From positions 868,001 through 932,000 of the forward strand of contig NZ_CANLWM010000001.1 in assembly GCF_947494875.1 (NCBI RefSeq): a stretch of DNA of 64,000 nt. Reading direction: 5' to 3'. A model generated the notes under the pieces. It worked only from the letters and a program-made list of their open reading frames with translations, searched no databases and was not told the origin of the DNA. The position numbers were made by a program, and so were the translations under genes. The DNA comes from an uncultured Williamsia sp. (GTDB lineage: Bacteria; Actinomycetota; Actinomycetes; Mycobacteriales; Mycobacteriaceae). Below are positions 1 through 64,000 of this stretch, piece by piece. Numbering within the stretch: position 1 is the stretch's first letter; every line of letters starts with the position of its first letter.

Positions 1-698
1 CAGCACGCGTCCGCGAGGTCGCCGACATGTCCGGGGTCGGGGATCTGCTCGGTGCGCGGCCCCAGCATCTGTCGGGTGGCCAGCAGCAGCGGGTCGCTCT
101 GGCGCGCGCCCTGGCACCTCGACCACGGCTGGTGCTGCTCGACGAGCCGTTCGCGGCACTCGACGCCGGTCTGCGGGCGTCGCTCCGGGACGACGTCACG
201 TCCGCTCTGCGCGAGCAGGGAACCGCTGCCATCGTCGTGACCCACGACCAGGCCGAGGCCCTCTCCATCGCCGATGACGTGGTGGTGATGCTCGACGGCG
301 CCGTCGCGCAGGCCGGGGTAGCACAGGAGATCTACACGAGACCACGGTCCCGGCGGGTCGCCGAGTTCGTCGGTGACTCCGTGATCCTCGACGCCGACCG
401 CGTCGGGGCCACGGCGACCTGCGTGCTCGGCGAGATCGCGGTCCACGGTGGCGGATCAGGTCGTGGGGTCGTCGTCGTACGTCCCGAACAGGTTGTCGCC
501 GAATCGGATCCGAACGGTGCGTTCGAGGTGGACCGAGTGACGTTCACCGGACCGGACACGGTGACGACGATGCGTCACCGGGACTCCGGCGTATCCGTCC
601 GGATGCGCGCCACAGGACCGCACCCGCCTGCGAGTGGACCACACCGGGTCCGCGTCACGGGGTCGACGATGTTCCTGCCGGCCCCGACTGCGAGGTGA
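1..698 (+). CDS. ABC transporter ATP-binding protein, C-terminal part (5' truncated by window)
   Basis: The reading frame is open from base 3 and enters the window already inside the gene, so the Walker A motif lies upstream. Seen: the ABC signature LSGGQQQR, the Walker B strand ending LLDEP, a D-loop, the switch histidine in VVTHDQAEA, and a TOBE-like C-terminal region after IYTRPRSRRVAEFVGD. This is the layout of iron(III), sulfate or polyamine importer ATPases (FbpC/PotA type), which power uptake at the inner face of the membrane. The partner permease and binding-protein genes are outside the window, so the substrate is not determinable. Confidence 0.9.
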   Translation, partial: ARVREVADMSGVGDLLGARPQHLSGGQQQRVALARALAPRPRLVLLDEPFAALDAGLRASLRDDVTSALREQGTAAIVVTHDQAEALSIADDVVVMLDGAVAQAGVAQEIYTRPRSRRVAEFVGDSVILDADRVGATATCVLGEIAVHGGGSGRGVVVVRPEQVVAESDPNGAFEVDRVTFTGPDTVTTMRHRDSGVSVRMRATGPHPPASGPHRVRVTGSTMFLPAPTAR

Positions 699-713
699 AG
701 CGGCCCGTGGAGA

Positions 714-1505
714 TCAGCCGGTGCGGCCCAGGATGAGATCCACGGTCTGCGCCGGCTGATCCCACATCGGGAAGTGGCCGCACTTGTCGAACCAGTGCAG
801 CTGCGACCCGGGGAACGCGGCGTGCGCCCGTGCGGCCTGCTTGGGCAGAGTGACGCGGTCCTGTCGGCCCCAACCGATCGTCACCCGGCCGGGCGTCGTC
901 CCCTCGGGCGCGCCCTCCTGCAGCGGACCGTCGACCAGCGCGTCGAGAGCCTCGCGCAGCGACGTCGCCTTCTTGAAGCTGCGCATCTCGTGCAGAGCGA
1001 CCGACGAGGGCAGTTTCCACGGGGCCGCCGAGAACTGCGCGAGCAGCGCCGTGCGTCCGACGGGGTTGCCGGTGAGCGCCGGCATCACCGGCTGCAACCC
1101 GAGGACCAGCGGCAGCGACGCCTTGAGGGCTGTGCTGAAGAAGCGGAGTTCACCGGGACTCCAGAAGCCGCCGGGATCCAACGCGACGGTGTCGCCGCCG
1201 ACGCCACGCCGCGCCAGCTCGAGAACCATGCGCGCGCCCATCGAGCTGCCGACCGTGTCGATGCCCGTCAGGTCGTGGGTGTCGATGAAATCCGAGACCG
1301 CATCGGTGAGCGACGCGATCGTCACCTCGCCCGGCAGGGGCGCACTGTCGCCGAATCCGGGGAGATCGATGCTGATCACGTCGCGGTGCTGCGCGAGCTG
1401 ATCGAGGATCGGCGACCACGACGCCCAGCTCGCGCCCAGGCCGTGGACCAGGAGCAGTGGGGTGCCGCTACCGCGGCGATCGAAATTGAGTGACACGCCT
1501 GACAT
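714..1505 (-). CDS. alpha/beta hydrolase, 263 aa
   Basis: Compact alpha/beta-hydrolase fold enzyme. Seen: an HG oxyanion motif (LLLVHGLGAS), a nucleophile elbow GSSMGA, and a C-terminal histidine in FDKCGHFPMWD that ends the catalytic triad. There is no signal peptide, so it is probably cytoplasmic. The ATG at 1505 is preceded by an AGAAGGG-like ribosome site. The gene faces the oxidoreductase gene across about 200 bp. Substrate unknown; it could be an esterase, lactonase or C-C hydrolase. Confidence 0.88.
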   Translation of the reverse strand: MSGVSLNFDRRGSGTPLLLVHGLGASWASWSPILDQLAQHRDVISIDLPGFGDSAPLPGEVTIASLTDAVSDFIDTHDLTGIDTVGSSMGARMVLELARRGVGGDTVALDPGGFWSPGELRFFSTALKASLPLVLGLQPVMPALTGNPVGRTALLAQFSAAPWKLPSSVALHEMRSFKKATSLREALDALVDGPLQEGAPEGTTPGRVTIGWGRQDRVTLPKQAARAHAAFPGSQLHWFDKCGHFPMWDQPAQTVDLILGRTG

Positions 1506-1714
1506 GGCGCACGACCCTTCTGGTGGGAGATCCCGGTGCGACGACGTGCTGCATCACCAAAGGGCTGTGTCCTCGACGCTACCGGCTGCGCACGGCTGCT
1601 TCCCACCCACCATGCGTGAACCTCATGGCGGGTATGCCGCACTGTCGCTTTTCGCATGCCGTCGGCGTCGTTAGCGTTCTGGGGGAGACAGGGTTTCAGG
1701 AGAGGAGGACCGCC

Positions 1715-2803
1715 ATGTTGGCCGCGGTACTGGATGATTTCGGCACACCGTTGGATGTCCGTGAGGTGCCCGATCCGGGTGTGCGTGGCGGCGAGGTGGT
1801 CGTCGACGTGCTGGCCACGTGCGTCCTGCCGTACGCGTCCGAGGTGTTCGGGGGAGCGCGCAGGTACCCGCTGGAGCCCCCGGTCGTCCCCGGCCTCGGC
1901 GGGATCGCGCGTGTGGTGACGACGGGACCCGACGCGACGCGTCTGACCCCGGGAGACCTCGTGTGGTGTGACGCGACGGTCCGTTCGCGGGACGACGCGA
2001 ACACACCGGACATCACGCTGCAGGGATGGAGTTCGCGGGGCGACGGTGGTCTGCGGTTGTCGCGCCACTTCCACGACGGGTCGTTCGCCGAGCGGATGTC
2101 GCTGCCCACCGAGTGCGTGTATCCCGTGGGGGACGTCGACGAGGCGGACGCGGCGCGGTGGTCGGCGCTGGGGATCTACCTCGTTCCCTATGGCGGGCTG
2201 CTCGCCGCTGACTTTCGGGCGGGCGAGTCGTTGCTGGTCAGTGGTGCGACGGGGAACTTCGGCAGCGCAGCGGTCGCCGTCGGCCTCGCGATGGGGGCGG
2301 GGCGGGTGGTGGCCGTGGGCCGTGATCGGCGGGTCCTCGACGACCTTCGTGCGCGTTTCGGAGCCCGTGTCCATACGGTCGCGCTGACCGGTGAGGCCGA
2401 TGAGGACCAGGCCTCGATGACGGCCGCCGGGGGTGGTCCGCTCGACGTGGTGCTCGACATCCTGCCGCCGGCCGTCGATGCCGGCGTGGTCCGGACCGCG
2501 GTGATGACCGTCCGCGAGTACGGCCGCGTCGTCCTGATGGGCGGGGTGGGAATGCTCGGCGGTGCCGATCTCGCGCTGCCCTACCCCTGGCTCATGCGGA
2601 ACTCGGTGACCGTCCGCGGGCAGTGGATGTACCCGCGCGACGCCAATGCTCGTCTGATCGAACTGGCCAGAGCGGGGCTCCTCGACCTCCGACAGGACGG
2701 TGTCCACACCTTCCCGCTGGCCAGGGTCAACGACGCCATCGCGTACGCGGCCGACAACGCCGGGCCGTTCGTGAGGACTGTTCTCGCACCGAACGCGCAC
2801 TGA
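1715..2803 (+). CDS. zinc-independent medium-chain alcohol dehydrogenase/quinone-oxidoreductase-like protein, 362 aa
   Basis: The ATG at 1715 is chosen because a strong AGGAGAGGAGG ribosome site lies just before it; the frame is open further upstream but lacks MDR-type sequence. A GroES-like N-terminal half is followed by a Rossmann half whose nucleotide-binding turn is SGATGNFGSAAV. Cys-rich structural-zinc motifs are absent, which fits quinone oxidoreductase-type MDR proteins using NAD(P)H. It converges with the LysR gene 18 bp downstream. Substrate unknown. Confidence 0.85.
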   Translation: MLAAVLDDFGTPLDVREVPDPGVRGGEVVVDVLATCVLPYASEVFGGARRYPLEPPVVPGLGGIARVVTTGPDATRLTPGDLVWCDATVRSRDDANTPDITLQGWSSRGDGGLRLSRHFHDGSFAERMSLPTECVYPVGDVDEADAARWSALGIYLVPYGGLLAADFRAGESLLVSGATGNFGSAAVAVGLAMGAGRVVAVGRDRRVLDDLRARFGARVHTVALTGEADEDQASMTAAGGGPLDVVLDILPPAVDAGVVRTAVMTVREYGRVVLMGGVGMLGGADLALPYPWLMRNSVTVRGQWMYPRDANARLIELARAGLLDLRQDGVHTFPLARVNDAIAYAADNAGPFVRTVLAPNAH

Positions 2804-2821
2804 CGCGTCCAGGTCGCGCCG

Positions 2822-3718
2822 TCAGGCGCTGGTGGTACAGAGCGCGTCGATCAGCGCCTCGATCGCCGGGTCGACCGCATCCGGTCGATGTGCGAGAACC
2901 AGTCGTCGTGTCTCGGTGGGTCCGTCGGCCACCCGGAGGAGTCGGACACCTGGCGGCAGCGCGTCGGCCATGTTCGATGCGACGGTCGTCACACCGAGGC
3001 CCGCCGCGACGAGACTCGACTTGGTCATCCAGTCGCGGGTCACATGGGCGACGTTCGCCTTGCCCGGGAGGGATGGCCATGCGCCGAGCAGCGGTTCCTC
3101 GGTTCGGGACGATGCGACGATCCATCGCTGATCCATCAGTTCGGCACGGGTGGCCGATTCGCGGTCGCCGAATGGCCCCGAGGTGGCCACCGCGACCATC
3201 AGGGCGACCTCGGTGATGGTCGTGACGGCGAGATCTGGGGACTCCGAGTCGAGCGGACGATGGGGCGGACGCGACGTCACGAGGACCGCGTCGAGGGAGC
3301 CGGCTCGGACCGCGCGCACGAGCGCAGGCGTCGACCCCTCACGCGTCGTCACCGCGATGTCGGGCCGACTGCGGCCCAGAGCAGCGAGGGCCCGCGGTAC
3401 GAGAACCGCTCCGGCACTGAAGAACATCCCGAGGCGGATGGTGGAGCCGTCCGTCGACGGTCCGCGCAACGTACGCTCGACCGCTTCCATCTCGTCGAGG
3501 ACGCGCGCCGCGTGGGGCAGCAGGCGGACGCCGGCGGGCGTCAGGACCACACCGCCCGGCACGCGGTCGAACAGCCGGGCCTGAGAGGCCCTCTCGAGCG
3601 CGGCCACCTGACGGGAGATGCCGGACTGCGTGTAACCGAGGGCCTGCGCCGCGGCGGTGAAGGTGCCCCTCTCGGCGACCTCCCGCAGTACGCGGAGGCC
3701 CGAGATCGAGAGGTCCAT
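2822..3718 (-). CDS. LysR-family transcriptional regulator, about 298 aa
   Basis: Winged helix-turn-helix at the N-terminus (LSISGLRVLREVAERGTFTA, then SGISRQVAALE) followed by a LysR effector-binding domain. The start is ambiguous: ATG 3718 begins at the usual family position, while an in-frame start at 3748 would add 10 residues; neither has a clear ribosome site. It probably controls a neighbouring metabolic gene, such as the convergent oxidoreductase, but the sequence does not show the target. Confidence 0.9.
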   Translation of the reverse strand: MDLSISGLRVLREVAERGTFTAAAQALGYTQSGISRQVAALERASQARLFDRVPGGVVLTPAGVRLLPHAARVLDEMEAVERTLRGPSTDGSTIRLGMFFSAGAVLVPRALAALGRSRPDIAVTTREGSTPALVRAVRAGSLDAVLVTSRPPHRPLDSESPDLAVTTITEVALMVAVATSGPFGDRESATRAELMDQRWIVASSRTEEPLLGAWPSLPGKANVAHVTRDWMTKSSLVAAGLGVTTVASNMADALPPGVRLLRVADGPTETRRLVLAHRPDAVDPAIEALIDALCTTSA

Positions 3719-3758
3719 GGCGATCGATGATAGGCAACGACCGCGCATCGAGGACCCG

Positions 3759-4042
3759 TCAGCCGACGGTGCGGGCGGACACCGTCAGATCGTGTGCCTC
3801 GGTGTCCGGCTCGTCGATGCCGAAGCTGATGACCCTGCGCGCGTGGATGCGGATCACCGGCGTCGGGGCGTCGACCGACTCGGCGGTGCCCCGGATCTCG
3901 ACACAGCGCACCCGCCAGGGCGCCACCGAGGCGACGTCGTCGACGACGAACGCGACCTTCCCGTTGTCGCGGATGTTGCGGAACTTCTGGCTCTTCTCGA
4001 GGTCGTACCCGACGAGGCGAGTTCGCTTGCTGTGAAGGTCAT
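3759..4042 (-). pseudogene. PPOX-class F420-dependent oxidoreductase remnant with internal deletion and frameshift
   Basis: The ATG at 4042 opens with MTFTASELA, the normal start of small PPOX/F420 proteins, then jumps directly into a segment starting VGYDLEKSQKFRNIRD that continues VAFVVDDVASVAPW, CVEIRGTAE and IRIHARRVISFGID to a stop at 3759. The second segment is the C-terminal two thirds of the family but lies in a different frame from the ATG. About 40-50 residues expected between the two parts (the LATVGPDG-type strand region) are missing. I infer a deletion that also shifted the frame. No intact ORF covers the region. Confidence 0.75.
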
Positions 4043-4086
4043 GTCACCAGTCTCGGAGCTCAAGCGCACTGGAGGTCAAGACGACG

Positions 4087-4116
4087 GCGGGCCCGGTCCG
4101 TGAGGACCGGGCCCGC
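4087..4116 (-). terminator. Hairpin terminator after fadE5
   Basis: Perfect 13-bp GC-rich stem (GCGGGCCCGGTCC and its complement) with a GTGA loop, 19 bp past the fadE5 stop. No U-tract, as is common in high-GC actinobacteria. Its symmetry means it could act in both directions. Confidence 0.8.
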
Positions 4117-4134
4117 TGTGCGTGGTGGATCAGA

Positions 4135-5967
4135 TCAGAACGCAGCCTCGTCGAGCTCCATGGCGTCGTTGTCGATGTTCTCCAGGACGGTGCGGGTCGA
4201 GGTGAGCAGCGGCAGCATGTTCTTGGCGAAGAACGACGCGACGCCGATCTTGCCCTCGTAGAACGACTTGTCCGTGCCGGAGGCGCCCGCGTCGAGTGCG
4301 GCGATGGCGATCTCGGCCTGACGCAGCAGCAGCCAGCCGATCATCAGGTCACCGACGGACATCAGGAACCGCACCGAGCCGAGTCCCACCTTGTAGAGCT
4401 CGGCCGAGTTCTCCTGCGCGCCCATGAGGTAACCGGTCAGTGTGGCCGCCATGCCCTGCACGTCGTCGAGAGCGGTCTTGAGCAGCGCGCGCTCGGTCTT
4501 GAGGCGCCCGTTGCCCGCCTCCGACTCGATGAACGAGCTGATCTGGCCGGCCACGTGGGCGAGCGCCTGGCCCTTGTCGCGGATGATCTTCCGGAAGAAG
4601 AAGTCCTGCGCCTGGATGGCCGTGGTGCCCTCGTACAGGGTGTCGATCTTCGAGTCACGGATGTACTGCTCGATCGGGTAGTCCTGCAGGAAGCCGGACC
4701 CACCGAGGGTCTGCAACGACTCGGTCAGCGTGCCGTAGGCGCGCTCGGACCCGACACCCTTGACGATCGGGAGCAGCAGGTCGTTGACCTTGAACGCCAT
4801 CTCCTTGTCGGCGCCGGAGACGATCTGCGCGGCGGCCTCGTCCTGGTGGGACGCGGTGTACAGGTAGATCGCGCGCAGGCCCTCGGCGTACGCCTTCTGC
4901 GTCAGCAGCGCACGGCGCACGTCGGGGTGGTGCGTGATGGTGACGCGCGGTGCGGTCTTGTCCGTCATCTGCGTCATGTCGGCGCCCTGCACACGCTGCT
5001 TGGCGTAGTCGAGGGCGGTGAGGTAGCCGGCGGACAGGGTGGCGATCGCCTTGGTGCCCACCATCATCCGGGCGTGCTCGATGACGTCGAACATCTGCGC
5101 GATGCCGTCGTGGACCTCGCCGACGAGCCAGCCCTTGGCCGGGATGCCGTGCTGACCGAAGGTGACCTCACAGGTGGCCGAGACCTTCAGGCCCATCTTG
5201 TGCTCGACGTTGGTGACGAAGACACCGTTGCGCTCGCCGAGCTCACCGGTCTCGTGGTCGAAGTGGAACTTCGGCACGAAGAACAGCGACAGGCCCTTGG
5301 TGCCGGGACGCGCGCCCTCGGGGCGGGCCAGCACGAGGTGGAAGATGTTCTCGGTCATGTCCTGGTCGGCGGAGGTGATGAAGCGCTTCACACCGTCGAT
5401 GTGCCAGGTGCCGTCGTCCTGCTGGACCGCCTTGGTGCGGGCGGCGCCGACGTCCGAGCCGGCGTCGGGCTCGGTGAGGACCATGGTGGCGCCCCAGCCG
5501 CGCTCGGCGCAGATCTGGGCCCACTTCTTCTGCTCGTCGGTGCCGTTGTTCCAGAAGATCTCCGAGAACCCGGTGCCCGCGCCGTACATGAACAGTGCGG
5601 GGTTGGCGCCCAGGATCATCTCGCTGATGGCCCAGAACAGGGTGCGCGGAGCGGGCATGCCGCCGAGCTCCTCCTCGATGCCGACCTTGTCCCAACCGGC
5701 GTCCATGAAGGCCTTGTAGGACTTCTTGAACGACTCGGGCAGCGTGACCGTGTGGTTCTCGGGGTCGAAGACGGGCGGGTTGCGATCGGAGTCGGCGAAC
5801 GACTCGGCGATCGGGCCCTCGGCGAGGGTCCGCACCTCCTTGAGCATGTCGATCGCGGTCTCGCGGTCCAGATCACCGAAGTCGCCGCTGGCCAGGACCT
5901 CGTCGAGCTTGAACAGCTCGAAGAGGTTGAACTCCAGGTCGCGCAGGTTGCTCTTGTAATGGCCCAT
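4135..5967 (-). CDS. fadE5: Long-chain acyl-CoA dehydrogenase FadE5, 610 aa
   Basis: FAD-dependent dehydrogenase for the first step of fatty acid beta-oxidation. From memory the translation matches mycobacterial FadE5 almost motif for motif: [17 protein letters not shown] at the start, [25 protein letters not shown], the FADH binding region [31 protein letters not shown], and the tail [10 protein letters not shown]; length is within one residue of the mycobacterial protein. ATG 5967 is chosen over the longer frame (to 6132) because AAAGGAAA precedes it and the homologous protein begins here. A palindrome at 6050-6063 and a terminator at 4087 frame a monocistronic unit. Confidence 0.96.
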
Positions 5968-6049
5968 GACTGGATTTCCTTTGTCGCCGAGGTGGGTTCG
6001 AGCGGAGGCGAGGCCCGCCGTCGGCACGGGAACTTGGCCGACCGGTAAG

Positions 6050-6063
6050 TTACTCACCAGTAA
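6050..6063. promoter_or_regulatory. Palindrome in fadE5 promoter region
   Basis: TTACT-cacc-AGTAA, a perfect 5-bp inverted repeat with a 4-bp spacer, 83 bp upstream of the fadE5 ATG in a locally AT-rich stretch. The form suits a TetR- or GntR-type fatty-acid regulator. Identity of the regulator is inference. Confidence 0.45.
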
Positions 6064-6165
6064 TAACCCGAATATACCTGCCCACCGCGTTCGCGAACAA
6101 CCACGGATTCCTCGGTGTGATCTGCGCCGCATCGACGCAGGAAAGTGGCGCGGTGCGGGCCCGAC

Positions 6166-6738
6166 TCAGGGCAGGAGCGGCAGCAGTCGTCGCAGGTGGC
6201 CGCGGTCGGCGGGCCCGTCGGCGGCCCGCACCTCCCGCAACTGCGGGGCGCGCACGCGGACGGCGTCGGCGAAACGATCGGTGAGGGTGACGTCCGCGGC
6301 CGGGCAGTGTGAGCAGGCCCCGGCGAGGTCGACGGTGATGACGCCGTCGGCGACGTCGACGACCCTGAGCGCGCCACCGTGGGACGCGACGAACGCGCCG
6401 ACGTCGCCGTCGAGGACCTCTCGCGCGGCTTCTCGGAGCACGTCGTCGGCGCTCGTGGGTTGCGCGGCCGACCAGTCCGCGGGCTGCTCGAGGTCCGCGA
6501 GCAGCGCGCCGCGGACGCGGGAACCGTCCGCGCGCCAGGTGTGGCCGGAGGCCAGGGTCACCCGGACCGCAGCCGACTCCACGATCACGGACTCGACGAT
6601 GCCGTCGCGGGCCAGCGCGTCCAGGGACGGGGGCAGGGCGGCGGGTGCGCCGACGAGCGGGAGCAACCCGCCGGGGACCACCCACCGGACCGTCGCAGGG
6701 TCGTCGGCGACGGGTTCGGGGTGAACGGGGATCGCCAT
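6166..6738 (-). CDS. NifU-like Fe-S scaffold domain protein, third gene of the feo operon, 190 aa
   Basis: The ATG at 6738 overlaps the feoB stop by one base (TGATG), so the two are translationally coupled. The C-terminal third carries the NifU/Nfu motif LAGACSHCPAADVT with the cysteine pair at about 142 and 145; the N-terminal half is not recognised. Nfu domains hold and pass on [4Fe-4S] or [2Fe-2S] clusters. Its position behind feoB suggests it links imported Fe2+ to cluster assembly or senses iron status, taking the place FeoC has in enterobacteria; that role is inference. Confidence 0.82.
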   Translation of the reverse strand: MAIPVHPEPVADDPATVRWVVPGGLLPLVGAPAALPPSLDALARDGIVESVIVESAAVRVTLASGHTWRADGSRVRGALLADLEQPADWSAAQPTSADDVLREAAREVLDGDVGAFVASHGGALRVVDVADGVITVDLAGACSHCPAADVTLTDRFADAVRVRAPQLREVRAADGPADRGHLRRLLPLLP

Positions 6739-8696
6739 CAGACGACCGCGGCGACGATGGTCCGGGCGAGGAACGCCATGCCCCAGGCGATGACGAAGAG
6801 GTAGCCGAACGCCAGGGCCGGCCATCGCCACGACCCCGACTCTCGGCGGAGGACCGCGATCGTCGACATGCACTGCAAGGCGTAGAGGAAGAAGACGAGC
6901 AAGGCGGCGATGGTCGGTGCGGTGAAGAGCGGCTGACCGGTTCGCGGGCCGTCGGTGACCTTCAGCGCCTTCAGGGCCTGCGCAGGGTCGTCGGGGTCGG
7001 TGGCCGCCGCCACCTGGCCGAGGGTGGCGACGAACGTCTCGCGCGCCGAGAGCGACGCCAGCACGCCCACGTTGATGCGCCAGTCGAAGCCGAGGGGCTC
7101 GAACACCGGCTCGATGAACCGGCCGACGTCGGCGGCCGCGCTGTGGTCGATGACGTAGGACGAGGTGGCGGTGTCGTTGTTCGGGTCGATGCCCGCGGCG
7201 CGGAACTCGGCGTCCGAGCGGGTCGGCAGGTTCAGCAGCAGCCACAGGGCGACGGTGGTCAGGAAGATGATGACGAAGACCTTGCGCACGAACCCCTTGC
7301 AGGCGTCGTAGACGCTGAGCAGTACCGACCGCACCGACGGCAACCGGTAGGGCGGCATCTCCATGTAGAACGGCAGCAGAGGTCCGGCCCCGCGCCGGAA
7401 GCGGCTGAACAGCCAGGCGCTCACCATCGCCGAGATCGCGCCGCCGAGATACAGCGCGAACATGACGACACCCTGCGCGCCGAACGGTCCGACCTTCGCG
7501 TCGCGGCTGACGAGCAAGCCGACCAGCAGGACGTAGACGGTGAGCCGCGCCGAGCACGTCATCAGCGGCGCCGACATCATCGTGGCGATCCGGTCGCGCA
7601 TCGACGGCAGCGTGCGGGTGGCCATGATCCCGGGGATCGCGCACGCCAGGGACGACAGCAGGGCGACGAACGCGCGTCCTTCGAGGCCCGCGGTCGACAT
7701 CACCTTGTCCATCAGGAACGCGGCACGTGCCATGTAGCCGACGCCCTCGAGCACCGCGATGAGGATGAAGAGCAGGGCGATCTGCGGCAGGAACACCAAC
7801 ACCGATCCGACGCCGCCCAGCAGCGCGTCGGACAGGAAGCTCGAGAGCCAACCGATGGTCACGTGCTGCTGCACCTGGTCACCGAGGAAGGTGAAGAACG
7901 CCTGTACCTGGTCCTGCAGCGGGGTGGCGACGGTGAAGATGATCTGGAAGAACGCGAACATCGTCACGAAGAAGACGATCGTCCCCCACACCGGGTGCAG
8001 CAGGACGGCGTCGATCCGTCGGGTGCGTCGGTCGAGTTCGGGCATCCGATACGACGACGCGGTGAGCACCGACTCGATCCAGCCGCCGACCTCGTCGACC
8101 GCGGTGGGCGGGTCGACGACCGGGGTCGACCACGACGACGGGTCCGCGAGCAGATCGCGCAGCGGACCGAGCTGGGAACGCCGACCACCGGTGACGGCGA
8201 CGACGGGCACCCCGAGTGCTCGGGAGAACGCCGCGATGTCGATCCCGCCCTGGCGTCGGATCAGTTCGTCGGTGAAGGTCAGCACCACGCATGTGGGCAC
8301 ACCGGTCCCGATGACCTGCGCGAACATTCCCAATGAGCGGCGCAGTGTCGTCGCGTCGAGCGTGACGATCAGCGCGTCGGGGGTGTCGAACTCGGGGTGG
8401 TCGCGGTCGAGGACGTCGGCGACGATCTGCTCGTCCGGGCTGATCGCGTCGAGGCTGTAGGTGCCGGGCAGGTCCTCCAGCACGACGACGTCGGCGCCGG
8501 AGTCGCCACCGAGGGTCACTCGCCCCTCGTATCGGGCGACCGTGACGCCGGGGTAGTTCCCCGTCTTGGCGCGGAGACCGGTCAGTGCGTTGAAGAGTGT
8601 CGTTTTGCCCGAGTTGGGACTGCCGACCAGGGCCAGGCGGAGGGTGCCCGCCGGGACGTCCGCCGTGGCGGACCCACCGTGGTGGCCGTGGGTCAC
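6738..8696 (-). CDS. feoB: Ferrous iron transporter B, 652 aa
   Basis: Fe2+ importer of the inner membrane. N-terminal G domain: G1 GSPNSGKT (residues 25-32), G3 DLPGTYSL (75-82). The G4 position reads LTFTD where the usual sequence is NxxD, so the guanine-selecting Asn appears replaced by Thr. About eight or more membrane segments follow, with the family sequences ARAAFLMDK, SLACAIPGIMATR and MEMPPYRLP. The GTG at 8696 overlaps the feoA stop (GTGA). It is co-transcribed with feoA and a nifU-like gene. Confidence 0.96.
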   Translation of the reverse strand: MTHGHHGGSATADVPAGTLRLALVGSPNSGKTTLFNALTGLRAKTGNYPGVTVARYEGRVTLGGDSGADVVVLEDLPGTYSLDAISPDEQIVADVLDRDHPEFDTPDALIVTLDATTLRRSLGMFAQVIGTGVPTCVVLTFTDELIRRQGGIDIAAFSRALGVPVVAVTGGRRSQLGPLRDLLADPSSWSTPVVDPPTAVDEVGGWIESVLTASSYRMPELDRRTRRIDAVLLHPVWGTIVFFVTMFAFFQIIFTVATPLQDQVQAFFTFLGDQVQQHVTIGWLSSFLSDALLGGVGSVLVFLPQIALLFILIAVLEGVGYMARAAFLMDKVMSTAGLEGRAFVALLSSLACAIPGIMATRTLPSMRDRIATMMSAPLMTCSARLTVYVLLVGLLVSRDAKVGPFGAQGVVMFALYLGGAISAMVSAWLFSRFRRGAGPLLPFYMEMPPYRLPSVRSVLLSVYDACKGFVRKVFVIIFLTTVALWLLLNLPTRSDAEFRAAGIDPNNDTATSSYVIDHSAAADVGRFIEPVFEPLGFDWRINVGVLASLSARETFVATLGQVAAATDPDDPAQALKALKVTDGPRTGQPLFTAPTIAALLVFFLYALQCMSTIAVLRRESGSWRWPALAFGYLFVIAWGMAFLARTIVAAVV

Positions 8697-9007
8697 CGGG
8701 GTGCGAGAGCCTGCGCGGAGTCGACCTTGATGCACCGGGCCTGGTTGCGGCGCAGCGCGATCTCGTACCCGGCGACACGGACGACGACGGGTCCACGGAG
8801 GGGAGCGCGACGCACGACGTGGACGTGCGCTCCCGGGACGAAACCGAGGTCGAAGTATCGGCGCGCGGTGGCGGCGTCGGCCTCCTCGCACAGACGGTCG
8901 ATGACAGCCGTGGTGCCGGGGCGCAGGTCGGCGAGGCAGGTCTCGACGTCGGCGGTCGGAGACGTCCCCACGACGCGCGAACCGAGATGCTCGGTCATGA
9001 CCGACAT
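8693..9007 (-). CDS. feoA: Ferrous iron transport protein A, 104 aa
   Basis: Small SH3-like FeoA protein that supports FeoB. Seen: LADLRPGTTAVIDRL, ARRYFDLGFVPGAHV and VVRVAGYEIALRR, the usual three blocks. ATG 9007 follows a GAGGGG ribosome site; an in-frame ATG four codons later is an alternative. It is the first gene of the feo operon and lies just downstream of a candidate iron box. Confidence 0.94.
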   Translation of the reverse strand: MSVMTEHLGSRVVGTSPTADVETCLADLRPGTTAVIDRLCEEADAATARRYFDLGFVPGAHVHVVRRAPLRGPVVVRVAGYEIALRRNQARCIKVDSAQALAPR

Positions 9008-9027
9008 GCGATCCCCTCACTCGACGA

Positions 9028-9048
9028 GCAGGTTAGCCCTGCCTATCC
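9028..9048. promoter_or_regulatory. Candidate IdeR/DtxR iron box of feo operon
   Basis: AGGTTAGCCCTGCCTA lies 21-40 bp upstream of feoA. Over 17 positions it matches 12 of the DtxR/IdeR core AGGTTAGGCTAACCTAA, with both half-sites recognisable. Iron-loaded IdeR would repress feo here. The match is imperfect. Confidence 0.5.
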
Positions 9049-9109
9049 GATGTCACTGAGGGCAGCATAACCACACGTGCGGTCCCTTGGCTACGTCCGA
9101 TTTGCCTGG

Positions 9110-9886
9110 TCAGACGGCTTCGCGCAGGTATGCCAGATCCTCGGCCATACCCTCGCCCGGGGTCTCGAGGATCACCGGGGCGCCCGCGGTCCGCACCACC
9201 TCGACAAGGAGGTCGTTGTCGATCTGCCCGTCGGCGAGGTTGGCGTGGCGGTCCCGGGCGGAGTCGAACTCGTCGCGGGAGTTGTTCAGGTGGACCAGGT
9301 CGATGCGGCCGGTGATGTCCTTGACCCGTTCGACGATGCCGACGAGGTCCTCGCCGCCCGCCCAGGCGTGGCACGTGTCGAGGCAGAACCCGGCGTCGTC
9401 GAAGTCGCCCACCTGCTCCCACAGGCGCTCGACGGCGTCGAGGTGGCGGGCCATCGCGTTGTCGCCGCCGGCGGTGTTCTCGATGAAGATCGGGACTGCG
9501 AACCCGCCCTTGTCGGCCTGGCGCTCGAACAGCTTGCGCCAGTTCAGGAATCCCTCGGCGGCGTCCTCGCCGTCGCGGAGGTGGCCGCCGTGCACGACGA
9601 GGCCGATGGCGCCGAGATCGGCGGCCGCCTTCGCCTGCTGCTCGACGGCCTTGCGCGAGGGCATCCGCAGCCGGTTGTTCAGGCTCGCGACGTTGATGAT
9701 GTACGACGAGTGCACCACCACGTCGATCGGTGACGAGCGGATCCGGTCGGCGTCGGGGTGGTCGGTCGGGGCCGGCATCTTCCGGTCCTGCGGGTCGACC
9801 ACGAACATCTGCAGGAGGTCGGCGCCGAGCTCCTCGGCGGCCCCGATCGGATCGTCGTCACTGCGCACATGGGCTCCCAATCGCAT
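9110..9886 (-). CDS. nfo: Deoxyribonuclease IV (endonuclease IV, AP endonuclease), 258 aa
   Basis: TIM-barrel, three-zinc AP endonuclease of base excision repair. Signature blocks are present: GAHV at the start, VVVHSSYIINVAS, VVHGGHL, FIENTAGG, GFCLDTCHAWAGG, and HLNNSRDEFDSARDRHANLADGQI (here split: HLNNSRDEFDS then RDRHANLADG) with zinc ligands His, Asp and Glu; ends VILETPG. Length is near that of the mycobacterial End protein. Monocistronic, facing away from the WS/DGAT gene. Confidence 0.96.
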   Translation of the reverse strand: MRLGAHVRSDDDPIGAAEELGADLLQMFVVDPQDRKMPAPTDHPDADRIRSSPIDVVVHSSYIINVASLNNRLRMPSRKAVEQQAKAAADLGAIGLVVHGGHLRDGEDAAEGFLNWRKLFERQADKGGFAVPIFIENTAGGDNAMARHLDAVERLWEQVGDFDDAGFCLDTCHAWAGGEDLVGIVERVKDITGRIDLVHLNNSRDEFDSARDRHANLADGQIDNDLLVEVVRTAGAPVILETPGEGMAEDLAYLREAV

Positions 9887-9998
9887 GTGTCCGACCCTAG
9901 TCGGACGGGGTTGTCGGAACGGGTGACACCGGCGTGCGACGGGACCACTATGGGAGCGTCCGCGCAGGTGCGCGGCATCGGCGACAGGGGTGGTCTCG

Positions 9999-11405
9999 AT
10001 GGAGCGCTTGAGTGGACTCGACGCGTCGTTCCTCTACCTGGAGACCAGGTCGATGCTGATGCAGGTCGTCGGGATGATCGAGATCGACCCGTCGACGGTC
10101 CCCGGCGGGTGGTCGTTCGACCGGATGCTGAGCGAGATGGAACGGCGCATCACCGCGATGCCGACGTTCCGTCGCAAACTCCACGACTCCCTGTTCAACC
10201 TCGACCACCCGGTGTGGATCGAGGACAGGTCCTTCGACATCCAGCGCCACGTGCACCGCGTCGCGCTTCCCGACAGCGGTGGAGACACCGAGCTCGCCGA
10301 TTTCTGCGCCCACATCGCTGGTGTGCCGCTCGACCGCAGCAAGCCGCTGTGGGAGCTGTGGGTCATCGAGGGCCGCCCCCACGGCAACATCTCGATCATG
10401 CTGCGGATGCACCACGCGAGCGTCGACGGTGTGTCCGCCGCGGACCTGTTGGCGCAGTTGTGTTCACTCACCCCCGAGGCACCGGACCTCGACGAGGAGA
10501 AGGTCGGCGCGTCGGCGGGGGGTGCGTCGCTGCCGGGGTTGGTGGCCGACGGGTTGGTGAACTTCGCACTCCGTCGTCCCATCTCGATCGCGCGGATGCT
10601 GCCGCAGACGGCGCGGGTGCCGTTCCAGTGGATCAGTCGGTCACGGAACGACGAGGCGATGCCGGCGCCGTTCAGCGCACCGCGGGTCGCGTTCAACGGG
10701 ACCATCACCCCGCACCGGTCGATCGCCTTCACGCAGATCTCGCTCGACGACATCAAGACGATCAAGAACCACTTCGACGTCACGGTCAACGACGTGGTGA
10801 TGGCGGTGTGCGCGGGCGGGCTGCGGGAGTACCTCGAGCAGACCGACGACCTCCCGGACAAGCCGCTCGTCGCCGCGGTGCCGGTGTCCACGCACGACGA
10901 AGATGACGACGACCGACTCGTGGTCGCGGGCACCAACAAGGTGACCGCGATGATGATGACGCTCCCGACGGACGTCGACGATCCGGTCGCACGCATCGAG
11001 GCGATGCGAGAGTCGTCGGCGCGTGCGAAGTCGCACAACAAAGCCCTCGACGCGACACTGCTGCGGGGGTGGGCCCAGCTGATCCCGCCGATGACCATCG
11101 GGGCACTGGTGCGGCTCTACTCGAACTACCACCTGGCCGACCGCCATCCCGTCGCGGTCAACGTGATCATCTCCAACGTCCCGGGTCCGTCGTTCCCGCT
11201 GTACTTCCTGGGGTCGCGGATCCGGGCGCTGTTCCCCCTCGGCCCGATCGCGGACGGGGTGGGGTTGAACCTGACCGTGATGTCCTGCGACGGGCAGATG
11301 AACTTCGGCGCGATCGCGTGCAAGGAGCAGATGCCCGACGCCTGGCCCTTCATGCGCGCGATCGAGGACGAGGTGAAGGCCCTGCTCGCCCGGTGCGACC
11401 GCTGA
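9999..11405 (+). CDS. WS/DGAT-family O-acyltransferase, about 468 aa
   Basis: Wax ester synthase/acyl-CoA:diacylglycerol acyltransferase family, which makes triacylglycerol or wax esters at the membrane surface. The catalytic HHxxxDG motif is MHHASVDG (His138, His139, Asp143). Typical start MERLSGLDASFLYLE and late motifs NDVVMAVCAGGLR, NVIISNVPGP and GLNLTVMSCDG are present. ATG 9999 fits the family start; an in-frame GTG three codons earlier (9990) is possible. Such enzymes give actinomycetes storage lipid. Confidence 0.94.
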   Translation: MERLSGLDASFLYLETRSMLMQVVGMIEIDPSTVPGGWSFDRMLSEMERRITAMPTFRRKLHDSLFNLDHPVWIEDRSFDIQRHVHRVALPDSGGDTELADFCAHIAGVPLDRSKPLWELWVIEGRPHGNISIMLRMHHASVDGVSAADLLAQLCSLTPEAPDLDEEKVGASAGGASLPGLVADGLVNFALRRPISIARMLPQTARVPFQWISRSRNDEAMPAPFSAPRVAFNGTITPHRSIAFTQISLDDIKTIKNHFDVTVNDVVMAVCAGGLREYLEQTDDLPDKPLVAAVPVSTHDEDDDDRLVVAGTNKVTAMMMTLPTDVDDPVARIEAMRESSARAKSHNKALDATLLRGWAQLIPPMTIGALVRLYSNYHLADRHPVAVNVIISNVPGPSFPLYFLGSRIRALFPLGPIADGVGLNLTVMSCDGQMNFGAIACKEQMPDAWPFMRAIEDEVKALLARCDR

Positions 11406-11429
11406 CGTCGGTCCCGGTCGGGTAGGACC

Positions 11430-13040
11430 TCAGGCCGAGGCGCGGATCAGGTCGGCGGCCTTCTCGCCGATCATGATCGCCGGTGCGTTGGTGTGGCCGC
11501 GGATGATGACCGGCATCACCGACGCGTCGGCGACGCGCAGGCCCGTCACGCCGCGCACGCGCAGCTCTGCGTCGACGACGGAGGCGTCGTCCGTGCCCAT
11601 GCGGCAGGTACCCACCGGGTGGTAGAGCGTCTGGGTGTCGGTGTTCACCGCGGCGTCGACGACCTCGTCGCGCGTCGGCGAACCGTCGAGCGCGGGACGC
11701 AGCCACCGCGATCCCATGACGTCGGCCAGTGGTGCGGTCTCGGCGATCCGCGCGCACAGTTCGACGCCGGCGTTCAGGGTGGCCCGGTCGAGACCGTCGG
11801 GGTCGGAGAGGTACATCGGGTCGATGATCGGTGGCGCCATCGGGTCGTTGCCGGTGAGCCGCACGGATCCGGTGCTGCGCGGCTGGAGAAGGACGGCGGC
11901 GATGGTGATGCCGTCCTCGGTCGGTTCGACGAGACCCTCGCCGAGGAACGGGGCCGGCACGAACAGGATCTCGACGTCGGCGAGCTCGCTGTCGGGGGTG
12001 AGACCGGTGCGGACGAAGCCGTAGCACTCGGCGACGTTCGACGTGAGCAACCCGCGCCGGCGCAGCAGGTAGTTGACCAGGGCCGGGATCTTCGTCGCGC
12101 GGTAGAGCGTGGCCTCGTCGGTGTTCTTGGTGATCCCCGCGGCGAGGTGGTCGCGCATGTGCGCGCCGACGTCCGGACGGTCGGCGACGACGTCGATGCC
12201 GAAGCCCCGCAAGTGCTCCGCGTCGCCGATGCCGGAGTGCATGAGCACCTGGGGGCTGTTGACCGCGCCACCGCAGAGGACGACCTCGCGGCGGGCGTGG
12301 ATCTGTCGGCGCGTGCCGTTCTCGATCACCTCGACGCCGATCGCCCGCGTCCCGTCGAACAGGATGCGGGTCACGTGGGCGCCGGTGTGCAGGTCGAGAT
12401 TGTCGCGGGAGGTCGCCGTGCGCAGGTAGGCGTCGGCGGTGCTCCACCGGGCACCTCGTTTCTGGGTGACTGTGGTGCGCGAGAAGCCATGCGGCACGGC
12501 GGTGTTCGGCGTGACGGTCGGATAACCGAGCGTGGTGGTCGCGCGCAGGAACAGTTCGTCGAGCGGACTCGGGCTGCGCTGCTGCGAGATCTCCATCGGC
12601 CCGCCGTGCCCGTGGTCGGGGTCGTCGGACCACGGCGCGTTCTCGATACGGCGGTAGTACTCGACGGCCTCGTCGTATCCCCACCGTCCACCGGCGGCGG
12701 CGGCCCACGCGTCGTAGTCGGCCTGGAAACCGCGCACCCACATCATCGCGTTGAGCGAGCTGGACCCGCCGAGGGTCTTGCCGCGCGGCCAGTAGATGGC
12801 GCGCTGCTTCAGCTCGGGCTGGTCGACGGTGAAGTAGTCCCAGTCGTTCTCGGATCGGAAGAGCTGGGCGAACGCAGCCGGGATGTGGATGAACTTGTCC
12901 TTGTCGGGACCGCCGGCCTCCAGCAGCGTCACGTGGGTCCCGGGGTCCTCGGTGAGGCGCGCGGCGATCACCGCGCCGGCCGAACCGGCTCCGACGACGA
13001 TGACATCCGTTGTGGGGGCTGTGGTCTCCGGAGTGCTCAT
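11430..13040 (-). CDS. GMC-family FAD oxidoreductase (choline/alcohol dehydrogenase-like), 536 aa
   Basis: FAD-binding GAGSAG turn (residues 17-22) and GMC signatures [35 protein letters not shown] and the C-terminal block with catalytic residues [10 protein letters not shown] and [18 protein letters not shown]. It oxidises an alcohol group; the substrate could be an alcohol, sterol or choline-like compound. The frame is open another 103 codons upstream but ATG 13040 matches the family start. The upstream alpha/beta hydrolase gene ends 11 bp earlier in the same direction, suggesting co-transcription. Confidence 0.93.
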
Positions 13041-13050
13041 GGTGGTGACC

Positions 13051-13989
13051 CTAGGGCGACGACACCCCGCCGGGCGTCGAATCGGCGATGCCGTCGGCGA
13101 CGGCGGTCGTGCTGAGGCCCGCGGCGTGCTCGCACGCCCGCACGAACGGCCCCACGAACGCGTCGGGTTCGAGTACACAGCAGGCGTGGCCGGCGGGGAC
13201 GTCGACGCGGGCGGCGCCGGGGATCCCGTCGAGCAGCAGCTGTTGACGCGCCGGGGGCACGACGCGGTCGGCGGTGGTGACACAGACCGCGGTCGGGACG
13301 GCGATGTCGGACAACCACTCCCGCGAGTCGAAGGCGCCGAGACCGTCACCGATCTCGTCCATCCGCGACAGCCGTCCGGCGCGCACCTGACGCAGAGCCC
13401 AGGCGCCGTCTGCGAGACCGCGCTCGTCGAGGGCCTCGGAGGGCAGGCCGGGCAGTCGGTGCACGAGGTGACGCGTCACGAGCTTCGTGACGCCATCGAG
13501 GGCGCGGTGTCCGCTGTTGCGGGTGCCGAAGTAGGGGCCGGTGGCCGCCAGGACGAGACCGCGCACCCGGTCGGGATGTCGGTGGGCGACGAGCTGCGCG
13601 ATGCCGCCGCCCATCGAGAACCCGGCGGCGACGAAGCGGTCGATGCCGAGGACGTCGGCCAGGGCGACGACGTCGTCGGCGCAGTCGTCGAGCGAGAACG
13701 TCTCGGAGGTGATCCCGCGGCCGTGCCAGCGCTGATCCATCGTGATCGCGCGGAACCGACGCGTGAGGTCGGGGAGGGCGGGATACCAGGTGAGCAGCCC
13801 CGTCGTCATCACCGAGTGCAGCAGCATCACGGGTGTCGCGTCGGGGTCGTCGGGACCGCTGTCGGTCACGAACGTGGTCCCGCGGCCGGGCAGGTCGACG
13901 AGCTGCCCGGTGGGGACGTCGGCGGTCGGATACGTCGCGAACCGCCGCCCGATCCGGGCCGCGATGCGGTCGACCATCGTCAGCGCCAT
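13051..13989 (-). CDS. alpha/beta hydrolase, 312 aa
   Basis: Seen: nucleophile elbow GFSMGGG, oxyanion region LLHSVMTTG, a DQRWHGRG motif after strand 4, and catalytic His in [10 protein letters not shown]. No signal peptide. It is the first gene of a likely two-gene unit with the GMC oxidoreductase, so it may process the same alcohol or ester substrate. Divergent from the PAP2-type gene. Confidence 0.88.
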
Positions 13990-14108
13990 CGGTCCGATGG
14001 TAGCGACGGCACGCGGCCCGGGCGCGTGCCGGACATGACGCCGAACTCGTCATCGGACAAGATGGGGTGACCGACAGGTGAACAGAGGGCGAACCGCCGA
14101 CGAAGGGT

Positions 14109-15236
14109 GTGCGTGTGACGATCTCCGGCGAGCGGAAGACCACCGACGCCGCGATCGACGCACCGACCGTCGAGACCACCGACAACCCCGTGCTGCGTCC
14201 CTGGTGGCAGCGCGCCCGGACCTGGCGTCGCGTCGCCGTCGGGCTCTGGCTGGCCGTGATGCTGTGGCAGTTCACCGTCCACGGTCTCGCGTTCGACCGG
14301 ACCCGCCTGATCATCTGGATGTGCTTGGGACTGGCCGCCGCGAGCATCGGTCGCCGCCGCATCACCACCGTGATCGTCGACTGGCTGCCGTTCGCCGCGG
14401 TGCTGTTCCTCTACGACCTGACCCGCAACGTCGCGCAGTGGATGGACATGCCGACGCGGTGGCACCTCGCGCCCGACGTCGACCACTGGATGTTCGGGGT
14501 GAACCCCACGGTGTGGCTGCAGTCGCACATCAAGGACGCGCAGCCACCGTGGTGGGAGGTGATCACCAGCGTCGTCTACGTCTCGTACTTCGTGATCCCG
14601 TACGCGGTGGCGGGGGTGCTCTGGCTCAAAGACCGTCGGGCATGGCGCCGGTACGCGGTCGCGTTCGTGGCGACGACGTTCCTCGCCCTCGTCGGCTACA
14701 CCCTGGTGCCGGCCGCCCCACCGTGGGCCGCGGCACGCTGCACCGCCGAGCAGGTGGTCGACAGCCCCCGTGACCCGCCGTGCATGGAGTCGGAGATCCC
14801 TCCGGCGTCCGGCGGTCTCCTCGGCCCTGTCCGACCCGACGACCCCGCAGCGGCGCCCTACGTCGAGCGGATCTCCGCGCGCGGTTGGGACGTGCTGAAC
14901 ATCAAGGCCGCGTCGACGCTGCTCACCGTCGGACAGTCGAAGGCCAACCTCGTCGCCGCGATCCCGTCGCTGCATGCGGGACTCACCATGCTGTTGGCGC
15001 TGTTCATGTGGCCACGGGTGCGTGCGCTCGGGCGGACACTGTTCCTCGGGTACGCGCTGACGATGGCGTTCACGCTGGTCTACACCGGCGAGCACTACGT
15101 CTTCGACATCCTGCTCGGATGGGGGCTGGCGGCCGGTGTCCTGCTGGTGCAGGCCTGGGTGATCCGCCGGTGGGCGCGACGCCGGGAGGCTCAGCGCAGT
15201 GCGTCGAGCGGGACCTTCCAGAGCAGCACGTTGTAG
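14109..15236 (+). CDS. PAP2-superfamily membrane enzyme (AUR1/inositol-phosphoceramide-synthase-like), 375 aa
   Basis: Integral membrane phosphatase/phosphotransferase fold with several hydrophobic helices. Catalytic motifs are IPSLHAG and YTGEHYVFDILLGW, which supply the two histidines and the aspartate of PAP2_3-type enzymes; an LVPAAPPW loop precedes them. In related bacteria such proteins transfer or remove lipid-linked phosphate groups. The start is GTG at 14109 or 14115, both after GAAGGG. Its last 46 bp overlap the end of the convergent DUF4185 gene. Confidence 0.85.
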   Translation: MRVTISGERKTTDAAIDAPTVETTDNPVLRPWWQRARTWRRVAVGLWLAVMLWQFTVHGLAFDRTRLIIWMCLGLAAASIGRRRITTVIVDWLPFAAVLFLYDLTRNVAQWMDMPTRWHLAPDVDHWMFGVNPTVWLQSHIKDAQPPWWEVITSVVYVSYFVIPYAVAGVLWLKDRRAWRRYAVAFVATTFLALVGYTLVPAAPPWAAARCTAEQVVDSPRDPPCMESEIPPASGGLLGPVRPDDPAAAPYVERISARGWDVLNIKAASTLLTVGQSKANLVAAIPSLHAGLTMLLALFMWPRVRALGRTLFLGYALTMAFTLVYTGEHYVFDILLGWGLAAGVLLVQAWVIRRWARRREAQRSASSGTFQSSTL

Positions 15237-16309
15237 ATCTGGAACAGCGACGCCGTGAAGTAGAGGTCCTTGCCGTTCGACCACGGGTGGATGAACGGGG
15301 CGTAAGCGCTGTTGATCTCGGCGGCGTTGATCAGTGACCGCGGGGGACTCCACGGCCCCTCCGGAGACGGCGCCGTGCGCGCGACGATCGTGTTCGTCGT
15401 CGCCAGCGACACGTACTTCCCGAGGTAGGCGTTGTAGGCGACCGACATCTCGCCGGTCGGTGCGCCGATGATCGGGGTCGCCGCGTTGACGTCGCCCTTG
15501 ACCCACTTCCCGTTCGAGAAGTACTCGTAGGCACCGAGATCGGTCAGCTTGGACGCGGCCACGCGCGCGAGCCGCACCGCGCCGAAGCGGCCTGACGGGG
15601 TGCCGTACACGTAGACGGTGTCGCCGACCTTCAGCAGTGCGCTCATCTGGAAGTTGCTGTTGCCGCCCACGTTGGGGCGGATCGCGTCGGGCGGTCGCAC
15701 CCAGTTCTGACCGTCGTCGTCGGAGTACGCCACGCCGGCGCGGTCGGTGACCCACTCCCCGGGGCCGCCCCAGCTCTTGACGGCCATGTACGTCATGTAC
15801 TGGCGACCGTTCGCGGCGATCCCGCCGGTCGGCAGGACCGTGATCTCGCGGCGGTAGTCCGGCACCAGGACCTGCTTGGCGAGGCCCGGTGCCGCCATCA
15901 CGCCGCTGTCGAAGCGCATGCCGTCGGCCAGGTTGCGATCGGTGCTGCGCAGCAGCACGTTCGACCGGAACCCGTAGAGCTCGCCCCGCAGCAGCGACCG
16001 CCCGTCGAAGTTGGCGGTGTCACCGAACGCGGCGAGAACCCCACCGTGCCCGTCGTCCCAGGTGACGCCGAGATCGGTGCCGACCACCCCGAACCGCCGC
16101 ACGGTGTCGTTGATGTCGCCGACACCCGTCTCCTGCGCGACGGGCTGCGCGAGACCCGACGACCGCGGCAGCCCGATGGACACCACCGACGGCATCGGCG
16201 GTGCCGCACCCGCGGCACCGACCCCCGTCAGCGTCGCCCCCACGACGGTCATCGCCACCGCGACCGTCATACCGCCGGCACGTCGAACTCTCGATTCCCC
16301 CCAGAACAC
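15191..16309 (-). CDS. Secreted DUF4185-family protein, 372 aa
   Basis: An N-terminal signal peptide (RVRR n-region, long Ala/Val h-region, AGA-AP cleavage site near residue 34) precedes a beta-propeller-like domain with blocks GDINDTVRRFGVVGTDLGVTWD, FGDTANFDG, RSNVLLRSTD, YMTYMAVKSWG, DDGQNWVRP and YVYGTPSGRFG (shown in parts). Some DUF4185 proteins are endo-D-arabinanases (CAZy GH183) acting on arabinogalactan or lipoarabinomannan, so a role in wall arabinan turnover is plausible here. The start could also be the internal ATG at 16270, but that would remove the basic n-region. Confidence 0.85.
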   Translation of the reverse strand: MFWGESRVRRAGGMTVAVAMTVVGATLTGVGAAGAAPPMPSVVSIGLPRSSGLAQPVAQETGVGDINDTVRRFGVVGTDLGVTWDDGHGGVLAAFGDTANFDGRSLLRGELYGFRSNVLLRSTDRNLADGMRFDSGVMAAPGLAKQVLVPDYRREITVLPTGGIAANGRQYMTYMAVKSWGGPGEWVTDRAGVAYSDDDGQNWVRPPDAIRPNVGGNSNFQMSALLKVGDTVYVYGTPSGRFGAVRLARVAASKLTDLGAYEYFSNGKWVKGDVNAATPIIGAPTGEMSVAYNAYLGKYVSLATTNTIVARTAPSPEGPWSPPRSLINAAEINSAYAPFIHPWSNGKDLYFTASLFQIYNVLLWKVPLDALR

Positions 16310-16427
16310 GTCCGCGAAGGTACACCTGAATCAGGGGTGAACAGAGGGGGCCGGCGGAGGGAACGCGCAGTTCACAGACGAGCAGCGCGCAATTTGTGAC
16401 CCTCGACAGGCAATTGCCGATCGCTGG

Positions 16428-17489
16428 TCAGAGGTGGTCGATGCCCTCGCGTGCCGACCGGCCGTCGGCGCCGCGGTCGGTGTCGGGATCGTCCGGTCCT
16501 GCAGCGTCCTGCGAGGCGGAACCCTGCTGGGAGGACTCCGTGTCCGCCTTCCGGCGATCGCGAGACCGACGGCGCCAGCCGCCCTCCGTCGGCGGGGCCT
16601 CACCGAAGTGGTCGGCGTCGTCGGAGCTGTAGTAGGCGACGAGAACCGCGCCGACCACCGCGCCGATGAACCCGACGACGGCCAACCACTCGAGACCCGG
16701 CTCCGCCTTGTCCCCGAGGAAGACGACGCCGATGATGCCGGGGGCCGCGGTCTCGCCGACGACGAGGACCGCGGTGACGCCGTTCACGGCTCCGAGCTGG
16801 AGTGCGACGGTGTGCACGTAGAACCCGACGGCACCCGCGATCGCGATGGTCCAGGCGGCGGGATCCGAGAGGATGGTCAGCGGCGAGAACGGGTCGAAAC
16901 CGCGCAGGATGCGCACCGCGATCGCGATGACACCGAAGAGCAGTCCCGCGGCCGCACCGGCGAGGATCGAGCCGCGCGCACCCAGGCGGTAGATCACCAG
17001 GACCGCGATGGCGCAGACGACGAGGGTCGCGGCGAGCAGACCCCAGTGGAAGCCGAACGACTCGGTGGTCTCCGTCGCGTGCCGACCGGACGCGGCACCC
17101 AACATGCACAGCGAGGCGATGACGGCGACGATCGCGATCCAGTCGCGGGCGTGCAGGCGGACGCTGAGGACGACGGTGCCCAGGAGGGCCGTGACGATGA
17201 GGTTCGCCGACACGATGGTCTGCGAGAGGAACAGCGGCAGGAGCCGGGCGGCGATCGCGCCGCCACCGAAGCCGAGGACCACCATCGCGGTGCCGACGAG
17301 GAAGGCGGGGTCGCGCAGGGTCTCCGCCGTGGACTGCATCGACGGGCCGCCCGCGGCCGTGGTGGAGCGCGAGCCCTCCTTCTCCCGCGCGGCGACGGCC
17401 GCGCGGCGCGCACCCAGTGCGCGGAGAACCGAGGAGAGTCCGTAGCCGATGGCGGCGAGCGAGGCGAAGAGGATGCCGATCACGAACAT
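16428..17489 (-). CDS. DMT/EamA-type transporter, 353 aa
   Basis: About nine to ten hydrophobic helices, starting MFVIGILFASLAAIGYGLSS and ending with a helix LAVVGFIGAVVGAVLVAYYS, arranged as two EamA-like halves; the C-terminal 60 residues are charged, Asp/Arg-rich and probably cytoplasmic. Drug/metabolite-superfamily proteins usually export small molecules. ATG 17489 has a GGAGG ribosome site. The gene is divergent from the ATP-grasp gene. Substrate unknown. Confidence 0.82.
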   Translation of the reverse strand: MFVIGILFASLAAIGYGLSSVLRALGARRAAVAAREKEGSRSTTAAGGPSMQSTAETLRDPAFLVGTAMVVLGFGGGAIAARLLPLFLSQTIVSANLIVTALLGTVVLSVRLHARDWIAIVAVIASLCMLGAASGRHATETTESFGFHWGLLAATLVVCAIAVLVIYRLGARGSILAGAAAGLLFGVIAIAVRILRGFDPFSPLTILSDPAAWTIAIAGAVGFYVHTVALQLGAVNGVTAVLVVGETAAPGIIGVVFLGDKAEPGLEWLAVVGFIGAVVGAVLVAYYSSDDADHFGEAPPTEGGWRRRSRDRRKADTESSQQGSASQDAAGPDDPDTDRGADGRSAREGIDHL

Positions 17490-17626
17490 GGCGCTGCACC
17501 TCCACCCGCAGGATTTGTGGCCGAACTGCCTGGTCTGGGCGCTGCGCGGCCGATCTGGCGGACCGTTGGTTAGGCTAGCATGTTCGCTGATCCGACCCCC
17601 TCTCGCGGTGCTACCTACGGAGTCCC

Positions 17627-18796
17627 ATGGCCCCCACGCGCAAGCGTGTCCTCATCACGTTCGCCCGGTCGTTCCTGACCCTCGACATCGCCCGCCTCAT
17701 GGCCGCCGGCGGCCACAGCGTCACCGTCGTCGACAGCATCGCGCTGCCCGTCTCACGGTTCTCCAATGCCGTCGACGCGTGCCTGCGGGTGCCCGCGCCG
17801 ACCTTCGCGCCGCGGGAGTACTGCCGCGAACTGGCCCGCATCGTGCGCGAGCGGTCCATCGACATGGTGATCCCGGTGCACGAGGAGACCGACATCATCG
17901 CGCAGATGCGCGAGGAGTTCCCGGACACGTGCGAACTGTTCCTGTCCGATTTCGAGACCGAGAACAACCTGCACAACAAGTACGAGTTCCAGCGCGTGCT
18001 CACCGAGATGGGCATCCCCACACTGAAGTTCGCTCAGGTGCGATCGGCAGAGGACCTGCGGGCTCTGGACTTCGAGACGCCGTTCGCGCTGAAGGAGTGC
18101 TACTCCCGTGGATCGCAGAAGGTGCGCAAGGTGATCCCGGGGCAGATCCCCGACGACATCGAGTTCTCGCCGACGAACCCCTACATCGCGCAGGAGTGGT
18201 TCAAGGGCGACAAGTTCTGCACCTACTCGGTGTGTCGTGACGGGAAGGTGTTGGCGCACACGGTCTATCCCGTCTGGTACGCCATCGACGGCAACTCGTG
18301 CATCGCGTTCGAGGCCATCGACCACCCGGCGATCACGACCTGGGTGGAGGACTTCATCGCGCGCGTCGGGTTCACCGGCCAGGTCGGCTTCGACTTCATC
18401 GTCGGCGACGACGGCGCGCTGTTCACCATCGAGTGCAACCCTCGCGGCACCAGCGGGATCATGATGTTCGAGCCGCACCACCGCGTCGACCTCGCCTTCT
18501 TCGGCGAGACCGACGAGGTGATCAGCCCGGAGCTGGGCACCCGCAAGATGATCGGCTTCGGGATGGGGCTCTACGGCTGGAAGAAGTCGTCGCTGGAGGG
18601 CAACACGCTGCGTGGGTTCCTCCGCGATTTCCGCGCCACCGACGACGTCATCACCAACCGTCGCGACCCGCTGCCCGCGGTGATGATGCCGATCGCCTAC
18701 ATCGACATCGCGCGGATGTGCCTCAAGTACAAGGTCGGTCTGGCCGAGGCCTTCATGCACGACCACGAGTGGGACGGCATCCCCATCTCGAGCTGA
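17627..18796 (+). CDS. ATP-grasp enzyme, 389 aa
   Basis: Carboxylate-amine or carboxylate-thiol ligase fold: an N-terminal Rossmann-like domain (RVLITFARSFLTLDIAR), a central domain with FALKECYSRGSQKV as the ATP lysine loop, QEWFKGDKFCTYSV, and the metal/ATP site GQVGFDFIVGDDG...FTIECNPRGTSG where Glu and Asn bind Mg2+. It resembles stand-alone carbamoyl-phosphate-synthase-like ATP-grasp proteins. ATG 17627 follows ACGGAG. No peptide or cofactor pathway genes lie next to it, so the substrate is open. Confidence 0.87.
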   Translation: MAPTRKRVLITFARSFLTLDIARLMAAGGHSVTVVDSIALPVSRFSNAVDACLRVPAPTFAPREYCRELARIVRERSIDMVIPVHEETDIIAQMREEFPDTCELFLSDFETENNLHNKYEFQRVLTEMGIPTLKFAQVRSAEDLRALDFETPFALKECYSRGSQKVRKVIPGQIPDDIEFSPTNPYIAQEWFKGDKFCTYSVCRDGKVLAHTVYPVWYAIDGNSCIAFEAIDHPAITTWVEDFIARVGFTGQVGFDFIVGDDGALFTIECNPRGTSGIMMFEPHHRVDLAFFGETDEVISPELGTRKMIGFGMGLYGWKKSSLEGNTLRGFLRDFRATDDVITNRRDPLPAVMMPIAYIDIARMCLKYKVGLAEAFMHDHEWDGIPISS

Positions 18797-18804
18797 CCGT
18801 CTCG

Positions 18805-19650
18805 TCAGACCTGCGCGCGGCAGAAGTCGACGATGCGGGTGACGACGTCGGTCTGGCCGGTGAAGAACCCGCCGTGCCCGACGCCGTCGACGACGGCGAA
18901 CTGCGCCCCGGGGATCTGGCCGGCGGCGGCGCGGCACCCCGCCGGCGGGAAGAACAGGTCGTGCTCGAAGGCCAGGGCCAGCGTCGGGATGTCGATGGCG
19001 GCGAGGCGTTCCGCTGTCGGCTCGCCGGCGGTGATCCAGTCGTAGGACGCCATGAGGTTCCCGCGGAGCCCGACGTCGTCGGTCCACACCTGACCGGACG
19101 ACGCGAAGATCTCCGACCACCCACGGACCGACGCGGGGTCCTGCAGGAGCGCCGGGTGCAGCGTGGTGACGAGCTGTTCGAACGTCATCACGTCGCTCGG
19201 GATGGTGCCGTAGGTGTCGAGGAGTCCGATCTCCATCCGCCCCACGAGCTCCCCGATGGGCGACGGCTGCAGGCCCGCGACGAGTGCGGTGGCCCGGACG
19301 CGGCCGGGGTGACGGCGGATCAGCTCCTGAGTGACGTAGCAGCCCATGGAGTACGCGACGACGATGACATCGTCGAGGCCCAGGGCGTCGAGCAGTCCCT
19401 CGGCGTCGTCGGCGAGGTCGGCGGCGCTGTACGGCCCGGCCGGGGCGGACGAGGGCGCGACCCCGCGGGCGCTGTGCGCGACGGTGGCGAAGCCGGCCGT
19501 CGCGAGCGCATCGGACAGACCGGTGTACTCCCACACCTGCGCGGGCTGGCCCAATCCGCCGTTGAAGAGCACCGTCGGCCCGGAACCGCTGCGGCGCACC
19601 TCGACCCGCAGATCCGGGCGCACCTCGACCTGCGACACCTCGGTGCTCAT
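18805..19650 (-). CDS. alpha/beta hydrolase, 281 aa, third gene of an MFS-thioesterase-hydrolase operon
   Basis: ATG 19650 overlaps the stop of the upstream thioesterase gene (ATGA). The fold is clear: AYSMGCYV nucleophile elbow, FNGGLGQPAQVWEY in place of the usual HG loop, LAFEHDLFFPP acidic region and catalytic His in GVGHGGFF. It probably acts on an ester or lactone. Coupling to an acyl-thioesterase and an exporter suggests a small secreted acyl compound. Confidence 0.88.
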   Translation of the reverse strand: MSTEVSQVEVRPDLRVEVRRSGSGPTVLFNGGLGQPAQVWEYTGLSDALATAGFATVAHSARGVAPSSAPAGPYSAADLADDAEGLLDALGLDDVIVVAYSMGCYVTQELIRRHPGRVRATALVAGLQPSPIGELVGRMEIGLLDTYGTIPSDVMTFEQLVTTLHPALLQDPASVRGWSEIFASSGQVWTDDVGLRGNLMASYDWITAGEPTAERLAAIDIPTLALAFEHDLFFPPAGCRAAAGQIPGAQFAVVDGVGHGGFFTGQTDVVTRIVDFCRAQV

Positions 19651-20435
19651 CGAGCCGGCACCCCCCGGGAGAAGTCGATCTGTGCGGCGGCGTTCGAGAC
19701 CGCGGTGACCATGCCCGTCCCGATCGGGCCGTGGACGTCGAAGAGGGCGGCGGTGCCGACCGAGACGCCGTCGGCGGTGATGTGGGACGCGGCCTCCAGA
19801 CCGATACGTCCGCCCTCGGGCAGCCGGGACAGCGCGACCGTCAGGTCGCAGTTGATGTACCCGATGCCCTCGTCGCCCCAGTTCGTCACCATGCTGCTCC
19901 CCTCGGCGCACATGACGGCCGCGGTGTACGGCGTCTCCGGCTCACCCGCGATCACCGGGAACGTGGTGGTCCACAACCGTTTCCGGCTGGAGTTCTGGTG
20001 GTCGGCGACCGAGGTGGTCCACCCGACGGCGTCGCTGCCGTACCAGCGGTGCGCAGGTTCGGCCGGCGGGTCGAACGGGTGCTCCGATCGCCATTCCTCT
20101 CCCGGGGGTGCGGAGGAGCGTCGCAGCGCGACCATCGTCGCGCGGGCGACGGTGACATCGTCCTGGTGCAACTCCACCTCGGCGACGCGGATGCGCCGTC
20201 CCGCCCGCACGATCCGGGTCGTCGCGGTGAGCGGGTGGCCGCGCGCCGCCTTGAACAGGTCGACGGTGGTCCGCGCCGGGAGGAAGTCCTCGTCGCCGTG
20301 GCGGGACTCGAGGGCATGCGCGGCCGCGGCGCACAGCGCGGGCCCGTTCAGCATGTCGGGCCCCCAGCGCCCGAACGCGAACTCCGACGGGACGTACGCG
20401 TCGCCGTCGAGCGTGAAGAGGTGGCGATCGGTCAC
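19647..20435 (-). CDS. Acyl-CoA thioesterase-like double hot-dog protein, 262 aa
   Basis: Sequence pattern of the TesB/4HBT_3-type thioesterases: RWGPDMLNGPALCAAAAHAL, FLPARTTVDLFKAARGHPL, TRIVRAGRRIRVAEVELHQD in the first hot-dog and ALSRLPEGGRIGLEAASHITADGVSVGTA in the second (written here in parts). It would hydrolyse or bind an acyl-CoA. The GTG start at 20435 overlaps the MFS gene stop (GTGA), and its own stop overlaps the hydrolase start, so the three genes form one operon. Confidence 0.82.
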   Translation of the reverse strand: MTDRHLFTLDGDAYVPSEFAFGRWGPDMLNGPALCAAAAHALESRHGDEDFLPARTTVDLFKAARGHPLTATTRIVRAGRRIRVAEVELHQDDVTVARATMVALRRSSAPPGEEWRSEHPFDPPAEPAHRWYGSDAVGWTTSVADHQNSSRKRLWTTTFPVIAGEPETPYTAAVMCAEGSSMVTNWGDEGIGYINCDLTVALSRLPEGGRIGLEAASHITADGVSVGTAALFDVHGPIGTGMVTAVSNAAAQIDFSRGVPAR

Positions 20436-21706
20436 GAGCCCGTCCTGGTCGTCTGGCGGTCGGGGAGAGCGACCGCATCGGGGTCACGGTAGTCGGACAG
20501 GACCGCCGCGAGGCTGACCACTGCCAGCACCACACCCGCGGCGAAAAGGATCGGATAGGTGATCGCGGGCACCGCACCATGGATGAGCGACAGCACCACG
20601 GGGGCAGCGAAGCCGAGGTAGGTGAGGGAGTAGAAGACCGCGGTCAGCCCGGCGAGTTCCGACGGCTCGGCGATGCGTCCGACCTCGGCGAGACCGGCCA
20701 CCAACGCCATCCCGTACCCGGCGCCGAGCACCGCGCCCGCGACCAGGGTGAGCCACGGGTCCAACACGTGGGCGGCGACACCGCCGACGGCCATGCCGGC
20801 CATCAACAACACCGTCGCGACCGCCGAGCCGCGCGCCCGGTCGGGGACGTCGATGCGACGTGCCACCGACTGCACCGCGAACCCCGAGGCGAGGGTGACG
20901 AGGGTGACCGCGGCGGCGTAGGCGATGCGTACGTCGGCGACGCGGTCGGACATCAGGGTGGGCAGCACCGCGTAGGCAGCAGCCGCCGAACCGAACACCC
21001 ACGGCGCCACGGGCACGACGACCCGGATGAACCGACGGTGCGCCACGGCCCGGATGCGGAGATCGTCGACGAGTCGCCGCGGCGCGCGTCCGGGTTCGAT
21101 CGTCTCCGGCGCCGACCACACCCACACCGTGGCAGCCAGGCAGAGGCCGACGTTGACCAGGTACGCCAGCGAGTCCTGCAACGGCGCCCACTGGGCGAGG
21201 ACGCCGGCGACGGCGGCACCGACACCCAGCCCGAAGGTGAGGCTCATCGCGGCCCGTCGCGCACCGAGGGTCGGCGACGCGTTCGGGGTCCACGGCGCTC
21301 CCGACAGTTCCTTCACCCAGCTGCTGCCGACGGCCATCGCGAGGCCCAGCCCGATGCCGCTGAGCACGCGCCCGACGACGAGGAGCGACACGTGATCGGC
21401 GCCGACCGCCAGGATCACCGACCCCAGTGCGGCGACGAGCGGTGCGGGACGCATCAGGCGTACGCGGCCGTACCGGTCGGACAGCGGCCCCCCGATGAGC
21501 AGTGCCGGCACGATGCCCAGCACGTAGGCGAAGAGGAGGGCGTCGACGACGGTGCCGGGGAGGCCGTGCACCGACTCGTACATGACCAGCAGCGGCGTGA
21601 ACTCGTTGCCACCCCAGGCGATGGCCGCCATCGCGGCGGCCACGCCCCACCACGCACGGCGGTCGGGGGTGACGGTTCGGTCGGCACGCACGGTCCCATC
21701 CAACAC
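20432..21706 (-). CDS. MFS transporter, 424 aa
   Basis: Twelve-helix major facilitator protein. Seen: the loop 2-3 motif GGPLSDRYGRVRLM, helix 4 LVVGRVLSGIGLGLAMAVG and alternating hydrophobic stretches throughout. It is the first gene of the operon with a thioesterase and a hydrolase and starts with GTG at 21706. Probable efflux of a small molecule; substrate not deducible. Divergent from the GNAT gene. Confidence 0.92.
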   Translation of the reverse strand: MLDGTVRADRTVTPDRRAWWGVAAAMAAIAWGGNEFTPLLVMYESVHGLPGTVVDALLFAYVLGIVPALLIGGPLSDRYGRVRLMRPAPLVAALGSVILAVGADHVSLLVVGRVLSGIGLGLAMAVGSSWVKELSGAPWTPNASPTLGARRAAMSLTFGLGVGAAVAGVLAQWAPLQDSLAYLVNVGLCLAATVWVWSAPETIEPGRAPRRLVDDLRIRAVAHRRFIRVVVPVAPWVFGSAAAAYAVLPTLMSDRVADVRIAYAAAVTLVTLASGFAVQSVARRIDVPDRARGSAVATVLLMAGMAVGGVAAHVLDPWLTLVAGAVLGAGYGMALVAGLAEVGRIAEPSELAGLTAVFYSLTYLGFAAPVVLSLIHGAVPAITYPILFAAGVVLAVVSLAAVLSDYRDPDAVALPDRQTTRTGS

Positions 21707-21765
21707 GGGTGATCGCGCTCACCACGGGCCGGGCGCACGTCGGATGAGGTGGCTAGCCTGCGGCC

Positions 21766-22203
21766 ATGGATTCGAGCTACCGCCTCGTCGACGGTGTCCC
21801 ACCCCTCGACGACTACCGCCGGCTGCGTGAGGTGTCGGGCCTCACCCCGGTCAGTGAGGAGCAGGCGACACCGGCGGTCGCGAACGCCTGGGGTGGGTGT
21901 CACGTCGTCGACGAGAACGGCGTCGTGGTCGCGATGGGACGTGTCCTGGGCGACGGCGGCTGGTACTTCCACGTCACCGACATCGCGACCGACCCCGCCC
22001 ACCAGCGACGTGGTCTCGCGAGGACCGTCGTCGAGCGGTTGCTCGCGGTGATCGTCGACGCCGCCCCGCCGAATCCCTACATCACGCTCATGGCCGACCC
22101 GCCGGGTCGTCGGCTCTACGAGTCGCTGGGGTTCGAGACCACGGCATCGGCCGGGATGGTGCAGACGGCGATCCGCCGGGGCGAACCCGCACCGCGGTCC
22201 TGA
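21766..22203 (+). CDS. GNAT-family N-acetyltransferase, 145 aa
   Basis: Acetyl-CoA binding motif A is DIATDPAHQRRGLARTVV (R/Q-x-x-G-x-A form), with motif B RRLYESLGFETT near the end. It transfers an acetyl group to an amine; the substrate is unknown. Monocistronic, ATG at 21766, divergent from the MFS operon. Confidence 0.9.
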   Translation: MDSSYRLVDGVPPLDDYRRLREVSGLTPVSEEQATPAVANAWGGCHVVDENGVVVAMGRVLGDGGWYFHVTDIATDPAHQRRGLARTVVERLLAVIVDAAPPNPYITLMADPPGRRLYESLGFETTASAGMVQTAIRRGEPAPRS

Positions 22204-22209
22204 GCCCGG

Positions 22210-22755
22210 TCAGGCCGGAGCCCGGTATCCGTCCATGCTGAGGCAGTCGGCCGGGACGGGCAGGTGCACGCCGCCGGCGATCCGGGTGAGGTCGACGGCG
22301 TGGCGGAGGTCGTCGAAGCTGAGGTCCTGGCGCCGTGCGACGGCCGCCCCGAGCATGGCCAGGGCCTGGTCCGCGTCGCCGCGCCCGCACAGCGCGTCGG
22401 CGACCGCCAGGTAGACGGCGATCGCCGGGTCGGTCTTGTCCAGTTGCACCAGCGCCCACGCGTAGCGCTTCGCCGCGTCGACGGTCTTCGGTCCGGCGGG
22501 GCCGTCGGTGCGGACGTACTTCCCGTACAACTCCCTCGCGAGCGGCTCCGAGTCCGACCACCGCTGCAGGTGACACATGCAGCGCACCGCGTCGTGCAGG
22601 TTCGCCAGGTACTTGCGGGAGTACGGACCGTCCTGACGGCCGCGGATCTCGCGGAGCACGCAGAACTCCGGCAGAGCGTGCGCGTAGTCGCCGGCGGCCA
22701 ACAAGGCGTCCGCCTCGTGCTGCAGCTCGTCGATCATCGCCTCATGATCGCGCAT
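22210..22755 (-). CDS. TPR-like helical protein of unknown function, about 181 aa
   Basis: Entirely alpha-helical with TPR-like phasing (LQHEADALLAAGDYAHALPE, SDSEPLARELYGKYV, AKRYAWALVQLDKTDPAIAVY, DADQALAMLGAAV). No catalytic motif. The frame allows a start at 22812, but the ATG at 22755 (MRDHEAMIDE) starts at the first helix. TPR folds mediate protein contacts. Function not recognised. Confidence 0.6.
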   Translation of the reverse strand: MRDHEAMIDELQHEADALLAAGDYAHALPEFCVLREIRGRQDGPYSRKYLANLHDAVRCMCHLQRWSDSEPLARELYGKYVRTDGPAGPKTVDAAKRYAWALVQLDKTDPAIAVYLAVADALCGRGDADQALAMLGAAVARRQDLSFDDLRHAVDLTRIAGGVHLPVPADCLSMDGYRAPA

Positions 22756-22847
22756 CCGAGCGCGCCTCACCTGCGAAATCGTCGGGTCCGTGGCGGGCCG
22801 GACTCCGAGCACGGCCCGCGGGAACGGTCACCTTCTACAGTTGCGGC

Positions 22848-24230
22848 GTGCATCCCTCGGGCCCGGCGCGCGGGCACAGTCACAGCCCGTCGGCGATCGC
22901 CGTGCACCTGCGGCCGCTCGCGGCGCGGATCGTCGTCGGCGTGCTGATCGCCGTCGCGGTGGCCGTCGCGGTCGGGGCCGTGGTGCTGTGGCCGGGGGAG
23001 CGTCCGCACTCGGTGCCGCTGCAGTTCCAGACGGCCGCGCCCGACGGGAAGCTGGTCACCCAGACGGGCACGGTGATCGCTCAGGCGCGGTCGGAGTGCC
23101 TGAACCGTGCCGCGGGGACCGTCTTCGGGGGCGACGCGCCCGTCTCCGCCGAGGCGACCGGCCCGTGCATCGAGAGCACGGTGAAGATCACCTCCGGCAA
23201 GGACGCCGACGCGAACACCCTCATCGAGGTGCCGACGAATCGCGCGCAGTCGGGGGAGCAGCCCGGCGTGACGCGGTCCCGCCCCCCGGCGGACCAGCTG
23301 GACAAGCCGCAACCGGGCCAACCGGACCTGAAGGTCGGCGACGACATCCGCCTGGTGTTGTCGCCGAGCGGTCAGGGCACGTCGACCTACTCCTTCTACG
23401 ACTACAGCCGCGGGACGTCGACGCTCATCTGGGCGATCGTGTTCGTTCTCGCGATCGCCCTCGTCGCGGCGTGGCGGGGCCTGCGGTCGGTGCTCGGGCT
23501 GGTGATCGCGTTCGGGGTGCTGCTGGGGTTCACCCTGCCCGCGATCCTCGACGGGAAGTCGCCGGTCGCCGTCGCGATAGTGTCGTCGGCGGCGATCCTG
23601 CTCATCGTCATCTACCTCGCCCACGGCATCAGCCTGCGGACCAGCGCGGCGCTGTTGGGGACCCTCTCGTCGCTCGCGGTCGCGGCGATCCTGTCGTACC
23701 TGTCGGTGGTCACGATGAACATCACGGGGCTCTCGGCGGAGCAGACGACGAACCTGCAGGTCTACCAGAACGGGATCTCGACGAACGGGATCCTGTTGGC
23801 GGGCTTCATCATCGGCGCACTCGGCGTCCTGAACGACGTGACCATCACCCAGGCCTCGGCGGTGTTCGAGCTCGCCGCCGGCGGTCGGAGCAGGCGTGCG
23901 ACGTTCGCGGCCGCGATGCGCGTCGGACGCGACCACATCGCCAGCACCGTCTACACCCTCGTCTTCGCCTACGCCGGCAGCGCGCTTCCCCTTCTTCTGT
24001 TGTTCTCCGTTGCCGGACAGTCGTTCTCGTCGCTGGCGACGACGGACACCGTCGCCGTCGAACTGGCCCGCTCGTTCGTCGGCGGCATCGCGATCGCGCT
24101 GTCGGTGCCGCTCACGACGGCGATCGCCGTCGCGCTCGTCCACAAACACGAGGTCCCCGACAACCATCGCGCACCCGCCCGCGCCGCTCCCGCCCGCACC
24201 GTCGGCGGCCGCCACTCCCGCGCCGACTGA
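22848..24230 (+). CDS. YibE/F-family membrane protein, 460 aa
   Basis: One N-terminal helix, an extracytoplasmic domain (about residues 45-170) and then a bundle of about seven helices with the YibE/F sequences GLVIAFGVLLGFTLPAIL, FIIGALGVLNDVTITQASAV and YTLVFAYAGSALPLLLLF. Function of the family is unknown, with transport suspected. The start is taken at GTG 22848, just before the His-rich cytosolic tail; the frame is open far upstream without family sequence. The palindromic repeat at 24235 follows 4 bp after the stop. Confidence 0.85.
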   Translation: MHPSGPARGHSHSPSAIAVHLRPLAARIVVGVLIAVAVAVAVGAVVLWPGERPHSVPLQFQTAAPDGKLVTQTGTVIAQARSECLNRAAGTVFGGDAPVSAEATGPCIESTVKITSGKDADANTLIEVPTNRAQSGEQPGVTRSRPPADQLDKPQPGQPDLKVGDDIRLVLSPSGQGTSTYSFYDYSRGTSTLIWAIVFVLAIALVAAWRGLRSVLGLVIAFGVLLGFTLPAILDGKSPVAVAIVSSAAILLIVIYLAHGISLRTSAALLGTLSSLAVAAILSYLSVVTMNITGLSAEQTTNLQVYQNGISTNGILLAGFIIGALGVLNDVTITQASAVFELAAGGRSRRATFAAAMRVGRDHIASTVYTLVFAYAGSALPLLLLFSVAGQSFSSLATTDTVAVELARSFVGGIAIALSVPLTTAIAVALVHKHEVPDNHRAPARAAPARTVGGRHSRAD

Positions 24231-24234
24231 CCGC

Positions 24235-24280
24235 TTCCGGTGTCGGTTCGTATCGCTCAGCGACACCCACGTGCACCAGA
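24235..24280. repeat. Palindromic repeat, left copy (next to DUF559 gene stop)
   Basis: 46-bp element ending at the base before the DUF559 stop codon. It is 39/46 identical to the copy at 25166. The centre is GTATCGC-TCA-GCGACAC (a 7-bp stem with one mismatch); the outer TTCCGGTG/CACCAGA arms are imperfect. It could also fold as a terminator for either neighbour. Confidence 0.85.
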
Positions 24281-25135
24281 TCAGCGGAGCGCATGTCGAA
24301 TCGTCGCGATGACCTGGTCCGGCCGCTCCGTGAGGTCGGCCCAGGTGAATCGCAGAACCGTCCAGCCGTTCGCGACGAGTGCGTTCTGACGGGTCCGATC
24401 GCGCTGGAATTCGCGCTGCCCGGAGTGGTACGCAAAGCCATCGATCTCGACGACCAGGCGTTGTGCGTCGAAGACGACATCGCCCTCATATCCACCGATC
24501 TCGACGCCGGGTCGCCATCCGGTGATCCCGGCCGACCGGAGTAGCCCATGCGCGATCCGTTCGGCCTCCGATCGCGCACCCGTGATGGCGGCATCGATGA
24601 GACTCGCCGCACGTGGGGCGCCGTGGCGACGCGGATACCGCGAGTGAACGTCGATGATCTCGTCGAGCCTGACCCGTCGGCGCAGCAGGGCGTGATCCAG
24701 AACGGCCGCGCCGTCCAGAACGGCCGCGTCGAGCACGCTCATCGGGATCGAGGTCACGACCAGCCCCTTTCGGCGCCGCACGTCCGACGGGTCCAGGTCG
24801 CGGCGGATCAGGGACAGTCCCGCGCGTCGGATGCCGTGCCGGCCCCGCGGCACGCAGATGGTGGTCGTCGCCGGGGGTCGTGCCAGGATGCCGTGCCACC
24901 ACGCCGCCGTCGGTCCTGCGACGACAGCATCGTCCCCGAGTTCGAAGACGATGCCCCGCAGGCGGGCTCGCGGGGTGGCAGGTCGATCTGCCACGAAGTA
25001 GACGCCGCGCCCGACGCGGATCCACGCGCCGGAGGCGACCCGACGCTGGACGGCGGCGCGGTTGATCCCGTGCTGGGCGGCCTGGGACAGCGTCACGACG
25101 CCGTCCTGCCGGGCGATGAGTTGCCGTAGATCCAC
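24281..25135 (-). CDS. AbiEi-like winged-helix plus DUF559 nuclease-fold protein, 284 aa
   Basis: Residues 1-50 form an AbiEi/type IV antitoxin-like winged helix (QDGVVTLSQAAQHGINRAAV, then RVGRGVY). Residues about 190-284 are a DUF559 domain of the PD-(D/E)xK/Vsr nuclease clan: GDVVFDAQRLVVEIDG supplies D219 or D223 with E230 and D232, followed by the FQRDRTRQNALVANGW helix and VLRFTWADL. It may cut or nick DNA. No cognate toxin or methylase adjoins it. The gene sits between two copies of a palindromic repeat, with the left copy abutting its stop and the right copy 30 bp upstream of its start. Confidence 0.85.
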   Translation of the reverse strand: MDLRQLIARQDGVVTLSQAAQHGINRAAVQRRVASGAWIRVGRGVYFVADRPATPRARLRGIVFELGDDAVVAGPTAAWWHGILARPPATTTICVPRGRHGIRRAGLSLIRRDLDPSDVRRRKGLVVTSIPMSVLDAAVLDGAAVLDHALLRRRVRLDEIIDVHSRYPRRHGAPRAASLIDAAITGARSEAERIAHGLLRSAGITGWRPGVEIGGYEGDVVFDAQRLVVEIDGFAYHSGQREFQRDRTRQNALVANGWTVLRFTWADLTERPDQVIATIRHALR

Positions 25136-25165
25136 ATCGATTGGACGCAGGTGTCACCACGACGG

Positions 25166-25212
25166 TTCCGGTGCGTGCTCGTATCGCTCAGCGATACCGA
25201 CGTGCACCGGAA
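25166..25212. repeat. Palindromic repeat, right copy (upstream of DUF559 gene)
   Basis: 47-bp nested palindrome: outer arms TTCCGGTGC and GCACCGGAA (9/9), inner arms GTATCGC and GCGATAC (7/7) around a TCA loop, separated by 6-bp unpaired stretches. Same orientation as the copy at 24235. It lies between the DUF559 gene start and the stop of the PPOX gene. Confidence 0.9.
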
Positions 25213-25228
25213 CGGTGACCTTCAGGGT

Positions 25229-25645
25229 TCAGAGGTTCGGGGCCGCGGCGATGCCGATGGTGGAGGACTTGCCCTTGAACAGCGAGCTGGCGGTTGTCGC
25301 GAATCGGCCGACGAGGCCGTACTTGGCGTTGATCGCCTGTCGCACACGTGCTGTGCCCGCGTCGTCGAGCACGCGTGCGGTGCCCTCCACGGGGTCGCCG
25401 ACGTTCTTCCCGGCGCGATCGCACGTGGCGAGCGAGACGCGGGGGGTGTTCCGGATGCGCTTGACCTTCCACGACGACGCCTGGGTCCACATGACCAGTT
25501 CCCCGGCCTCCGGCCCCGAGTCGACGAAGGCCGCCCAGATCGGGACCGGCTTCGCGCGACCGTCTTTGGTGTAGGTGGTCAGCTGGACGTACTTCGCCGT
25601 CGCGATGTCGCCGAGCGCACGGCGCGACTGCTGTGGATCCGGCAT
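25229..25645 (-). CDS. PPOX-class (F420/FMN-type) oxidoreductase, 138 aa
   Basis: Split-barrel flavin/F420-binding protein. Seen: KYVQLTTYTKDGRAKPVPIW, LVMWTQASSWKVKRIRNTPRVSLATCDRAG (in parts) and VEGTARVL. Such proteins reduce F420, biliverdin or other substrates in actinobacteria. ATG 25645 is the start where the family sequence begins; the open frame extends back to 25867 through the upstream small gene and is not coding there. Probably co-transcribed with the TUDOR-like gene 10 bp upstream. Confidence 0.88.
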   Translation of the reverse strand: MPDPQQSRRALGDIATAKYVQLTTYTKDGRAKPVPIWAAFVDSGPEAGELVMWTQASSWKVKRIRNTPRVSLATCDRAGKNVGDPVEGTARVLDDAGTARVRQAINAKYGLVGRFATTASSLFKGKSSTIGIAAAPNL

Positions 25646-25655
25646 CGCTTCCCCG

Positions 25656-25859
25656 TCACTTCTTGTCGAGCGTGGATTCCTTGTGGGCCGCCTTCGACCC
25701 GGTCTTGTCGGACTCGACGATCCAGTACGGCTCGTCGTCGGAGGCTTTGAAGGTCTGGCCCTCGAACTCGAACTCCGAGGTCCGCTTCTCCGTCGCGGTG
25801 CCCTCGGTCTTCCCCTGGGGGGTGTTCCAACTGACGGTGTCGCCCTGAGAGATCGCCAT
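25656..25859 (-). CDS. DUF2945/hypervirulence-associated TUDOR-like small protein, 67 aa
   Basis: Short SH3/TUDOR-like sequence: GDTVSWNTPQGKTEGTATEK, then YWIVESDKTGSKAAHKESTL. Small proteins of this type are widespread in bacteria and have no firm function. ATG 25859 is 43 bp from the divergent aldo/keto reductase start. It precedes the PPOX gene by 10 bp in the same direction. Confidence 0.85.
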   Translation of the reverse strand: MAISQGDTVSWNTPQGKTEGTATEKRTSEFEFEGQTFKASDDEPYWIVESDKTGSKAAHKESTLDKK

Positions 25860-25901
25860 TTCCCCAACCTACCCTCGGGTCTGACCGATTAGCCTGGAGT
25901 C

Positions 25902-26795
25902 ATGACATCCGACCTGCCACGGATCGAGCTCAACTCGGGGACGTCCATCCCCCAACTCGGACTGGGGGTGTGGCAGGCCGACGACGACGAGACCGAGCGG
26001 GCTGTCGCCCACGCCCTCGACGAAGCCGGCTACACGCACATCGACACGGCCGCCGCCTACGGCAACGAGGAGGCCGTCGGTCGCGCACTCGCGGCGTCGT
26101 CGGTCGACCGTGACGACGTCTTCGTCACCACCAAGCTCTGGAACGCCGACCAGCGCGGCCGCGAGGCGGTGCTCGCGGCGTGCGACGCGAGCCTGTCGAA
26201 GCTGGGCCTCGACCAGGTCGACCTCTACCTCGTGCACTGGCCCCTGCTCGACTCCGACCGTATGAAGCGGACGTGGGAGGCGATGCAGGAGATCGCGGAA
26301 TCGGGCAAGGCGAAAGCGATCGGCGTCTGCAACTTCGAACCCCATCACCTGCAGGTGATCATCGGCGACGGCGACATCGTCCCGGCGGTCGATCAGGTCG
26401 AGTGCCACCCGAACCTGCCGCAGAACGAGCTCCGCGCGTTCGCGCACGACAGCGGCATCGCCGTCGAGTCGTGGAGCCCCCTCGGCGGCACCCCGAACTC
26501 GGGGTGGGGGAAGGCGTCGAAGGACAACACCCTGCTGAAGGACGAGACGCTGGGTCGCATTGCCGAGAAGCACGAGAAGTCCATCGCGCAGGTGATCATC
26601 CGCTGGCACCTGCAGGGCGGTCTCGTCGTCATCCCGAAATCGGTCACGCCGGAACGGATCTCGCAGAACATCGACGTCGTCGACTTCTCCCTCGACGACA
26701 CCGACATGCTCGACATCGCCCGCCTGGCGAACAACCGTCGCGTCGGGGCCCATCCGGACGAGATGAACGTCGGCGCCCCCGCCGACGACGAGTGA
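25902..26795 (+). CDS. Aldo/keto reductase, 297 aa
   Basis: NADPH-dependent TIM-barrel reductase with the catalytic tetrad visible: Asp in HIDTAAAY, Tyr in AAYGNEEAVG, Lys in VTTKLWN and His in LVHWPL; cofactor-binding tail IPKSVTPERISQN. It reduces aldehydes or ketones such as methylglyoxal or 2,5-diketogluconate-like compounds. First gene of a three-gene operon; its TGA overlaps the next ATG by one base. Confidence 0.95.
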   Translation: MTSDLPRIELNSGTSIPQLGLGVWQADDDETERAVAHALDEAGYTHIDTAAAYGNEEAVGRALAASSVDRDDVFVTTKLWNADQRGREAVLAACDASLSKLGLDQVDLYLVHWPLLDSDRMKRTWEAMQEIAESGKAKAIGVCNFEPHHLQVIIGDGDIVPAVDQVECHPNLPQNELRAFAHDSGIAVESWSPLGGTPNSGWGKASKDNTLLKDETLGRIAEKHEKSIAQVIIRWHLQGGLVVIPKSVTPERISQNIDVVDFSLDDTDMLDIARLANNRRVGAHPDEMNVGAPADDE

Positions 26796-27331
26796 TGCGC
26801 ATCCGCGACCTCCCCACCGTCGAGGTCAGCGTCCGGTTGACCGTCGATCCCGCCGAGGCGTGGGAACTCGTCACCGACATCTCCCTGCCGACGCGTGCCG
26901 CGGGTGAGCTGCACGCGGCCACCTGGGATGTCGGGTACGACGGCGTGGCGCTCGGCGCCCGGTTCCACGGGCACAACCGCAGTGACGATCTGGGGGAGTG
27001 GTCCACGTCGTGCGAGGTCGTCGACCTGGAACCCGGCCGACGGTGGGTCTGGGCGGTGCACGGGATCTCCGACGATCCCGATCCGTCGCCCACGCGTCCG
27101 GCACCCGGCTCGGATGCGATGGCCTGGTGGGGATTCGAGGTCGATCCCGCCCGCAGCGGGTGCGTCGTGCGGCAGTTCGCACGGATCGGCCCCGGACCGT
27201 CGGGCATCAGCGCCGCCGTCGCCGAGCACCCAGGCCTGGAGGGACGCATCGTCGACCGTCGTCTCGGCGCGTGGCGGGACGCGATGACGGCAAACCTCGC
27301 TCTGCTCTCGGAGGGGAGCGAGACCTCCTGA
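26795..27331 (+). CDS. SRPBCC (START/Bet v1-like) protein, 178 aa
   Basis: Starts with [26 protein letters not shown], the usual first strand and helix of SRPBCC proteins, and shows [13 protein letters not shown] and [16 protein letters not shown] in the middle strands. These proteins bind hydrophobic ligands in a cavity. TGATG overlaps at both ends tie it to the aldo/keto reductase and the YnfA gene. Confidence 0.85.
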
Positions 27332-27660
27332 TGGATCTGGCGCGATCCATCCCGTTGTTCGCCGCCGCCGCGGTTCTCGAGATCGGCGGAGCGTGGCTGA
27401 TCTGGCAGGGCATCCGCGACCACCGCGGGTGGCTGTGGATCGGGGCTGGGATCGTGGCGCTCGGGCTCTACGGAGTCGTCGCCACGCTCCAACTCGACGC
27501 CCAGTTCGGCCGCATCCTCGCCGCCTACGGCGGGGTGTTCGTCGTCGGCTCCCTGCTGTGGGGCGTCGTCGTCGACGGCTTCCGCCCCGACCGTTACGAC
27601 GTCGTCGGCACGCTGGTCTGCCTCGTCGGAGTGGGCGTCATCATGTACGCCCCGCGCTGA
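27331..27660 (+). CDS. YnfA-family small membrane protein, 109 aa
   Basis: Four hydrophobic helices in 109 residues, the usual size for YnfA, with [36 protein letters not shown] and [20 protein letters not shown]. These SMR-like proteins are thought to export small cations. Last gene of the operon; it ends 4 bp before the convergent Ag85-like gene stop. Confidence 0.93.
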
Positions 27661-27664
27661 CCGA

Positions 27665-28705
27665 TCAGGAGATGTCGAGCGACCGGGCGATGGTCGGCCA
27701 CGCGCGCGGCAGGTCCTCCGCCCAGTAGCCCCAGGAGTGCAGCCCCGCCCGGAACTCGTAGGTGGCCTTCACCCCCGCCCGCTGGGCCTTCGCCTGGAAC
27801 GACCGCGTGCACGACAGGACCACGCCCTCCAGGAATCCGCCGACGGGAGACGCGAGACCCCGCAGCCCCAGGCGCGGGTCGGGCAGGCCGTTGCCGCTGA
27901 CGATGTAGATGTCGGTGTCCTTGAGCGCGGACAGCCGGCGCGTGGGGTCGTTCGCGGCCCAGTCGCCGCCGTCGAGGGGTCCCCACATGTTCTCGGGATT
28001 CCCACCGCGCGTCGCGACGGTGCCGGCGACGGCCTGCCGATACGCGGGGGGACCGAAGTCGAAGCATCCACTCAGCGCCATGACGCCGCGGTAGAGATCG
28101 GGGTGCTTCGCCGCGAGGACCATCGCCGACGTCGCGCCCATCGAGAGCCCGCCGATCGCCGACCGGCCGTTGCCGGAATACAACTTCTCGATCAGGGGCG
28201 GTAGGTCGCGGGTCAGGAAGGTCTCCCACTTGTTCACGCCGAGAACGGGATCCGGCCGTCGCCAGTCGGTGTAGTAGCTCGCGGTCCCGCCGATGGGCAG
28301 GACGACCGTCACGTCCTTGTCCGCCATGAACCGCTCGATGCCGGTCTGCACGGTCCAGCCGCTGCGCTGGAACCCGGTGTAGACCCCGGCGTCGATCCCG
28401 TCGAGGAGGTAGAGCGTCGGCCGGGGTGCGGTGCTCCGGGGGTGCAGGATCTCGAGTCGGATGGCCTGCCGGGTGTCAGGGTCCCGGACGGTGATGATGT
28501 CGTGCTGCGGTCCCAGGGCGGTCCGCGTCAGCAGCGTCGCGGTGGGTGTCGGATCGGGCGCGGGACGCGCGACGGCGGCGCCGGAGCCGACCCCGAGCGC
28601 GGACACGGCGACGAGGCCCACGGCGGCGACACGAGCGATCGCGGAGCGACTGTCGCGGTGCGGCGGCCGTAGGCCGCGAGCGCGATCGATGACACGACTG
28701 AACAC
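27665..28705 (-). CDS. Antigen 85-like secreted esterase/mycolyltransferase, 346 aa
   Basis: Signal peptide at residues 1-47 (Arg-rich n-region, VAAVGLVAVSALGVGSG, AVA-RP). The mature domain follows the Ag85 order: LYLLDGIDAG, WKWETFLTRDLP-type block (NKWETFLTRDLPPLIEK), nucleophile Ser188 in GGLSMGATSAM and His323 in AGLHSWGYW. Ag85 proteins move mycolate from trehalose monomycolate to arabinogalactan or to another trehalose ester in the cell wall. It may be a mycolyltransferase or a related esterase. Divergent from the secreted glycosidase. Confidence 0.88.
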   Translation of the reverse strand: MFSRVIDRARGLRPPHRDSRSAIARVAAVGLVAVSALGVGSGAAVARPAPDPTPTATLLTRTALGPQHDIITVRDPDTRQAIRLEILHPRSTAPRPTLYLLDGIDAGVYTGFQRSGWTVQTGIERFMADKDVTVVLPIGGTASYYTDWRRPDPVLGVNKWETFLTRDLPPLIEKLYSGNGRSAIGGLSMGATSAMVLAAKHPDLYRGVMALSGCFDFGPPAYRQAVAGTVATRGGNPENMWGPLDGGDWAANDPTRRLSALKDTDIYIVSGNGLPDPRLGLRGLASPVGGFLEGVVLSCTRSFQAKAQRAGVKATYEFRAGLHSWGYWAEDLPRAWPTIARSLDIS

Positions 28706-29119
28706 GAGATCCCCCCTCTGCGTTTCAGGGCCGAACTGTATCGGAGTCGGCGCAGCGGTGAGGTCGTCGCCACTGCCTCCGGCCCGACGGCCGCGGGCGG
28801 GCGCCGGACGAGACGGCAGCTTTCATTCGGGCATCCGAGCGATATTTAACGCAGAAAATTCGCGCGCCAAACTTCTCCTCCGCGGCGCCAACCGCACGTG
28901 CGAACAGATGGCGATGCCGAACCGCGCCGTTCCAATACGGGTGAATTCGTGTCACGTGTAACGGAATTCGAGCACGTAGTCGCTGGTGGGGCGAATGTTA
29001 CGAGCGAGGAAACTTAGCCGTAAAAACATCACTGATTACCAAACTTTATCTCCCATAAAGTCTGGTCTCATGCTCTAATTGCATCCGCCAGGGGGGCTCA
29101 GAGAACGGGGTACCACCGA
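28706..29119. other. 414-bp divergent intergenic region, AT-rich relative to surroundings
   Basis: Lies between the Ag85-like gene and the glycosidase gene. From about 28840 to 29085 the sequence is much richer in A and T than the rest of the window (GATATTTAACGCAGAAAATT, TAAAAACATCACTGATTACC). It holds the inverted repeat at 29043-29061 and probably both promoters. No convincing ORF. Confidence 0.7.
29043..29061. promoter_or_regulatory. Inverted repeat upstream of secreted glycosidase
   Basis: ACTTTAT-ctccc-ATAAAGT, a perfect 7-bp inverted repeat, 59 bp before the ATG of the glycosidase. A TCTAAT hexamer at 29074 is a possible -10. The repeat may be an operator overlapping the promoter. No regulator is suggested by neighbours. 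Confidence 0.4.
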
Positions 29120-30826
29120 ATGCGACGTCTCGCGCCATCCCTCTCGCGGACATCGGCGACGGCTCTCGCCGCCGCTGTGTTCGCTCTCCTGATGTTCTGT
29201 GCGGTCGCGGGTGCAGCGCTGCTCCCGAACTCCCGCGCCGCCGTCGCCATCATCGACACCGCGGCGATCAGCGACGCGCCGACGACGGTGGGCATCTCCG
29301 ACACCGACATGTACTGGGACGCGATGGATCCCACGGAGATCGCGAAGCGACTCGACGCGATGCAGTCACTGGGCGTCAAGAACATCCGAATCGGCATGCC
29401 GTGGGCCACGGCAGAGCCCGCACCGGGCCAGTACGACTGGACGGCGATCGACAACATGGTGAACGCGGCCGCCGCCCGTGGGATGGGGGTCCTCGGCATC
29501 ATCAACACGACGCCGACCTGGGCCCGCGGCACCTGGACCAACGTGTACGCGCCACCGGACAACCCGGCGAATCTCGGGTCGTTCGCCGCGGCGCTCGCGG
29601 CGCGCTACGCCGGCAAGGTCTCGGCGTACGAGGTGTGGAACGAGCCGAACGCGGCGTTCGCCTACCAGCCCGGCCCGGACCCCGCGGGGTACACCCAGCT
29701 GCTGAAGGCCGCCTACACGGCGATCAAGGGAGCCGACCCCCAGGCGCAGGTGATCGGTGCCGTCGTCGGCGCGACCCAGACCTGGGGATCGTGGACTCTC
29801 AACCCGGTCGACTTCGTCCAGCAGATGTACGCGGCGGGGGCGAAGGGCTACTTCGACGCTCTCTCGTTCCACCCGTACTCGTGGGCCGTCCCGTTCTCGT
29901 CGGGCGCACTGATCCCGAACTCGCCGCTAGACCAGGCCAACCGCATCTACCATCTGATGCAGGCCAACGGCGACGGCTTCAAGAAGATCTGGAGCTCCGA
30001 GTACGGCGTACCGACCGGTGTCCCCAACGTGGGGAACCAGGCGTCGATGATCAACGACTTCCTCAACACCTGGAGCACCCTCGCCTACGCGGGCCCGTCC
30101 TTCCTGTACACACTCGTGGACCGGAACAGCTCGGACACCTGGGACCCGGAGTCGACGTTCGGCCTGTTCACCGACTCGTGGGTGGCGAAGGCGGCTGCCC
30201 AGGTGGTCAAGGACTTCATCGCCGCACACCCGCAGACCGGTGGGACCCCGACCCCGCCCCCCACCCCGCCGACCAACCCGCTCGACGCGTGGGCCCAGGC
30301 GGTGCAGGCAGCGGTGCAGGCATGGCTCAAGTCGATCGCGGATGCGATCGCCGCAGCGTTCAGCCCGACCCCGCAGGCCACGACCTCCGCGCAGACCCTC
30401 GCGGCGGCCGTGACGACGACATCGCAGGCCCCGTCGTCGACGACACCGGACTCCACCTCGTCGACCACCACCGCGCCGGCCACCACCGGTGAGCCGGCGG
30501 CGGCAGCCCTGGCGGCTCCGAGCTCTTCGACCTCGGCCCCGTCCACCACGACAGAGTCCGTGACCGCACCGTCGACCACCACGTCGGCACCGTCGACCAC
30601 CACACCGTCGACCACGACGTCGGTGCCGACGACGACGACCTCGGCCCCTCCGGCCTCATCGGCGACGGGTTCGACGACGACCACCGCGGTCCCGACGACG
30701 ACGTCGGCGACCACCGCGGCGACGTCGGCCACCACGACCCCGTCCGCCGCCACGTCGACTCCGTCGAGCACCTCGTCGGCGCCGACGACGACCCAGGAGA
30801 CACCGGCGACGACCGCGGCGCGCTGA
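29120..30826 (+). CDS. Secreted cellulase-type glycoside hydrolase with Ser/Thr-rich tail, 568 aa
   Basis: Signal peptide at residues 1-40. TIM-barrel catalytic domain (about 50-380) of the GH-A clan: acid/base Glu175 in AYEVWNEPN, nucleophile Glu294 in WSSEYGVPTG, plus LGVKNIRIGMPWATAEP and FDALSFHPYSW. Residues 383-395 are a Pro-rich hinge and about 405-568 are almost pure Ser, Thr, Pro and Ala (STTT, APSTTT repeats), a likely wall-spanning, possibly O-mannosylated stalk. Substrate could be a plant, host or own-wall glycan. GTG/ATG choice: ATG 29120, weak ribosome site. Confidence 0.87.
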   Translation: MRRLAPSLSRTSATALAAAVFALLMFCAVAGAALLPNSRAAVAIIDTAAISDAPTTVGISDTDMYWDAMDPTEIAKRLDAMQSLGVKNIRIGMPWATAEPAPGQYDWTAIDNMVNAAAARGMGVLGIINTTPTWARGTWTNVYAPPDNPANLGSFAAALAARYAGKVSAYEVWNEPNAAFAYQPGPDPAGYTQLLKAAYTAIKGADPQAQVIGAVVGATQTWGSWTLNPVDFVQQMYAAGAKGYFDALSFHPYSWAVPFSSGALIPNSPLDQANRIYHLMQANGDGFKKIWSSEYGVPTGVPNVGNQASMINDFLNTWSTLAYAGPSFLYTLVDRNSSDTWDPESTFGLFTDSWVAKAAAQVVKDFIAAHPQTGGTPTPPPTPPTNPLDAWAQAVQAAVQAWLKSIADAIAAAFSPTPQATTSAQTLAAAVTTTSQAPSSTTPDSTSSTTTAPATTGEPAAAALAAPSSSTSAPSTTTESVTAPSTTTSAPSTTTPSTTTSVPTTTTSAPPASSATGSTTTTAVPTTTSATTAATSATTTPSAATSTPSSTSSAPTTTQETPATTAAR

Positions 30827-30842
30827 GGGGAGACGGGGAACG

Positions 30843-30877
30843 GCCGGTGCCGCGACTTCGGGGGTCGCAGCACCGGC
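30843..30877. terminator. Hairpin terminator, first of two
   Basis: GCCGGTGC and GCACCGGC arms (8/8), one mismatch, then GCGAC/GTCGC, around a TTCGGG-type loop. Between the convergent glycosidase and dctA genes. Related in sequence to the hairpin at 30905. Confidence 0.75.
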
Positions 30878-30904
30878 TGTCTCCTCGTACCGGAACAGTG
30901 GAGA

Positions 30905-30944
30905 ACGGCCGGTGCCACGACCTCGGGGTCGCGACACCGGCCGT
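30905..30944. terminator. Hairpin terminator, second of two
   Basis: ACGGCCGGTG and CACCGGCCGT arms (10/10) with an inner ACGACC/GGTCG pairing. It ends 22 bp from the dctA stop. The two hairpins share about 30 identical positions, which suggests a tandem duplication or convergence on one terminator type. Confidence 0.75.
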
Positions 30945-30965
30945 CGTCATCGGACGGTCGCCGGT

Positions 30966-32345
30966 CTACTTCGTGACCGACACCGCCGGCTCGTGGGCGT
31001 CGTCGACCATCGTCAACTCGTCGAACGGATCGCGTCCGTCGAGCACGTTGCGCATCTTCTCCTTGTCGACCGTGTGGGTCCAGGAACCGACCAGCAGGGT
31101 GGCGACGGCGTTGCCGGAGAAGTTGGTGACTGCGCGGGCCTCCGACATGAACCGGTCGATGCCGACGATGAGGCCGACGCCGTCGAGCAGTTCCGGTCGG
31201 TGCGCCTGCAGACCACCGGCGAGGGTGGCCAGTCCGGCGCCGCTCACGCCGGCCGCGCCCTTCGAGGCCACGATCATGAACACCAGCAGGCCGATCTGCT
31301 CACCGATGCTCAGCGGGTCGCCGAGCGCCTCGGCCACGAACAGCGACGCCATCGTCAGGTAGATGGCGGTGCCGTCGAGGTTGAACGAGTAGCCGGTCGG
31401 GACCACGACGCCGACGGTCGAGCGCTGGACGCCGATGTGCTCCATCTTCGCGATGAGGCGCGGCAGCGCCGACTCGGACGAACTCGTCGCGACGATGAGC
31501 AGGTACTCGCGGGCCAGGTAGCGGACGAGCTTGAAGATCGAGGCGCCGACGGTCATGCGGAGCATCGCGCCGAGCACACCGAAGACGAAGATCGCGCAGG
31601 TCAGGTAGAAGGCGAACATCAGGGCGAGCAGGTGGGTGACCGCGCTCCAGCCGGTCTGGCCGACGACGTTCGCGATGGCGCCGAACGCGCCGATCGGGGC
31701 GATCCACAGGATCATCGCGAGGACACGGAAGACGAGTTTCTGGATGTGGCCGATGCCGCGCAAGATCGGTTCACCCGTCGAGCCCATCGCCTGGAGGGCG
31801 AAGCCGACGAGCAGCGCGACGAACAGTGCCTGCAGGACGCTGCCGGCGGTCAACGACGACAGCAGCGAGTCCGGGATGATGCCCTGGATGAAGTCCATGG
31901 TGCCGCCGGCCTCCTCGGCCTTGCCGGCGAGCTTCTCGCCCTGACCTGCGGCGCCGCTGATGTCCAGGCCGGTGCCGGGCTGGATCAGGTTGCCGACGAC
32001 GAGGCCGATGGCGAGCGCGAACGTCGACATCGCCAGGAAGTAGCCGAACGCCAGGCCGCCGACCTTCCCGACCGTGGCGGCCTTCCGGACCGAGCCGATG
32101 CCGAGCACGATCGTGCAGAAGATGACCGGGGCGATCATCATCTTGATCAGGCTGACGAACATCGTGCCCAGCACGCCGAGGTCCTTGCCGACGCCGGGCG
32201 CCAGGATGCCGACGGCCACGCCGGCGACGACGGCGATGATGACGCCGATGTAGAGCCAGTGGGTCCGGTCGCGCTTGGGCTTCTCGGCCGTCGGCGGCTG
32301 CGGGGGTTCCGGCGTGGTCGGCGGCCGGTCGTCGGTGGCGGTCAT
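30966..32345 (-). CDS. dctA: C4-dicarboxylate/H+ (Na+) symporter DctA, 459 aa
   Basis: DAACS-family transporter for succinate, fumarate and malate. Signature elements: the re-entrant loop 1 TSSSESALPRLI, PTGYSFNLDGTAIYLTMASLF, the second loop ASKGAAGVSGAG and VGIDRFMSEARAVTNFSGN. An N-terminal Pro-rich cytosolic tail of about 28 residues precedes the first helix. ATG 32345 has a GGAGG site. It is divergent from a CitA/CitB-like two-component pair that probably senses dicarboxylate and controls it. Confidence 0.96.
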   Translation of the reverse strand: MTATDDRPPTTPEPPQPPTAEKPKRDRTHWLYIGVIIAVVAGVAVGILAPGVGKDLGVLGTMFVSLIKMMIAPVIFCTIVLGIGSVRKAATVGKVGGLAFGYFLAMSTFALAIGLVVGNLIQPGTGLDISGAAGQGEKLAGKAEEAGGTMDFIQGIIPDSLLSSLTAGSVLQALFVALLVGFALQAMGSTGEPILRGIGHIQKLVFRVLAMILWIAPIGAFGAIANVVGQTGWSAVTHLLALMFAFYLTCAIFVFGVLGAMLRMTVGASIFKLVRYLAREYLLIVATSSSESALPRLIAKMEHIGVQRSTVGVVVPTGYSFNLDGTAIYLTMASLFVAEALGDPLSIGEQIGLLVFMIVASKGAAGVSGAGLATLAGGLQAHRPELLDGVGLIVGIDRFMSEARAVTNFSGNAVATLLVGSWTHTVDKEKMRNVLDGRDPFDELTMVDDAHEPAVSVTK

Positions 32346-32398
32346 GGTGTCCTCCGGTTCTCCTGATACTTCGGTTGTGAAGGATGATGTCGGGGGAC

Positions 32399-32414
32399 TG
32401 TGACCCGGGTCACG
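32399..32414. promoter_or_regulatory. CRP/GlxR-type palindrome in dctA/two-component divergent promoter
   Basis: TGTGACCCGGGTCACG contains a perfect 14-bp palindrome GTGACCCGGGTCAC and fits the CRP-family pattern TGTGA-N6-TCAC(A). It lies in the 103-bp gap between dctA and the kinase, so a cAMP-type regulator could act on both. Binding is inference. Confidence 0.6.
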
Positions 32415-32448
32415 GTTATGTACATTTCGTTCACGGAGGGAGACCGGG

Positions 32449-34053
32449 GTGAGACGTCTGATGCCGCGGTCCTTGGCGGGTCAGGCGTTCCTGCTGCAGA
32501 TCGCCGCGATCGTCGTGCTCGTCGTCGTCGTGGGCTCACTCGCGGCGTGGGACGCGCGACGGGGCGAAGAACGGTCCGCACGGGAGGAGGTCGTCGCGGT
32601 GGCGGTGTCACTGGCCGACGCGCCGTCGACCGCCGAGGCGATCGGGTCCGGTTCGGCGACCGCGCGACTGCAGCCCCTGACCGAACTGGTCCGGGCCGAG
32701 ACCGGGATGGCCTTCATCACGATCATGGCGCCCGATCGCACCCGCTTCACCCACACCAACCCCACCCTCATCGGGAAGCCGTTCGTCGGGACCATCGCCC
32801 CCGCGCTGGCCGGGCGCGTGTTCACCGAGACCAACACGGGCACGCTCGGGCCGTCGATCCGCGCGGTCGCACCGGTGCGTGACAGCGCCGGACGTATCGT
32901 CGGCCTGGTGTCGGCAGGCATCACGCTGTCGACGCTGGCCGACCGGTGGGTGGACCAGCTGCCCATGATCGGGCTCGTCGTCGCGGTCCTGTTGGTCGTC
33001 TCGGTGGCGGGGACGTGGGCCGTGCGTCGGAGATTGCTACGGCAGACGCACGGACTCGCCCCGGAGGACCTCCGCGTCATGTACGAGCACCACGACGCCG
33101 TGTTGCACTCCGTGCGTGAGGGTCTCGTCGTCATGGAGGGCGGGAAACCGGTCGTCGTGAACGACGAGGCGCGTCGGCTCCTGCAATTGCCCGACCGCGT
33201 CGACGTGCCGGTGGATCTGCCGTCGTTTGTGACGGACCGACGCGAGATCCGCGACGAGGTCCATGTCGTCGGCGACCGCGTGCTCGTCGTCAACCGGGTC
33301 CGGATGCTCCACCGCAACGGCGAACGCAGCGCTGTGGTGACGGTGCGCGACCGGACCGAATTGCAGGGCGCCCTGGGCGAACTCGACTCGATGCGGGTGT
33401 TCGCCGAGTCGCTGCGGGCCGCCGCGCACGAGTCCGCCAACCGGTTGCACACGGTGATCGGGTTGATCGAGATCGGCCGCTCCGAGGAGGCGGTGCGGTT
33501 CGCGACGACCGAACTCGAGCTGTCCCAGCACCTCGTGGACCGCCTGACGGCTGCGGTCGCGGAGCCGGCATTGGTGGCGTTGCTGCTGGGCAAGTCCGCG
33601 CAGGCCGACGAGCGTGGGGTGGCGCTGACCGTGACCGAGGACAGTCGCCTCGACGACGCCGACAAAGCGCCGCTGACCGGGCACGAGATGGTCACTGTTG
33701 CAGGCAATCTCATCGACAACGCCCTCGACGCCTGCGACCGCGACGACCCGTGGGTCGAGGTGACGGTTCGGGAGGAGGACGACGGGTTGATGATCCGTGT
33801 CGCCGACAGCGGTCCGGGCATGGACGCCGACGAGTTCGACCGCGCCCGCACGCGCGGATACTCGACGAAACCCGTCGCCGACGGCTCCCCGGCCGGTGGG
33901 CGGGGGCTGGGCCTGGCGCTGATCTCCCAGATCGTCGATCGTCACGGCGGCACCATCACCGCCGAGGTGACCTACGGTTCGGTGGTGACCGTGGTCGTGC
34001 CGTCGCGGTCCGATCGCCCGATGCCGTCGGGCAGGAAGGCGTCGCGCGTGTGA
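32449..34053 (+). CDS. CitA/DcuS-type sensor histidine kinase, 534 aa
   Basis: Two membrane helices (about 11-33 and 172-190) enclose an extracytoplasmic sCache-type domain (about 35-170) with GMAFITIMAPDRTRFTHTNP and AVAPVRDSAGRIVGLVSAG. A cytosolic PAS-like domain follows (about 205-310), then the phospho-acceptor His327 in AAAHESANRLHTVIGL and an ATPase domain with NLIDNALDA, DSGPGM and GRGLGLALI. It would phosphorylate the regulator encoded by the next, overlapping gene. GTG 32449 is set by a GGAGGG site. Likely ligand: a C4-dicarboxylate or citrate. Confidence 0.94.
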   Translation: MRRLMPRSLAGQAFLLQIAAIVVLVVVVGSLAAWDARRGEERSAREEVVAVAVSLADAPSTAEAIGSGSATARLQPLTELVRAETGMAFITIMAPDRTRFTHTNPTLIGKPFVGTIAPALAGRVFTETNTGTLGPSIRAVAPVRDSAGRIVGLVSAGITLSTLADRWVDQLPMIGLVVAVLLVVSVAGTWAVRRRLLRQTHGLAPEDLRVMYEHHDAVLHSVREGLVVMEGGKPVVVNDEARRLLQLPDRVDVPVDLPSFVTDRREIRDEVHVVGDRVLVVNRVRMLHRNGERSAVVTVRDRTELQGALGELDSMRVFAESLRAAAHESANRLHTVIGLIEIGRSEEAVRFATTELELSQHLVDRLTAAVAEPALVALLLGKSAQADERGVALTVTEDSRLDDADKAPLTGHEMVTVAGNLIDNALDACDRDDPWVEVTVREEDDGLMIRVADSGPGMDADEFDRARTRGYSTKPVADGSPAGGRGLGLALISQIVDRHGGTITAEVTYGSVVTVVVPSRSDRPMPSGRKASRV

Positions 34054-34757
34054 GCGATCCGATCCGAGTCCTCATCGTGGAGGACGAACCGCTCATCGCG
34101 CAGACCCATGAGGCGTACGTCGAGCGGCTGTCGGGGTTCGTCGTCGTCGGTATCGCCGGCACCGCCCAGGCCGCGTTGCGGGCGGTGGCGCGGTGCGCTG
34201 CCGAGGACGCACCGGTCGACGTCGTCCTGCTCGACATCGGACTGCCCGACGCCAGCGGGATCGAGCTCGCGTCGGCGTTGTCGGGACAGCGTCCCGAGCC
34301 CGACGTCATCGCCATCACCTCGGAACGCGACCTGTCGGTGGTGCGGTCGGCCGTCGCCCACGGCGTGTTGCTGTACCTGTTGAAACCGTTCACGTTCGCG
34401 GCGTTCCGCGACAAGCTGGAGCGCTACCGCGAGTACCGGGCAGCGCTTCCGGCGGGGACCGACGCCGTAGGCCAGGCCGAGGTCGATCGCGCGATGGCCG
34501 TGCTCCGCGGCGCCGACGACCGCGCAGCGGCGCCCACCGGCGCCGCCGCCGCGACCGCGGAGCAGATCGGCCGTCGGGTGCAGGACAGCACCGACGGTCT
34601 GACCGCGAGCGAGGCGGCCACCGCCTCCGGGATCTCGCGGGTCACCGCATGGCGGTACCTCGAACGCCTCGCCGACGACGGACTCGTCACGCGCACCACC
34701 GAATACGGCCGCACCGGTCGTCCCCAGGTGCGCTACAGCTGGAAGGCGCGGAAGTAG
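34050..34757 (+). CDS. CitB/DctR-type response regulator, 235 aa
   Basis: Receiver domain with Asp62 in VVLLDIGLPDASG and conserved Lys112 in YLLKPF, then a helix-turn-helix region typical of the CitB/DpiA family (LTASEAATASGISRVTAWRYL, YGRTGRPQVRYSW). The GTG start at 34050 overlaps the kinase stop (GTGA). It probably activates the divergent dctA. Confidence 0.94.
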   Translation: MSDPIRVLIVEDEPLIAQTHEAYVERLSGFVVVGIAGTAQAALRAVARCAAEDAPVDVVLLDIGLPDASGIELASALSGQRPEPDVIAITSERDLSVVRSAVAHGVLLYLLKPFTFAAFRDKLERYREYRAALPAGTDAVGQAEVDRAMAVLRGADDRAAAPTGAAAATAEQIGRRVQDSTDGLTASEAATASGISRVTAWRYLERLADDGLVTRTTEYGRTGRPQVRYSWKARK

Positions 34758-34990
34758 GTCGGCGTTCGCCCGCGATCGTGTTCGTTTGCCACCCCGTGCC
34801 GGTTCTGCCCGCGGAATCTTGGTGGCGAACCCGTGTCGCGGTGGCGAAGTGGTGATCGTGCGGGCGAGGTTCGCACGGTCGGGATGCGTTCGCATGTCGG
34901 GTTGGTGTTCGCATGGCCCCGGTGGTGTGCGAACGGCACGTGAGCATGCGAACGGCGGCAGGACGTGCAGTTCGGGACGGTCATCGACAA
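34758..34990. repeat. Intergenic array of 19-bp-phased TTCGC/GCGAA boxes
   Basis: The 233-bp stretch downstream of the response regulator has no gene-like ORF. GTTCGCA occurs at 34869, 34888 and 34907 (exactly 19 bp apart), then its complement TGCGAAC at 34928 and 34947 (19 bp apart). GGTGGCGAA occurs at 34822 and 34841, again 19 bp apart. Related GTTCG boxes lie at 34764 and 34780. Confidence 0.75.
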
Positions 34991-35025
34991 CGAGAGCCCC
35001 GGCGCTGTACGCGCCGGGGCTCTCG
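34991..35025. terminator. Strong bidirectional hairpin terminator
   Basis: Perfect 15-bp stem (CGAGAGCCCCGGCGC) with a TGTAC loop, between the convergent response-regulator and lipase genes. A short pyrimidine tail (TCTCGT) on the plus side. Confidence 0.9.
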
Positions 35026-35044
35026 TGTCAGTCGTGTGCCGGGG

Positions 35045-36385
35045 TCAGCTGAACGAGCACCCCTGCACCGGCGGCTTGCCGGCGAAGCGGTCGGCGAGCC
35101 AGTCGAACGCCCGCTGGAACCCGCTGATGCCGCCGGCGACGTGACCGAAGGTCGACGAGCTGATGAAGCGGATCGGGAACGGGATCTCGGTGTACTGCAG
35201 GGACGCGGGTCCCTTCTCGCACCATTTCGAGTACAGCTCGCGGCCCTGGAACACCGGCACCGTCGGGTCGTCGGGGTTCGACGAGAGCAGGACGGGGACG
35301 GTCGGCTTGATGTTGCCGAGGTCCTGGTCGTGCACGTACTTGCTCAGCACAGGATCGGCCACGACGAGCTCGCCGAACGACTTGTGTGAGACCGTCCAGT
35401 CCCGGGTGCTCGGCTTGCCACGGGCCGAGGTCAGCACGATGCACTCGCCCGACAGCTGCTGCATCGTCTGCTTGCCGTAGGGGTTCAGGATCGTCGCGAT
35501 GCGCTCCTTGAACTCGGGGAACCGGTAGGTCGCGCCGTTGAGGGCGTACCCGATGACGCCGCCGAGGCGGTTTCCGTCGAGGTAGTTCATCTCGCGCAGC
35601 AGGTCGGCGGGCACGCCGCCGGCGTAGACGCCCACGATCGGCAGCTCGGGCGCGTAGGTCCCGACGAGCTCGGCCGCCGAGGCAGCCGCGCCGCCGCCCT
35701 GCGAGTAACCGGCGATCGCGACCTTCGTCTCCGGGGACACTCCCGGCAACTTCAACGCGGCGCGGGCGGCGTCGATGACGGCGTGCCCCTGGTCGACGCG
35801 GATGCCGAACGTGTGGGTGCCGGGCGTGCCGCCGCCCATGTAGTCGCTGGACACGACGCCGTAGCCCTGGTTGACCATGTTGAGGGTCACGATCTGCTCG
35901 ATCTCGGCCATCGGACCGCCCGGCAGGCTGAAGGTGACGCCCTCCTGCAGCAGCTTCGACGCCGCGCACTGGTCGCCCTGGCCGTGCAGGCCGCCCGCGT
36001 ACGAGACGATCGGCCGCGCGCCGGGTCCGGTCCACGGCTTCGTCGGCTCGAGGTAGTAGCCGGTCACCGCGATCGGGGCGCCGTTGGCGTCGATCGAGAG
36101 GTACATGATCCGCGTTGCCTTGGCCGGGATGAAGCCGGTCGGGGTGGGGATCTTGATCGCCGTCGGCAGTGCCTCCGACCGGATGATGTCACCGGGCTTG
36201 CCCGCCGGAAGCGGGCTCGGCGGTGTGTAGAAGGACTCGCTCACCGCGGATGCCGCGGGTGTCGGTGCCGCCGGTTCCGGTGCCGCGTGGGCGGTCTGGA
36301 CCGTCGCGGTCGCCATGACGGTTGCTGTCGCCACCCCCACGCACGCGGTGCGTAGTCGTCGCATCATTGATCGATCGAAACCCAC
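35045..36385 (-). CDS. Secretory lipase family protein, 446 aa
   Basis: Signal peptide (MMRRLRTACVGVATATVMAT, cleavage AHA-AP near residue 34). The alpha/beta-hydrolase domain of the LIP family shows the nucleophile elbow GYSQGGGAAA, an oxyanion region SYAGGLHGQGDQCAAS and a catalytic-His region TFGHVAGGISGF. Likely exported to hydrolyse host or environmental triglycerides or wall lipid esters. The start is ATG 36385 or the ATG pair six codons in. Confidence 0.9.
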   Translation of the reverse strand: MGFDRSMMRRLRTACVGVATATVMATATVQTAHAAPEPAAPTPAASAVSESFYTPPSPLPAGKPGDIIRSEALPTAIKIPTPTGFIPAKATRIMYLSIDANGAPIAVTGYYLEPTKPWTGPGARPIVSYAGGLHGQGDQCAASKLLQEGVTFSLPGGPMAEIEQIVTLNMVNQGYGVVSSDYMGGGTPGTHTFGIRVDQGHAVIDAARAALKLPGVSPETKVAIAGYSQGGGAAASAAELVGTYAPELPIVGVYAGGVPADLLREMNYLDGNRLGGVIGYALNGATYRFPEFKERIATILNPYGKQTMQQLSGECIVLTSARGKPSTRDWTVSHKSFGELVVADPVLSKYVHDQDLGNIKPTVPVLLSSNPDDPTVPVFQGRELYSKWCEKGPASLQYTEIPFPIRFISSSTFGHVAGGISGFQRAFDWLADRFAGKPPVQGCSFS

Positions 36386-36522
36386 GGTGTCGTGTCCCCC
36401 ACGGTCGTTGTCCGTTGCTCGCCGGAACTATAAGGGACTTCATACGAGGGCGTGTCCTGGGTCACCGGCTGTTTGTGACAGTGTCCGATGAACAGGTGAG
36501 CGGCACCGTGCAACGGCCGACG

Positions 36523-36566
36523 TGGAGCCGATGACGGGAATCGAACCCGCGTATTCAGCTTGGGAA
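36523..36566. repeat. att repeat, distal copy
   Basis: 44 bp identical to 38997-39040. Begins at the complement of the encoded CCA end and stops in the anticodon loop of the tRNA. Beyond it the sequence diverges at once. The flanking 38 bp (GTTTCGGGGT ... TCTACCTGCGG) resembles the sequence left of the proximal copy. Confidence 0.95.
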
Positions 36567-36811
36567 TGTGTTTCGGGGTGTGAACGCCCGTTCGATCTAC
36601 CTGCGGCTACACGAGTCGTGCGCGGTGCGTATGCGCAGCGTAACGGGAATCTCGGAACGGTCTGCGCGCGGTGCGCGCCGCCTCGTGTTCGGTCCATAAA
36701 CGGTCGTAGTTGCACCACGTGGAGTGGCTGGGGAGTGTGCGACGGGCTAGTCGGGCGAGGGTGCCGCGGAGGACCTGCTGTACCGCTTCGCAGGTCGGCC
36801 TCGCTCCCTGA
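36567..36811. other. Left end of integrative element, no intact gene
   Basis: 245 bp between the distal att copy and the integrase fragment. In the frame +1 relative to the fragment, a stretch at about 36769-36830 (EDLLYRFAGRPRS) could be the upstream part of the integrase after a frameshift, but this is weak. Nothing else is seen. Confidence 0.4.
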
Positions 36812-37138
36812 GGCCCAAACCGGTCGCAGCCGCTGCGGCACCAGGCCTTCTACAAGGCGGTGTATCGTCCGGCGGTGCTGCGGGCCAACCGCGCCGCCAC
36901 GGACCGGGCGCTGCGGCCGGGCCTCAAGTTCCACGCGCTGCGGCACACCTACGCCAGCCTGTGCGTGGCGGCGGGCATCCCTCCGCTGGAGATCGCGCGG
37001 TTTATGGGGCACGCCAAAGTCACGACCACGCTCAGCGTCTACGCGCACCTGTTCGAGGACGACCACACAGACGCGATGTCGGCACTGGGTGCTGTGAGCC
37101 AGCCATCTAGCGCGAATGTTGTCAGGCTGCGCGGCTAG
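36812..37138 (+). pseudogene. Tyrosine recombinase (integrase), C-terminal catalytic fragment
   Basis: The frame opens after a stop at 36809 and has QAFYKAVYRPAVLRA, box II LKFHALRHTYASLCVAAG with the catalytic His and Arg, LEIARFMGHAKVTTT and the nucleophile Tyr in SVYAHLFE. The N-terminal half with the first catalytic Arg and the DNA-binding domains is absent, so it cannot be active by itself. It lies next to the distal att copy, as expected for an element integrase. Confidence 0.85.
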
Positions 37139-37150
37139 GTAGCGGTCGGG

Positions 37151-38875
37151 CTACTCAGTGGTGTCGTCATTCTCGTCTTGGATCTCTTCAGGCTCTGTGG
37201 CGACGGCGGTAGTGGTTGGTTCACCGCACAACCGCATTGCCTCGGCCTGCAACGTTATCGAGCGTTCGTACAAAAACCCCTCGTAATCGTCCTTTAACGC
37301 CGCCTCCAGCGCCGCTTCCGAAACGAGGTTGGTCGCTAGACGCGCGACGAGTGTCTCGCGCCCGTCGGCGTCGATAATCTCCTGGAGGTAGACGCTCGGC
37401 GACGAGTCCCTAATGTGGATGTTGCTCGTCGAAGTCAATAGCACGATATTTGCTACAAGATGGGGCGTGCCCTTACGGGACCGTTTAAGGTAGGCCTGCG
37501 GGAAGAAATGATGGAATTCTTTGTCATTTGACCAGGCCAATGATTTGTCGGGGTCGATCTTTTGACCGGAGATTATATCGAGCGGGCCAGCGTTGGATAG
37601 CATCAACGCAACCATTTTGGCGGTCGCGGAATTTGCGCGAAAGGTTTTTACGCGCCAAATCTTCTCATTCGACGTAACCGTGCCAATGTCCAAGGATTTA
37701 TAGACGCCGATACCCCACGCGCGGATGGTGGTTGTATCGGAGGTCATCTGTCCTGTATTCCACCCGCCGAAGTATCCTGCGAGCGTCGTCCGCCAAAACC
37801 AGCGACGGATGTCACCAAGCTGCGTGGAGCTCGGCGTCCCCACGATTCGATAGATCTCGCACAGGACGGCGAACTGATTCGCGTAGGGTAATGCTTCGTA
37901 TCGCGGCACGCCAACCTCGGTCGCTAGAAAATCGCAAGCACGCTTGGCCGATTCCTCGGTTTCTTGGACGGCTCTCGCGAGTGTGTCTCCATCCTTTTTG
38001 CGTAGATCGTCGATACTCTCAACATTAAACGATCCGCCTGCAGCCGCGCTTAGCGCCCGCAAAAATACTTTCTCGTCTAAACCGGCGAACTTCTTCGGGG
38101 CAATGGCCTGCCTTACTTTCTCCACGGAGTCGCCGAGATCGAAGCTGGTGCTCCAGGTTGCGGCGCGCATGAGGTCGAATATTGTCAGCCGCGTACCAGT
38201 TGAGTTGATTCGTTCGAAGACAGGGGCTACATCGTTCAGTGACATGTCGCCCAGCGTGACGAGCGCGACCTGGTAGTCAGTAAAACGATTGAAGAGTTCG
38301 TCCGCCGTCTCGGTAAGGCTCGCATCAGTGAGTGGGGAGAGCCTTCTGTAGAACTCGGACGGGTCTGCGAGGCGCCGGAGCGGTACTTGATGCAGCGGAA
38401 GATCTGCGAGACTGTCGACATGGAAAAACTCTTTCGTCTGAAGATCGAAAGCCACGTTCCACACACTTTTCGCGTTGCCGGGTTTCCAATGGAGAACCCC
38501 GCACACGGTCGAAAGCCTTTGCTGGCCATCAAGGAGGTAGTTGACCGGGTAATTAGGACTACGGTCCGCAATTTCCAGGTCGGCAATCGATCGCTTGCTC
38601 ATTAAGTCTTGGGTTGACTCCCAAACGAGCATGCTGCCGATCGGGAAATTTCGATTGATTGAGTCCAGAAGCTCCAGAATCTGATGGCGCTTCCAAACGA
38701 AAGGCCGTTGAAACTCGGGAAGGACGATGTCGCCGGATAGGACGCGGCCCGCGAGCTGGTGAATTCGTTCCGCTGTCGGCTTGGGATCTCGCAGTGAACG
38801 GGACTTCGGTGCGGAAGGGGATGAAGCGGCCGAGGGGGGAGGCGGCACGGGGACAGACGGGCTCGTATCCGGCAT
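37151..38875 (-). CDS. DUF262 (GmrSD/SspE-type) protein with HNH-like C-terminus, 574 aa
   Basis: DUF262 domain at about 35-200 with LPEFQRPFVWKRHQILELLDS and the ParB/Srx-like nucleotide motif NYLLDGQQRLST (D116-R120). The C-terminal part has FHHFFPQAYLK (His455-456) followed by NIVLLTSTSNIHI, which resembles the HNH/DUF1524 nuclease block of GmrSD-like type IV restriction enzymes and SspE. A Pro/Ser-rich 30-residue N-terminus precedes. Probable phage- or modified-DNA-directed defence nuclease. AT-richer codon use than neighbours marks it as acquired with the element. Confidence 0.88.
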   Translation of the reverse strand: MPDTSPSVPVPPPPSAASSPSAPKSRSLRDPKPTAERIHQLAGRVLSGDIVLPEFQRPFVWKRHQILELLDSINRNFPIGSMLVWESTQDLMSKRSIADLEIADRSPNYPVNYLLDGQQRLSTVCGVLHWKPGNAKSVWNVAFDLQTKEFFHVDSLADLPLHQVPLRRLADPSEFYRRLSPLTDASLTETADELFNRFTDYQVALVTLGDMSLNDVAPVFERINSTGTRLTIFDLMRAATWSTSFDLGDSVEKVRQAIAPKKFAGLDEKVFLRALSAAAGGSFNVESIDDLRKKDGDTLARAVQETEESAKRACDFLATEVGVPRYEALPYANQFAVLCEIYRIVGTPSSTQLGDIRRWFWRTTLAGYFGGWNTGQMTSDTTTIRAWGIGVYKSLDIGTVTSNEKIWRVKTFRANSATAKMVALMLSNAGPLDIISGQKIDPDKSLAWSNDKEFHHFFPQAYLKRSRKGTPHLVANIVLLTSTSNIHIRDSSPSVYLQEIIDADGRETLVARLATNLVSEAALEAALKDDYEGFLYERSITLQAEAMRLCGEPTTTAVATEPEEIQDENDDTTE

Positions 38876-38996
38876 GTTTCGGACATTACTCGCGGCTTGC
38901 AGGTGAACAGGCGTTATCGGCCGGAGTGTGTGGGGGGTGTGCGTCGGCAGTCTGTTTCTCGGGGTAGTTCCGTGAAACCGGTCTATCTGCGGTTTA
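38876..38996. other. Right end of integrative element
   Basis: 121 bp between the DUF262 start and the tRNA. Contains GTTTCTCGGGGT ... GTCTATCTGCGG at 38954-38992, similar to a stretch adjoining the distal att copy; these may be integrase arm sites. No gene. Confidence 0.5.
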
Positions 38997-39040
38997 TGGA
39001 GCCGATGACGGGAATCGAACCCGCGTATTCAGCTTGGGAA
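38997..39040. repeat. att repeat, proximal copy (tRNA 3' half)
   Basis: 44 bp identical to 36523-36566, covering the CCA end, T arm, variable loop and half of the anticodon arm of tRNA-Gly. Confidence 0.95.
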
Positions 39041-39070
39041 GCTGATGTTCTGCCATTGAACTACATCGGC
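38997..39070 (-). tRNA. tRNA-Gly (anticodon CCC)
   Basis: 74 nt including the encoded CCA. The 7-bp acceptor stem is GCCGATG/CATCGGC, D arm GTTCAATGGCAGAAC, anticodon arm TCAGC-TTCCCAA-GCTGA with anticodon CCC, T arm CGGGTTCGATTCCCG. The 3' half is the att core of the adjacent element and remains intact. In mycobacteria a tRNA-Gly also lies near dcd and udgA. Confidence 0.97.
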
Positions 39071-39147
39071 GTGCGCCTCTCGGCGCGCCGCAAGACTAGC
39101 AAACCGCCGGTCAGGACAGTGCGACCGACGTCGTCGTCCACACTGGG

Positions 39148-40197
39148 GTGATGCGTGCAGCGCCCGCCCCCCAGGCTCCGATGTCGCCGCGCGACGCTTT
39201 GCGTCGCATCGCGTTCCTGCTGGAACGCAACCGCGAGAGCACCTACCGCGTCGAGGCGTTCCGACGGGCGGCGGGTGCTGTCGAGCAGCTCGGCGACGCA
39301 GAGGTCGCCGAGCGGGTGCGGAGACGGACCATCTCGTCGGTGTCGGGGATCGGGAAGACGACGGCCGCGGTGATCGAGCAGGCGGTGGCGGGCGAGGTGC
39401 CCGAGTACCTGGCGTCGCTGTCGGAGTCGGCGGGTGCGCTCACCGACGGTGGGGACGAGCTCTACGGGCAGGTCGTCGGCGACCTGCACGCGCACTCGAA
39501 CTGGAGCGACGGGGGAGCCCCGATCGACGAGATGGCGGCGGCCGCGATCGCGGTCGGCCAGGAGTGGCTCGCGATGACCGACCATTCGCCGAGACTGCGT
39601 GTGGCCAACGGGTTGTCGGTCGAACGGCTGACACAGCAGCTCGACGTGATCGACGCACTGAACGCCGATCTCGACGGTGAGCTGACGGTCCTCACGGGCA
39701 TCGAGGTCGACATCCTCTCCGACGGTGCGCTGGATCAGACCGACGAGATGCTCGACCGCCTACAGGTGGTCACCGCGTCGGTGCACTCGGAACTGAAGAT
39801 GGACGCCGGCCCGATGACCCGGCGGATGGTCGCGGCGGTGCGGGACCCCCGCGTCCGGGTGCTCGGGCACTGCACCGGACGTCGGGTCACGGGCGGCCGA
39901 GGGCAGCGGCCGCAGTCGAAGTTCGACGCCGAGGCCGTGTTCACCGCGTGCGTCGAGTCGAACACGGCCGTCGAGATCAACTCCCGGCCCGAACGCGTCG
40001 ACCCGCCCGACGAGCTCATCGAACTGGCTCGCGACCTGGGCTGCCTGTTCGCCATCGACTCAGACGCGCACGCGCCGGGGCAGCTGGACTTCAAGCACCT
40101 CGGGTGCGAGCGGGCCGAGCGGCTCGGCATCGACGCCGACCGCATCGTGACCACCTGGCCGCTCGACCGCATCACGGACTGGCTCGCCGACCGCTGA
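39148..40197 (+). CDS. PHP-domain phosphoesterase with Pol X-like helix-hairpin-helix N-terminus, 349 aa
   Basis: Residues 10-90 resemble the 8-kDa/HhH part of family X polymerases (ALRRIAFLLERNRESTYRVEAF, SSVSGIGKTTAAVIEQA). The rest is a PHP metal-dependent phosphoesterase: GDLHAHSNWSDG, AMTDHSPRL, TGIEVDIL, ASVHSELK, VLGHCTGR, EINSRPER and AIDSDAHAPGQLD supply the usual His and Asp metal ligands. There is no polymerase core. It could be a DNA-end processing or histidinol-phosphatase-like enzyme. Starts with GTG 39148 or ATG 39151. Confidence 0.88.
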   Translation: MMRAAPAPQAPMSPRDALRRIAFLLERNRESTYRVEAFRRAAGAVEQLGDAEVAERVRRRTISSVSGIGKTTAAVIEQAVAGEVPEYLASLSESAGALTDGGDELYGQVVGDLHAHSNWSDGGAPIDEMAAAAIAVGQEWLAMTDHSPRLRVANGLSVERLTQQLDVIDALNADLDGELTVLTGIEVDILSDGALDQTDEMLDRLQVVTASVHSELKMDAGPMTRRMVAAVRDPRVRVLGHCTGRRVTGGRGQRPQSKFDAEAVFTACVESNTAVEINSRPERVDPPDELIELARDLGCLFAIDSDAHAPGQLDFKHLGCERAERLGIDADRIVTTWPLDRITDWLADR

Positions 40198-40252
40198 TCG
40201 TCGGCGCTGCTCCGGCAACCCCGGACGCGGGGCGCTCCGATAGCGTGCAGCC

Positions 40253-40822
40253 ATGCTTCTCTCCGACCGGGACATCCGCGCCGAACTGGGCAGCGGTCGC
40301 CTCGCCGTCGAGCCGTTCGACGCCGCGCTGGTCCAGCCGTCGAGCATCGACGTCCGGCTCGACAGCCTCTTCCGTGTCTTCAACAACACCCGCTACACCC
40401 ACATCGACCCGGCGTTGCAGCAGGACGAGCTCACGACGCTGGTCGAGCCGCCGGCGGGGGAGCCGTTCGTGCTGCACCCGGGCGAGTTCGTGCTCGGGTC
40501 CACGCTCGAGGTCTGCACCCTTCCCGACGACCTCGCGGGGCGTCTCGAGGGCAAGTCGTCGCTGGGGCGCCTCGGGCTGCTGACGCACTCGACGGCAGGG
40601 TTCATCGATCCCGGCTTCACCGGTCACATCACCCTCGAGCTGTCGAACGTGGCAAACCTGCCGATCACCCTGTGGCCGGGGATGAAGATCGGTCAGCTGT
40701 GCCTCATCCGCCTCTCGAGTCCCGCCGAGAACCCCTACGGCAGTGCGGGCGTCGGATCGAAGTACCAGGGGCAGCGCGGACCGACGCCGTCGAAGGCGTA
40801 TCTGAACTTCGTCCGCGACTGA
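40253..40822 (+). CDS. dcd: dCTP deaminase, 189 aa
   Basis: Converts dCTP to dUTP, and in mycobacteria on to dUMP, to feed thymidylate synthesis. Start [12 protein letters not shown] and blocks [44 protein letters not shown] (in parts), [12 protein letters not shown] and [13 protein letters not shown] are the family signature, with the active-site Glu in HITLELSN. It precedes udgA, as in mycobacteria; a weak CGCCCGT/ACGGGCG hairpin lies in the gap between them. Confidence 0.97.
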
Positions 40823-40945
40823 TCCACGATCCGAAACAGCGCGTCACGCGCCCGTAACGTCGTGCTCGACGGGCGTTCATCCGAGTGATCGACGGCCGCT
40901 TCTCCGGTTGATCCTCAACCGCTTTCATCGCGTACGGTACGGCCC

Positions 40946-42280
40946 ATGAAGGTGACGGTCTTCGGCTGCGGATATCTCGGGGCCACCCACGCCGCCTGCA
41001 TGGCGGAACTCGGCCACGAGGTGCTCGGCGTCGACGTCGACGCGGACAAGATCGCCATGCTCTCCGACGGACGCGTCCCGTTCTACGAGCCCGGACTCCC
41101 CGAGGTCCTGCAGCGCAATCTGGAGTCGGGGCGCCTGCACTTCACGTCCGACTACGACGAGGCCGCGGCGTTCGCGTCGGTGCACTTCCTCGGTGTCGGC
41201 ACGCCCCAGAAGCGCGGGGAGTACGCCGCCGATCTGCGATACGTCTTCGCCGTCGTCGACGAGCTCGTCTCGCGCCTCGAGGGATCACATCTACTGATCG
41301 GCAAATCGACTGTGCCGGTGGGCACGTCGGTGGAGATCAAGAAGCGGATCGCGGCCTCGGGGACCGACGCCGACATCGAGGTCGCCTGGAACCCGGAGTT
41401 CCTGCGCGAGGGGTTCGCGGTGAAGGACACGCTGCACCCCGACCGCATCGTCCTCGGCCTCGACCCCGAGGGTGACACCGCCGGGGTCACCGCGCAGGTG
41501 GAGGAGATCTACGCGACGATCCTCGCCGAGGAGACACCGTTCCTCACCACCGACCTCGCCACCGCCGAGATGGTCAAGGCGTCGGCCAACGCCTTTCTCG
41601 CGACCAAGATCTCGTTCATCAACGCCATCAGTGAGGTGTGTGAGGCGGCCGGTGCCGACGTCTCGGTCCTCGCGGACGCGATCGGGTACGACCAGCGCAT
41701 CGGGCGCAAGTTCCTCAACGCCGGATTGGGGTTCGGCGGAGGCTGCCTCCCGAAGGACATCCGCGCGTTCATGGCCCGAGCCGGTGAGCTCGGCGCCGCA
41801 CCGGCGCTGACGTTCCTCCGTGAGGTCGACTCCATCAACATGCGACGCCGCGCTCGCATGGTCGAGCTGGCGACGAAGGCCTGCGGTGGAAGCCTTCTCG
41901 GGTCGAACGTCGCCGTCCTCGGATGCGCGTTCAAGCCGGAGAGCGATGACGTCCGCGACTCGCCCGCGCTGAACGTCGCCGGTCAGTTGCAGCTTCAGGG
42001 CGCCGGCGTGAGCGTCTACGACCCGAAGGCGATGGACAACTCGCGCAAGCTCTTCCCGACGCTGGGCTACTCCGAGTCCGCCTCGCAGGCATGCGAACTC
42101 GCGGACGCGGTGCTGGTGTTGACGGAGTGGAAGGAGTTCGTCGAGCTCAAGCCGGCGGACCTCGAGCCCGTCGTGCGCAAGAAGGTCATCGTCGACGGTC
42201 GCCGCTGCCTCGACCCTGCGGTGTGGATCCACGCCGGCTGGGAGTACCACGGCCTCGGCGGGACGCCCCGCGTCGTCTGA
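40946..42280 (+). CDS. udgA: UDP-glucose 6-dehydrogenase, 444 aa
   Basis: Oxidises UDP-glucose to UDP-glucuronate with NAD+, for wall or capsule polysaccharide. N-terminal NAD fold VTVFGCGYLGATHA, GTPQKRGEYAADL, STVPVGTS, EFLREGFAVKD, and catalytic Cys267 in GFGGGCLPKD; C-terminal UDP-binding domain with GCAFKPESDDVRDSPA. Order tRNA-Gly, dcd, udgA is as in mycobacteria. Confidence 0.96.
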   Translation: MKVTVFGCGYLGATHAACMAELGHEVLGVDVDADKIAMLSDGRVPFYEPGLPEVLQRNLESGRLHFTSDYDEAAAFASVHFLGVGTPQKRGEYAADLRYVFAVVDELVSRLEGSHLLIGKSTVPVGTSVEIKKRIAASGTDADIEVAWNPEFLREGFAVKDTLHPDRIVLGLDPEGDTAGVTAQVEEIYATILAEETPFLTTDLATAEMVKASANAFLATKISFINAISEVCEAAGADVSVLADAIGYDQRIGRKFLNAGLGFGGGCLPKDIRAFMARAGELGAAPALTFLREVDSINMRRRARMVELATKACGGSLLGSNVAVLGCAFKPESDDVRDSPALNVAGQLQLQGAGVSVYDPKAMDNSRKLFPTLGYSESASQACELADAVLVLTEWKEFVELKPADLEPVVRKKVIVDGRRCLDPAVWIHAGWEYHGLGGTPRVV

Positions 42281-42289
42281 GGAGACCGC

Positions 42290-43036
42290 TCAGCTCGCGG
42301 CGTCGTCCGGTGTCTGGGTGAGGTAGTCCTTCAGTTCCAGGCGCAATGTCCGGTCGAGGGCCCGATTGAGCGCATTGTGCGCGGCCTTGGTGGCCGTGCC
42401 GCGCATCTCGGCCATGAGGACGGCCGCCCACTCGGACTCCTCCTCGCCTTGCGGGACCCATCCCTCACCGCGGCGGGAGACGAACTCGTCGCGGGCCGCG
42501 GAGATCAGGGTGCCGGCGGCGGCGTCCACCTGGTCCTCGAGCTTGCCGAACACCTCGATGATGGACGTCAGTGACAACCCGAGGTCCACCAGACGCCCGA
42601 TGCCGTGCACGGTGTCGCGGTCGAGGATGACGTAGTCGGACCCGCGGCCGACCTTCTTCACGAGGTTGATGCGCTCGAGTCCTGCGAGCGCGTCGTCGTC
42701 GGCGGTGCCGACGATGGTGCGCAATTCGTCGGCGGTGACCTTCTCCGACGTGGCGGTCGACCACGGTTCGGCGAGGATCTCGTCGACGCCGAGCACCTTG
42801 GCGAGGTCGTCGCCGCGCTGCATCCCGCGGATGAAGTCCGCGATGTGGCGGGCGGTGAACCCCCGCTTGAGGAGGTTGTTGATCATCGTCAGCCGCGCGA
42901 GGTGCAGATCGGTGTAGATGGCGATGCGCCCACGCTTCAGCGGCCGGGGCAGCAGCCCGCGGTCCTGGTATCCGCGCACGTTGCGGGTGGTGGTCCCGGC
43001 CGCGCGGGCGAGGTCGTCGATCCGGTACTCGGTCAT
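42290..43036 (-). CDS. MerR-family transcriptional regulator, about 248 aa
   Basis: N-terminal MerR winged helix: YRIDDLARAAGTTTRNVRGYQDRGLLP (in parts) followed by FTARHIADFIRGMQRG. A long C-terminal region without cysteines suggests a small organic effector. The start could be 43060 (MSVSFSSAM...), which has a GGAG site 9 bp upstream; ATG 43036 matches the family start. It is divergent from the hydrolase-SDR-diiron-monooxygenase operon and a palindrome lies between them, so it is the likely regulator. Confidence 0.88.
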   Translation of the reverse strand: MTEYRIDDLARAAGTTTRNVRGYQDRGLLPRPLKRGRIAIYTDLHLARLTMINNLLKRGFTARHIADFIRGMQRGDDLAKVLGVDEILAEPWSTATSEKVTADELRTIVGTADDDALAGLERINLVKKVGRGSDYVILDRDTVHGIGRLVDLGLSLTSIIEVFGKLEDQVDAAAGTLISAARDEFVSRRGEGWVPQGEEESEWAAVLMAEMRGTATKAAHNALNRALDRTLRLELKDYLTQTPDDAAS

Positions 43037-43083
43037 GGCAGAGGAGAACGATACCGACATCAGGGGCCGCTCCATCCCTGATT

Positions 43084-43103
43084 GTGCCATTGACAAATGG
43101 CAC
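43084..43103. promoter_or_regulatory. Palindromic operator between merR gene and lipid-oxidation operon
   Basis: GTGCCATT-gaca-AATGGCAC, a perfect 8-bp inverted repeat with 4-bp spacer, 20 bp in all, the size MerR proteins bind. It lies 23 bp from the first plausible downstream start and within 50 bp of the merR start. Confidence 0.6.
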
Positions 43104-43125
43104 TGTGAGTGATGGTGTGTGCGAC

Positions 43126-44097
43126 GTGAGTCCCTCCCAGCGGTCGCGGTGGCTCGCCGCGACGACCGCCCTCTGGCTGCGTCCCCTTGCCGAGGTCATC
43201 CCGGCAACCCGTGGTGGTGTCCTCCTGGCGCGCGGTGTCGTCGCCACGGCGATGCGCATCGGCGGCGGTCTGCCTGCCGGAACCCACGTCGACCGCGTCG
43301 ACACCACCGGCCCTGACGGGGCGCGAGTGCGGGGAGAGTGGGTGCGCGCGGCGGCGACGTCGGATGCGCGGCCGGTCATCCTCTACGTTCACGGCAGCGC
43401 GTTCTCCATATGCTCGCCGGCGACCCACCGCTCGCTGGTCGCGCGGTTGTCGCGGGAGACCGGGTTGCCGGCCTTCACCGTCGACTACCGGCTGGCACCC
43501 GAGCATCGTCACCCCGCCGCGTCCGACGACGTCGCCGCCGCGTACCGCTGGCTGCTGGCGCTGGGCTATACCCCGGACGACATCGTGCTCGCCGGCGACT
43601 CGGCCGGTGGGCACCTCATCCTGGAGTTGTTGTCCGACAATGCCCGTGCAGGTCGAACGCAGCCGTCCGCAGTGGTGATGATGTCGCCGTTGATCGACCT
43701 GACGCTCGGCCTCGCCCAGCAGCGCGAGCGCGTCCGCCGCGACCCCATGATCTCCGCCGCCGCGGCCCGCGCACTGGTCGACCACTACATCCGCGACGTC
43801 CGCGACGATCCGCGGCTGGTGCTCGACGTCGATCCCGCGCACCCACTCCCGCCGACGCTCATCCAGGCCGGCGGTGCCGAGATGCTCTGCGCGGACGCCG
43901 AACACGCCGCCGAGATGATCCGACGTGCCGGTGGCCCCTGCCGACTGTCGGTGTGGCCGGGCCAGATGCACGTCTTCCAGGCCTTTCCCCGCCTCGTCCC
44001 CGAGGCGAACCGCGCACTGGCCGAGGCCGCCCACTTCATCACCCGGGTTCTCACCGAACCGAGAGAGGACGTCGCCGATGTTCGGCTCGCCAACTGA
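43126..44097 (+). CDS. alpha/beta hydrolase of the HSL/LipR type, about 323 aa
   Basis: Hormone-sensitive-lipase-like fold: oxyanion VILYVHGSAF (HGS in place of HGG), FTVDYRLAPEHRHPA, nucleophile GDSAGGH, MMSPLIDLT, and catalytic His in WPGQMHVFQAF. First gene of a four-gene operon. The start is uncertain: GTG 43126 is chosen, GTG 43105 also fits, and the longer frame runs through the palindrome. Its last 20 bp overlap the SDR start. Confidence 0.88.
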   Translation: MSPSQRSRWLAATTALWLRPLAEVIPATRGGVLLARGVVATAMRIGGGLPAGTHVDRVDTTGPDGARVRGEWVRAAATSDARPVILYVHGSAFSICSPATHRSLVARLSRETGLPAFTVDYRLAPEHRHPAASDDVAAAYRWLLALGYTPDDIVLAGDSAGGHLILELLSDNARAGRTQPSAVVMMSPLIDLTLGLAQQRERVRRDPMISAAAARALVDHYIRDVRDDPRLVLDVDPAHPLPPTLIQAGGAEMLCADAEHAAEMIRRAGGPCRLSVWPGQMHVFQAFPRLVPEANRALAEAAHFITRVLTEPREDVADVRLAN

Positions 44098-44962
44098 TCG
44101 ACGCACACACGCCGCCCGCGCCGTCGTCACCGGCGCCGGCAGCGGCATCGGTCGCGCCTTCGCCGTCGAACTGGCCCGCCGTGGCGGCACGGTGATCTGC
44201 GCCGACATCGACGCCGACCGGGCCCGGGAGACGGTCGCTCTCATCGAGCAGGGCGGCGCGGGGTCGGCGCACGCCGTCTTCTGCGACGTCTCCCGCACGG
44301 AGGACATCGACGCCCTCGCGGACCTTGCCGAGGACCACTTCGGCGCCCCGACGTCACTGATGATCAACAACGCCGGCGTCGGCATCGGCGGCCGACCGGT
44401 CGGCGAGATCGGTCTCGAGGACTGGCAGTGGGCCCTCGGGATCAACCTGTGGGGCATGGTCTACGGGTCCGAGAAGTTCCTGCCGCAGCTGCGTCGATCC
44501 GGCCGCGCGGGCCTCGTCAACGTCGCCTCCACCGCCGCGTTCTCCGCGGCGCCGTCGATGGCGGCCTACAACGTCGGCAAGGCGGGGGTCCTGGCGCTGT
44601 CGGAGACCATCGCCGCGGAGTCGGGTGGGTCCGACCTCGCCGTCACCGTGCTGTGTCCCACCTTCGTCAAGACCAACGTCGCCGTCGACGGCAGGATCGC
44701 CGGTGGCGCATCGCAGCTCGCGCAGACCGTCATGCGCTGGACCGGGATGTCACCCGAGAAGGTCGCCCGCACCACGCTCGACGCCCACGACCGCGGCCGG
44801 CTCTACGTCGTCCCGCAGCCCGACGCCCGTCTGATCTGGGCGGCCAAACGTCATCTGCCCCGCACCTACACCGCGGGCCTCGGTGTGCTGAACCGCGCAC
44901 TGCCCGCCCTCGACCGTCTGACCAGTCCGACCACCCCCGAACCGACCAGAACCGGAGTGTGA
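44078..44962 (+). CDS. Short-chain dehydrogenase/reductase, 294 aa
   Basis: Classical SDR: cofactor turn TGAGSGIGRA, DIDAD after strand 2, NNAGVGIGG, catalytic Ser in NVASTAAFS and YNVGK for Tyr and Lys. ATG 44078 follows GAGAGAGG. It overlaps the hydrolase gene and would oxidise or reduce an alcohol/ketone in the same pathway. Confidence 0.93.
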   Translation: MFGSPTDRRTHAARAVVTGAGSGIGRAFAVELARRGGTVICADIDADRARETVALIEQGGAGSAHAVFCDVSRTEDIDALADLAEDHFGAPTSLMINNAGVGIGGRPVGEIGLEDWQWALGINLWGMVYGSEKFLPQLRRSGRAGLVNVASTAAFSAAPSMAAYNVGKAGVLALSETIAAESGGSDLAVTVLCPTFVKTNVAVDGRIAGGASQLAQTVMRWTGMSPEKVARTTLDAHDRGRLYVVPQPDARLIWAAKRHLPRTYTAGLGVLNRALPALDRLTSPTTPEPTRTGV

Positions 44963-44964
44963 CC

Positions 44965-45882
44965 ATGCCGATCGTTCTCGAGGACATGCTGCAGACCATC
45001 AAGGACCGCCAGTGGGCCCTTGCCGACATCGACTGGGACGCACCCGGCGCGGAGCTCATCACCGAGGAGATGAAGCCGAAGCTCAAGGCGTTCATGGCCG
45101 ACCTCGTGTGGATCGAGAACGTCGGTGCCCGCGGGTTCGCCGCGCTCGCGAAGAAGGCGCCGGACCCCACGCTCGCCGAGATCTATCGCTACTTCCACGC
45201 CGAGGAGCAGAAACACGCCAACGCCGAACTCGCGCTCATGCGGCGGTGGGGCATGCTCGAGGCCGACGAGGTGCCCGAGCCGAACATCAACATCCGGCTG
45301 GCGATCGAATGGCTCGACCGCTACTCCGACAAGATGTCGCTCTCGGTGCTGGGCACCGTGATCCCCATGCTCGAGGTCGCCCTCGACGGCGCCCTGCTGA
45401 AGTTCCTCCTCGAGGAGGTCGAGGACCCGATCTGCCACGCGGCGTTCAAGAAGATCAACAACGACGAGTCGCGTCATCTCGCGGTCGACTTCTTCGCCCT
45501 CGACCTCATCGGGCAGGCACGTCTGCGCAAGCTGCTCATCGAGTCGGTCGGCGCCGTCGCGAGCCCGGCCGTCCTCATCGGCGCGCTCATGTACATCCCG
45601 CTGCTGAACAAGATGCGGGACAACATCGTGGCGATGGGCCTCAAGGAGGAGCGTCTGTACGACGCGATGAAGCGGTTCAAGAACAACGGCGAGCGCGGCG
45701 CGGGCAAGCGTCTGCTCAGCTACCAGGTCGTGAAGACCCACGCCGGGTGGGTCATCGACCGCGGACATCCCTACCACCTGTTCGCCGACGCGATGGTGAA
45801 GGTCACCGACAAGTACCCCCGCCGACTGCTGCGGCCGCAGCCCACGTGGTCGAAGGAACTCACCTACGAGCCGATCGCGTGA
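44965..45882 (+). CDS. Ferritin-like diiron protein, 305 aa
   Basis: Four-helix diiron pattern: Glu51 in VWIENVG, Glu81-xx-His84 in EEQKHAN, Glu137 in PMLEVALDG and Glu168-xx-His171 in DESRHLA. This is the ligand set of ferritin-like oxygenases and oxidases. It lies between an SDR and a flavin monooxygenase gene, so it probably hydroxylates or desaturates a lipid. ATG 44965 with CCGGAG; the stop overlaps the next GTG by four bases. Confidence 0.82.
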   Translation: MPIVLEDMLQTIKDRQWALADIDWDAPGAELITEEMKPKLKAFMADLVWIENVGARGFAALAKKAPDPTLAEIYRYFHAEEQKHANAELALMRRWGMLEADEVPEPNINIRLAIEWLDRYSDKMSLSVLGTVIPMLEVALDGALLKFLLEEVEDPICHAAFKKINNDESRHLAVDFFALDLIGQARLRKLLIESVGAVASPAVLIGALMYIPLLNKMRDNIVAMGLKEERLYDAMKRFKNNGERGAGKRLLSYQVVKTHAGWVIDRGHPYHLFADAMVKVTDKYPRRLLRPQPTWSKELTYEPIA

Positions 45883-47372
45883 CCGGCCACATCCATCAGG
45901 CGGCCATCGTCGGAGCAGGGTTCGCCGGGATCGGCACCGCGATCCGCCTGCAGCAGCAGGGCATCGACGACATCGTCGTGCTCGAACGCTCCGATCGTCC
46001 CGGCGGGACGTGGCGCGACAACACCTACCCCGGTGCCGCGTGCGACATCCCGTCGCGCCTGTACTCGTACTCGTTCGCCCCGAACCCCGACTGGAGCAGG
46101 ACCTACTCGGGAAGCGAGGAGATCCTGCGCTACATCGAGGCGATGGTCGACGAGCACGAACTCGACCGGGTGATCCGCTACGGCGCCACCGTCACCGACC
46201 TCACCTTCGACGAGCCCGCGGGACTGTGGCGGATCTCGGTGGACGGTGCGGAGCCGGTCCTCGCTCGGACGGCGGTCATCGCGTCCGGACCGCTCTCGAC
46301 ACCGGGCTATCCCGACATCCCCGGCATCGACGAGTACGCCGGGAAGCGGATGCACAGCGCCGCATGGGATCACGACTACGACTTCACCGGTAAGAAGGTC
46401 GGAGTCATCGGCACCGGGGCGAGTGCGGTGCAGATCGTGCCGGAGCTCGTCGAGCAGGCCGCCTCGGTCGCGGTGTTCCAGCGGACACCGGGATGGGTGC
46501 TGCCGAGGTTCAACCCCGCGGTGGGCGAGACGACGAAGGCGCTGTACCGGTCGGTTCCGGGACTCCAGTCGCTCGCGCGCGCAGCCTGGTTCGCCGGACA
46601 CGAGTCCGTAGCCGTCGGTGTCGTGTGGAAGTCGCCGGCCACGCGCGTCGTCGAGGCCGTGTCGAAGCTGAACATGCGGCTGCAGGTGCGCGACCCGTGG
46701 ATGCGGCGCCAGCTGACGCCCGACTTCCGCGCCGGCTGCAAACGTCTGCTGATGACGAGCAAGTACTACCCGGCGCTGCAGGCGGACAACTGCACCCTCA
46801 TCACGTGGCCGATCGCCAAGATCGTCGAGCAGGGAGTACGGACCGTCGAGGGCATCGAGCACCGCTTCGACTGCCTCGTGTTCGCAACGGGTTTCGAGGT
46901 GTCCAAGCAGGGGTCGCCGCTGCCGATCACCGGCCGTGGCGGCAGGCTGCTGGGCGAGGAGTGGCGACGCGGTGCGTACGCGTACAAGAGCTTCGCGGTG
47001 TCGGGGTATCCCAACCTCTACATCACCTTCGGGCCGAACTCGGGGCCCGGCCACAGCTCGGCGCTGGTCTACATGGAGGCGCAGATCGACGCGATCGTCA
47101 CGGCGGTCCGCACCATCGTGGACAGGGACCTCGCGGTGCTCGATGTCGAGCAGGGCGCCCAGGACCGATACAACGAGACGATCCAGCGGCGACTGCAGCG
47201 CACGACGTGGAATTCGGGGTGCCGGAGCTGGTACCTGACCGAGGACGGATTCAACGCCACAATGTATCCCGGATTCGCCAGTCAGTATGTGGCGCAGATG
47301 AGGTCGGTCGATCTCCGTCGCGATTTCGCCGCCGTCGCACGTCGGGAGGTGTCGGTCGCGGCGAGCGGATGA
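45879..47372 (+). CDS. Flavin-containing (Baeyer-Villiger type) monooxygenase, 497 aa
   Basis: FAD turn VGAGFAGIGTAI, ERSDRPGGTWRDNTYPGAACD, a BVMO-like fingerprint YAGKRMHSAAWD (F/Y-x-G-x-x-x-H-x-x-x-W), and NADPH turn GVIGTGASAVQ. It inserts oxygen next to a carbonyl or oxygenates a hetero atom. Its operon with a LipR-like hydrolase and an SDR is reminiscent of the mycobacterial mymA operon. GTG 45879 overlaps the diiron gene stop. Confidence 0.93.
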   Translation: MTGHIHQAAIVGAGFAGIGTAIRLQQQGIDDIVVLERSDRPGGTWRDNTYPGAACDIPSRLYSYSFAPNPDWSRTYSGSEEILRYIEAMVDEHELDRVIRYGATVTDLTFDEPAGLWRISVDGAEPVLARTAVIASGPLSTPGYPDIPGIDEYAGKRMHSAAWDHDYDFTGKKVGVIGTGASAVQIVPELVEQAASVAVFQRTPGWVLPRFNPAVGETTKALYRSVPGLQSLARAAWFAGHESVAVGVVWKSPATRVVEAVSKLNMRLQVRDPWMRRQLTPDFRAGCKRLLMTSKYYPALQADNCTLITWPIAKIVEQGVRTVEGIEHRFDCLVFATGFEVSKQGSPLPITGRGGRLLGEEWRRGAYAYKSFAVSGYPNLYITFGPNSGPGHSSALVYMEAQIDAIVTAVRTIVDRDLAVLDVEQGAQDRYNETIQRRLQRTTWNSGCRSWYLTEDGFNATMYPGFASQYVAQMRSVDLRRDFAAVARREVSVAASG

Positions 47373-47447
47373 GCCCCTGTGATCGTCGTGTTACCTTGAC
47401 GTCGGGCGTCCGCCGGGGGGATGGCGGGCACCGCTGCCAGGGGGGAC

Positions 47448-48917
47448 ATGTCCAGCGCGTTGAGGCGGCCGCGTTCCGGCGCGGTCATGCTCGAGGAATC
47501 GTTGCAGCGAGACATCCGGCGGGCGTTGCACGCCGCCGATGTCGCGCCGGGTACCGCGTTCGTTCTCGTCGAACTCGGTGAGACGGGCCTGCGCGCGTCC
47601 GTCGTCGACGCCACGACCGGCGCCAGTCTCGTCGAACATGGCAACGGCCGTCTCTGCCCCCACATGCTCGACCTCACCCTCGCCGACCACCTCGTCCGGA
47701 TGGGCCGCGTCACGCGACCCGAGTCCACGAAGTGGGCCGCCGAACTCATCGAGCTGATGCCGCAGGTCCGCGAGCGGCTCGCCGCCGTCGACGGCGCGTT
47801 CGCGATGGGCAGCGAGCGCGTCGCGATGTTCCGGATGTCTCGCAACGACTGCGTCACCGCGCTGTCGACGGAGCTGGCCGACGCGGCGAGCATCATCTCG
47901 CGCACGGTCGGCGAGGCCGGCGTCGACGTGGGCGCCGTCGTCGCCATGCCCGACCACGAGTCGTGGCCCGGACTGCTCGGCGAGCTCGCGGAACGGTTGT
48001 CGCTGCCGGTCGTCGCTCTCGACGGGGAGGACGACGACGGCGTCGAGGGCGGTCGGCACACCGACGCGGCCGTCCCGGTCGATCTCGGTGACCACCACGA
48101 CCCCGAGCCCGCCGCGCCTGCGGCCGCTGCCGACCAGCAAGCGGTCGACGAGCAGGTGGTCGACGAACCCGATGCCGCGCTCGACACCGTCGAGGCACCA
48201 CGCCAGGCCGCCACGGCGACCGCCGGCGACGCCTCGGTACCGGACGCCGCACCCGTGTTCGTGGGGGCACCGGACGTCACACAGCCCATCTCGGTCGTAC
48301 GAACGGCAGAGCACCCCGACCATGGGGTAGAACAGGGCGGTGCACGCAACCCCGGTACGCCTCGGGCCCGCGACACGGGTCTCGCCGCCACCGGCGATCA
48401 CGACGTGGTGCGCGGCGAGCAGAGCGCCGAGGAACCGATGACCGGCGCCGGACCGCGCACCTACGCCCCGCCCGCCGGCCGTTCGGGCCGCGCGGTGGAC
48501 AACGGTGGCCGACGCCGTCTGGCCGTCGGCGCCGTGGCCGTCGGAGGTGCCGTGGCCCTCGGCGGCGTGATCCTTGCCGTGCCGTGGCTGCACGGGTCCG
48601 ACACGAGTCGCCCTGCCGCGTCCGTGGTCGGTTTCACCTCGCCGACAGCGGCACCGCAGGCGTCGACGGCCCCGCCGTCCCCCACGGGTGCGGCACCGAC
48701 GACCACGGCGCCGACGACGGATGCCCGCGCGCCGATCGACACGCGGCCCGCGCAGGTCCCCGCGGTCCAGTACACGGCGCCGCCGGCCCCGCAGCAGCAG
48801 GCGCCGTCGTATGTCTCGCCGGCTCGGCCCCGGCGTGGCCTGCCCCTGCCGGTCATCCCTCGCCGCCGCACCATCCCGAACCCGATCCCCGGCCTGCCGC
48901 CGATCGTCCTGCCCTGA
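47448..48917 (+). CDS. Hsp70/ASKHA-like protein with one membrane helix and Pro-rich tail, about 489 aa
   Basis: Residues about 25-185 look like a reduced Hsp70/actin-type domain (VLVELGETGLRASVVDATTG, then GAFAMGSERVAMFR and AGVDVGAVVAMP). An acidic, Ala-rich linker follows, a single membrane helix (LAVGAVAVGGAVALGGVILA) and a Pro/Thr/Ala-rich outer segment ending RRRTIPNPIPGLPPIVLP. ATP-binding loops are not all evident. The start may be ATG 47421 or 47448. Function unknown. Confidence 0.65.
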   Translation: MSSALRRPRSGAVMLEESLQRDIRRALHAADVAPGTAFVLVELGETGLRASVVDATTGASLVEHGNGRLCPHMLDLTLADHLVRMGRVTRPESTKWAAELIELMPQVRERLAAVDGAFAMGSERVAMFRMSRNDCVTALSTELADAASIISRTVGEAGVDVGAVVAMPDHESWPGLLGELAERLSLPVVALDGEDDDGVEGGRHTDAAVPVDLGDHHDPEPAAPAAAADQQAVDEQVVDEPDAALDTVEAPRQAATATAGDASVPDAAPVFVGAPDVTQPISVVRTAEHPDHGVEQGGARNPGTPRARDTGLAATGDHDVVRGEQSAEEPMTGAGPRTYAPPAGRSGRAVDNGGRRRLAVGAVAVGGAVALGGVILAVPWLHGSDTSRPAASVVGFTSPTAAPQASTAPPSPTGAAPTTTAPTTDARAPIDTRPAQVPAVQYTAPPAPQQQAPSYVSPARPRRGLPLPVIPRRRTIPNPIPGLPPIVLP

Positions 48918-48927
48918 CGGGCGCCGA

Positions 48928-49512
48928 TCAGACTGCGGCGCAGCCGCGTTCGATCATGTCGAGCACGGCCTCGAACACCTGCTCGCCGCCGACGGTCACC
49001 GTCTCGGGCACCGAGGCGTCCAGTTCCAGGCTGACCGCGCCGTGGACCGACGACCACACCACCATCGTCAGTTCGACGGGATCGTCGCCGCGCACGATCC
49101 CGGCTGCCTGGCCGTAGCGGATCAGTTCGGTCAACGCACCCAGTGCCGCCACACCCGCCTCGCCGGGGTCGCATTCGCCCGAGAACATCAGTCGATACAG
49201 CGTCGGGTTGGCGAGCGCGAACGCGCGGTAGTTGCGGCCCGCAGTCCGGAGGCGGACCACGGGGTCGGTGTCGGGGGATTCGACGGTCGCGGCGTGGAGA
49301 CGGCTGAAGCCGTCCGCCACCAGGACCGCCATCAGCCCGTCCTTGCCGTCGAGATGGTTGTAGACGCCCATCGGGGCGACGCCCGCCTCGGTCGCGACCG
49401 CGCGGACGGTCAGGCCTTTCGTCCCGTGCGCCGCGAGCACCCGATGCCCGGCGGCGATCAGCGCATCGCGGACCTCTGCCGCGGGAGTCCTCCTGGTGAC
49501 CACGGTTGACAC
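48928..49512 (-). CDS. TetR-family repressor, about 194 aa
   Basis: Helix-turn-helix at the N-terminus (RDALIAAGHRVLAAHGTKGL, AVATEAGVAPMGVYNHLDGK) followed by a TetR ligand-binding domain (WHG-type). The only in-frame starts are GTG 49512 or 49503, close to the operators, and no ribosome site is seen, so translation may be leaderless. Divergent from an MFS exporter with twin palindromes between, which makes autoregulation and exporter control likely. Confidence 0.88.
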   Translation of the reverse strand: MSTVVTRRTPAAEVRDALIAAGHRVLAAHGTKGLTVRAVATEAGVAPMGVYNHLDGKDGLMAVLVADGFSRLHAATVESPDTDPVVRLRTAGRNYRAFALANPTLYRLMFSGECDPGEAGVAALGALTELIRYGQAAGIVRGDDPVELTMVVWSSVHGAVSLELDASVPETVTVGGEQVFEAVLDMIERGCAAV

Positions 49513-49519
49513 CGTACTG

Positions 49520-49551
49520 GAACAGTGTTCTTCTAAAAGAGAACACTGTTC
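49520..49551. promoter_or_regulatory. Twin palindromic TetR operators
   Basis: GAACAGTGTTC (49520-49530) and GAACACTGTTC (49541-49551) are each palindromes, centred 21 bp apart (two helical turns), and together form an 11-bp inverted repeat. They lie in the tetR/MFS gap. Confidence 0.8.
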
Positions 49552-49591
49552 TACAACAATGGCACGACGTTCTCTCGCCCGAGGAGATCCC

Positions 49592-51196
49592 ATGAGCCCC
49601 ATCCGCCGCTGGTCCGCCCTCGCGGGTCTGTGCCTGGCCACCCTGCTCGTGATGGTCGACAACACGATCGTCAACGTCGCCCTCCCGAGCATCAGCCGCG
49701 ACCTGTCGGCATCGATGTCGGACCTGCAGTGGGTGGTCGACGCCTACACGCTCGCCTTCGCCGGACTGCTCATCACCGGCGGGCACCTCGGTGACCGGAT
49801 CGGTCGGCGGCGGATGCTGCTGGTGGGCGTCGCCGGGTTCGCCGTGATGTCGGTGCCCGCCGCACTGGCGACCTCCACCGCGACTCTCATCGCGGCCCGT
49901 GTCGGGCTCGGTGTGTTCGCGGCGCTCGTGTTCCCGGCGACACTCGCGCTGCTGACGTCGGTCTTCACAGTCGCCCGCGAGCGCGCGGCGGCGTTCGGCA
50001 TCTGGGCGGCGACCGCGGGCGTCGCGGTCGCTATCGGGCCGGTGCTCGGCGGGTGGCTCATCGAGCACAGCTCGTGGGCATCGGTGTTCTGGGTCAACCT
50101 GCCGTTCGCCGCGGTGGTGACGATCGTGGTCCTCGCCGTCGTCCCCGCGCCCCGCCCGGCGCCGGCCGGCCGGGTCGACGTACTCGGACTCGTCCTGAGC
50201 GTCGCCGCGATGGGACTGTTGATCTACTCGGTCATCGAGGGCCCGCGCCACGGGTGGACCGACATCCGCACCATCGGCGGGTTCGTCGTCTCCGCCGCCC
50301 TTCTCGCCGTGTTCGTCCGGGGGCAGCTGCGCTCGGCCCATCCGGTGCTCGACGTGCGAGTGTTCGCCGACCGCCGATTCGCGGCCGCGTCCGGTCTCAT
50401 CGCGCTGGCGTTCTTCGGATTGTTCGGCTTCATCTTCCTCATCACGCAGTACTTCCAGGCGGTGAAGGGCTACGGCACCCTCTCGGCCGGACTGCACACG
50501 TTGCCGTTCGCGGTGGTGATGGCGGCGATCTCGCCGCTGGCGATGCAGGCCGGGCGGATGGTCGGTGTGGCGACCGTCGCGGCCACCGGATCACTGCTGA
50601 TGGCAGGCGGATTCGCGCTCGTCGAGATCGCGGGTGTCGACGCGTCGTACTGGGGCCTCATCGTGTGGTCGATGTCGTCCATGGCCGCCGGCCTCGCCCT
50701 GATCTCCGGACCGTGCACGCACGTCGTGATGAACTGCCTCCCCGCCGACAAGGCGGGTGCCGGTGCCGCGGTCAACGACACCACGCGCGAGTTCGGTGGT
50801 GCGCTGGGTGTCGCCGTCCTCGGGTCGGTGCTGAGCTCGGTCTACTCGTCGGGCGTGGCGGATTCGTCGGTGCTGCAACGGCTCCCGCAGGACGCCCGGG
50901 AGGTCGCGGGGTCCTCGGTGATGGCCGGTGTGGAGGTCGCGCAGCGGGTGCCCGCCCAGTTCACGGGGCCGGTGCTCGACGCCGTGCGGACCACGTTCGT
51001 CGACGGCCTGCACCAGTCGGTGTGGGTGGCCGTGGTGGTCGCAGCCGTCGCCGCCCCCGCAGCGTGGTGGGGTCTGCGCGGTGCGACCACCGACGATCAG
51101 ATGTCGACGGTCAGCGAGTCCCCGGCCGCCCTCGACACGCAGGACAGCATCCAGCCGGCGTCCCGTTCGGCGGTGGTGAGCAACGTGTCCCGGTGA
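49592..51196 (+). CDS. DHA2-type MFS drug exporter, 534 aa
   Basis: Fourteen-helix EmrB/QacA type: VDNTIVNVALPSISRDL, WVVDAYTLAFAGLLITGGHLGDRIGRRRML (in parts), and motif C region WAATAGVAVAIGPVLGGWL. ATG 49592 has a GAGGAG site. Proton-driven efflux of drugs or metabolites, likely repressed by the divergent TetR protein. Its last 100 bp overlap the convergent reductase gene, so its final 33 residues are read antisense to that enzyme. Confidence 0.93.
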   Translation: MSPIRRWSALAGLCLATLLVMVDNTIVNVALPSISRDLSASMSDLQWVVDAYTLAFAGLLITGGHLGDRIGRRRMLLVGVAGFAVMSVPAALATSTATLIAARVGLGVFAALVFPATLALLTSVFTVARERAAAFGIWAATAGVAVAIGPVLGGWLIEHSSWASVFWVNLPFAAVVTIVVLAVVPAPRPAPAGRVDVLGLVLSVAAMGLLIYSVIEGPRHGWTDIRTIGGFVVSAALLAVFVRGQLRSAHPVLDVRVFADRRFAAASGLIALAFFGLFGFIFLITQYFQAVKGYGTLSAGLHTLPFAVVMAAISPLAMQAGRMVGVATVAATGSLLMAGGFALVEIAGVDASYWGLIVWSMSSMAAGLALISGPCTHVVMNCLPADKAGAGAAVNDTTREFGGALGVAVLGSVLSSVYSSGVADSSVLQRLPQDAREVAGSSVMAGVEVAQRVPAQFTGPVLDAVRTTFVDGLHQSVWVAVVVAAVAAPAAWWGLRGATTDDQMSTVSESPAALDTQDSIQPASRSAVVSNVSR

Positions 51197-52248
51197 TCGA
51201 CCGCGCCGTCGAGGACGCGGGTCCGGCAGGTCCCGCAGAACCCCTGGCGGCACGAGTACGGGACGGACGGCCGCTCCCGACGGAGCGCGGCGAGGGTGGT
51301 CTCGTCGGCGCCGACGGGGACGGCCGTCCCCGTCGAGGCGAGTGTCACCGTGAACGGGTGTCCGTCGACGACCGGCGGCGGCGCGAACCGCTCGTGGTGC
51401 AGCTCGACATCCCGCACGTCACGCAGTCGCGCCACCAACGCGTCCAGCATGGGGATGGGGCCGCAGCTGTACACCGCGGTCCGCGGCGAGATGTCGGGTC
51501 CGATGAGTTCGTCGGCCGTGGGGATCCCGCCGTCGTCGTCGGTCCGGACCGTCACCCGGTCACCATGGGACAGCACCTCGTCGACGAACGGCAGCGAGTC
51601 GCGGCTGCGGCCCGTGTAGACCATGGACCAGTCGAGTTCGAGGCGGTCGGCGAGCTGGATCATCGGGAGGATCGGCGTGATGCCGATCCCGCCGGCGACG
51701 AACCGCAGGTGCTCGGCGCGCGACCCGAGACCCGGGACGGCGAGCGGGAAGGCGTTGCGGGGCCCCTTGATCGACAGCGTGTCGCCGACACGGAGGTCGT
51801 CGTGGACCTCGACCGACCCGCCACCGCCGTCGGGGATACGACGGACCGCGATCCGGTAGTAGGTGCGGTCGGTGGGGTCGCCACAGAGCGAGTACTCGCG
51901 CATGCGTCCCGACGGGAGGATCAGGTCGAGGTGGGCGCCGGCGTACCAGGGCGGGAGCTGGCCGCCGTCGGGTGCCTCGAACCGCAGCGCGACGACGTTC
52001 TCGTCCTCGGCCACGACCGTCCGGTCGACCAGACGTACCTGTGTGACACCGGTGTTCACCGCGTGGTCGGACGCGACGTGCAGGCGTCGGACCACCCGCG
52101 GGTACAGGTGTGAGAACGCCGCACCGACGACACGCATGACGGGGTCGCGGCGGAAGCGTCCGTAGAGATGGGGCGGTGCCGTCTCGAGGTCGAGGGTCTC
52201 CAGGTCCGCCCGTCCCCGGTCCGAGCGTGACGGGCCGGTCGTCGTCAT
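51097..52248 (-). CDS. Ferredoxin reductase-type oxidoreductase with C-terminal [2Fe-2S] domain, 383 aa
   Basis: Phthalate-dioxygenase-reductase-like order: FMN/FAD domain with REYSLCGDP, NAD domain FVAGGIGITPILPMI and YSCGPIPML, then a plant-type ferredoxin domain with cluster cysteines in YSCRQGFCGTCRTR and MLSCVS. An extra 80-residue N-terminus precedes. It transfers electrons from NAD(P)H to a partner oxygenase, probably the diiron-type protein encoded directly upstream (ATGA overlap). Confidence 0.93.
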   Translation of the reverse strand: MTTTGPSRSDRGRADLETLDLETAPPHLYGRFRRDPVMRVVGAAFSHLYPRVVRRLHVASDHAVNTGVTQVRLVDRTVVAEDENVVALRFEAPDGGQLPPWYAGAHLDLILPSGRMREYSLCGDPTDRTYYRIAVRRIPDGGGGSVEVHDDLRVGDTLSIKGPRNAFPLAVPGLGSRAEHLRFVAGGIGITPILPMIQLADRLELDWSMVYTGRSRDSLPFVDEVLSHGDRVTVRTDDDGGIPTADELIGPDISPRTAVYSCGPIPMLDALVARLRDVRDVELHHERFAPPPVVDGHPFTVTLASTGTAVPVGADETTLAALRRERPSVPYSCRQGFCGTCRTRVLDGAVDHRDTLLTTAERDAGWMLSCVSRAAGDSLTVDI

Positions 52249-53147
52249 CGCCCGACCGCGCGGGTGGCCGGCGACGACGCGAGATAGGCGACCGCCTGTG
52301 CGGTGGAACCGATCTCCTCCGGGCGGAACGACGGCTTGAAGTAGGAGAAGGTGGCGAGGACGATCGACCGCAGTGTGGGCAGCACGCCGGCCTTGGCGCC
52401 GCGACGGTACTCGGTCCACATGGAGAAGTACGAGTACTTGCGGTACGGGTCGCTCTTGGCGATGAACCGGCTCCCGCGGTGCAGCAGCATCAGCAGGCCG
52501 AACAGGGCCACACCCATCGCGCGGGCGCGGCGGATGTAGCCGTCGCCGAAGTAGGTGGCGACGTCGTGGGCGACACTGCGGTGTTCCACTTCCTCGGCGC
52601 CGTGCCAGGTGAACAGGTCGGTCATGGCGGGGTCGGCGCCGTGCTCACGCCAGGTGTTGTTCAGGGCGAAGTCACCGAGGATCGCGGTGTAGTGCTCGAT
52701 CGCGGCGATGAGCCACAGGCGCTCGACGAGGTCCTTGCGGCGGGCCTCGGGCTCCCAGTTGTCCTTGGGTGCCAACGCCTTGCGGAACAGCCACCGCATC
52801 TGGCGCTCGAACGGCCGGGGATCGACGCCCTCGCGGTCGAGGAACTCCCACAGCGCCTTGTCGTGTGCCTCGGCGTGCATCGCCTCCTGGCCGACGAACC
52901 CGCGCATGGTCGCGGCGAGCTCCTCGTCGGCGACGAGCGGCAGTGCCTCGTTGTAGGTGGTGACGAACCAGCGCTCGCCCTCGGGGAGCAGCAGGTTCAG
53001 CACACTGATGACGTTCGACGCGATCGGGTGGCCCGGGATCCAGTGCAGCGGCGTGTGTTCGAGGTCGAACGCCACGTTGCGGGCCTGCAGGTGGACCGGT
53101 CCGGGATCGGCGATCTCGGGGGTGGCAAAAGTCTGCGGTCGGGACAT
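52245..53147 (-). CDS. PF10118-type metal-dependent helical protein (diiron-like), 300 aa
   Basis: Matches the family annotated as predicted metal-dependent hydrolase: LEHTPLHWIPGHPIASNVIS, PEGERWFVTTY, QEAMHAEAHD (Glu88, His91), AIEHYTAIL and GAEEVEHRSVAHD. The E, ExxH, E, ExxH order is that of diiron carboxylate proteins, so oxygenase activity is as likely as hydrolysis. ATG 53147 has a GAGGAG site. It is coupled to the reductase downstream and 12 bp after ephD. Confidence 0.86.
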   Translation of the reverse strand: MSRPQTFATPEIADPGPVHLQARNVAFDLEHTPLHWIPGHPIASNVISVLNLLLPEGERWFVTTYNEALPLVADEELAATMRGFVGQEAMHAEAHDKALWEFLDREGVDPRPFERQMRWLFRKALAPKDNWEPEARRKDLVERLWLIAAIEHYTAILGDFALNNTWREHGADPAMTDLFTWHGAEEVEHRSVAHDVATYFGDGYIRRARAMGVALFGLLMLLHRGSRFIAKSDPYRKYSYFSMWTEYRRGAKAGVLPTLRSIVLATFSYFKPSFRPEEIGSTAQAVAYLASSPATRAVGR

Positions 53148-53158
53148 GTGCGTGCTCC

Positions 53159-54940
53159 TCACACCAGGGACGTACGGGCCATGCGGCGCGAGAGCGCCGG
53201 GACGAAGCGGTAGACGCGGTACCCGACCGCGGCCTCGGGGGTGACGGGGACGACCGCGCGGTTCCGCAGCACGGCGTCGAGGATCCGGCGGGCCACCCTG
53301 TCGGGGGTGTAGCCGCGGCGGCGGTAGGCCGCGTCCATGCGGTCCTGGCGTCGTCTCTGTTCGTCACCGGTGGATCCGGCGAACTCGGTGGTCGAGACGA
53401 TCTTGGTGTCGACGATTCCCGGACAGATCGCGGAGACGCCGATGTGCGCGTCGGCGAGTTCGGCTCTGAGCGACTCGCTGAGCAGTAGGACCCCGGCCTT
53501 CGTGGCCGCGTACGCGCCGAGCCCCCGCTGGGGTGTGAACGCCGCCGCGGACGCGAGGTTGACGATGTGTCCGCCCTCGCCGCGCTGCACCATCTGCCGG
53601 CCGAAGTACCGGCTGCCGGTGGCGACCCCGATGAGGTTGATGTCGACGAGGCGTCGGATCTGCGCGTCGGTGGCGTCGAGCAGCGATCCCGCGAGGCCGA
53701 TCCCGGCGTTGTTGACGACGATGTCGGGGACGCCGTGCGCCTTCGCGACCTCCTCGGTGAACGACGCGAACGCCGCGTCGTCGGAGACGTCGAGCGGGTA
53801 GGCGTGCGCGGTGCCCCCGAGTGTGGCGATCGCCTCGACGGTGGTGCGGGCGCCGTCGAGGTCGATGTCGCTGCAGACGACCTCGGCCCCGGTGCGGGCG
53901 AACAGGATCGCCGTCTCGCGTCCGATCCCGCTGCCGGCGCCGGTGATCACCGCGAGTCGGCCCGCGAGGGGACCGCGAGGGCCGGTCACGGCGAGACGAT
54001 CGAGCGAGGACGGCGCCGAGCCCGATCCGCCCGCGCCCGACTCGATGGCCTCGATGAACTCGGTCGCGCGGTCGGCTACGAGGCGCGGTCGGGAGTAGGG
54101 CAACCAGTGGCCGGTGGGGAGGTCCCGACGCCAGAGGCGCGGTGCGTATCGCGGGGTGTTGTCGAAGATGGCCGCACGCAGCGCGATGTCGCGCGTGTTC
54201 ACGAGTTCGAGCACCGGGATGTCGGTCGAGCCCGGCGTCGGGTGGAACAGGCGTGGGCGGATGTTCGCGCGGTAGTAGCGCAGACCGGAGATCATGTCGC
54301 GGTGCAGGGTCGGTGCGACCGTGATCGCCGCCGGCGACGTCCCCTCGACGGCCTGCAGGAACCGGCGCCACACCGGCGCCCAGCCGAGCACGCCGAAGAA
54401 CACCTTCGGTACGACCGGCATCTGGAACATCACCGTGTAGGCCGACGACGCGACCTGCGACAGCGCCTGGGCCACGTTCGACGGGGTGGGTCGCGACAGC
54501 TTCTCGCGCGCCCAGGTGCCGAGGTGGTCGAGGTTGGGGCCGGAGATCGACACGAACGACGCGATGCGGTCCGCGGCGCCGGGCGTCGTCGCCGCCTCCC
54601 AGGTCTGCACCGAGCCCCAGTCGTGGGCGACGACGTGGGCGGGGCCGTCGGTGACGGCGTCGATGACCGCGAAGAGATCCTGCGCGAGCTCGGGCAGGGC
54701 ATACGGCGCGTCCCCGGCGGGGGCGTCGCTCTGTCCGTAGCCGCGGGTGTCGTAGGCGACGACGTGGAAACGGCTCGTGAGCAGCGGCGCGACCTGGTCC
54801 CAGAGGTGGTGCGTGTCCGGCCAGCCGTGCACCAGCACGACGGTCGGGGCATCCGGGACGCCGGCCTCGACGACGGCGAGCGTCACGTCGCCGTTCCGCA
54901 CGGTGCGCGGACGCCAGTCCACGGGTGTTCGGTCGGTCAC
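53159..54940 (-). CDS. ephD: EphD-type epoxide hydrolase/SDR fusion, 593 aa
   Basis: Residues about 10-310 are an epoxide-hydrolase-type alpha/beta hydrolase (VLVHGWPDTHHLW, nucleophile Asp in VVAHDWGSVQ, His in LPTGHWLPYS). Residues about 330-590 are an SDR (VITGAGSGIGRET, NNAGIGLAGS, NLASAAAFT, YAATK). The same fusion and nearly the same length is mycobacterial EphD, which acts on epoxy or oxygenated mycolic acids. The start is GTG 54940 by length; TTG 54958 is possible. First gene of a three-gene operon. Confidence 0.92.
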   Translation of the reverse strand: MTDRTPVDWRPRTVRNGDVTLAVVEAGVPDAPTVVLVHGWPDTHHLWDQVAPLLTSRFHVVAYDTRGYGQSDAPAGDAPYALPELAQDLFAVIDAVTDGPAHVVAHDWGSVQTWEAATTPGAADRIASFVSISGPNLDHLGTWAREKLSRPTPSNVAQALSQVASSAYTVMFQMPVVPKVFFGVLGWAPVWRRFLQAVEGTSPAAITVAPTLHRDMISGLRYYRANIRPRLFHPTPGSTDIPVLELVNTRDIALRAAIFDNTPRYAPRLWRRDLPTGHWLPYSRPRLVADRATEFIEAIESGAGGSGSAPSSLDRLAVTGPRGPLAGRLAVITGAGSGIGRETAILFARTGAEVVCSDIDLDGARTTVEAIATLGGTAHAYPLDVSDDAAFASFTEEVAKAHGVPDIVVNNAGIGLAGSLLDATDAQIRRLVDINLIGVATGSRYFGRQMVQRGEGGHIVNLASAAAFTPQRGLGAYAATKAGVLLLSESLRAELADAHIGVSAICPGIVDTKIVSTTEFAGSTGDEQRRRQDRMDAAYRRRGYTPDRVARRILDAVLRNRAVVPVTPEAAVGYRVYRFVPALSRRMARTSLV

Positions 54941-54988
54941 AGAAGTAGACGTTACCAACTGTCACACGTACAGCGGAAGTCCTGGCAC

Positions 54989-56647
54989 TCACCGACCGAG
55001 CTGGACGGCTTTCACGACGAGCAACACCGCTCCGACCACGAGATATCCCCGCAGGGCCAGCATGCCGAGTTTCGTGCCGGTCGACCATCGCACCGGCTCC
55101 AGCAGGGCCAGCGGCGGCATGCGCCACTGCTCCTTGTCGACTCCGGCCCAGTGGTCGCCGACCTCGGTGGTCCGTGCCCGTCGGCGCTCGGTCGCCCGTA
55201 GCGCCACCACGGCGATCAGCCCCGCCACCGCGATCCCCACCGCCAGCCAGATGCTCAGGGAGACGACGTCGGCGTCGGGGAAGAGCGTCGTGGTCATGAG
55301 GATCGCCGACAGCAGGATCAGCATCGCGACGATCGCGACCGCCAGGACGTTCAGCCATCGCTTGTTGACCCACGGGCCCAGGACCTGGCGGTCGTTGCAG
55401 AGCAGCAGCAGGAACACGCTGGCGCTCGGCAGCAACAACCCGGCCAACGCCTGTACGGCCGTGGTGATCAGCCCCAACGGGGCGTCCGGGATGAGGACGA
55501 TCGCCGCCGCGAGCACCACCATCGCCGTGTACGAGAGGTAGAACTTCTTCGCTTCGCGGAACCCGCGGTGCAGCGAGTGCTTCATCGAGAAGACGTCACC
55601 GAACGCGTAGCTCGTCGAGAGGGTCACGGCGGCGGCGCCGACGATCGAGGCGTCGAGCAGCACGATCGCGAAGATCGTCCCCAGCACGTGGCTGTGCTGC
55701 GACAGCATGTGCGCGATGTCGCTCGCGTCACTGCTGTCGGTCCACATCCCCGAGCCGGTGGACCGGGCCGCGAAGTCCGCGGTCGCGACGAGGGCGGCCG
55801 CGCCGATCACCACGACGAACGCCCCGATCGTGGTGTCCACGCGCTCGTACCCGATGAACCGGGGCGTGATGCGCTTGTCGATGATGTTCGACTGCTGGAA
55901 GAACAGCTGCCACGGTGCGACGGTGGTACCGACCATCGCGATGATCAGCAACACCGCGTCGGCGGAGACCCCGCCCCGGATGCCGGGGACGACGAAGCTC
56001 GTCGCCGCCCGACCCCAGTCCGGGTGACTCATCAGCAGCATCGGGATCTGCAGCAGCGTGATCGCGATGAAGACGAACATCGCCCGCTCCCAGCGTCGGA
56101 AGCTGCCGGTCGCGATGATCACCACCAGCGCGATGGCCGCGGTCGGCACGACGACGTACTGCGAGATCCCGAAATACGATGCAGCGAGGCTGATCCCGAT
56201 GAACTCGGTCACCAGGGTGAGGAAGTTCAGGACGAACAGGTCCCCGACGGAGAACCATCCCCAGCCGCGCCCGAACCGCTCGTTGATGAGCCGCGCGTGG
56301 CCGACGCCGGTGACGGCTCCGAGCCGCACCACCATCTCCTGGTTGACGATGAGCACCGGGATCAGCAGGAGCAGCACCCACATGAGCGAGTAGCCGTAGC
56401 TCTGTCCGGCCTGGGCGTAGGTCGCGACGCCACCGGCGTCGTTGTCGCCGACCATCACGATCAGCCCGGGGCCGAGGATGGCCAGCATCGTCAGCAGGCG
56501 GGTCGTGACGGTCCGTGTGGTCTGGGTGTCCGACAGCGAGATGCTGCCGAGCGCGCCCGTGATGTCCCCGACGTGGGCGGAGTCGAGATGGGCTGAGCGG
56601 CGGGTGATCTCGGCGGCGTCCAGGCCGTCGTGCAGCCGGTCGCTCAT
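54989..56647 (-). CDS. Nramp-fold (SLC11-related) divalent metal transporter, probably Mg2+, 552 aa
   Basis: Eleven or so membrane helices with Nramp order. Helix 1 reads GDNDAGGVATYAQAG where typical Nramps have DPGN, so Asp is kept but Asn is Gly. Helix 6 reads TTVAPWQLFFQQS where typical Nramps have MPHN, so the metal-binding Met is Ala. Loss of this Met is known to favour hard ions such as Mg2+ and Ca2+, and Nramp-related Mg2+ transporters (NRMT) exist. ATG overlaps the MgtE-like gene stop. An M-box riboswitch heads the operon. A charged 45-residue N-tail precedes helix 1. Confidence 0.92.
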   Translation of the reverse strand: MSDRLHDGLDAAEITRRSAHLDSAHVGDITGALGSISLSDTQTTRTVTTRLLTMLAILGPGLIVMVGDNDAGGVATYAQAGQSYGYSLMWVLLLLIPVLIVNQEMVVRLGAVTGVGHARLINERFGRGWGWFSVGDLFVLNFLTLVTEFIGISLAASYFGISQYVVVPTAAIALVVIIATGSFRRWERAMFVFIAITLLQIPMLLMSHPDWGRAATSFVVPGIRGGVSADAVLLIIAMVGTTVAPWQLFFQQSNIIDKRITPRFIGYERVDTTIGAFVVVIGAAALVATADFAARSTGSGMWTDSSDASDIAHMLSQHSHVLGTIFAIVLLDASIVGAAAVTLSTSYAFGDVFSMKHSLHRGFREAKKFYLSYTAMVVLAAAIVLIPDAPLGLITTAVQALAGLLLPSASVFLLLLCNDRQVLGPWVNKRWLNVLAVAIVAMLILLSAILMTTTLFPDADVVSLSIWLAVGIAVAGLIAVVALRATERRRARTTEVGDHWAGVDKEQWRMPPLALLEPVRWSTGTKLGMLALRGYLVVGAVLLVVKAVQLGR

Positions 56648-57951
56648 CGGAGGTCTCCGTTCGTCTCGGGTCCGACACCCCGGACCGGGCGTGGCGCGGG
56701 TTCGCGCCGTCGCCAGTCGTCGGGGATCGTCACCTCGAGGACGTCGTCGACGGTGACCACGCCGAGCACGCGGTCGTCGTCGTCGACGACGGGGATGGTG
56801 GCGAGGTTGTAGTCCGACATCAGCAGCGCGATGTCGGCGACGTCGGCGGTGGTCTCGACGCGGACGGGGTCGTCGTCCATGAGCGCCCGCAGCGTCGCCC
56901 CCGGATCGGACTGCAGGAGTCGGATCACCGACACCACGCCCGCGAGACGACCGTCGTCGTCGAGCACCTGCACCTTGAGCAGTGCCTCCGGCTGCAGCGA
57001 CCCGGCCGCGGCGATCGCGTCGAGGGCGCGCCGTGCGGTGTCCGCCGCCGGGCGGGTGAGGACGTCGACGTTCATCAGGCCCCCGGCGCTGTCGGGGTTG
57101 AAGCCGAGGAGCGTGATCACCTTCGCCCGGGCGCCGTCGGGCATCGCGTCGAGCACACGCCGGCGCCGGGACTGCTTGAGATCCGCGACGGTGTCGGCGG
57201 CATCGTCCGCTCGCATCCGCGTCAGCAGTTCGGCGACGTCGGCGTCGCTACGTGCCTCGAGGAGCCGGGCCGCGGTCTCGCTGTCGAGTTCGGAGAACAC
57301 GTCGGCCTCGAGCTCGGGGTCGCCGTGCACCCGGTCGAGGATCTCGCCGCTCTCGGTGCGGTTCGCGTCCTCGATGAGGTCGGCGAGCTCGGCGGGGCGG
57401 AGCCGGCGCATCGGGTCGTCGGCGCTGCGCGCGGCGATCGAGCCACCATGACCGATCAACGGCTCGAACGACTTCCAGTCGCGCCGGGCGTGACCCGTCC
57501 CGCGTCGGATCAGTCCGGACATCCGCGCCGGGCGCCGCGTGTCGAGTCGGGCGAGCACCCAGGTGCCGGGTTCGCCGGCGCCGGGCACCAGTTCGATGTC
57601 GAAGGCGTGGACCAGCTCCGCCGAAGAGACGTCGATCAGCCGGTGGTCGAGCAGATCGTCGTCGAGCAGGACCTCACCGGCGCGACGTTCGAACCCGCGG
57701 ACGTCGACGGTGTTCTGGGACAGGCGGGCGCGCTCCTGTTCGAGTGCGTCGACGTGCTCCCAGGCCACGAAGATCCGTCGGCCGGCGACGTCGACGACGA
57801 CGCCGGTGACGAGCGGATACGCGTCACCGCGGAGGCGGACGATCAGGTCGGCGAGGCGGCCCACCTGGTCGCCGGTCCGGGCGACGACGGGACTGCCGAG
57901 CAGTCGGCGGAAGTGGATCACGGCGGGGTGGGTGGCGGTGGTGTCGATCAT
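56644..57951 (-). CDS. Soluble PRC-barrel/MgtE-N/CBS protein, Mg2+ sensor-like, 435 aa
   Basis: Residues about 15-100 resemble a PRC-barrel (GSPVVARTGDQVGRLADLIV). About 190-290 is an MgtE N domain: LRPAELADLIEDANRTESGE, SDADVAELLTRMRADDAADTVADL (in parts), LLGFNPDSAGGLMN. About 300-420 is a CBS pair ending LATIPVVDDDDRVLGVVTVDDV. In MgtE channels these parts close the pore when Mg2+ binds; here no membrane segment follows. ATGA overlaps on both sides couple it to mgtC and the Nramp-like gene, so it may gate that permease. Confidence 0.9.
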   Translation of the reverse strand: MIDTTATHPAVIHFRRLLGSPVVARTGDQVGRLADLIVRLRGDAYPLVTGVVVDVAGRRIFVAWEHVDALEQERARLSQNTVDVRGFERRAGEVLLDDDLLDHRLIDVSSAELVHAFDIELVPGAGEPGTWVLARLDTRRPARMSGLIRRGTGHARRDWKSFEPLIGHGGSIAARSADDPMRRLRPAELADLIEDANRTESGEILDRVHGDPELEADVFSELDSETAARLLEARSDADVAELLTRMRADDAADTVADLKQSRRRRVLDAMPDGARAKVITLLGFNPDSAGGLMNVDVLTRPAADTARRALDAIAAAGSLQPEALLKVQVLDDDGRLAGVVSVIRLLQSDPGATLRALMDDDPVRVETTADVADIALLMSDYNLATIPVVDDDDRVLGVVTVDDVLEVTIPDDWRRREPAPRPVRGVGPETNGDLR

Positions 57952-58658
57952 CGATCCGTCTCCTGAGTCATCGGGAGGTCGCGGTCCCAGCGCACGGAGC
58001 GCACTGTCGGTTCCACGCACAGTCGGGTGACCGCGGACTGGATGCGGTCGTCGTCGCGGTGGTCGGAGTGCACCTCCACCACCAGGTGTGTCGCCCCGTC
58101 GGACTCGGTGACGTCGACGGCGCGGATGCGGGCGTCACCGCCCGAGACGCCGTCGACGAGCAGGGACCGCGCGGAGCGGGCGCCGTCCGGCTCGGTCTCG
58201 ACGGTGATGGTGTAGGTCGCTGGCGTCTCGTCGCCGGACTCGGGGTGCCGGTCGACCACGCGTCCGAGCCGGCGCAGGGCGACGTTGACCGTCACCACCG
58301 CGACGGTGCCCATCGCGGCCACGGAGTACAGCCCCGCACCGGCGAGTGCACCCACGGCGGCCGAACACCACAGTGTTGCCGCGGTGTTCAACCCCCGGAC
58401 ACCCAGACCGTCGCGGAGGATGACACCGGCGCCGAGAAAGCCGATGCCGGAGACGATCTGGGCCGCGACGCGGGTCGGATCCGCCGTCCCGCCGGAGAAC
58501 CCGTGCGCGGACAGGACCACGAAGAGCGTCGCGCCGGTCGAGACCAGGGCGTTCGTGCGCAACCCGGCCATCCGGGCGCGGTACTGGCGTTCGAAACCGA
58601 TCACGGTTCCGAGGCCGAGCCCACAGAGCAGGCGCAGCACGGTGTCGAGCGTGGACAT
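57948..58658 (-). CDS. mgtC: MgtC/SapB-family protein, 236 aa
   Basis: About four N-terminal helices with the MgtC core (GLGTVIGFERQYRARMAGLRTNALVSTG in parts, then AAQIVSGIGFLGAGVILRDG and GLNTAATLWCSAAVG) and an ACT-like soluble C-terminal domain. MgtC helps cells cope with low Mg2+ and acid, partly by acting on ATP synthase. ATG 58658 has GGAGG. The M-box riboswitch lies 60-220 nt upstream. Confidence 0.94.
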   Translation of the reverse strand: MSTLDTVLRLLCGLGLGTVIGFERQYRARMAGLRTNALVSTGATLFVVLSAHGFSGGTADPTRVAAQIVSGIGFLGAGVILRDGLGVRGLNTAATLWCSAAVGALAGAGLYSVAAMGTVAVVTVNVALRRLGRVVDRHPESGDETPATYTITVETEPDGARSARSLLVDGVSGGDARIRAVDVTESDGATHLVVEVHSDHRDDDRIQSAVTRLCVEPTVRSVRWDRDLPMTQETDR

Positions 58659-58715
58659 GACGGGACCTCCGGGACGGTCGAGGACGCACCACGTGCCGGA
58701 GCGGAAGGAGATCGC

Positions 58716-58877
58716 CCCCTCGTAAGACCTTTGGCACTTCACGGCGTGGACCTCGACAGCTGTCGAGGAGCCAATCGGGGTCAACCCTTAAGCCGGGAAG
58801 ACCTGTCCTGACCCGGGGCGTCTCTGGACGTTTGGGGTCGCTGGCGTGTTTCCGTGAAGGAGCCTCAGCGAACGATG
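58716..58877 (-). promoter_or_regulatory. M-box (ykoK-type) Mg2+ riboswitch
   Basis: On the minus strand the leader reads GCTGAGGCTCCT (about 58870-58857), then ACCCCAAACGTCCAGAGACG with CCCCGGGTCAGGACAGG, a CCTCGACAGCTGTCGAGG hairpin, and GTGAAGTGCCAAAGGTCTTA at 58742-58723. These match, in order, the conserved M-box blocks GGTGAGGCTCC, AAACGTCCAGAGACGCC, GGGTCAACAGG and GTGCTAAAGCTCTAC. With Mg2+ bound, M-boxes switch downstream genes off. It precedes mgtC and its operon; no U-rich terminator is seen, so Rho or translation control is likely. Confidence 0.93.
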
Positions 58878-59113
58878 GCACCTTGCGGGGGACAGTGAAC
58901 CCCACCTGTGGCCACCGCGCAAGAACGCGTCAAGAACACGTAAGTGCAAGGGGCAGAACCCCTCTGACGCGGCGAACGGCTCGTAGCGGACACCTCGGAC
59001 AGAGCGGTCGCCGGCGAGGCGGTCCGCGGGCGACGTGGCGGCGGCCACAGGCACAAGGGTTCTCTCAGGTCCGATCGGTACGATCCGCGGCCGGGGAGAG
59101 CAAGGGGGAGGAC
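58878..59113. other. Remainder of divergent intergenic region
   Basis: 236 bp between the M-box leader and the lipoprotein gene. It must hold the mgtC promoter (minus strand) and the promoter of the lipoprotein gene. I see no clear gene and no clear operator. Confidence 0.5.
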
Positions 59114-60730
59114 GTGCGCGGACGTGCGCTGACGGTGCTGGTGTGTGCCGCGCTGGTGATCACCGGTGCGGCCGCCTGCTCGTCGCAGGAGCAACCGAGG
59201 GTGACGGGCGACCGCCCGACCGCCTCGACGACCGTCGGTGTACCGCCGTCAGTGGCCCCTGGGGACCTCGTCGTCGCGTCGGTGACGTGGAACGGTCGGG
59301 GTCGCGTGTTCGCGCGCGGCGCCGTGCAGGCGTGGGCCGCCGGCGACCGGCCGGTGACCGTCACGGGCTCCGGGGGCTGGCGCAGCCAGGTGATCTACGG
59401 GATCGCCACCGGCGATCGCGCACCGATCGAGGTCGAGGTGACCGACGGCTCGACCGTGCGGGTCGACGTCCGACGGTGGACCGGCGTCGACGCGACCACC
59501 CCGCTCATCGCCCGGTCGACGGGGCCGCTCACCCCGATCCCGGGTGGCGGCCGCGGTCTGGCGGTGTCGGTGGCGGCATCGTCCTCGGGCCCCTCGGCGA
59601 TGGAGGGGCGTGTGGTGGACATGTCGCAGCGGACGGCACCGCTGGTCTCGTCGCCGGGCGGGACGACGGTGCAGACGCTCCTGTTCGCCACGGGTCCGTC
59701 CACCAGGACGCCGCGCGACGCGCTGCGGGAACCGTTCTCGCCCACCAGCATCTGGAACACCGCGATCGGCGCCGACGCGGACTACGTCGACGCGAGGATG
59801 CCCGCCCGGCCCGGCGGTGACCGGTTCGCGCCCATGCCGCAGAACGACGAGACGTCGATCATCGAGACGCCCGACGCGCCGCTCACGGACCTGCGGTACA
59901 GCGACGCGGGATGGACCGGCCGGGACCGATGCGACGCCACGTCACGCACCTTCTTCCGCGTCCCGATGCCACGGGACTACGTGGTGGCGCAGTCGACCAA
60001 CAACGAGGGCGCCAGCTGGCTCATGCCGGGGAACCGGACCGTCATGCAGAGCGCTCCGCTCGCGCGGTGCAGCCCGGGGTCGCCCGCGACGAGCCTCGAC
60101 GTCTCCGACCCGGTGGACCTCTACGGCAACGGCATCACGCACGGGCTCGGGGGGTCGGGACTGTCCGGGCTCGTCGGCGCGCTGCGCCTGGGGGAACTGA
60201 CGCCCTCGACCGCGGCGACCGGACCCCGGCACGCGCTGCGGGTCAACATCGACACCAACCGCCAGTTGCACCGGTGTGCGAGCGGGGACTGCTTCCGGTG
60301 GCCCGCCTCGGCGTCGGACAGTGACGCGGAGCAGACCTACGGCAGCCAGGGATCGGCGCCGTCGGCGATGCGGATGGGGGCACTCCTGGCCATCCCGCTC
60401 GACGTCGACATCGACAGTCTCGGGCTGCAGACGATTCCCGGGCGACAGATCGCGTGGACGCTGCAGAACTACGGCGCCTACGTCGGCGACTCGGCGGCGT
60501 GCGCGTGCTTTGCGTTCGTGACCGAGAAGGGACCTTCGGGGAGATTCGCCGATCAGTTCCGGGCCGACTACGGCTACCCGTTCGAACAGCGGATCGCGAC
60601 GGGGTCGCCCTGGACGCGCGACATGCAGCGCATCCAGGAGGTTCTCGCGGTGGTCGACGACAACGCACCCGACGACATCGGGGGCGGCGGACTGCCCGCC
60701 CAACCGGCCCCTGCGCCGCTCGGAGGGTGA
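59114..60730 (+). CDS. Putative lipoprotein of unrecognised family, 538 aa
   Basis: GTG 59114 follows GGGGGAGG. The N-terminus is a lipoprotein signal (VCAALVITGAAAC, lipidated Cys near residue 21). A beta-rich domain fills about 40-195. A second domain starts FSPTSIWNTAIGADADYVDA and has NNEGASWLMPGN, YGNGITHGLGGSGLSGLVGA, RLGELTP and ALRVNI, with two cysteine pairs (RCASGDC, ACAC). The HG-GGSGLSGL block recalls surface proteins of unknown function. Next to a Wzz-like gene, so a role in polysaccharide handling is possible. Function not recognised. Confidence 0.8.
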   Translation: MRGRALTVLVCAALVITGAAACSSQEQPRVTGDRPTASTTVGVPPSVAPGDLVVASVTWNGRGRVFARGAVQAWAAGDRPVTVTGSGGWRSQVIYGIATGDRAPIEVEVTDGSTVRVDVRRWTGVDATTPLIARSTGPLTPIPGGGRGLAVSVAASSSGPSAMEGRVVDMSQRTAPLVSSPGGTTVQTLLFATGPSTRTPRDALREPFSPTSIWNTAIGADADYVDARMPARPGGDRFAPMPQNDETSIIETPDAPLTDLRYSDAGWTGRDRCDATSRTFFRVPMPRDYVVAQSTNNEGASWLMPGNRTVMQSAPLARCSPGSPATSLDVSDPVDLYGNGITHGLGGSGLSGLVGALRLGELTPSTAATGPRHALRVNIDTNRQLHRCASGDCFRWPASASDSDAEQTYGSQGSAPSAMRMGALLAIPLDVDIDSLGLQTIPGRQIAWTLQNYGAYVGDSAACACFAFVTEKGPSGRFADQFRADYGYPFEQRIATGSPWTRDMQRIQEVLAVVDDNAPDDIGGGGLPAQPAPAPLGG

Positions 60731-60738
60731 CTCCCGAG

Positions 60739-60766
60739 TTGTGCACACGAACGAGTCAAGTATAGT
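60739..60766 (+). promoter_or_regulatory. SigA-like promoter of Wzz-like gene
   Basis: TTGTGC (60739-60744), 16-bp spacer, TATAGT (60761-60766), in an AT-rich gap. The expected transcript has a leader of about 100 nt before the TTG start. Confidence 0.45.
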
Positions 60767-60873
60767 CAATTTCGTTGTGATGACAGAAACCCTGTCGCCA
60801 TGGCGTCATCGGCCTGGGAACCGTAGGCGCTGCAGGGAATTCCGCATCACGCACAGTTCGTCAAGGGGGGGCC

Positions 60874-63800
60874 TTGAACTATTTCGTCAACCAGTTGCTG
60901 CGCATCCGCCGCCGCTGGTACATAGTGGTGGCCATCACGCTGGTCACAGTCCTGGGAGCATTCGTCGCCGGTGTCGGTGACCGCACCACGTACTCCGCCA
61001 AGGCTGCGTTGTCGGCCAGTTCTCCGACGTCGGAGAACACGCCGTACGCGCTGGCACTGGCCTACATCTACCTGTTCAACGATCCTTCATTCCAGGACGC
61101 GCTGAACCGGAAGGCCAAGGTGCCGGCGGGGGTCACGAGCACCGCCGAGCCGGCCACGGTGGGCAGCATCTTCTACATCGACGCGACCGCCTCGACACCG
61201 GAGGCCGCTCGGTCCGCCGCGTCGGCGCTCGCGACCACGTTCCGCACCGAGATCAACGGTGCGCTCGAGGACGCCAAGAAGCAGACCATCACCTCCGTCG
61301 AGGCGCCGTTCGAGGAGCGCTACGCGCAGCGCCTCGAGGTGCCCGGCGACGAGCGTGCGAATCTGCAGGAGCAGATCAACACGATCAACGCGAACACCAA
61401 CGGGATGATCAACTCCGTCGGTCTCGACTCCGCCGTGACCGCGTCGGCGCCCCAACGGGGTACGACGCTGCTCACCGCGCTCGGTGGCGGTCTCGTCGTC
61501 GGTCTGCTCATGGCGCTCGGTGTCGACATCGCGTCGCGTCGTGTCCGCAGCGGCTTCGACGTCACCGACAAGACCGCCTACACCACCGCTCTGGTCGTGG
61601 CCGATCCCGACGACGGCAACGGCTCCGCCCGGGCGGCCGATCTTCAGCACCTGTCTAACCGCGTGATGTCGGGGTCGGACAGCCGTCCGCACGTGATCGC
61701 CGTCGTCGCAGCGCAATCGGGAGCGTCCGCCGCGGCGCGTCAGCTCGCCGAGACGATGGCGTCCGCGCTGGGGACCGCCGAGGTGCCCGCACTGCTCGTC
61801 CGTACCGATGCGCGGCGATCGGTCGGGGCGCCGGCATCGCGGGGCTTCGTCGACGCGCTCGTCGACGCCGACCTCGACCTCGCCGAGGTGATGTCCGCGG
61901 AGTCCGGCGGTGTCTGCACGATCGACGTCGGCAACCGGGTCCTCGACCCCATCGGTGTCATCACCCGCACCAGCGTCGCGCGCTTCCTCGACGCCGCCCG
62001 CAAGCAGGCCGAGGTCGTGCTGCTCGAGGCGCCGATCATCGTGGAGTCCCCGGAGGCACAGATCATCTGCGCCCAGGCCGACGTCGTCATCACCGTCGTC
62101 GACCCGGCGACCGCCACGGTGTCCGACGTCTCCGACACCTACCGGCTGCTGGCCGAGGTTCGGGCACAGATCGGTCCGGCCGTGGTCATGTCCGCGCCGC
62201 CCGTCCGCGCACCCGTGATCCCCGCGCGACTCACGCAGGTCCTCACCGACGAGATCGAGGACACCGACGTGACCCCGCGCGACCACGAGCCCGACGAGGT
62301 GGTCACCGACCACTCCGTCGCAGTCGTCGACGACGCGGTCGAGACCGCCACGGCCGCAGACGTTCCCGGACGCAGCGACACAGCGACCGAGATCGACGAC
62401 GCTGCCGAGACCGAGGACATGGACCAGTCGGTCGACGCAGACCATGAGGACGCCGAGCCGGTCCATGACATCGACGAGGCCGTGGCCGAGGAGCCCGAGA
62501 CCGTCGAGGCCGTGGCAGACGAGGCCGCAGCGCTCGACGCGACCGACGCCGGGGAGGGCGACGCGTCGCAGACCGAGACGACCACGGAGGCGGGGGACAT
62601 GGACGAGGCGGCCGAGACCGTGACGCAGCAGGATCCGGTCCCTACGCCACCTGCGCCGCCGCGTCCCGCGCTGCGGTCGGTGGCGACCACCCCGCCGGCC
62701 GAGACGGCGATCAGCAAGGCGATCCGTCGGGCGAACCGGTGGCGCCAGGAGTCGGCGGCACGGCGTACGCCGCCCACCCCGAGGCCTCGGGTCACGCCCC
62801 AGGTCGCCCCGACCGTCGCACCGCGCGATGACATGCAGCCGCACGGCGACGTCGAGGAGGAGTTCCTGCCTTACCGCTCGCTGCGCGCGCCGATCGTGGA
62901 GCCGGAGCCCGCCGCCGAGGCGACGTCGCACGCCGAGCCCGCCGCCGAGGTCGAGTCCGAGCCCGTCGCTGAGCTCGAGCCCGTCGCCGAGGTGACGCCG
63001 GAGCCGGAGGTCGAACCGGTCGCCGAGGTCGAGCTTGAGCTCGCAGCGGAGGTGACGCCCGAACCGACTGTGGAAGTCGAGCCGGAGCCCGTCGCCGAAG
63101 TCGAGCCGGAGGTCGTCGACGAGGTCGAGCCGGAGCCGGAGCCCGTCGCTCAGGTCGAGTCGGAGCCGGTCGCCGAGGTCGAGCCCGAGCCGGTCTCCGA
63201 GGTCGAGCCCGAGCCGTTGCCGACGCCGATCGTCGAGGCGCCGGATGCGCCGCTCGTGCCCGCGTCGGCAGGGGAGGACGCCGTCCCGACCGACCAGTTC
63301 CCGGCCATGGGTCCGGTGGTCGGTCAGGTCGACCCGTTCGCACTCGAGCGTCATGCCGCAGCCAAGCGGGCCGCACACGAGGAGTTCCTCCGGGAGCAGG
63401 TCGTGCGGCAGCGGTGGGAGCGTGAGCTCGTCGCGCGCCGCCAGTGGGTGCACGACCAGCAGGTGCGTGAGCAGGAAGCCCGCGATCGTCGCGCGCAGGA
63501 GGAACTGGAACGTCGAGCGGCGATCCAGGAGCGACTGGCCCGCCAGCAGCGTGCGCGGGAGGAAGCTGCCCGCGAGGAGGCACGCCGTCGCGAACACGAG
63601 CTGGCCGAACGGGAGCGCGTCGAACGTCTGGAACGCGAGCGCATCGCCCGCGAGCGTGCCGAACTCCTCCAGCTCGAGCGCATCGAGCGTGCCAGAGCTG
63701 CGCACCTCGAACGCGAGCGCGCCGCCCGCGCCGAGGCCGCCCGGCGTCGACTGGCCGAGGAACAGCGTCAGCGCGAGGAGCGCGCCGCCGTCGAGCGCGC

Positions 63801-64000
63801 CGTCGCGGCTCGACTCACGGAGGAACGCCTCGCCGCCCAGCGTCTCGAGGAGGAACGCCGCGAGATCGAGCGCCAACTCGAGGCCGAGCGCGTCGCCCGT
63901 GAGCAGGCGGAGCGGGAGCTCGCCCTGCAGCAGCAGGTCGCACGGGAGCGCATGGCGCAGGATCAGTGGGCGCAGTACCGCCTCGCGCAGGAGCGCTGGC
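60874..64000 (+). CDS. Wzz-like polysaccharide co-polymerase with degenerate kinase-like domain and long acidic/charged extension (3' truncated)
   Basis: TTG 60874 follows AAGGGGGG. Helix 1 (about 15-33) and helix 2 (about 200-220) enclose an extracytoplasmic domain, as in Wzz/CapA chain-length proteins. Residues 230-450 resemble the BY-kinase/MinD-like domain, but the Walker A site reads AAQSGASAAARQ, lacking GKT/S. About 460-800 is acidic and disordered with repeats of EPVAEVEPE type. From about 820 to the window end is a continuous Glu/Arg/Ala helix (RERAELLQLERIERARAAHL type). The gene runs off the window after at least 1042 codons. Confidence 0.85.
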   Translation, partial: MNYFVNQLLRIRRRWYIVVAITLVTVLGAFVAGVGDRTTYSAKAALSASSPTSENTPYALALAYIYLFNDPSFQDALNRKAKVPAGVTSTAEPATVGSIFYIDATASTPEAARSAASALATTFRTEINGALEDAKKQTITSVEAPFEERYAQRLEVPGDERANLQEQINTINANTNGMINSVGLDSAVTASAPQRGTTLLTALGGGLVVGLLMALGVDIASRRVRSGFDVTDKTAYTTALVVADPDDGNGSARAADLQHLSNRVMSGSDSRPHVIAVVAAQSGASAAARQLAETMASALGTAEVPALLVRTDARRSVGAPASRGFVDALVDADLDLAEVMSAESGGVCTIDVGNRVLDPIGVITRTSVARFLDAARKQAEVVLLEAPIIVESPEAQIICAQADVVITVVDPATATVSDVSDTYRLLAEVRAQIGPAVVMSAPPVRAPVIPARLTQVLTDEIEDTDVTPRDHEPDEVVTDHSVAVVDDAVETATAADVPGRSDTATEIDDAAETEDMDQSVDADHEDAEPVHDIDEAVAEEPETVEAVADEAAALDATDAGEGDASQTETTTEAGDMDEAAETVTQQDPVPTPPAPPRPALRSVATTPPAETAISKAIRRANRWRQESAARRTPPTPRPRVTPQVAPTVAPRDDMQPHGDVEEEFLPYRSLRAPIVEPEPAAEATSHAEPAAEVESEPVAELEPVAEVTPEPEVEPVAEVELELAAEVTPEPTVEVEPEPVAEVEPEVVDEVEPEPEPVAQVESEPVAEVEPEPVSEVEPEPLPTPIVEAPDAPLVPASAGEDAVPTDQFPAMGPVVGQVDPFALERHAAAKRAAHEEFLREQVVRQRWERELVARRQWVHDQQVREQEARDRRAQEELERRAAIQERLARQQRAREEAAREEARRREHELAERERVERLERERIARERAELLQLERIERARAAHLERERAARAEAARRRLAEEQRQREERAAVERAVAARLTEERLAAQRLEEERREIERQLEAERVAREQAERELALQQQVARERMAQDQWAQYRLAQERW

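Follow-up and report, generated by a model that had tools for sequence, protein, structure and literature searches.

Why should a single gene for a nuclease-like protein lie between two copies of the same palindrome? The question is raised by a locus of an uncultured Williamsia sp., studied here in a window of 64,000 nucleotides (the whole stretch of DNA that was analysed). Our answer, which rests on comparisons of sequences, is that the unit, i.e. palindrome, ECF-type promoter, nuclease gene and second palindrome, probably is a minimal selfish element whose protein would bind and cut the palindromes, spreading gene and palindromes alike.

The nuclease gene and its two palindromes

The gene (24281 to 25135, minus strand, GTG start) lies between a YibE/F-like gene and a PNPOx gene. 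It is flanked by copies of a 49-nt element at 24232 to 24280 and 25163 to 25211, 84% identical and in the same orientation. The downstream copy, 3' of the YibE/F-like gene, abuts the stop codon (junction 24280/24281), and the upstream copy ends about 27–30 bp before the GTG start; the original prediction had the same layout, with one copy at the stop codon and the other about 30 bp before the start. According to repeat and palindrome comparison in the window, the upstream (right) copy is a near palindrome with 27-nt arms that are 78% complementary around one base. Its perfect 9-bp outer arms (TTCCGGTGC/GCACCGGAA), 7-bp inner arms and TCA loop are the nested structure that had been described at the outset. 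The core GTATCGCTCAGCGAYAC, allowing up to 3 mismatches, is found in the window solely at these two places, each read on both strands (4 matches), as opposed to a mean of 0.51 matches in the shuffled window, where 0 of 100 shuffles attained 4. Genome-wide, the exact core is present at this locus only, and the wider element has two more copies, 76–78% identical and without a nuclease gene (C4:127443 and C7:124009).

The 284-aa protein combines an AbiEi-type winged helix with a DUF559/MTES_1575 (EDxHD, Vsr-like) nuclease, as judged from profiles, fold and an alignment of homologs. Domain matches are AbiEi_4 at residues 2–46 (24998 to 25132, minus strand) and both DUF559 and REase_MTES_1575 at residues 190–283 (nuclease domain at 24287 to 24568, minus strand). 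In the predicted structure, which is confident (mean pLDDT 90.7), the N-terminal half is similar in fold to the AbiEi antitoxin 6y8q and to Mycobacterium tuberculosis Rv2827c (1zel). For the C-terminal part, the nearest solved nuclease fold is that of the homing endonuclease I-Bth0305I (PDB 3r3p), whose catalytic domain it resembles (profile E 5.5e-6; Foldseek 8e-5, TM 0.78 by target length). Residues E192, D219, E230, D232, H237 and D246 show no variation across 46 homologs, and we take them to be the EDxHD motif that PMC3943268 describes for a family of homing endonucleases. Decayed nuclease genes, with an in-frame TGA or a lost C-terminus, are seen at L040 (W. deligens) and L049 (G004), where the palindromes persist.

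The winged helix raises the question whether the gene serves defence or encodes a toxin, in the manner of AbiE type IV or a Hhe-like nuclease, with the palindromes as marks of self or as control elements for the toxin. PADLOC does report AbiEi matches, and the nuclease domain has weak matches to Hhe/ProA. However, the latter score far under their cut-offs, and the likeness to AbiEi antitoxins of type IV toxin-antitoxin systems is in the N-terminal domain: here the C-terminus is a nuclease and no AbiEii nucleotidyltransferase toxin gene adjoins. Since the empty sites described below also follow the pattern of a mobile unit, we regard a defence role as quite improbable.

Matched palindromes around homologous genes

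In other genomes, too, the homologs have a matched palindrome pair in most cases, and the sequence of the pair differs from locus to locus. The repeats are mostly palindromes of 40–70 bp. For each gene the upstream flank was aligned with the downstream flank, and the cut-off was the 99th percentile of cross-locus pairs. In a first homolog set 51 of 75 genes were above this limit, and in a second, named set, drawn from Gordonia, Mycobacterium, Mycolicibacterium, Pseudonocardia, Prescottella, Nakamurella and others and overlapping the first in part, 52 of 80 were beyond the cross-locus null. After removal of duplicates, 164 homologs from Mycobacteriales and neighbours remained; with flanks of 250 bp, 108 of them (66%) reach a score of 44 or more, and with wider flanks 113 (69%), as compared to about 2% of 455 controls, i.e. 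shifted frames along the same loci. A matched pair is absent in about 30% of the homologs. The proposed linkage between palindromes and DUF559 genes in related genomes is thus confirmed at about 160 loci. The outcomes that would have spoken against the original suggestion did not occur, as many loci and strains have palindromes and these are tied to DUF559 genes; they are, however, locus-specific sequences and not one motif.

Many palindromes are located 3' of the stop codons of convergent genes, as ordinary bidirectional terminators might be. Nevertheless, terminators, or chance, leave unexplained why pairs are matched within a locus and differ between loci while only 2% of controls score as high, and this explanation can hardly be maintained.

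As for relative orientation, a direct arrangement of the flanking copies fits better in 54 cases and an inverted one in 35, with 14 ties. Distant homologs are bracketed as well, some of them by arrays of 21-bp repeats in place of palindromes. A second DUF559-type clade in the source genome (G000) consists of L008 (G000:C4:302885-303655), L009 (G000:C8:43266-44012) and L010 (G000:C2:52774-53547), all bracketed by locus-specific arrays of 21-bp repeats that are inverted left versus right. Another arrangement, unlike the usual palindromes, is found in Mycolicibacterium sediminis, where 356-bp, 99% inverted repeats surround a homolog (L318, 2600-2955 and 3841-4196). We do not claim selection on palindrome symmetry: between copies there were 110 double differences versus 59 expected, just 37 of them complementary, and compensatory changes are hardly above chance.

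Covariation between the recognition helix and the palindromes

If the palindromes are targets of the protein, residues of the winged helix should change together with the bases. Among the Williamsia proteins, the helix NRSAVQRR and its near variants pair with the core GTGTCG/GTATCG, and the helix SSSAIGR pairs with the core TTCCCG, irrespective of locus. In a protein-wide scan over 66 loci, the correlation between protein-window similarity and palindrome-core similarity peaks at residues 20–35, the recognition helix (partial Mantel for residues 24–33: 0.13, permutation p 0.001). In the window protein the recognition helix region comprises residues 24–36 (25028 to 25066, minus strand), with a helix at 26–35 in the model, and residues 26, 27 and 34 covary with palindrome bases. 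The strongest of 1400 residue-base tests is residue 27 with base -1, which precedes the CG of the half-site (z 8.2 versus a 95% permutation maximum of 6.3). At residue 26, R/K is found mostly with G, S mostly with T, and E with C; at residue 34, R/K is found mostly with G. The window protein, with R26 opposite G and A27 opposite T, matches the predicted pattern. Under a stricter redundancy cut (n=35) the top z is 6.1 versus 6.4 for 95% of the maxima, which is not significant after correction, and residue 27 still ranks first to third. The covariation argues that the palindromes are the targets of the protein, and it is very likely that the nuclease protein recognises the palindromes flanking its gene through the winged helix, which would contact the half-sites.

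Solo palindromes and empty sites

Eight Williamsia genomes were compared, the genus mates of the source organism being W. serinedens, W. maris and W. deligens. The core TTCCCGCTSAGCGGGAA is present in all eight and the core GTAGCAGTTCGTGTCG (GTAGCAG...GTGTCG type) in 7 of the 8, as opposed to 0–1 per strand for reversed-pattern controls of both. About 80 palindromes were extracted, 17 of which bracket nuclease genes, while approximately 63 are solo. At nine sites of the source genome, the presence of a palindrome varies among species. At site S1, for example, G000 and G002 share a palindrome behind one gene, where G006 has none, and at site S3 the palindrome families differ between species. 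There are also chimeric palindromes with one arm from each of two types; at site S6 the left arm is the same while the right arm of G000 differs from that of G002/G006.

The palindromes might instead be a REP-like repeat in their own right, which host replication or recombination spreads, and the nuclease gene would then do no more than insert or recombine at them. Solo palindromes do outnumber gene copies, several families coexist with a single gene, and palindromes have a common recombination point in their core. On the other hand, each gene has palindromes of its own, which covary with the recognition helix that it encodes, about two thirds of the homologs are bracketed by matched pairs, and no other REP-mobilising enzyme came to light: a profile search for the Y1/HUH transposase (PF01797) gave 0 hits in the 8 Williamsia genomes while positive controls were detected, so that the palindromes are REP-like repeats without a RAYT. 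We consider the independent repeat improbable.

Two further observations concern these genomes. A gene-less array of approximately 21-bp repeats (CAGTTGGGCACGTGAGTACGC) is present at L236 (W. maris, G007:C3:655692) and L240 (G001:C1:2350382), where other species have palindromes; possibly it is the solo counterpart of the iteron arrays. In addition, contigs C17, C71, C139, C205 and C226 of the Williamsia MAG G005 end close to these palindromes, which may break short-read assemblies.

The comparison of empty sites, which had been proposed at the outset, gave two kinds of answer. Behind fabH, at the fabH-prfC locus, palindrome-gene-palindrome is found in five Williamsia species (G000, G002, G003, G004, G006) and one solo palindrome in three (G001, G005, G007). 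At the SDR locus the roles are swapped, with the full unit in G001, G005 and G007 and a solo palindrome in G004. In contrast, at the window's own YibE-PNPOx site the relatives without the gene have no palindrome either, and the same holds for the gene-less genome at one site in a second genus. Homing into a pre-existing solo palindrome is therefore not the only route. The whole unit can thus come and go, and elsewhere one palindrome remains or precedes. The comparative sites thus support mobility of the unit, which we infer from them. In G000 and G002 FabH is extended at the C-terminus, its stop codon being supplied by the palindrome.

As regards the ends, the palindromes bound the unit, and no constant short target duplication was seen at solo or full sites. 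Gene locus and palindrome family cannot be equated as orthology, because the same locus bears different families. A phage origin of the nuclease gene was rejected: tblastn found nothing similar in 50,697 phage records, and no PHROG matched. Plasmids gave weak matches only, one of them near full length. A separate presence/absence difference is a 1.3-kb segment found in one genome only (L386 6571-7866 versus L384 9756; G008/G038), with a MarR-like regulator and an alpha/beta-hydrolase-like gene, both named by eye from their translations.

The promoter and the question of self-regulation

A GGAAC-N17-CGTC motif, which we take to be an ECF-sigma-type promoter, lies at 25144 to 25169 (minus strand), with its -35 box within the outer arm of the upstream palindrome. 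The motif (N16-18) is present in 107 of 155 homologs, compared to 0.66 in shuffles, and 81 of these 107 have a spacer of 17. Its conservation suggests stress-induced expression of the nuclease genes. The start codon often follows 8–9 nt after CGTC, a distance so short that the mRNA is probably leaderless. In matched loci a median of 12 bp separates the end of the upstream repeat from the -35 box, and in 65% of these loci the downstream repeat and the end of the gene overlap; at L007, L040, L064, L068 and others the stop codon is at the middle of the palindrome.

This anatomy would also suit an immobile system of self-regulation or insulation, in which an AbiEi-derived regulator uses the upstream palindrome as operator, both palindromes act as terminators or insulators, and the nuclease is otherwise used. 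The upstream palindrome adjoins or covers the -35 box, the downstream one falls on the stop codon, the winged helix is of AbiEi type, and covariation indicates recognition rather than cutting. Regulation alone is difficult to reconcile with gene-less palindromes at many sites, with their presence and absence between species, with solo palindromes at loci where relatives hold the gene, and with catalytic residues that are invariant in 46 homologs; we find it unlikely, even if less so than the other alternatives. The original suggestion of a small mobile or self-regulated unit gains support from the linkage of palindrome and nuclease, the solo copies, the palindrome-only empty sites and the helix covariation, its mobile part being deduced from comparison. 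The two roles could go together in the selfish element that we favour, as protein bound to the upstream copy next to the -35 box would probably repress the gene too.

A possible mechanism

In the selfish element, a dimer would bind the two symmetric half-sites of the palindrome, an arrangement that, with palindromes of 40–60 bp, would fit I-Bth0305I, a dimer on its target of nearly 60 bp (PMC3943268). Its two EDxHD nuclease domains would cut at or near the palindrome centre. Central cutting would free a half-palindrome-gene-half-palindrome, the donor would rejoin as one solo palindrome, and insertion into a cut palindrome would restore two full ones. The gene may thus enter or leave cut palindromes through joining of half-palindromes or through recombination over palindromes. 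Matched pairs, swapped halves and solo sites would all follow from central cutting and rejoining. Recombination between palindromes could equally produce all three, however, and the central-cut step leaves insertion at palindrome-free sites unexplained. Breakage followed by gene conversion might copy palindromes onto each other, which would explain the half-palindrome swaps and the species-specific arms.

A more tentative reading, to which we give slightly less than an even chance, is that these genes form a new class of selfish DNA. On this reading the winged-helix EDxHD nucleases would recognise their own target sites, whether palindromes or 21-bp iterons, cleave them and spread them. Cleavage at the centre, followed by rejoining of half-palindromes, would carry the gene from one palindrome to the next, and target specificity would switch via a few residues of the recognition helix.

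Comparison with known systems

It is useful to compare the unit with RAYT (TnpA-REP)/REP/REPIN systems (PMC2817692, PMC3116915). In both, palindromes bracket a single nuclease or transposase gene, solo palindromes are dispersed behind stop codons, and palindromes also form clusters, with apparent coevolution of palindrome and enzyme. The differences are as follows. Firstly, RAYT is a HUH tyrosine transposase whereas the Williamsia enzyme is a winged-helix EDxHD nuclease (AbiEi_4 + DUF559). Secondly, REPs occur in hundreds per genome and the Williamsia solo copies in tens or fewer. Thirdly, the Williamsia palindromes are longer (40–70 bp) and locus-specific. Finally, the REP pair is inverted, while here there is no fixed inverted orientation and the window pair is direct. 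The likeness to REP and RAYT that was noted originally therefore extends to the bracketing and the dispersed palindromes but not to the enzyme, no Y1 protein having been found in the eight genomes.

IS200/IS605 elements are minimal, hairpin-ended and have element-specific ends. The present unit shares these features and differs in that their Y1 transposase is absent here. EDxHD homing endonucleases (I-Bth0305I, PDB 3r3p) share the nuclease domain, homologous by profile and fold, and the catalytic residues. They sit in an intron or intein or split their target, whereas here the gene is intergenic with intact palindromes on both sides, and an AbiEi-type winged helix would read the DNA. In the way it would work, the unit resembles both RAYT-REP and a homing gene, yet it lacks a defining feature of each. 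The best explanation appears to be a system analogous to RAYT-REP but based on a nuclease of homing-endonuclease type. The open-access papers searched on DUF559/AbiEi with palindromes, homing or mobile elements yielded no description of such a unit, and a study of GTAG-tagged REPs does not mention these genera.

Site-specific nucleases with palindromic targets of about 50 bp could serve as tools, and the targets beside each gene document, across natural variants, how helix residues correspond to the bases that they read. For the biology of the family, the proposed element would be a non-HUH analogue of RAYT-REP in Actinobacteria, and the proposed role would give DUF559 genes, which are common and unexplained, a testable job.

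Follow-up and report, generated by a model that had tools for sequence, protein, structure and literature searches.

Several kinds of short dispersed DNA elements come close to the one described here. REP and BIME elements are dispersed and intergenic, lie mainly in gaps between convergent or same-direction genes, occur in mixed orientations, and, in the portions of the two sources at hand, are proposed to act in protein docking and chromosome organization (PMC3733652, PMC2817692). EspR, a nucleoid-associated protein of Mycobacterium tuberculosis, recognizes the core TTTGC[TC][GA] and forms cooperative oligomers; its published description places two sites with a 19-bp separation upstream of espACD and gives a 16-bp spacer for an inverted pair, the sites as a whole falling about equally inside and between genes, promoter regions included (PMC3315491). 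The intergenic TAACTGA direct repeats of Beggiatoaceae, as far as the available text of that study goes, form dispersed runs of a heptamer, mostly just before start codons and almost never inverted (PMC4679880). Finally, spaced motif pairs found by genome statistics are, by the part of the account available, intergenic and palindromic with fixed gaps, and for some of them the position is close to a 3′ end or in a convergent gap. The same account includes a mycobacterial pair, CGAAA(N)19TTTCG, which has another sequence and is said there to be spread among genes (PMC5217627). Our searches of the open-access literature found no description of the arrays presented below.

The element under study lies in a window of 64,000 nucleotides from the genome of an uncultured Williamsia sp. 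(G000). It occupies the gap between two convergent genes, a response regulator gene (34050–34757, plus strand; Pfam Response_reg, with a DpiA-like HTH below the cut-off), the stop codon of which directly precedes it in the gene call, and a secretory lipase gene (35045–36385, minus strand; Pfam LIP, 2.5e-56). The locus is a tandem of one A/B-type array (34785–34848) abutting one C-type array (34869–34953), followed by a separate terminator-like inverted repeat of 16 perfectly paired bp with a 5-nt loop (34990–35026), which bears out the placement originally given, with a two-component regulator gene on one side and a terminator-like hairpin on the other. The C array has a left arm of GTTCGCA boxes at 34869, 34888, and 34907 (34869–34913, plus strand), a center, TGGCCCCGGTGGTG (34914–34927), with a CCGG core common to most arrays of this genome, and a right arm of TGCGAAC boxes at 34928 and 34947 (34928–34953, minus strand). 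All five boxes stand exactly where the original prediction had put them, and its flip of orientation near 34920 coincides with the dyad computed at 34920.5. A decayed third right box, TGCAGTT, mismatched at four of seven positions, occupies the exact 19-bp register position (34966–34972, minus strand). Just upstream of the C array, the A/B companion is built from TTCGCCACC/TTCGCCCG boxes in nearly the same geometry and, read on the plus strand, comprises TTTGCCACC at 34785, TCTGCCCG at 34804, and GGTGGCGAA at 34821 and 34840, the last two being minus-strand boxes; its steps are 19 bp and its TCGC-to-GCGA flip 20, with three mismatches to the core pattern. The two GGTGGCGAA boxes had been recognized from the outset, with starts (34822 and 34841) that were wrong by one, and had been counted among three separate box sets; they belong instead to this second mirrored array. 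Two B-type boxes, TTCGCCCG (34765–34772, plus strand), 20 bp ahead of the next box, and CGGGCGA (34861–34867, minus strand), 20 bp past the last A box, flank the A/B array one base out of step (20, not 19). A/B arrays, that of the window included, can have different box types at mirrored positions.

The GTTCGCA heptamer alone is not enriched in the window (12 occurrences versus 9.4 expected), whereas the patterned arrays have no counterpart in the controls; hence, what is improbable is the arrangement of the boxes rather than the heptamer. The proposed genome-wide scan for GTTCGCA at 19-bp spacing recovered 12 GTTCGCA-N12-GTTCGCA pairs in the window's own genome and none for the same pattern read backwards, and the control patterns exclude equal spacing at random sites as an explanation. 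The four-box mirrored pattern, allowing up to three mismatches, has 44 occurrences across all eight Williamsia genomes, 6 of them in this genome (reversed control, 0), at 3 to 14 GTTCGCA arrays per genome; together with two arrays from Nakamurella, these make up the 46 hits left of 54 after removal of duplicate arrays shifted by 19 bp (mismatch score of 4). Nine of 401 sampled genomes of the family were positive for the pattern: eight Williamsia genomes and one other (G021), which carries a long, almost perfect palindrome. Searching a named collection for the four boxes without mismatches gave 15 stretches, of which Williamsia accounts for 13 and Nakamurella lactea for 2. The core geometry shared across box types, TTCGC-N14-TTCGC-N16-GCGAA-N14-GCGAA, picks out with up to three mismatches 18 arrays in the window's genome (control, 0), 6 of the C type and 12 of the A/B type. 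With at most one mismatch, it is present in 24 of 251 genomes and 5 of 31 genera of the family (eight genomes of genus 1, nine of g11, five of g27, and a single one in each of g9 and g14), with 0 in every control, and in a class-wide sample of 394 genomes it matched the window's own genome only. The exact three-box pattern had no match in viral contigs, and no array matched the phage and plasmid collections; an origin in a virus, phage, or plasmid was therefore rejected. The suggestion that the element is noncoding and repeat derived has thus been borne out, in that the array belongs to a dispersed intergenic family, and we rate the Williamsia arrays as dispersed intergenic repeats, an established kind of element, with an unusual architecture.

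That architecture is strictly phased. Of 88 arms, 57 have a third box outward (with 0 or 1 mismatch) at exactly 19 bp, and no other offset between −9 and +9 is occupied in more than one arm; the third box played no part in selection, so this test is free of box-selection bias. The register still holds for a fourth box in 15 arms, a fifth in 10, and a sixth in 5, and the number of boxes per arm ranges from 1 to 9. The position table gives an extended unit of roughly GTTCGCAYGSY, and inner units show higher conservation than outer units. When orthologous arrays are aligned in register and without gaps, 48 of 756 box positions (6%) differ, versus 431 of 1,026 spacer positions (42%), a contrast that is partly inflated because the arrays were found by their boxes. 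The original prediction had staked its case on phasing being kept in close relatives: it is exact wherever orthologous arrays exist, but the array of this particular locus is missing or reduced to a remnant in two of them. The 14-bp centers differ at a mean of 2.9 positions within a genome, 5.2 between orthologues, and 5.9 between unrelated arrays of other genomes, as exemplified by the CCGG of most G000 arrays and the GCATGC of G005 and most of G007. Such likeness within a genome, which rests mostly on G007 (91 of 145 pairs), would fit a shared trans-acting reader, or gene conversion.

The location of the arrays is equally distinctive. With retrained gene calls, none of the 44 C arrays lies inside a predicted gene, and 37 of them have a 3′ end as their closest gene boundary. 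Fifteen occupy convergent gaps, 19 same-direction gaps, 6 divergent gaps, and 4 contig edges, compared with 5 convergent, 58 same-direction, and 51 divergent among array-free gaps of at least 100 bp from the same loci. Counted by independent locus (24 loci, grouped by hand and with contig-edge arrays left out), 9 of 24 loci are convergent versus 5 of 114 array-free gaps (p = 4e-5), and 2 of 24 are divergent versus 51 of 114 (p = 4e-4); of the six divergent arrays, four represent a single orthologous locus, one copy from each of four genomes, and the other two are in L076. Among the A/B arrays of the window's genome (9 of 12 covered), 6 are in convergent, 2 in same-direction, and 1 in divergent gaps, and eight arrays from other genera divide into 4 convergent and 4 same direction. 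Perfect hairpins of at least 9 bp are found in 10 of 35 gaps with arrays, the arrays' own hairpins included, versus 10 of 143 without. Because hairpins are not rarer in array gaps, the arrays do not clearly replace terminators, and the idea that they are terminator substitutes was rejected.

Arrays also occur in pairs. At L055 (4982–6216), L065, L071, and L079, an orthologous gene lies between two GTTCGCA arrays, one of which sits in a divergent gap beside a gene that we take to be YajQ-like. Pfam gives no family for the L055 copy of the enclosed gene, which we had presumed to be an AbiEi/DUF559 protein; as the PF04480 hits fall elsewhere, DUF559-type genes were rejected as partners of the arrays. 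At L068 (5079–6873), from G005, two arrays about 1.9 kb apart have two extra reading frames between them, while G000 and G001 have one array. At L077, L081, and L083, three G007 genes with a C-terminal region in common each end in a GTTCGCA array, which suggests shared recombination or duplication. One orthologous array has a SUKH-1 gene as its neighbor in G000, other genes in G001, and none in G005. As array pairs bound different genes or none, gene cassettes were rejected as an account in their own right and kept only as part of the mobile-element alternative considered below.

The phase is rigid, a conserved dyad is the center of mirror symmetry, conservation is confined to the boxes, and the arrays are dispersed behind genes; together, these features point to a candidate binding array. 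We infer a double-stranded array that would be filled cooperatively by a protein, dispersed through the genome and having an architectural or insulating role, a reading that we consider plausible, with the balance for and against it about even. It corresponds to the ordered protein-binding array first envisaged, which, as a candidate for binding, is the reading best supported by the tests of phase, mirror symmetry, and box conservation. One candidate protein would read the asymmetric box of about 7 to 11 bp (GTTCGCAYGSY, and the related TTCGCC in the companion array); a head-to-head pair of copies would sit on the central dyad, the best-conserved part, and further copies would be added outward, one per 19 bp on each side, to give a mirrored cooperative assembly. 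Since the arrays are intergenic, most of them following the end of a gene and many placed where two genes converge, their likely role would be in local chromosome architecture or in the insulation of neighboring transcription units rather than in promoter control.

The same position at 3′ ends and between converging genes would also suit a REP-like element that acts by forming structure, either as an RNA hairpin that terminates or stabilizes the 3′ ends of both converging transcripts or as a DNA cruciform. Predicted RNA folds of the arrays are indeed better than those of dinucleotide shuffles (mean z of −3.5, versus −0.7 for control gaps), but such an advantage over shuffled DNA follows from the mirrored boxes. 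The spacers of Williamsia, on the other hand, pair at the level of chance, with values of 0.447 for own arms versus 0.435 across arrays in the 44 C arrays and of 0.395 versus 0.404 in 19 A/B arrays among the matches listed (12 from the window's genome and 7 others; permutation p = 0.64); likewise, chimeras made from two arrays of the same genome fold as well as real ones (n = 44, p = 0.17; 0.58 with the center masked). Further, arm lengths are often unequal, as in L083 with 9 left versus 3 right boxes, and the terminator-like hairpin at the window array is a separate one, lying 37 bp past the last good box. The spacer comparisons argue against a selected hairpin in Williamsia. The element is closer to a true hairpin in other genera, where near-palindromic relatives with covarying spacers are found: excess spacer complementarity is seen in g11 (p = 0.013; 18 of 23 listed sequences, 5 having been left out by eye as near-duplicates) and in g27 (p = 0.020; 6 of 6 sequences), indicating that the hairpin matters, or is being copied, in those genera, and the inner spacers of the Nakamurella lactea arrays are complementary. 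Taking both sides together, we consider a structure-forming element an unlikely explanation.

Turnover between relatives brings up a different alternative, namely that the arrays are the sites of a candidate recombinase or transposase that would move them as nonautonomous elements, sometimes with a gene in between. The response regulator has orthologues in all eight genomes, with 95% identity in G005 and 93% in G001. In these two genomes the lipase gene adjoins it, with no array in G001 and only a remnant in G005; therefore, the flanking genes do not need the array, which is not locally essential. In the other five, it has different neighbors and no array. A segment of about 255 bp in G003, in which 22-bp units form a palindrome around a C array, is absent from G004, where its flanks adjoin, and a part of it is held by G006 beside a run of N. 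Such presence and absence among close relatives, the different genes or none beside orthologous arrays, and the array pairs that enclose one or two genes (L055, L068) would all be expected of mobility. Nevertheless, no target duplication was seen in the one clean comparison (G003 versus G004), losses can come from deletion of palindromic DNA, and the spacers of copies within a genome differ by about 36% (13.9 of 38 positions), unlike those of recently moved copies. A search for the Y1 (RAYT-type) transposase (PF01797, E ≤ 0.001) that was positive in 5 of 14 control genomes found it in 0 of 8 Williamsia genomes, and we regard a mobile or recombination element as quite improbable. Even less is to be said for a selfish or neutral repeat, in which 19-bp tandem units would have arisen by slippage and mirror copying and persisted without function: the variable number of units per arm and the occasional identity of adjacent units (L076) are in keeping with it, but the boxes are kept in exact register while the spacers have diverged to 42%, and the same box recurs across eight genomes, leaving it very improbable.

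Other repeats were also noted. At L064 (4869–5125) and at L061, L067, L070, L057, and L050, GTTCGCA arrays are flanked by, or embedded in, arrays of a second phased and mirrored family, the unit of which is 22 bp long (about CCGCCGANYGTGCCGAA); with a 2.4-kb query containing this family, each genome gave 20 to 42 matches, mainly to the 22-bp-unit part. At L072 (4794–4920), in G006, six copies of a GGGCCCT box in 21-bp phase lie beside a GTTCGCA array. Within the window, repeats on ACGGCCGGTGCCGCGAC / GGTCGC.ACACCGGC are found at 30840–30945, between a gene ending at 30826 and a gene at 30966–32345, and a short reading frame at about 36860–37138 presumably resembles the C-terminal end of a phage-type integrase.

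If a protein does fill the arrays, their rigid phase and mirror symmetry would offer a ready system, defined by sequence, in which to study how bacteria mark where transcription units end and organize a chromosome without REP/RAYT elements, the strict 19-bp phase making the binding geometry directly predictable and open to test. More tentatively, the protein-binding reading may be extended to a genus-wide chromosome-organizing system, in which a TTCGC-reading protein would nucleate on dyads behind genes, fill the arrays in 19-bp steps, wall off converging units, and coevolve with the arrays of each species; we think this doubtful, though worth entertaining. If true, it would belong to a broader class of phased palindromic arrays not described before, given the 22- and 21-bp sister families in the same genomes and the arrays of the same geometry in four further genera of the family.

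Several known systems can be set against the Williamsia arrays. CRISPR and integron attC sites were set aside on general grounds, the boxes being 7 bp with 12-bp spacers, and the core sites of attC point the opposite way to the Williamsia boxes. The likening of the array to iterons or parS sites in the original prediction finds no support: Williamsia genomes carry 3 to 14 arrays at unrelated intergenic places, mostly behind genes, and the window array, one of 6 dispersed copies in its genome, has a response regulator gene and a lipase gene as its neighbors, with no adjoining replication or partition gene and no plasmid or phage match. Nor did any of six loci from this genome match an Rfam RNA family at the gathering score, and the excess pairing of arms that marks an RNA or DNA hairpin element is lacking in Williamsia and weak in g11 and g27. 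Like REP and BIME elements, the arrays are dispersed and extragenic, favor convergent and same-direction gaps, occur in mixed orientations, and would have a part in protein docking and chromosome organization. However, the REP unit is an imperfect palindrome, whereas the Williamsia unit is nonpalindromic and only the whole array is mirrored; its spacing is a rigid 19 bp with unconstrained spacers, its GTTCGCA arrays number 3 to 14 per genome against the usual more than 100 REP copies, and the IS200-type Y1 transposase of REPIN/RAYT systems is missing from the eight genomes. The TAACTGA repeats of Beggiatoaceae, to judge from the available text, resemble the arrays as a dispersed intergenic heptamer in direct repeats with no reader assigned, but the Williamsia arrays differ in their 12-bp spacers, mirror symmetry, and position mostly behind genes. 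The spaced motif pairs are, in the part of PMC5217627 at hand, single pairs rather than phased arrays of several boxes, and none given there is from Williamsia. The nearest known binding geometry that we found, going by its published description in part, is that of EspR. The EspR inverted pair points outward while the Williamsia boxes point inward, and its sites are genic, intergenic, and promoter associated where the arrays are intergenic and mostly behind genes; its TTTGC core is one base from the Williamsia TTCGC, and two of its sites too are 19 bp apart.
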